Positions 1 through 20,723 of a stretch of DNA of 20,723 nt are shown here, piece after piece (within the stretch, counting starts at the first letter, position 1; each line of letters opens with the position of its first letter). The translations under genes and the position numbers were made by a program. Under the pieces are notes generated by a model that was not told the origin of the DNA, ran no database searches, and worked only from the letters and a program-made list of their open reading frames with translations. The stretch is taken from positions 1 through 20,723 of IMG/VR virus record IMGVR_UViG_3300044799_000121. One strand, 5' to 3'. The DNA comes from a virus.

Positions 1-128
1 TCCCCGGCTCCATATAATAATCCCCCAGCCTCAAGATCAATATCATCAGTAACAACAGGTATAGGTACCTCATCAGAATTAATCAGAGTTTGTACTACTA
101 CACCACCTGTATTGAATAAATTTGCCAT
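1..128 (-). CDS. Partial gene, N-terminal 42 residues, probable tail or adsorption protein
   Basis: An ATG at 128-126 opens a frame that stays open to the left edge of the window, so only the first 42 residues are seen (MANLFNTGGVVVQTL..., ending ...DIDLEAGGLLYGAG). The start overlaps the stop of the upstream 571-aa gene in a TAATG junction (shared A), as at the 500-aa/190-aa junction, which supports it as a real, translationally coupled start. The visible part is rich in Val, Gly and acidic residues, has no signal peptide and no motif I recognise. Its place at the end of the host-recognition unit suggests another tail, fibre or spike component. That is inference from context only. Confidence 0.6.
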   Translation of the reverse strand, partial: MANLFNTGGVVVQTLINSDEVPIPVVTDDIDLEAGGLLYGAG

Positions 129-1843
129 TATAGTACTAAATCATCACAAAGTTTTGCTGCACTTGTTATGTGTCCTGCCTGCCCGATTATTGCAGTAGTG
201 TTTGCCTGTCCTGTACCTATTGCTGTTCCTGTTGTTCCTATTGCAACATTAATTACATTACTCCATGTTTGACTTACACTTTGATCTGATGAAGCGGCTT
301 CTAAATAATCATTCCCAGACTTCCAAAAGATCAATCCTCCTGTCGGGCCTGTATCTCTTAAAGCATAGACGGTTGTTGAGGTGAATGCACGACAAGCATG
401 AACTGCCCATGTTTGTCCTTTAGGTAGTGCATAAAATAGCCCCCCCACATCAAAAGTACAAGCATGTGTATTAATATCTGCATTTTCACTTGAACTCCAA
501 TACCAATCAGACACAAAATTACCAACCCCATGTAAGTGAAGTTCAGTATACATTGCACTCAGTTCATCTTTTGAGGGCAGGAACCAATCATCATAAGTAC
601 CTACTTCCCCCCCTTCAACTAACTGTACAATTCCTCCCTCAGTAAGTTTAATATTAGAAACTCTATCTCCAGCATCAATATCAAATGTTATATAATTTGA
701 TGCATTAAATGTAGTATCAGTTGCAGGATTTGTACCAACTCCACTAGTAGTATTAACTAAAGTCCATCCTTCATACCCAAATGAAGGAGTTAATGTTCCA
801 CCTTTCATATATAATTTAAACTCACCTAGAATAGATCTTGTTATTTTATACCTATACCAAGTACTTACCTGTAAATAACCCGCTGCAGATACCATTATAT
901 TACTTGCTACACCATTTGTTATTTTTTGTATAGCAATTTTTTCAACATTATCAAAGTATAAGGAGTAACCATTTTGTCCTGTATCATTCCAGGGTGCAGC
1001 TTTTGATCCTATAAACACTATAAATAAGTCATTTGCATCCGCCTTAAAAATATCTCCTTCCCATGTCCCATAAGACTGTTCACTATATTTAGAAATACTA
1101 CCAGAAGTTATACAAGATAAATAATTGGTATTCATCTTTATGGATTTCAACACAGGATCATCTGTAGTACTATTTATAACCTGATATGTTCCTGAAGATG
1201 TAGAAAAGCCAACATATGTACTACTTGTTGTAGCAAGAGTATAATCCTCAAAATTTTCTGTCAGATAAGGTTGTTTTGCAAATTGATTATGATATTCTTT
1301 TATTTGTGTTGGTGTAAGTTGTATTACATGAAACTTTAAATCTTCTATTTCAAATGCACCATAACTTATATTATTTAATGCTAGAGTTGCAGCAGTCATT
1401 GTAACATAATATGTTGATGTTAATGTAACTGTGTGCCAAAATCCAGCCACCATTGTTGTACCAGCAATTCCATTAATATATATGTTTTCAAAATGTATAC
1501 TGGTTAATGTACCTGCATTAATATGTATTAACATATCATTTGCAGCACCTTCAAGTATTTGTTCTGTAGTTGTAAGAGGTTTTATCCTAAACGAGACAGA
1601 CTTCATATCTCCAAGGTTTCCAAGAACAACTTTATCTGATATACCATTAAATATAAGACCTTTCAATCCTCTAATACATCCAGTAACAGTTCCTATATGA
1701 CTATTTCCAGATATATCAGTTAGGGTTTGATTAATAGGAATAAAGTTATATGCAGCAACTATACCAGTTTCCCTGGATAAATCAGTTGGTGTATTTCTTA
1801 TAAATCCTGACCTTGGTCTAAATACTCTTTTGATATCTGTCAT
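128..1843 (-). CDS. Receptor-binding-like protein: two LamG/ConA-type folds plus a DUF1566-like domain with swapped halves
   Basis: A 571-aa protein. Residues 28-195 read like a LamG/concanavalin domain (AAYNF, LTDISGNSHIGTVTG, LIFNGISDKVVLG). Residues about 196-405 form a second beta-sandwich-like region (NFEDYTL, WEGDIFKADANDLFIVF, GYSLYFDNV). The C-terminal 155 residues resemble DUF1566/Lcl-C domains, but the motifs usually found second (DDWFLPSKDEL 418-428, WYWSSSE 447-453, CRAF 484-487) come before those usually found first (LRDTGPTGGLIFW 495-507, IGTGQANTTAI 542-552, AAKLCDDL 562-569). Such domains occur in surface adhesins and phage fibres, so cell-surface or glycan binding is likely. 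I chose ATG 1843 over the in-frame GTG at 1891, because the GTG adds 16 residues that overlap another short frame. The gene sits last but one in the unit and overlaps its neighbour by one base. Confidence 0.8.
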   Translation of the reverse strand: MTDIKRVFRPRSGFIRNTPTDLSRETGIVAAYNFIPINQTLTDISGNSHIGTVTGCIRGLKGLIFNGISDKVVLGNLGDMKSVSFRIKPLTTTEQILEGAANDMLIHINAGTLTSIHFENIYINGIAGTTMVAGFWHTVTLTSTYYVTMTAATLALNNISYGAFEIEDLKFHVIQLTPTQIKEYHNQFAKQPYLTENFEDYTLATTSSTYVGFSTSSGTYQVINSTTDDPVLKSIKMNTNYLSCITSGSISKYSEQSYGTWEGDIFKADANDLFIVFIGSKAAPWNDTGQNGYSLYFDNVEKIAIQKITNGVASNIMVSAAGYLQVSTWYRYKITRSILGEFKLYMKGGTLTPSFGYEGWTLVNTTSGVGTNPATDTTFNASNYITFDIDAGDRVSNIKLTEGGIVQLVEGGEVGTYDDWFLPSKDELSAMYTELHLHGVGNFVSDWYWSSSENADINTHACTFDVGGLFYALPKGQTWAVHACRAFTSTTVYALRDTGPTGGLIFWKSGNDYLEAASSDQSVSQTWSNVINVAIGTTGTAIGTGQANTTAIIGQAGHITSAAKLCDDLVL

Positions 1844-1895
1844 TACTATTTCTATTATCAAGTTCTTCCAAAAATTTTGTTTGTTCGTCACTCAT
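1818..1895 (-). CDS. Possible 25-aa leader peptide or remnant ORF before the 571-aa gene
   Basis: ATG at 1895-1893 opens a short acidic frame (MSDEQTKFLEELDNRNSNDR..., ending in YQKSI and TAG). It overlaps the first 26 bases of the 571-aa gene in another frame. Upstream in the same frame, an ATG at 1928 overlaps the stop of the 1038-aa gene (TAATG) but reaches an in-frame TAG after seven codons (MIIIVTT). So the 84-base gap between two coupled genes holds either a tiny coupled leader that hands ribosomes on to the next gene, or the remnant of a small gene broken by a TAG. Composition and position are suggestive, but chance cannot be excluded for a frame this short. Confidence 0.25.
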   Translation of the reverse strand: MSDEQTKFLEELDNRNSNDRYQKSI

Positions 1896-1927
1896 GTCTG
1901 CGTTCTATGTAGTTACTATAATTATCA

Positions 1928-4900
1928 TTAAATAGTAGGTAACCCGTATTTATTAGCTAAATAATTATAAATGAATACTTCTTCGGCTAAATTATCTGAT
2001 ACCTTTCTTATTATTATTTCTCTATATTCAATATTACCAAAATAGGTTGTTAATTGATACCTGCATCCAAGTGTTAAACCATTGGGTTGAGCTGTTGTAC
2101 TATTAAATGTGATTTCACCTATATTATTTAATTGAATAGTTGATGTTGCTGCATTAGAATTATTTTTTACTCTTATTATTCCCCATGTGTTTATTGCTAA
2201 GCTTAATTGCGTTCCCGCAATAACATTCCATAATATATTAGGAGTACCCGGCGTTTCTTGTCTAAGTGAACAATAAGTAGAATACCCATCTAATATATAC
2301 TTATGAAGAGTCCAAGTTGGCTGTCTTAAAACTATATACATTGTATATGGTCTTAATAATGCAAAACCTCTTTGTAAATAATCTCCAACACCGTCAAACA
2401 ATACTCCATTACTACTCCAATGTGGTGTTCCACCATAACCTGTTAAATCACTATCTACATACCCATATTTAGTATTCCATCTTGTTACATGATTATTTTC
2501 ATCTTTTGTTATTGATGCTTCATCTGTAGAATCATAAAAACTTACAACATTTCCATCATCAATAGTATTACCATTCGCTTGATTATTTGTTACCGTTCCA
2601 AGGTCGGCTATAATAGCTTTTACTGCTGTGTCACTTAAATGTGATCTTATTTCATTATAACCTGCCACATTTACATATATCCTTCTTCCTGCTGTTCTTG
2701 TGTTATTAATATCATTAAGTAAAGTATCAACCATTGCCGTTGCTAAACTATATCCAATAGGAGTATTAAGTGAAATATAGGAAGCATCCACCAAATTTGC
2801 AAAATTTCCTCCTGAAGTATAATTTGTTGCTCTAAATGTTGTTAATCTAAAACTTAAAAGATTAGTTGTAATTAATCCTATATCACCCGAAAGAGTTGAT
2901 GTTCCTGTAACATATAATTGTTCTAATAAAGTCAATCCAGAAACACTCCCAGTTAATGTATTATTGCCAAGTACTCTTAGTACAGTTAATAATATATGCC
3001 CTGATATATCTCCCGATAACGTATTCGTTGCATTATCACAATATAAATATGTGAGTAGTATTAAATTAGTTATACTACCTGAAAAAGGTCTGTGACATTG
3101 AATATAATTCAATTTTGTAAGGAGAGTAATATCCCCGGTTATAGTATTACTCCCTAATAGAAACAAAGAAGTAAGTTCATAAAACTTAGAAATATCCCCC
3201 GATAATGTATTATTCCCTTGTACATTAATAATTTCAATTTTCGATAATTGAGTAATATTACCACCCAAACTTGGAGCATCAGTTCCAGATGTCCAAAGTT
3301 CAATATATCTAAGTATGTTTTTATTGATAGTTAAATTTGAAGTACCGGACGTACATTTTATATAAATAGTAGTGACTACTTCAGGCCAAACATTAAGTGT
3401 TTGTGTTTCCCCTAATGTGCCCGCAGCGTCAGTATAAAAATAGGCATTACCATCTAATGTAAATTGAAGATCCTCTCTGCTGCGAAATTTAAATGTTGCC
3501 ACACCAGTTCCATTACCAGTTGTCGCAACAGTTAATGTAAGTTGTGTTGAAGTAAATTCGACTCTTGAATATGGCAAGTAATGCATTCCTTTAAATCCCC
3601 TGGCACGATAATAATAGTTTTTACCTAACGTAAGTCCAGTATCAGAATAATCTGTTTCTCCGGGTGCTAAGACAGAAATTTCAGAATAGTCTATCCCATC
3701 ATTATCTGATCTTTCAATACTTATACTATCTGTACTATTTAATCTGTTTTTACATCTTATATCAATCTGATCATCTATTGCTGATGGTCTGGATAATCTT
3801 AAATCAATATAAAACAATAGTTCATATAATTCAGTTCTGGTAATAAAATCTAATCCTATTAACTGACCATAATCAATAATTGCTTCAATTGTTTCTACCG
3901 GGCAGTTATTAGGTGGATCACCTCCTACTTTATGGCCAAAAATTGCAATGGCTGTCTTATCTGTTTTTGCCTTATCCATTGCAGCCGTTAGGGTTTCAAA
4001 AGCAACACCCACTCCATAGGCAGATAGTTTATAAAAACTACTTTTCCTTGTCATAAACCCCTGACTTACTGTTCTTGCAGTTTTATAATAATCATCAACA
4101 ACATCAATAATCCTATCATTAAACTGATCCCCCGGATATGCAAAATGATTTGGTGACGGAAGTCCATTAGCAACAAATAAAGCATTTGCTGCTTCTAAGT
4201 CTGCTCTAATTGAAGCATCATCCCCTGTGATTCCCGCCATTGCATGACCTTGTATATCATGCCCTGCTTCATGCATTTCTACAAGTTGTGACCATTGCAT
4301 AGCTGCTGGGTGATCTATATCTCCTCCCTCATAACCAATGAAATCAGCATCAGCCCAAATAGTAACAGGTATCCCTTTCTCTGTAAATAATGGAAATCCT
4401 GCTGTATAAATATCCAAATATCCATCATCAAAAGCAAGTAATACTTTCCCATTATTAAATGTTTCACTATCTTTGAAATATTGTTGACTCCAACTGTAAG
4501 AGGTATAGTAATAATTAATAAATAATTCCTCAACATCAGTAGCATCTAAATTATAATCAAATTCTTCAACACTGTCAATACTTCCAGAAAAGAAATTTGC
4601 TCCTTCATTATCACTACCAACATATAAATATATAGATAATAATGTAATACCAGATACTACTATTTCTTTACTGGTTGATGTAAGTGTTGCAGTTAAAACT
4701 CCATCAACATAAACAGTACCACTACTTGAAATTACCGAACCAGCACTTGCCCTAACAAAACCTGTTAGTCCTCCTTCTCCACTATAGTCAAGTAAATAAA
4801 AATCTCCATCATAATCAGCAAGAGACCTTAATTTAATCCTTATTGAGTAAACTCCATTTCTTATATGAGTATATGTAATACAACTAGAAGTACCATTAAA

Positions 4901-5044
4901 AGTTCCTACTCCATTAAAACAAGAAATATCAGTTGCAGTTCCACCATTAGATGAAATTACAAAGGGACTATTAAATGTCTCTTTCCAAACTGAACCTTCT
5001 ACATTATATGGAGTAGATACACCATACTTTCCTTCCTTTGACAT
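1928..5044 (-). CDS. Multidomain tail/adsorption protein with a NodB-type (CE4) polysaccharide deacetylase domain, LRR-like repeats and lectin folds
   Basis: A 1038-aa protein. Residues 15-180 are LamG-like (GTFNGTSSCITYTH; VDGVLTATLTSTSKEIVVSG). Residues 198-412 look like a CE4/NodB deacetylase: motif 1 AFDDGY (FDDG 205-208), motif 2 region GHDIQGHAMAG (261-271), motif 3 FAYPG (301-305), motif 5 IFGHK (His371). The usual second metal-binding His of motif 2 is Gly271, so activity is uncertain. About 415-500 is FN3-like (GLTLGKNYYYRARGF). About 592-735 holds leucine-rich-like repeats with a recurring NNTLSGDIS theme, one per roughly 21-24 residues. About 825-1038 is a second LamG-like domain (GVLFDGVGDYLQ, ILDGYS, FIYNYLANKYG). 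The gene begins 11 bases after the 190-aa gene. A role in binding and deacetylating host capsule or exopolysaccharide during adsorption is inferred from the domains and position. No signal peptide or transmembrane segment is seen. Confidence 0.85.
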   Translation of the reverse strand: MSKEGKYGVSTPYNVEGSVWKETFNSPFVISSNGGTATDISCFNGVGTFNGTSSCITYTHIRNGVYSIRIKLRSLADYDGDFYLLDYSGEGGLTGFVRASAGSVISSSGTVYVDGVLTATLTSTSKEIVVSGITLLSIYLYVGSDNEGANFFSGSIDSVEEFDYNLDATDVEELFINYYYTSYSWSQQYFKDSETFNNGKVLLAFDDGYLDIYTAGFPLFTEKGIPVTIWADADFIGYEGGDIDHPAAMQWSQLVEMHEAGHDIQGHAMAGITGDDASIRADLEAANALFVANGLPSPNHFAYPGDQFNDRIIDVVDDYYKTARTVSQGFMTRKSSFYKLSAYGVGVAFETLTAAMDKAKTDKTAIAIFGHKVGGDPPNNCPVETIEAIIDYGQLIGLDFITRTELYELLFYIDLRLSRPSAIDDQIDIRCKNRLNSTDSISIERSDNDGIDYSEISVLAPGETDYSDTGLTLGKNYYYRARGFKGMHYLPYSRVEFTSTQLTLTVATTGNGTGVATFKFRSREDLQFTLDGNAYFYTDAAGTLGETQTLNVWPEVVTTIYIKCTSGTSNLTINKNILRYIELWTSGTDAPSLGGNITQLSKIEIINVQGNNTLSGDISKFYELTSLFLLGSNTITGDITLLTKLNYIQCHRPFSGSITNLILLTYLYCDNATNTLSGDISGHILLTVLRVLGNNTLTGSVSGLTLLEQLYVTGTSTLSGDIGLITTNLLSFRLTTFRATNYTSGGNFANLVDASYISLNTPIGYSLATAMVDTLLNDINNTRTAGRRIYVNVAGYNEIRSHLSDTAVKAIIADLGTVTNNQANGNTIDDGNVVSFYDSTDEASITKDENNHVTRWNTKYGYVDSDLTGYGGTPHWSSNGVLFDGVGDYLQRGFALLRPYTMYIVLRQPTWTLHKYILDGYSTYCSLRQETPGTPNILWNVIAGTQLSLAINTWGIIRVKNNSNAATSTIQLNNIGEITFNSTTAQPNGLTLGCRYQLTTYFGNIEYREIIIRKVSDNLAEEVFIYNYLANKYGLPTI

Positions 5045-5055
5045 TAGCTGTTTAA

Positions 5056-5628
5056 TTAAACTGCAGTTAACGCACCATCAGAACTTAATGCCCTATATTC
5101 AGCATATATGGTCATGGTAGCAGCAATAGGTGCATCAGTGGTAGTATAAGTAAATCTTATATATGTTGCAACGCCTGTCTTTTTAACAAGTGAAAATTTA
5201 GAAAATGAAATATCATCTGTATTTTCAATCAATGCAGCCGCAGCATTATTTCCTATCCCCCAGGTAACTGCATTATCAGCCATCTTTACAACAATAGTAC
5301 CTATTGCAGCACCACTAAGTACACCATCAGCCTTTGTTAGTTGAACAGTTGCTGTACCATCATACATATCAAAAGACCCAACTGTAAGATTAGCAAGAGT
5401 TGTTTTTGTAGTAATAACTCCATAAAGTCTTGATATTTCTACTGCACCTATCACATTAAATATATTAACACTCGCAGTTGTATTGCTAGCACTTAATGTT
5501 ATTACCTTACTTACAGGAATTACCTTTACAACAGTTAAGGCATCTACAACTGTGTCAACTGTTGTAATTAATCCATCAGTAACTACAAATTTTGTATTAG
5601 CATCTGTTTTAGTTAATTGATTTCTCAT
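5056..5628 (-). CDS. Hypothetical 190-aa beta-rich virion/tail protein
   Basis: I do not recognise the family. The 190 residues are rich in Thr, Val, Ala and Ile with alternating hydrophobic stretches, as in beta-structured virion proteins. There is no signal peptide, Cys or transmembrane segment. The C-terminal half (KFSLVKKTGVATYIRFTYTT, then ATMTIYAEYRAL) has the regular strand pattern of a beta-sandwich. The ATG at 5628-5626 overlaps the TAA stop of the 500-aa gene by one base (TAATG), so translation is probably coupled and the two products may be made in similar amounts. The next gene encodes the large deacetylase-containing protein. A small tail or fibre-associated structural role is inferred from context alone. 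Confidence 0.7.
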   Translation of the reverse strand: MRNQLTKTDANTKFVVTDGLITTVDTVVDALTVVKVIPVSKVITLSASNTTASVNIFNVIGAVEISRLYGVITTKTTLANLTVGSFDMYDGTATVQLTKADGVLSGAAIGTIVVKMADNAVTWGIGNNAAAALIENTDDISFSKFSLVKKTGVATYIRFTYTTTDAPIAATMTIYAEYRALSSDGALTAV

Positions 5629-7130
5629 TAGTATTGTCTCCTACACTTTAATATCACGGTATTAGTAGCCGCAGTAGCAGTTATTAAAAATCTTATATGA
5701 CGATAGTTAAAATTATCAAAATCTACAGCGAATAACTTAGTTTCATTAGTTGCAGCAACACTTTGTACTGTTGTATCAAGGACAGAATTATAACCATATA
5801 CCCCAACCCAATCTGTAGTTGCTGTATCTTCATCATTGGTAATTTCCCATGTTAAGGTAGTTGTCTCACCAGCACCATCAATTAACTTACCAGTAATAGA
5901 AAGATTTTTATATGCTCCAAAAGGCATTCCAGTTGCTGCCGGATAATATGTACCTGTTGCAACATTAGTTGTATCAACTATTGATTCTTCAATATATTGC
6001 TGATTAAGAGGACTTTGTTCTTGTGTCTTAATAAGATCTAAAGCAAGATCATAACCCTTTTTAGGTCCCACTAAATATACAAGTACAATATCACCTGTAA
6101 CAAAATTATCTGTATCCGCCAAGGTAACAACACCAGCGGCTACAACGACATTTGTTAGGGGAATATCTGTTACAACATTAGTAGTAACTGCTATCTTTTT
6201 AATAGAGCCAGATACAACATTAATTGCTTCTAATGTAAAAGGTAGTCCCGCAATTGTTATTGTTTTAGTACCATTATTAATGGTTGCAGTAAAGTCACCA
6301 GTAGCATTTGTATATATAATATCTCCACTGGCTCCAATAGGATATATAATTTTCCTTGGTACATTAGTTACCACAACAAATGTATCTGTTGCAGCAAAAG
6401 ATGCATTAGTAATTGACAATACATTACCTGCTATTGTCATAGGGGAATCCTCCCTATGAAAAACACTAACTACACTGAAGGTATTATTTATTTGTCTTAC
6501 AAATTCTATATCTTCTGCTACAAACGCTGTTATACCAGCAGGATAACCACTTAAAGTAATTTGTGTTGCAGCAGTATATGCAGTGGTAAAATCTCTTGTA
6601 GCAATAGTTGATGCCTTACCTACATAGTTATTACCATCTATTATACTTGCAAGATTAAGATTAGCATCTCTTGAAACATTAGTACCTATTACAAAAGTAT
6701 CAGTTGCTCCAAATGTAGCTCCAGTAACTGTTAGTACATTAGCCGCAATTGACATTGCAGTATCATCTCTACTATATGTCGCAACAACAACTCCTGCGGA
6801 ATTAATTTGACGGACAAATTCAATATCCTCATCAGTAAATCCAGTTACCCCTGCAGGATAACCACTTAATGTAATTGTCGTACCAGCTAAATAAGCTGTA
6901 GTAAAATCTCTTCCAGTAGCCGTTGATGGTTTACCTACGTAAGTATTACCACCTACAGTAGTAACATCAACTTCTATATCTGCCATATCCACCTCAGTAC
7001 CATGATGGTCTACAATCATCACCTCACCAATAACCCCAACAGCCTTTTTTCCACTTGATGTTAAGTAGCCAACATCTTTAAGTTGTGGATCAAGTTTAAT
7101 GCCGTTATGGTTCGTTAGAATATCACCCAT
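5628..7130 (-). CDS. 500-aa tail-associated protein with a tandem domain duplication
   Basis: First gene of the unit after the promoter at 7154-7184. Residues 60-155 and 165-260 are close tandem copies at an offset of 105 residues, sharing YVGK, RDFTTAY, ITLSGYPAG, EDIEFVRQIN and TDTFV. A third, more diverged copy is recognisable at about 278-355 (GDFTATINNGTKTITIAGLPF ... NFVTGDIVLVYLVG). The N-terminal 55 residues look different (GKKAVGVIGEVMIVDHHG) and may attach the protein to the virion. The last 110 residues form another beta-rich segment (LSITGKLIDGAGETTTLTWE ... NYRHIRFLI). No enzymatic motif is seen. The layout suggests an elongated fibre or tail-decorating protein of stacked beta domains. 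The family is unknown to me. Its stop overlaps the next start. Confidence 0.75.
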   Translation of the reverse strand: MGDILTNHNGIKLDPQLKDVGYLTSSGKKAVGVIGEVMIVDHHGTEVDMADIEVDVTTVGGNTYVGKPSTATGRDFTTAYLAGTTITLSGYPAGVTGFTDEDIEFVRQINSAGVVVATYSRDDTAMSIAANVLTVTGATFGATDTFVIGTNVSRDANLNLASIIDGNNYVGKASTIATRDFTTAYTAATQITLSGYPAGITAFVAEDIEFVRQINNTFSVVSVFHREDSPMTIAGNVLSITNASFAATDTFVVVTNVPRKIIYPIGASGDIIYTNATGDFTATINNGTKTITIAGLPFTLEAINVVSGSIKKIAVTTNVVTDIPLTNVVVAAGVVTLADTDNFVTGDIVLVYLVGPKKGYDLALDLIKTQEQSPLNQQYIEESIVDTTNVATGTYYPAATGMPFGAYKNLSITGKLIDGAGETTTLTWEITNDEDTATTDWVGVYGYNSVLDTTVQSVAATNETKLFAVDFDNFNYRHIRFLITATAATNTVILKCRRQY

Positions 7131-7153
7131 GTCAGTTAAAATTTATTAAGTTA

Positions 7154-7184
7154 CAAATTTAGAAATAAATATTGACAATTCAAA
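7154..7184 (-). promoter_or_regulatory. Bacteroidetes-type promoter (-33 TTTG, N19, -7 TAAATTTG)
   Basis: On the minus strand, TTTG (plus-strand CAAA at 7181-7184) lies exactly 19 bases before TAAATTTG (plus-strand CAAATTTA at 7154-7161). This matches the known Bacteroides sigma-ABfr consensus TTTG-N19-21-TAnnTTTG in every specified base. It lies 24 bases before the 500-aa gene's ATG and just after a terminator-like hairpin, so it should start a separate transcript for the host-recognition genes. The surrounding DNA is very AT-rich, which raises the chance of a random match to part of the motif. Confidence 0.65.
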
Positions 7185-7245
7185 TAATTTTTAAATATAT
7201 TATCTTATAGAAATTGTTAAATAAACACATAGTTTATATTAATTA

Positions 7246-7267
7246 AGGGTGGAGGTTAATCCACCCT
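7246..7267 (-). terminator. Strong hairpin, probable transcription terminator
   Basis: Perfect 8-bp stem AGGGTGGA/TCCACCCT with a 6-base loop, GC-rich in otherwise AT-rich DNA. On the minus strand it follows the stop of the 59-aa gene by four bases and is followed by TTAATTAATAT, a U-containing but not pure U tract. With the promoter about 60 bases further on, it marks a boundary between two transcription units. It could also act in the plus direction. Confidence 0.6.
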
Positions 7268-7271
7268 AGTA

Positions 7272-7451
7272 TTAATTAAATACGGAGATTAAAATAGCTA
7301 ATGCTCCAACAACACTACCTCCTATAATACAACTTAGGAGGTCAAAGTGAAATAAACCATACTCACTAGAATAAGTAATGCCAGCTTTATCAAGTAATTT
7401 AGTTACTGCATCATACTTTTCCTCAAGAACAAACAAAATTTTCTTTTTCAT
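7272..7451 (-). CDS. 59-aa single-span membrane protein (small gene)
   Basis: ATG at 7451-7449, TAA at 7274-7272. It starts 16 bases after the stop of the 349-aa gene and has an A-rich leader (GTTAATTTAAAATAAATG) like its neighbours. The protein begins with a basic, amphipathic region (MKKKILFVLEEKYDAVTKLL) and a short polar linker, and ends in a hydrophobic span at about residues 37-58 (LLSCIIGGSVVGALAILISV) with glycines, ending VFN. It fills the gap between the upstream gene and the terminator hairpin exactly, which supports it as real. A single-span topology with an N-terminal helix could suit a holin-like or virion membrane-interacting protein, but no family is recognised and the role is open. 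Confidence 0.65.
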   Translation of the reverse strand: MKKKILFVLEEKYDAVTKLLDKAGITYSSEYGLFHFDLLSCIIGGSVVGALAILISVFN

Positions 7452-7467
7452 TTACATTTATTTTAAA

Positions 7468-8517
7468 TTAACAATCTATGAAATCTCCACCATCAACAGT
7501 AGTTCCTACTGTAAATGTGACTACTCCTATATCATCATAATTAAAAGTACCACCTGTCAAAGTACCACTACAAGACTGTCCAGTATCAGCTAACTCAGTT
7601 CCATTTAATAGTATAGTATCTACTCCATCTACTGTTAACTTAGCATAGCATACTGGTAATCTTACAGTTCTATAAATATTACCACCACCATCATTATAAA
7701 GTGCATAGGCAACTAAGTTAAATGAATAACTTGTGCCTAAACTCTGATTAACTCCAGTTGTTGTACATCTTGCAGCATCATAAGCATTAGCTGTTATAAA
7801 AGTATAATTTGCAGGTGGTGTAGGATAACTAGTAACCTGTCCATGAACATAAGGCATAACAGATCTATGAAATGTTATATCAGTATAACCATTAGCTCTA
7901 ACTCCTAAATTAATCTTTCTGGCACCATACATATCACTTATAAAAGTTTCAAAATATATTATAGTTCCTTCAACTAATACATACGCATATGGAAATGCAG
8001 TTAATTGAACTGTACTTGTTGAGGATGCTTTTACATCTGGGTTTGCCTTTGTTCTGCTATGATCAGTTAATGTAGGACTAACAGCAGAAAAAGTAATACT
8101 GGTAGTTTGGGTAAAGATAACAGATGCCTCATTGGTTCTATTAACAGCTGATTCATATGCATTTACTGTAAGATAATCTCCTGGAACAGCAAATGCTTTT
8201 ATATTCATATTCTGTGGATACCATGCAATAGTAAAATTAAAATCCCCAGCTGCCGGTCCCCAATTTTGAGTATAATTTGTCTGAGCCGCAGGTGTATTGG
8301 CAGTATGATTATATAGTCTAAAATCCCCCAATCTTAAATTAACAGTTGGGGGTGTTAATACAACATCACTAGCCCCATCAACACTAAGTTGTCCTGGAGC
8401 ATAAAAGGAGTATTTATTTAACCCTGCGGCACCAACAAGGTCTGTCCAGTTATCATCAGTTAATCCTGTTTCAGCCTGAATTGCAGATACTGAAATATAA
8501 GTAGTTCCTAAAGCCAT
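7468..8517 (-). CDS. Hypothetical 349-aa beta-rich virion/tail protein
   Basis: No family recognised with certainty. It begins MALGTTYISVSAIQAETGL, followed by a segment with LNKYSFYAPGQLSV, LTPPTVNLRLGDFRLYNH and many Tyr, Thr, Asn and Pro residues. The rest is beta-rich with few Lys and little charge, typical of an extracellular structural protein. The last 50 residues contain two Cys (QSCSGT and the terminal DC) and a strand-rich repeat-like tail (TLTGGTFNYDDIGVVTFTVG). I took ATG 8517, because the longer frame would need a TTG at 8523, two codons upstream. It follows the tail-fibre gene by 10 bases and precedes the small membrane protein, so a fibre, tail-tip or fibre-anchoring role is plausible. 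Confidence 0.7.
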   Translation of the reverse strand: MALGTTYISVSAIQAETGLTDDNWTDLVGAAGLNKYSFYAPGQLSVDGASDVVLTPPTVNLRLGDFRLYNHTANTPAAQTNYTQNWGPAAGDFNFTIAWYPQNMNIKAFAVPGDYLTVNAYESAVNRTNEASVIFTQTTSITFSAVSPTLTDHSRTKANPDVKASSTSTVQLTAFPYAYVLVEGTIIYFETFISDMYGARKINLGVRANGYTDITFHRSVMPYVHGQVTSYPTPPANYTFITANAYDAARCTTTGVNQSLGTSYSFNLVAYALYNDGGGNIYRTVRLPVCYAKLTVDGVDTILLNGTELADTGQSCSGTLTGGTFNYDDIGVVTFTVGTTVDGGDFIDC

Positions 8518-8527
8518 AATCAATTAA

Positions 8528-9652
8528 TTAAACTGCAAATGCAGTAATTTCACCAGAACAATATAATGCACCAGTGGATGGATTAAACCAAATCTTAGTA
8601 GAAGATACTTTTAAAGGTAAATTTCCAGTATTAGTAGTAACCCAAGTAGGATACATATTTGCATTTGTAGCAACATCATTAACAATAGTAATAGTTGATG
8701 CAGCAGTGGCTGTACCACCAACTGCTAAGAAAGCTGCAGCATGTTGCCCATCTACTTTATCACTATCTACAGCAGTACCTCCGGCTGCCAAGGCACCTAC
8801 ATCAGAATAAGAAGGCATCCAGGCGACAGGGCGGTATAGACCTGCATGATTACCCCAACCAAATGCTGTTTGCCCATTTGCTATATTAGCATGTGTAAAT
8901 GCTGCCAAGTGAGCTGTCATTGTACCCCCTATTTCAAAATAAGTAGATTCATGACCATCTAGTAAGTCTGCATCAAGTAAACTTCCAGTACCATCAACTG
9001 TTAATAGCTTAGCAAGTATATCAGCAGCAGTAACAGCTGCTGCAAGTGTTTGCCATGTTTTGTCCCCCCTATAATATTGTGCAGATGTACCAGCAGTTAT
9101 TGTAGGTTCAAACCCTGTATGACCGGCGGTAGCATAACTTAACTGTGATAAAGAGGCATGTGCAGAACTTGGAGGAACTGCCCATGTAGCATCTGCTCTT
9201 AAGAAATATGTAACCCCTACACTATTAGATCCTGGAACCAATCCTTTTGTAGTTGCTGCAGTAGCAAATAAATCTAATAGACTTGTTGCTTGAGTTCCTG
9301 TAAGTTGTTCTGTAACTCCTGTACCAGCAGTAATTCTTCCAAGAAAACGACTGGTAGATATATCTTGTACTTTAGCAAGAGTAACATTGCTATTTGTAAT
9401 ATCATTTGTTACCACTCCCCCCCAAGACGGTGCACCAGCAGCATTACCATGTAGTAATGTAGTTGTTGTCCCTTGGTTTATAAAATCAACAGAATCTAAA
9501 TCTAAGATAATATCTGTTAGAAGACTTTTCCCATTAATAGTCCTACTAGTAGATACCTTATCATTAAAAGCTGTTATTATAACACTCCAGGGTACAGGGG
9601 CTGTTGGATCTTGAGCTAATATAGAAAGTGCCAATTCTAGATCAACATTCAT
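8528..9652 (-). CDS. Phage tail fibre protein with classic fibre repeats
   Basis: The 374-aa sequence is full of motifs common in tailed-phage side and long tail fibres. Near the N-terminus is RTINGKSLLTDIILDLDSVDF (37-57), the usual RTINGkxLtgnI entry. Others are SRFLGRITAGTG (101-112), AQYYRGDKTWQTL (191-203), LLDADLLDGHESTYFEIGG (225-243), FGWGNHAGLY (264-273) and SDKVDGQHAAAFLAVGG (297-313). The C-terminal LPLKVSSTKIWFNPSTGALYCSGEI (345-369) resembles ends that close a fibre shaft. Such proteins trimerise and contact host surface glycans or outer-membrane proteins. There is no adjacent chaperone. It lies downstream of the 87-aa gene (11-base gap) and upstream of the 349-aa gene, its possible partner. 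Confidence 0.88.
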   Translation of the reverse strand: MNVDLELALSILAQDPTAPVPWSVIITAFNDKVSTSRTINGKSLLTDIILDLDSVDFINQGTTTTLLHGNAAGAPSWGGVVTNDITNSNVTLAKVQDISTSRFLGRITAGTGVTEQLTGTQATSLLDLFATAATTKGLVPGSNSVGVTYFLRADATWAVPPSSAHASLSQLSYATAGHTGFEPTITAGTSAQYYRGDKTWQTLAAAVTAADILAKLLTVDGTGSLLDADLLDGHESTYFEIGGTMTAHLAAFTHANIANGQTAFGWGNHAGLYRPVAWMPSYSDVGALAAGGTAVDSDKVDGQHAAAFLAVGGTATAASTITIVNDVATNANMYPTWVTTNTGNLPLKVSSTKIWFNPSTGALYCSGEITAFAV

Positions 9653-9663
9653 GTTTTATATAT

Positions 9664-9927
9664 TTAAATTGTATACCATTTCCTTCTTCTACGTACTTCT
9701 ACTCTATTAACCATTTCAGATAAAAGAGAATAATCTATATCCTCATAAACATCAGTAGAAGAATTTTCTAATGCAAATATAATATTGCACATTAAATAAA
9801 GATACTCTATATCCCTATCTATAGATTGACCTAAATCCATCTTACGACAGAGATATTCAGTATGTTTTATACCTACATCTTTTGCCACCAATATTAAATT
9901 GGTTATGTCATCCGCCGTCCATACCAT
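9664..9927 (-). CDS. Hypothetical 87-aa helical protein
   Basis: Small mixed-charge protein with predicted helical character. It starts MVWTADDITNLILVAKDVGI, has a middle CRKMDLGQSIDRDIEYLYLMCNIIFALE, and a basic C-terminus (VEVRRRRKWYTI). No transmembrane span or signal peptide. It is tightly packed between the 191-aa gene (12-base gap) and the tail fibre (11-base gap), which supports it as a real gene. I recognise no family. A small connector, assembly or fibre-attachment factor would fit the position, but that is inference. Two Cys residues (28 and 47 by count) are not in a zinc-finger arrangement. Confidence 0.65.
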   Translation of the reverse strand: MVWTADDITNLILVAKDVGIKHTEYLCRKMDLGQSIDRDIEYLYLMCNIIFALENSSTDVYEDIDYSLLSEMVNRVEVRRRRKWYTI

Positions 9928-9939
9928 ATCTTTATAGTA

Positions 9940-10515
9940 TTAAATAGACCATTCCCCAGAGATTTCACGAGCATCTAAGAAGGTCTTAACCTTATCAATA
10001 AATAATTGAAATTGTGTTTCTCTCCCCAATTCTCCCGCCCACTTACATGACTGTAACATTGCTATACATAGAAATTGTAGCCTATTTTCTTCATAGTTAA
10101 AATCATTCATATCTATTTGTAGAGGTAGTTGAGATGCCATCAAATATGTTTCAGATAGAAAAGCCTGATAAGAAGTATCTGAATAGGTTACTGCACTATA
10201 TACTACAGTAAGAGTTATCTCATAATATTCATCTGGAAAATAGGTGGTTCCTAATGGAACTGCACCAAATAGTAACTCTGCCGGAGTAGTTTCATAATAT
10301 GCAGTATCAGATGTACCAAATAGGTTAGTATAACTAACTCCTGTACCTCTATGTAGTGTAATATCATGGGTATATGTAACCCCATCATACAACACGGTTA
10401 GAATGACAGAAGTTGCATTTGCATACACAAAAGCCGGCCAGACTGTTTTATCGTATACTCGGAAATAAGAAGCATCATCTGCCTCTATAACATGGATTGC
10501 TAATACAATTGGCAT
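9940..10515 (-). CDS. Hypothetical 191-aa structural protein: beta-rich N-terminus, helical C-terminus
   Basis: The first 120 residues have regular beta strands (VWPAFVYANATSVILTVLYD, YYEITLTVVYSAVTYSDT). The last 70 form a charged helical tail (FNYEENRLQFLCIAMLQSCK, then LFIDKVKTFLDAREISGEWSI). This two-part layout, a small beta domain plus helices, recurs in connector and virion accessory proteins, but I cannot name a family. The start at 10515 is 12 bases after the DUF5675 gene stop, and the next gene follows after 12 bases. No enzymatic motif, signal peptide or transmembrane segment is seen. A role in tail assembly is inferred from position. Confidence 0.65.
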   Translation of the reverse strand: MPIVLAIHVIEADDASYFRVYDKTVWPAFVYANATSVILTVLYDGVTYTHDITLHRGTGVSYTNLFGTSDTAYYETTPAELLFGAVPLGTTYFPDEYYEITLTVVYSAVTYSDTSYQAFLSETYLMASQLPLQIDMNDFNYEENRLQFLCIAMLQSCKWAGELGRETQFQLFIDKVKTFLDAREISGEWSI

Positions 10516-10527
10516 AAATTTTAGTTT

Positions 10528-10959
10528 TTAAAAAATGTAAAGTTTAAAAGCATTTGGTAGAATAGATAGTAAGGATTGCATAGCAATTGTAGAATCTGCC
10601 ACATCTATATTTCCATCTTTATTAAGATCTACAAAGTTCATTCCTGGTAATATACACCCCTCTGTATCAACCTTCTTTCCAGAAGCATAATTTCCAATGT
10701 GGATTTCTACAGCAGTTCTTCCCGGTACATTATTCAGTAAGAAGCATTTGCCTTTTGTAGGAGAATAGATTTTTACTACTTCATACACTCCTTCTGGTAT
10801 ACAGTCTATTTTTTTAGTATTTATAGGAAATGGAATTACAATCTTAGGTAGTTCAATAGTTACACATTGGTATATAAGGTTACATTCATCAAATATACAT
10901 AATATTCCCTGAGTTTCCTTAAAATTATACTTTCTACTTATTATTACATTCATTGACAT
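10528..10959 (-). CDS. DUF5675-like protein with an embedded EF-hand-type calcium loop
   Basis: The 143 residues match my memory of the DUF5675 family found in phages and Bacteroidota: LxCxTIELP near 35, DCIPEGVYEVV (52-62), NVPGRTAVEIHIGNYAS (77-93), DTEGCILPG (98-106). The biochemical role of that family is not known to me. Between GCILPG and the C-terminal helix lies DLNKDGNIDVAD (111-122), which fills all six EF-hand ligand positions (D1, N3, D5, N7, D9, D12), so calcium binding is plausible. The preferred start is ATG 10959; a second ATG two codons on (10953) is also possible. The gene sits just after a long hairpin (10967-11005), unlike its tightly packed neighbours, so it may be expressed separately from the head genes. 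Confidence 0.75.
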   Translation of the reverse strand: MSMNVIISRKYNFKETQGILCIFDECNLIYQCVTIELPKIVIPFPINTKKIDCIPEGVYEVVKIYSPTKGKCFLLNNVPGRTAVEIHIGNYASGKKVDTEGCILPGMNFVDLNKDGNIDVADSTIAMQSLLSILPNAFKLYIF

Positions 10960-10966
10960 ATAATTA

Positions 10967-11005
10967 AAATGGGAGAATCTTCTTTTTATGGAAGTTCCCC
11001 CATTT
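10967..11005 (-). terminator. Long imperfect hairpin after the 399-aa gene: terminator or leader structure
   Basis: Plus-strand arms 10967-10982 and 10991-11005 pair as 7 bp (AAATGGG/CCCATTT), one A/C mismatch, 3 bp, a bulged T and 4 bp (CTTC/GAAG), with an 8-base loop. On the minus strand it is followed by TTTTAATTAT and, eight bases after the stem, by the ATG of the DUF5675 gene. It could end the head transcript, attenuate it, or shield the ribosome site of the next gene. Confidence 0.5.
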
Positions 11006-11053
11006 ATGATTATCCCAAAGTATGATAGATCAGGGACAGAGGGATGTTAATTA

Positions 11054-12253
11054 TTATGCACCAAATCCTAAGACAGTATTAAAATCTTCGGTCAATCCAA
11101 CAAGTTCACAGATGACATATCTAACTTTAGATACTGGTCTTCCACCAGTTGTGGGGTCTACATAATTATCATCCCAAACTTCAAAAGCAAATATATCATA
11201 AGTATTACCTGCAACTGCATCAAAATTCCTTACTGTAGGAGGATATGCAGATACTTCACGTGTTTTATTCTCAAACTGAGTTCTGGCCTCTTGAGCAGCT
11301 ACTAATTGATATGTTCCACTTCCAAGTCTAGCCTCAGTTGTATAAGTTGCAGTAGCAGTAGAAAAATCTCTAGTACCTAACTCAAATGAAACTACAAAGG
11401 GTTCATCAGTTACAGGATTAAAATTAGCATCAGTTACACTGATACCAGTAAATTTAAGACCCCAGTTACCTTCGGTTACAGATTCAACATTAGCATCAGC
11501 AATAGTCTCAGTAATACCTTGATATTCCTGATCAAGATTGAATGTGGTTGTACCATTAATAGCAGAAGCAATGATATAACAAGGAGTAGTACCGGTACCT
11601 GTAGCACCATTTAATCTTACGATAGTACTTCCTACAGTTACACTTGCAGCTACGTTACCACCAAATGTAACCGCTTTTGAACCATTAACAACAGCACATG
11701 TATTAAGTGTAGCTAAAGCTGCACCACTATTCACACGTTCAATTTTAATAGGTTTATAGGCTTGACGTTTAAAGGCAGCAGTTCCTGCAATAGCCAATCC
11801 AGCAGCAACTTCTCTTTGTGTAGCAGATGCATCAGATTTATAGGGAATAGTAACAATTAATGGACTATTATTCAACATACCAAAAGTATGATTAAGAATA
11901 ATCTTAAGTCCATAATATGTAGAATTAGTAGCATCTAAAGATAAGGAGGCAGTAACTCCATCATACCCTAAATATGTCACCTGTTCTTGTCTTGCAAGAT
12001 AAGCATAATATCCACCATTTTTAATATCAGCAGCCCTAAAAGGTTTAGTAAAACTAAGTACCCCTCTAGTATTTCTAAATGCAAAACGGTGATAAAGAGT
12101 TGCATTTGTAGTTGCAGCTGTTTCTGTAAAAGTCTGTGGCTCTAAATAAAAAGCACCAGCAGTTCCAGCTAATGCAGCCAAAGTTGCATAACTTGCAGCA
12201 TTTGCATTGGTTACATTACATACAAACACTTGTGTTCTTGAATCTTCAAACAT
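11054..12253 (-). CDS. 399-aa beta-rich major virion protein of unknown family
   Basis: The protein is rich in Ala, Thr and Val with few Lys and has the look of an abundant virion component. It begins MFEDSRTQVFVCNVTNANAA, then has YHRFAFRNTRGVLSFTKPFR and a Thr/Ala/Gly-rich middle with strands (VTFGGNVAASVTVGSTIVRL). The C-terminal part contains ARLGSGTYQLVAAQEARTQF and GNTYDIFAFEVWDDNYVDP. No enzymatic motif or transmembrane span is seen. Its size, its place after the decoration-like protein and the hairpin that follows it suggest high expression. It may be an auxiliary capsid protein or a tail-tube-like protein; I cannot decide between them by eye. It lies 32 bases after the HNH nuclease gene. 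Confidence 0.7.
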   Translation of the reverse strand: MFEDSRTQVFVCNVTNANAASYATLAALAGTAGAFYLEPQTFTETAATTNATLYHRFAFRNTRGVLSFTKPFRAADIKNGGYYAYLARQEQVTYLGYDGVTASLSLDATNSTYYGLKIILNHTFGMLNNSPLIVTIPYKSDASATQREVAAGLAIAGTAAFKRQAYKPIKIERVNSGAALATLNTCAVVNGSKAVTFGGNVAASVTVGSTIVRLNGATGTGTTPCYIIASAINGTTTFNLDQEYQGITETIADANVESVTEGNWGLKFTGISVTDANFNPVTDEPFVVSFELGTRDFSTATATYTTEARLGSGTYQLVAAQEARTQFENKTREVSAYPPTVRNFDAVAGNTYDIFAFEVWDDNYVDPTTGGRPVSKVRYVICELVGLTEDFNTVLGFGA

Positions 12254-12285
12254 GTTATTGAATTATTAAGTTAATAAAATTAAAA

Positions 12286-12726
12286 TTATCTTTTTTGTAT
12301 TTTTAAATACATTTTCATTTTATTTAATAGATCTATAGAGTCTTTTATTTGTCCTAAAACTAAATTACATCTTTTACACAAAAGACCTCTAATTATTCCA
12401 GTAGTATGATCATGATCTACTGATAAAAATTTTAAAATTCCATGTTGATTACATCCGGTTTCTTCATTACCACAAATTGCACAGGTTCCATCTTGGGATT
12501 CTAACAATATATTATAATCTTTTAATGTAATCCCATGTACAACTTTTAAAACAGAATTTTTACAGATATCTGGATGTCTTAGTTTATAACGTTTATTTCT
12601 TTTACTACACTTTTCTTTATTACTATTATTATAACTTCTCATGTAAGAATTATAACAGGTAGTACATCGTAATTTATAGTAAGTAGATCCACATTTCTTA
12701 CAAACTTTTATTTTTTCAACATTCAT
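12286..12726 (-). CDS. Endonuclease VII-type HNH nuclease, free-standing mobile gene
   Basis: The 146 residues match the recombination endonuclease VII family (T4 gp49-like His-Me finger nucleases). GITLKDYNILLESQDGTCAICG (65-86) is the family's entry motif. LSVDHDHTTGIIRGLLCKRCN (101-121) carries the HNH-type DHDH core (104-107) and Asn121. Cys82/85 and Cys117/120 form the zinc site. A second Cys pair set at the N-terminus (C9, C12, C21, C24) looks like an extra zinc ribbon, followed by a Lys/Asn-rich helix (SNKEKCSKRNKRYKLRHPD) that may bind DNA. Stand-alone copies lying between phage structural genes often behave as homing endonucleases. This one sits between two structural genes with 4 bases upstream and 32 downstream. 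A resolvase role in packaging is the alternative. Confidence 0.85.
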   Translation of the reverse strand: MNVEKIKVCKKCGSTYYKLRCTTCYNSYMRSYNNSNKEKCSKRNKRYKLRHPDICKNSVLKVVHGITLKDYNILLESQDGTCAICGNEETGCNQHGILKFLSVDHDHTTGIIRGLLCKRCNLVLGQIKDSIDLLNKMKMYLKIQKR

Positions 12727-12730
12727 ATTT

Positions 12731-13558
12731 TTACCTCTCCTGGACTACTAATACGTAGTCAATTTGCAAAACCTGAGTAGTAACAGCATCTCCATTTCCT
12801 ACTTTAAAACTTGGGGCTAGTTCAGCCATTGTAGCATAAGTAATACTTGTTAAAGGAGAACCAGCTACCCCATTAATATAGGGAGTAATAGTTGCACTTC
12901 CAGTTGCGCCACCATCAAAGTAAAATCCTAACCGTGTCCATGTATTAGTTACTAATGTATGTACAGCAGCAGCACTTACTATATCTGTATTATTATCAGA
13001 GGAATTAAGAAATATTGTTCCTACCCCAGCATCTGTTTTTATAAATACAATACCATTTGCAGGTTTATTATCAGCCACAGTACTAAGATCTTCTGTCTCT
13101 ATTAATCCAATAGATAAATCAAGATTAGTTACATCAGCCGCAACACTTCTAATTCTAGTCTCAAACCACAACTTTTTACCTACCACAAGTCTAAAAGATT
13201 CATTTGCCAAAACTACTTGAGAGGCACTGTCATCATCGGTGGCACCATTAGTAAGAGTCATTATTCCGCCAACAGCATCAGTTAATACTTCAGTATTTCC
13301 AGCATCAGTTTCATAAACCGTCCAATCTGCATTAATTGCACCTGAAGCAGCTCCACGATCAAAATCATCAAAGAATTTGTAGTGAGTTGATGGTAAGTAA
13401 AGTGAAGGAAGTTCACTGAAAACATTAGTTCTTATTATTCCAGTATCAGCATATGAATTAAGCGCATCTACTAATATATTATACCAGTAGTCATACACCC
13501 TAAATTTGGGACCCGAGGGTACAAAATTCGATTTTGTTATTCTTGTAAATACACTCAT
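12731..13558 (-). CDS. 275-aa concanavalin-fold virion protein, probable head decoration or head fibre protein
   Basis: The first 60 residues (FVPSGPKFRVYDYWYNILVD ... SLYLPSTHYKFFDD) form a distinct head segment. Residues 61-272 look like a lectin/glucanase-type beta-sandwich: FFDDFDRGAASGAINADWTV, GGIMTLTNGATDDDS, KLWFETRIR, a Thr/Asp-rich middle, WTRLGFYFDGG and a closing YVLVVQER. Proteins of this layout are common next to major capsid genes of phages, where they coat the head or form short fibres. Their sugar-binding ability is often untested. Position between the connector-like 220-aa gene and a nuclease gene inside the head block supports a virion role. No catalytic residues of glycosidases are visible. 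Confidence 0.75.
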   Translation of the reverse strand: MSVFTRITKSNFVPSGPKFRVYDYWYNILVDALNSYADTGIIRTNVFSELPSLYLPSTHYKFFDDFDRGAASGAINADWTVYETDAGNTEVLTDAVGGIMTLTNGATDDDSASQVVLANESFRLVVGKKLWFETRIRSVAADVTNLDLSIGLIETEDLSTVADNKPANGIVFIKTDAGVGTIFLNSSDNNTDIVSAAAVHTLVTNTWTRLGFYFDGGATGSATITPYINGVAGSPLTSITYATMAELAPSFKVGNGDAVTTQVLQIDYVLVVQER

Positions 13559-13582
13559 ATTGTTTTATATTAAATTAAAAAA

Positions 13583-14245
13583 TTATTTTGCAAATTCTGC
13601 CAAAGCTAATTGATATCCTTGAGGATCTTCTACAGACATGCGTGCCAGCTTTACAGCCTTTTCAACAATTCGGGAGTGCACTCCCTCATTTAAAACACAT
13701 AAACCCCCAATAACCAATGAATAATTATCCGGATGGTAAACACCCATAATTGAATATTTAGTTACTGCGGTGCCATCTGTAATAAATACTGGCTTGTTAT
13801 TATACTGTAACAACCAATAACCATCTACATTATTAGGCTTCCTAAATGGATTGTCTATATTAGTTCTATAGAAATCAAAGGATATCCTTTTAATAGGCAC
13901 ATTAGTAACTCCGGCAGTTTCAACATATTCATCTAGAACCCAAAAAAACTTAGTCTCAAATGTCTTAGATCCTATATCTATGGTTTGTGCGGACGTATCA
14001 TCAGAATTCTTAAAGAATGTATCAGCAACAAATACAGTATAACTATCAGGTTGAATTAGCTTCTCAATTGCAAGCATATTAAATGAATTCCTGGTAACAC
14101 CTTCTTCCAGAATGTCTATAACTACTTTGCGTTGTGCTGCAGTTAGTATAATACCCCATTCTGCATCTATAAATCCAGGAGCTGCACTACTGTTAATTGA
14201 TTCATATAACAGTTCAGTTTCTGCTCGCATTTGAGTGACTGTCAT
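13583..14245 (-). CDS. 220-aa connector/neck-like structural protein
   Basis: The N-terminal helical region (MRAETELLYESINSSAAPGF, then EWGIILTAAQRKVVIDILEEGVTRNSF) has the pattern I associate with head-tail connector or ring proteins of Bacteroidota phages: a helix with INxxxxP, an acidic Trp, then AQ. A beta-rich middle follows (SYTVFVADTFFK, FFWVLDEYVE, ISFDFYRTNIDNPFRKP, DGYWLLQYNNKPVFITDG). The C-terminal helix ends PQGYQLALAEFAK. The length and place, two genes downstream of the capsid gene, fit an adaptor between portal and tail. The assignment is by pattern and position only. Its ATG directly follows the TAA of the 298-aa gene (TAAATG), indicating coupling. Confidence 0.6.
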   Translation of the reverse strand: MTVTQMRAETELLYESINSSAAPGFIDAEWGIILTAAQRKVVIDILEEGVTRNSFNMLAIEKLIQPDSYTVFVADTFFKNSDDTSAQTIDIGSKTFETKFFWVLDEYVETAGVTNVPIKRISFDFYRTNIDNPFRKPNNVDGYWLLQYNNKPVFITDGTAVTKYSIMGVYHPDNYSLVIGGLCVLNEGVHSRIVEKAVKLARMSVEDPQGYQLALAEFAK

Positions 14246-15142
14246 TTATTTGCTAACTTTAATCTGAGCGGCCATTTTAAGAAATATATCTGATTTAATC
14301 TCTTCCGCCTTCATTAAATAATCAACTATTTCACTATATGTATATGATGTACCTTCTCCAGGTATATCATACTTATTTCTTGCTGATTTAACAATTGCCC
14401 CAGCCCTTATAGCCTGTAAGATAAAATTCTTAATCTTAGCATGAGGATCTTTCATTATTAATAGAGCAAGATCAATCTCACCTTCAATTACATTTTTAAT
14501 CTCTTTTCTAAGCCAATCTTTATCAGCATCCTCCGGAACAAACTTCATTTCTTTTTTCTCTAAGTAATAAACCCCCAAGAAATCCTTCATTTCTCTTATT
14601 GAGTTTTGTATACTACCGAGATAAGTATAAGCTTCAATAGTCTTATTAGTTGTAGTCTGTTCTTTTTCTTCAGCATATCCTTCTTCAACAAGTGCAAAAC
14701 GATATTCACCTCTATTTGTTCTTTCATCCCAACTGGGGGCAACAAAACCTTGCAATTGTGTGACCCTCCAACGTAAGTTATCAAGCGGATCAGATAGATT
14801 GAATATATATCCTTCATGCATAAGATTATAATCTTTTATAACCTTAACAAAGAATGTATGCCAAAAATTGTCCTTCTTTTTATAAACATTCAGGTCTAAA
14901 TCAAGAGTTTGTTCAAAAAACTCCTTCTCTTCCTCACTTTTAAATGGATTGACCAATTGACCAGTCTGTTCATTCTTAGGCAATTGAAACCAGTTATTTG
15001 CACCTTCAATCTGAAAGTATGCAGCATGTGTAGGAGAATTAATCATTTTTCCCCCCCTTACCACTGGTTTTAAATAAACCTTTTTGTTCTGTAAAAATCC
15101 CTTTTGTAATGCTTCCTCTTTTGTAATTTTCTTTGCTTCCAT
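14246..15142 (-). CDS. Conserved-looking 298-aa phage protein downstream of the capsid gene
   Basis: Unlike the beta-rich neighbours, this protein is charged and mostly helical (many Lys and Glu). It contains aromatic N-terminal segments (KVYLKPVVRGGKMINSPTHA, AYFQIEGANNWFQLP) and a middle with DPLDNLRWRVTQLQGFVAPSW. A C-terminal region reads IKNFILQAIRAGAIVKSARN and then YDIPGEGTSYTYSEIVDYLM. That last block (AGAIxxxxxxYxxPGEGxxYTxxEIxxYL) resembles segments I have seen in phage proteins encoded beside capsid genes, but I cannot attach a function. It has no nuclease, protease or membrane motif. It is the first gene after the capsid terminator and ends one base before the 220-aa start. An internal virion, cargo or assembly role is possible. 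Confidence 0.65.
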   Translation of the reverse strand: MEAKKITKEEALQKGFLQNKKVYLKPVVRGGKMINSPTHAAYFQIEGANNWFQLPKNEQTGQLVNPFKSEEEKEFFEQTLDLDLNVYKKKDNFWHTFFVKVIKDYNLMHEGYIFNLSDPLDNLRWRVTQLQGFVAPSWDERTNRGEYRFALVEEGYAEEKEQTTTNKTIEAYTYLGSIQNSIREMKDFLGVYYLEKKEMKFVPEDADKDWLRKEIKNVIEGEIDLALLIMKDPHAKIKNFILQAIRAGAIVKSARNKYDIPGEGTSYTYSEIVDYLMKAEEIKSDIFLKMAAQIKVSK

Positions 15143-15163
15143 AAAACTGTAATATTTAATTAA

Positions 15164-15180
15164 GTGGCTTTGCTAACCAC
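15164..15180 (-). promoter_or_regulatory. Short leader hairpin upstream of the 298-aa gene
   Basis: On the minus strand GTGGTT-AGCAA-AGCCAC forms a 6-bp stem (one G-U pair) with a 5-base loop, 21 bases before the ATG of the 298-aa gene. It lies in the 103-base spacer downstream of the capsid terminator hairpin. It could protect the 5' end of a processed transcript or be fortuitous. Confidence 0.3.
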
Positions 15181-15211
15181 ATTTTTAATTCTTAAAAATA
15201 AAAGATATTGA

Positions 15212-15231
15212 GTGGGGATATTACACCCCAC
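15212..15231 (-). terminator. Hairpin after the major capsid gene, probable terminator
   Basis: GTGGGG/CCCCAC, a GC-rich 6-bp stem with an 8-base loop, lies 14 bases after the capsid gene stop. On the minus strand it is followed by TCAATATCTTTTATTTTTAAG, a U-rich run. Partial termination here would let capsid mRNA exceed that of the downstream genes. Confidence 0.55.
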
Positions 15232-15245
15232 CCAACATTCTTTTG

Positions 15246-16739
15246 TTAACGAAGAATAGAAGGAATAATACGAGCAGTTTTTTTCATATTGGTAATTTTT
15301 ACACCACCAATAAATCCTTTAAATACAGAATAACCGTCTACCGAAGTAGCCATCATTCTAGGATCTGTTCGATTATTATATGGAGAGAATGGATCCCTCA
15401 ATCCAGGTATATACCCAAAGAATTCTTCCTCATCTTTAACACTAACCTTAGAAATATTTGCGCTTCCAGCAGTCGTACCAACATCAAATATCTCATAGAT
15501 ATAAGAACTGGCAAGACCACCATCCGGGTGACGTAAGGTATTAGGATAACCATCTTTCATTGGGTCAATAGTAAGTTTGAATTTTATACCATTAACAGCA
15601 ACATAATTCAAAAATTGACCTTCATCCAAAGTAAGTTTTCCACCTTCTGTCTTAATATTTACATTAGCCTGTAGATAGGTAATTGCATTGGCTTTATTAA
15701 CAGCATCTTTATGAAACTGATATGCTCCATACTCACCAGTATTTACAATAAACTCACGTTTATCTTCTGGTATTTTACCATAGGACATATCCATAGCAAA
15801 ATCTGTCAACATATCTAAACTAAAGGTATTATATGTTAATACGTTACCATATTCCATTTGCTCATATAAACCAAAGCCAGAACGAATTGTATTACCAGAT
15901 TCACCCTGATGTCCATATGTACCATCAGATAATTTGTTAGATTTACCATAACCTATAAGACGAGCTTTATCACGTTCAAACTGTACGTAGAAATCCCAAC
16001 CAAGTTTATCAATCCAACGAGTCTGAGTCTTGCCATTCTGATCTATGAAAGCAAATGCCAGAGGTTTATTCTTGCCCTTACTGATCATATTACCAGGAAC
16101 GTCATAATTCTTACGAATCATTGATTGAACATTTTCCATCTGATAGGGAGCAGTATGATGAACACCTGTCCCTCTTTTAGAGAGTTCCTGTTCTACCATA
16201 CCAAACAGTTCTGACCACATTGTATTGGCTGCTAAATCAGCTGCCGGAACCCAAAGTGTATCATCGCCAGAAAAGAGTTGTACTTTATAACGCCAGTAAT
16301 TACCAAACTGTACCGGATCTTCAATAACCCTTAGTTGATATACCTCAGGTTTTGAGCCAACAATATGTGATGTAATTTCAAAGTATCTTTCAGGAAACAA
16401 CATATAAAAGATACCTCTATTAAGACCAGCCTGAACTGCATCTGTTACAACAGTTGTACATGCTAAATCTGAAAAAGCAGCTTTTAGAGGAATACTTCTT
16501 TCATCTGATCCCTGAAGGAACCATCTGTAAACAACATCATCATTAATCCACTCAGTAGGAAGCTTATTTATAAAAGAAACAAAGTTGTCTGAACCAACAT
16601 TAAGTTCATACAATCTATTCATTGTTTTGCTTATAATTTCAGGCTCCTGCATACCAAGCCAACCTAGATGACTTTCACGTGTTAAACCACTCCAGTGTTT
16701 TGGATCAACTATCTGAAGTTTTGAAATCAAATTTGCCAT
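15246..16739 (-). CDS. Major capsid protein, crAss-like phage family
   Basis: The 497-aa protein forms the icosahedral head shell (HK97 fold known for this family). Blocks that I recognise from crAss-like capsid proteins, in order: VYRWFLQGSDERSIPL (70-85), YQLRVIEDPVQFG (134-146) followed by YKVQLFSGDD (151-160), MVEQELSKRGTGVHHTAPYQ (181-200), SMIRKNYDVPGNMISKGKNK (206-225), DFYVQFERDKARLIGYGKSN (249-268), SGNTIRSGFGLYEQME (281-296), TYNTFSLDMLTDF (302-314) and REFIVNTGEYGAYQFHKDAV (328-347). The start at 16739 has an AT-rich leader with no Shine-Dalgarno. Its 5' neighbour is not the scaffold gene directly but an inserted GIY-YIG endonuclease, 25 bases away. A terminator hairpin follows. 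Confidence 0.9.
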   Translation of the reverse strand: MANLISKLQIVDPKHWSGLTRESHLGWLGMQEPEIISKTMNRLYELNVGSDNFVSFINKLPTEWINDDVVYRWFLQGSDERSIPLKAAFSDLACTTVVTDAVQAGLNRGIFYMLFPERYFEITSHIVGSKPEVYQLRVIEDPVQFGNYWRYKVQLFSGDDTLWVPAADLAANTMWSELFGMVEQELSKRGTGVHHTAPYQMENVQSMIRKNYDVPGNMISKGKNKPLAFAFIDQNGKTQTRWIDKLGWDFYVQFERDKARLIGYGKSNKLSDGTYGHQGESGNTIRSGFGLYEQMEYGNVLTYNTFSLDMLTDFAMDMSYGKIPEDKREFIVNTGEYGAYQFHKDAVNKANAITYLQANVNIKTEGGKLTLDEGQFLNYVAVNGIKFKLTIDPMKDGYPNTLRHPDGGLASSYIYEIFDVGTTAGSANISKVSVKDEEEFFGYIPGLRDPFSPYNNRTDPRMMATSVDGYSVFKGFIGGVKITNMKKTARIIPSILR

Positions 16740-16764
16740 TATTTATTTAAAATTTAAAAATAGT

Positions 16765-17406
16765 TTACGATTTATATTTCCAAACATATCCACCAACTGT
16801 CTTATATCCATAACAATTTTTCAAACAGTGGTTAATATTCTTATTACTTATTTTTAATTCTTTACCAGCAGTAGTTGCAGAATCCCATTCTTTAATAAAA
16901 ACCATATTTTTAGTATATTGCAAAATAGGAATTCTACGTGCCAAACCATTATTAATATTATGTTCAGTTGAGTGTTTTCTACCTTTAAGTATTTTACTCA
17001 TAGTTTCTCCATACTTTTTCTTACTTTCTTCAGAATGGTGTCTACCTTTTGACCAAGTATTTAAACCTATGCGAGACTTACTCATTTTATCTCTAGTTTC
17101 TTTGGAGTGGTGTATTCCTAAACAATTACCCGCTGTTTTACAGATATTAAAATATGGATTATAAATATTAATAAAACACTGTTCTTTTATAACTAATCTT
17201 TCTTTTTCACACTTTATTAAAACTGAGAATTCCAAATCTCCTACACCATATTTATTATAATGTCTTTGAAGTTTTATATTCCCATGTCTATTATGTATAA
17301 GATCACATAAATGAACACTTTTTCTATTTAAAAGATTAACTGCAGAACCAATATAGCATCTCTCAGGTTTACTCTTGGACTGAATTTTATAAATACCACT
17401 TTCCAT
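16765..17406 (-). CDS. Free-standing GIY-YIG homing endonuclease with NUMOD-type DNA-binding tail
   Basis: A 213-aa protein. The catalytic domain (1-95) has GIY at 4-6, YIG at 18-20, Arg28 in NLLNRKS and the metal-binding Glu75 in IKEQCFINIYNPYFN. Residues 97-157 hold NUMOD3-type repeats (HHSKETRDKMSKSRIGLNTW; GRHHSEESKKKYGETMSKIL; KGRKHSTEHN). Residues 160-211 resemble a NUMOD1-like helix-turn-helix (DSATTAGKELKISNKNINHC ... GGYVWKYK). It cuts DNA at a specific site to spread its own gene. It starts one base after the scaffold gene stop (TAATATG) and ends 25 bases before the capsid start, so it is intergenic and not intron-borne. ATG 17406 is preferred to an upstream TTG at 17418 that overlaps the scaffold gene. 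Lys/Asn-rich codon use differs from the Thr/Ala-rich neighbours. Confidence 0.9.
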   Translation of the reverse strand: MESGIYKIQSKSKPERCYIGSAVNLLNRKSVHLCDLIHNRHGNIKLQRHYNKYGVGDLEFSVLIKCEKERLVIKEQCFINIYNPYFNICKTAGNCLGIHHSKETRDKMSKSRIGLNTWSKGRHHSEESKKKYGETMSKILKGRKHSTEHNINNGLARRIPILQYTKNMVFIKEWDSATTAGKELKISNKNINHCLKNCYGYKTVGGYVWKYKS

Positions 17407-17407
17407 A

Positions 17408-18658
17408 TTAACTGCCAAACATTCCTCTCATACTCTCGATATTATCTTTAGAGGTTTTATCTTCTTCCAAGCTACGTAGCACATGTGCCCCAGTCTTAGA
17501 AGCAGTATTGCTTTTATCTTTCAATGCCTTCTCCAAATCAGATATCTCAGATGTAACTTTAGCCTGAGAGGCTTTATTCCAAGGTTTATCCTTCTCAAAA
17601 TATCCAGTCTCTAGTAAATAAGCTATTCTGGAATCAAAAAACATAGGATCTTCAGCTCTTTTTGCCCAGATAGCATTAGTTGTTCTACCTTTACTATCCT
17701 GAACTGGTTTTGTAATATCCTCAAGCATCTTAACCTTAGTTTGTTTATTTATCTGTACCCCAGGAATTATCTCACCAAGACTATTAATGCCTTCTTTTAA
17801 CGATTCTAAACTACGTCTGTTTTCTTCTTCCTGTAGTTTTGTTATACGTTGGGCTTCCTTTTCTTCAACAGCAATCTCTTCTTTAACTAAATCCCTTAGA
17901 TCATTCAAGTACCCTTTAGAATCCTCAATATCATCCCCAAGATCAACACTGCTTTGAACAGCTTTTTCTATCTTGGCATCAGACATCTTAGTAGTTAACT
18001 TAAAGTAATCTGTCATCACCTGCTTACGCAAGTCAACATTTTCTTCCTTACTAAGTTCATCAGGTTTAATACCATCAAATCTAGTCTTTAATGAAAGAAG
18101 ATCACCAGCAGAATCTACCGAAACACCCTTACCAATAAGATTTAAATACTCCTGATACCCAGCATCCAAATCAGTTTTTGCTGATGTGATGTTTATATCT
18201 ATCTCATCCTTAATAAGATTACGAAGAGCATTAGCTTCACCAACACTCTTTGAATCCTCTAAGAATTTTTTCTCATCAAAAGACGATAAAAGCCCCTGCG
18301 CAACTAAGTCCCTAGCAAAGATTACAGTAAAAGAAGCGTCAGAAGTTTTTTCAGTAGTTGTTTTATTAAGGGAGGCAGAGGCTTTATCATCTGTTTTTTC
18401 AATATCCTCAACAACTTTATCAACTGTTTTCTTATCCTGATCTAATTCTGTAGTTTGCTTTTCCAGAACTTTGTCTATATTATCTAATAAAGATGTCTTT
18501 TTATCATCCTTATACTTCTTGTCTTCCTTTGCAGGAAGATCTTTAGTAGTGTCATCAATTGCCGGAATTGAATCTAAAACACTATTTATATCCAGTGTGT
18601 CATCAAATTCTAGCATTTCATCTAAACTCTGATCATCAAATACTCCTTTTGTTGCCAT
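17408..18658 (-). CDS. Putative capsid scaffolding/assembly protein
   Basis: The 416-aa protein is very acidic and Lys/Asp/Glu-rich with long helical, coiled-coil-prone stretches: KTSLLDNIDKVLEKQTTELD near 55, VKEEIAVEEKEAQRITKLQE followed by EENRRSLESLKEGI near 270, and KVTSEISDLEKALKDKSNT near 370. There are no Cys residues and no membrane or catalytic motif. Low-complexity charged proteins encoded between portal and major capsid genes are usually scaffolds that guide procapsid assembly and then leave. A pattern PMFFDSRIAYLLETGYF (340-356) suggests a folded C-terminal patch that may contact the capsid or portal. A virion-internal protein is the alternative. No protease gene is adjacent in this window. 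Confidence 0.7.
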   Translation of the reverse strand: MATKGVFDDQSLDEMLEFDDTLDINSVLDSIPAIDDTTKDLPAKEDKKYKDDKKTSLLDNIDKVLEKQTTELDQDKKTVDKVVEDIEKTDDKASASLNKTTTEKTSDASFTVIFARDLVAQGLLSSFDEKKFLEDSKSVGEANALRNLIKDEIDINITSAKTDLDAGYQEYLNLIGKGVSVDSAGDLLSLKTRFDGIKPDELSKEENVDLRKQVMTDYFKLTTKMSDAKIEKAVQSSVDLGDDIEDSKGYLNDLRDLVKEEIAVEEKEAQRITKLQEEENRRSLESLKEGINSLGEIIPGVQINKQTKVKMLEDITKPVQDSKGRTTNAIWAKRAEDPMFFDSRIAYLLETGYFEKDKPWNKASQAKVTSEISDLEKALKDKSNTASKTGAHVLRSLEEDKTSKDNIESMRGMFGS

Positions 18659-18681
18659 AACTTACTATAATTTTTGCTTTA

Positions 18682-18689
18682 CAAATTTA
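18682..18689 (-). promoter_or_regulatory. Candidate -7 promoter element upstream of the scaffold gene
   Basis: The minus strand reads TAAATTTGTAA, identical over 11 bases to the -7 region of the promoter at 7154-7161. It lies 23 bases before the scaffold ATG, almost the same distance as at the other site (23 bases between element and ATG there). No TTTG is found 19-21 bases upstream, so this is a partial match. A weak or phage-factor-dependent promoter for the scaffold-capsid genes is possible. Confidence 0.35.
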
Positions 18690-18753
18690 ATATATTAAAA
18701 TGAGATTTCCTACTACATTATAAAATTACCCAATTGTGGTATAACGTAAAACA

Positions 18754-20723
18754 CTATTTTCCACTAGCCTTGGGGGTTGGTTTATTAGCAATCTGCCTCT
18801 TAATATCAATTTCACGATCTTTTTGTGCCTCACTTCTCATATTGGATCTTCGGGTTTCTTCCAGAGCTGAACGTTTTAAATCATGTTCAACCGTCTTATC
18901 CTCCGGCTGTTGTTCAGTATCCTGAGAACTTCCTGCTTGTATAAGAGCTACATCTATAGACGTTTCACTGCGTTTATCAATTTCATATCTCCTAAGAGTT
19001 TCCTCTCTATCAACCTGTTCCTGCTTTTGCTGTAAAGCCATTTTAGCCTGCTCAGCATTCTGTTGTCTAACCTGTTCTTCAAAAGCTTCAAACTTACGTT
19101 GCAAAGCAGCTGGATCTTGTGTACGATAAAGTTCCATAACCATAGAAAGATTACCTCCATTCTGCATAAATGGTTGAACAAGGCTCTTAATAGTATTCAT
19201 CATATCCTTATCCACAATAGAATTTGTAACATAAATCCCATATTCAGACTCAGCAAATAAACCACCATCAAAGTCTAAAACAGCCTGACTACCATCAGAT
19301 AGAATAAATTGACGCTTAAATTTCTGATCCTTCCAAGCAATCTTAGCAGTTTCTATATATGCCTCTAATGCACGAACTCTAAAATCATCATGAATACTAA
19401 AATACTTAGCAGTATTCAACGAGCTTTGTTTTACTCCCCTTTCCACACCACCAACAGTTTCTCTACTTTGGATAGCCCCTAATCTCTGGTCAGTGATGCC
19501 AACTATATCCTGAACCCTGTTTTCAAGGAATGTTAGAATCCCTAACAAGTTTTGGATAACAGCGGCATCACCTATTTCAATAGAACCAGAACCCCGATTC
19601 ATTGTACCAGCAAGTTTGCCAAGAGCTGCACCTTTCTGTCCCTCATTAAACTCATCTTCAAATACTATTTTAAACTGATCCATGTAGAATAAGAATTGAT
19701 CCATGGTAAAATTAGAGGGGATCATACTAGTACTTATTCTTGCCATTCTACCTTTATAAGTCTTCATTTCTTCCCACAATTTGTGCATGAAGAAGTTATA
19801 GGTCAACTGATATGGTTTTCCAAGGCTTACAAATGAAAGTGATTTTGAGTCATTTGTGTTAAATATACTACCTATAATTCCAGGGTGACACTTACTAGGG
19901 TTGTCCATACTTCTGAACTGTATGGCTCTTGGACCCATTTTAACATAAATATCATCTGCCAACTTTGTTGCTTCATTCCATTCCCCAAGCCAAATCCACT
20001 TTATATTGTCTTTTTCAATATCAGATAATGGGTAGTCTTCATCAACATATTTCTTTTGTATGTCTCCATTATCATCTATAAATTGTAAAACACCAACCTT
20101 TTTCATTCCCTTCCACAAGGCACGTAATTTTCTTACATTGCCATAAGCATCAAAAGAACCTCCAAAGAAAGTTGTCTGACTTGCATTTGCGTTAATAACA
20201 GATCCAATACCACCCTGTTGATCTATCCACGATGTAAGATCTATTGGAACATTTCTTAATGAACGATTAAATATCTTACCAGAAGCAGATGACGTATAGG
20301 CGTACCCATCTTCCAGTTTCTTAATTTCTGAGTCTTTTAATTCATCATGAAACTCATCAATAATTTGTCCAACTGGAACGAAGGATAATTCTATAATAAT
20401 ATCAGAATCCTCTATCTTATAATTATTTCCACTTCTAATAGTAAATAATGATAATGGATTACCTTTCCGCAGAATAGGTTCTCCACCCATAATATCAGTA
20501 ATAGCTATTTCCTCACCACAAGTTAATAAGTCTTCAAAATCTTTACTAAATGTCTCCTGCATCCCCTGGTTTACATAACCATATTGAATGATTTGAGATG
20601 CCATAAGTTCACGTCTATCACGATAATTAAACTTCATCCACTTGGCTTGGGCTTGGATGGCTTGTGATGCCTCATCCTGAGAATAGTCTTTTGAAACTAT
20701 TCTATCCAAAATAGATTTATTTA
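18754..20723 (-). CDS. Portal protein, crAss-like phage family (5' end outside window)
   Basis: At least 655 residues are visible. The frame is open to the right edge (NKSILDRIVSKDY...), and no convincing ATG is present, since the codon at 20709 is TTG. The true N-terminus therefore lies outside the window. Blocks recognised as portal-like: KDFEDLLTCGEEIAITDIMG followed by GEPILRKGNPLSLF, YQLTYNFFMHKLWEEMKTYK with GRMARI, IGDAAVIQNLLGILTFLENR and ITDQRLGAIQSRETVGGVER, the usual region before the C-terminal arm. The last 120 residues are a Gln/Glu/Arg-rich coiled coil (FEEQVRQQNAEQAKMALQQK) ending PTPKASGK, probably inside the head or flexible. Twelve such subunits form the DNA entry channel. 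It stops at TAG, the only non-TAA stop among the well-supported genes, 95 bases before the scaffold start. Confidence 0.85.
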   Translation of the reverse strand, partial: NKSILDRIVSKDYSQDEASQAIQAQAKWMKFNYRDRRELMASQIIQYGYVNQGMQETFSKDFEDLLTCGEEIAITDIMGGEPILRKGNPLSLFTIRSGNNYKIEDSDIIIELSFVPVGQIIDEFHDELKDSEIKKLEDGYAYTSSASGKIFNRSLRNVPIDLTSWIDQQGGIGSVINANASQTTFFGGSFDAYGNVRKLRALWKGMKKVGVLQFIDDNGDIQKKYVDEDYPLSDIEKDNIKWIWLGEWNEATKLADDIYVKMGPRAIQFRSMDNPSKCHPGIIGSIFNTNDSKSLSFVSLGKPYQLTYNFFMHKLWEEMKTYKGRMARISTSMIPSNFTMDQFLFYMDQFKIVFEDEFNEGQKGAALGKLAGTMNRGSGSIEIGDAAVIQNLLGILTFLENRVQDIVGITDQRLGAIQSRETVGGVERGVKQSSLNTAKYFSIHDDFRVRALEAYIETAKIAWKDQKFKRQFILSDGSQAVLDFDGGLFAESEYGIYVTNSIVDKDMMNTIKSLVQPFMQNGGNLSMVMELYRTQDPAALQRKFEAFEEQVRQQNAEQAKMALQQKQEQVDREETLRRYEIDKRSETSIDVALIQAGSSQDTEQQPEDKTVEHDLKRSALEETRRSNMRSEAQKDREIDIKRQIANKPTPKASGK

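Follow-up and report, generated by a model that had tools for sequence, protein, structure and literature searches.

Introduction

The canonical CE4 motif 2, HxxxH, completes a His-His-Asp metal triad. Among virion proteins, the turret head protein of HFTV1 is a CE4 that has a galactose-binding-like domain and, in each trimer, three Zn sites, and a role in host glycan degradation during adsorption has been proposed for it (PMC12494034); it was the only direct precedent that we found in the literature on CE4/NodB domains in virions or crAss-like phages. On the cellular side, CtAxeA of Clostridium thermocellum and BoPDA of Bacteroides ovatus do without the second motif 2 His and hold the metal on an Asp-His dyad; in BoPDA, water sits where the second His would be. 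CtAxeA acts on acetylxylan, and BoPDA, the nearest dyad analogue from a Bacteroidota, is inactive on the substrates tried (PMC11713874). The residue whose loss goes with inactivity in CE4s is the motif 5 His and not the second His of motif 2 (PMC11713874), and NodB variants thought to be dead or metal-free have usually lost more residues (PMC10967932).

CE4s are already known from virions (minor tail proteins of actinophages and the HFTV1 turret), and so is the absence of the second His (CtAxeA, BoPDA), both of which lower the surprise at the sequence-only reading of the present locus, a phage tail protein with a CE4 domain from which one metal-binding His is missing. New, as far as our searches show, are the combination of a virion-type CE4 with a putative dyad site, the occurrence of such a domain in a crAss-like phage, and how plastic motif 2 is among phage CE4s. 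CrAss-like phages are viruses of Bacteroidota-type bacteria and are among the most abundant human gut viruses; the means by which most of them pass Bacteroidota capsules are, to our knowledge, not known. A virion enzyme that removes acetyl groups would offer a testable route past these capsules.

Fold and domain layout of the CE4 protein

The window, i.e. the whole stretch of DNA that we analysed, is a virus contig of 20,723 nucleotides (IMGVR_UViG_3300044799_000121). The protein of interest and its parts are laid out as follows:

1928-5044, (-) strand: multidomain tail-region protein with a CE4 domain, 1038 aa (ORF list)
4532-4741, (-) strand: N-terminal Laminin_G_3/ConA-like lectin match of carbohydrate-binding type, residues 102-171 (PF13385)
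3809-4462, (-) strand: NodB/CE4 domain, residues ~195-412 (PF01522, AF2, structural match to 8qpg)
2855-3238, (-) strand: LRR-like 21-residue repeats, residues ~603-730 (weak)
1940-2503, (-) strand: C-terminal domain in common with phage proteins without assigned function, residues 848-1035 (phrog_21809, E=6.2e-5)

With the whole protein as query, residues 196-318 match PF01522 with E=3.1e-11 and 43.8 bits, the curated cut-off being 23.1. The AlphaFold2 model of the domain (pLDDT 92.9, pTM 0.90) has the distorted TIM-barrel NodB fold; its input was an alignment of 48 related domains, mostly canonical CE4s, which may bias the model toward canonical geometry. CE4 structures dominate its solved-fold matches (Z 15-25): the HFTV1 turret head protein 8qpg is the best (Z 24.7, 2.1 Å, 206 residues), cellular CE4 enzymes come next, and the dyad CE4 CtAxeA (2c71) is Foldseek match no. 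2. Among predicted viral structures, the top matches include Bacillus phage G gp673, HFTV1, and tail or esterase proteins of Arthrobacter and Lactococcus phages. A Pfam score above cut-off, the model, and the matches to CE4 structures together show that the match is not due to chance and that the NodB fold is secure. The CE4/NodB domain proposed from sequence at 3817-4447 (residues 200-409) thus stands, and the domain proper takes in residues ~195-412.

The best family-level sequence matches are HfsH/PgaB-type cellular NodB deacetylases, with which the window shares an AYP-type motif 3. However, the NCBIfam models for HfsH, PgaB and IcaB are distant matches only, far under their cut-offs (NF050820 for HfsH, E=1e-13 and 51.6 bits against an equivalog cut-off of 400; TIGR03938, E=4e-6), and we rejected HfsH or PgaB as the identity of the domain on these scores.

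Of the accessory modules named in the sequence-only reading, the lectin is upheld by a PF13385 (LamG) match slightly under cut-off (E=7.3e-6, 26.6 bits against 27.6). The LRR-like module is upheld weakly: Pfam E values of 0.02-0.08 fall below cut-off, the internal periodicity is 21 residues, and the assignment has a sequence basis only, the single-sequence fold of residues 415-1038 being too poor to use (pLDDT 37). The FN3-like module was dropped, as no match to one was found in the 1038-aa protein. Residues 825-1033 are 28% identical to a jumbo phage protein. A PDB sequence search with the N- and C-terminal parts gave no useful match, and an IMG/VR search with the whole protein or the CE4 domain as query gave no close relative.

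Active site without the second metal His

The active-site features, including a candidate substitute Arg, map to the following positions:

4421-4432, (-) strand: motif 1, FDDG, residues 205-208; Asp206 as catalytic base and Asp207 as metal ligand by CE4 motif assignment
4232-4246, (-) strand: motif 2, HAMAG, residues 267-271; His267 kept, Gly271 at the second-His position, shortened loop (sequence and alignment)
4130-4144, (-) strand: motif 3 region, FAYPG, residues 301-305, with Pro304 (Pro invariant in 21/21 virion CE4s)
4073-4075, (-) strand: Arg324, candidate substitute for the motif 3 Arg (conserved in 19/21 virion CE4s)
3929-3943, (-) strand: motif 5, IFGHK, residues 368-372; His371 as catalytic acid (His invariant in 21/21 virion CE4s)

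FDDG, GHDIQGH (261-267), FAYPG and IFGHK (His371) all lie where the first inspection had put them. The canonical motif 1 Asp-Asp pair and motif 5 His are both present in the window, and the canonical metal triad is not: motif 2 reads H267-AMA-G271, a loop without a second His, which sets the window apart from plain CE4 members. Gly271 does stand at the second-His position, as originally read; in the alignment, however, the helix after motif 2 begins ~3 residues sooner than its counterpart in phage G gp673. The His thus appears to have gone together with about that much of the loop, which describes the change better than a point substitution does.

Dyad CE4s lack the second His and retain the motif 5 His, and the window shows both features. 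It resembles CtAxeA (2c71/2c79) and BoPDA (4dwe) in these respects and in its motif 1 Asp pair; CtAxeA and BoPDA, in contrast, are cellular, non-phage proteins (an acetylxylan esterase and a capsule-locus protein) and are not the nearest sequences. FAYPG has no Arg, and the sequence comparison suggests that Arg324 may replace the motif 3 Arg, as a different Arg does in NodB2 proteins (PMC10967932). Relative to other phage CE4s, the window also has a 7-residue insertion containing His245.

Motif 2 among phage virion CE4s

We compared 21 virion-type CE4s (the window included) with the 28 remaining domains of the tree set; the domains had been collected from bacterial or archaeal genomes as well as phage records and viral contigs. 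Every one of the 21 virion CE4s falls inside a single 25-row cluster of the tree (98/89), together with L060, L093, L022 and L028; the window's exact place within it is unsettled because of a long branch. The equivalents of Asp206, Asp207, His267, Pro304 and His371 are invariant throughout the 21. The second His, by contrast with these fixed residues, is at +4 in 4 of the 21, at +7 (HxxxxxxH) in 11, and absent from 6, namely the window (Gly), two Arthrobacter phages (Gln), a TM7 phage (Asn) and two viral contigs (Asp, Asn). The carriers of the +7 His (L094, L099, L100, L102, L121-L127) are mainly minor tail proteins of Gordonia and Arthrobacter phages, and we found no published description of this arrangement in phage virion CE4s.

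A His at +4 is thus missing from 17/21 phage virion CE4s vs. 1/28 other domains (L038, Glu), and the motif 2 class requires at least 7 changes on the CE4 tree. The relatedness of the rows keeps these from being counted as independent events, and pairing "phage tail" with "no +4 His" on the tree left too few independent pairs for a test; we accordingly read the difference between 17/21 and 1/28 as a pattern of the clade and not as statistical proof. Queries with the TM7-phage and L094 domains brought in no further virion CE4s, and PgaB matches labelled Acinetobacter "phage MD-2021a" were left out as pieces of bacterial genome (pga operon).

Several virion relatives sit among structural genes: L009 and L095 adjoin tape measure genes, L012 lies in a baseplate cluster, the L094 gene lies between terminase and portal, and others are annotated as minor tail proteins. 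The actinophage minor tail proteins (Gordonia, Arthrobacter; "glucosaminyl deacetylase", "esterase") share with the window the tree cluster, the five core residues and an altered motif 2, but their second His is mostly moved to +7 or replaced by Gln, their hosts are different, and identity is roughly 25%.

We tentatively propose that phage virion CE4s are a distinct lineage with a loosened metal site, in which the second His was repeatedly lost, or shifted from +4 to +7, with no change in base, first metal pair or acid; at the far end of this range, the window might then encode a virion deacetylase with two metal ligands (Asp-His), the first from a crAss-like phage. The motif 2 pattern also suggests that virion deacetylases can do without a three-ligand metal site; this, if true, would change dead/alive calls for CE4 domains in annotation.

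Two members of the cluster, L022 (1551 aa) and L028 (887 aa), are very large ORFs on bacterial MAG contigs and may be prophage or surface proteins. Bacillus phage G gp673 (L005:577-3654) joins a GH113-like glycosidase (E=1.5e-23) to its CE4 in a single protein.

Genomic context

The head genes on which the placement of the contig is based are:

15246-16739, (-) strand: major capsid protein (MCP; phrog_11589, E=3.8e-93; 34.7% to phi14:2)
18754-20709, (-) strand: portal protein (phrog_6547, E=1.8e-88; 35% to phi14:2)

Judged by MCP and portal, the contig belongs in or beside Crassvirales: the MCP is 33-36% identical to crAss-like MCPs, and head-gene order agrees with that of Cellulophaga phage phi14:2, with homologues of portal, g092 (a structural protein), MCP, g090 and g089 in order. 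The crAss-like affiliation and the structural-gene context of the CE4 protein, both first suggested from the sequence, agree with this portal-MCP block. Two homing-type endonucleases are inserted among the structural genes, a GIY-YIG at 16765-17418 adjoining the MCP and an endonuclease VII/HNH-type at 12286-12726.

Past the head genes, the window has a tail-fibre-like gene (phrog_7389, upstream), ORFs without assignment, and the CE4 gene, which has the same strand as the structural block and tight spacing. The CE4 gene lies roughly where phi14:2, whose tail genes there were confirmed by mass spectrometry, carries the virion pectate lyase g086. g086 has a comparable position in a crAss-like structural block and is a polysaccharide-active virion enzyme, as the CE4 domain would be; it is, however, of another enzyme class, with no significant sequence match to the window protein. 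No homology was found between the unassigned window ORFs and the phi14:2 tail genes, so the positional comparison is loose.

A PF01522 search across the full length of 16 reference crAss-like genomes, with controls working, gave no match; a whole-protein search of 16 crAss-like genomes gave no match and had no positive control, and the PF01522 search was used in its stead. No crAss-like phage was among the tblastn matches of the CE4 domain in 50,697 phage records.

Proposed function and alternative explanations

We favour, as a probable reading, that the window protein is a virion adsorption protein of a crAss-like phage whose CE4 domain deacetylates host surface polysaccharide of Bacteroidota with a two-ligand metal site. 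Its gene position points to a tail fibre or spike-like protein of the virion. By analogy with known CE4s, the domain probably trims acetyl groups (N- or O-linked) from host surface sugars during attachment, which would let the particle bind or reach its receptor, with the N-terminal lectin-like domain gripping the glycan. Asp207 and His267 would be the only protein ligands of the metal, a dyad as in CtAxeA and BoPDA, and water would stand in for the second His; Asp206 and His371 would act as base and acid. The closest solved fold, HFTV1 gp31 (8qpg/8qpq), likewise places a virion-type CE4 behind an N-terminal carbohydrate-binding-type domain; HFTV1 gp31, however, is the capsid turret of an archaeal virus (Haloferax), has the second His (NHGYNH) and was seen with Zn, whereas the window is from a crAss-like phage, carries the domain in a tail-region gene, and lacks the second His.

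The sequence-only reading had left the choice between an enzyme with an altered metal site and a sugar-binding relic. The second metal His is indeed absent, Gly271 offers no side chain, other binding-type domains are present in the same protein, and CE4 pseudoenzymes are known (BA3943, 4M1B, 2VYO), all of which would suit a dead CE4 fold kept as a lectin-like tail module that binds an acetylated glycan and does not cut the acetyl. BoPDA, metal-bound yet inactive on the substrates tried, likewise counts against the enzyme, as binding does not guarantee turnover. Nevertheless, base, remaining metal-site residues, Pro304 and acid are kept, and their invariance in 21/21 virion relatives favours a working dyad deacetylase over a relic; CtAxeA is active without the second His, and described dead CE4s have lost more residues, or the motif 5 His. 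We therefore regard the relic as doubtful, and the enzyme as the better-supported half of the earlier alternative.

An active enzyme could also retain three ligands, with His245, His262, Asp274 or Asp275 replacing the second His. His262, Asp274 and Asp275 are near the metal site in sequence, His245 is carried by the window's insertion, and the 11/21 virion CE4s whose His lies three residues further on make a moved ligand plausible in the clade; none of the four residues, however, is common to the other virion CE4s without the second His, and we consider a third ligand improbable. That the protein is non-virion, acting inside the cell or during lysis or encoded by a cargo gene, is very improbable: its virion assignment rests on gene position, but strand and spacing go with the structural block, lectin-like, LRR-like and phage C-terminal domains share the polypeptide, and relatives occur among tape measure, baseplate and minor tail genes.

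Other genes of the window that drew attention are a 587-aa protein at 128-1891, perhaps a further adsorption protein, whose C-terminal domain is Lcl_C-like (PF07603, E=0.002; phrog_4245, E=5e-12); a 500-aa ORF at 5628-7130 without database match that contains an internal duplication (two copies of ARDFTTAY...ITLSGYPAG...); and a DUF5675 protein at 10528-10959 in which DLNKDGNIDVADS, close to the C-terminus, resembles an EF-hand (PF13202, E=0.1).
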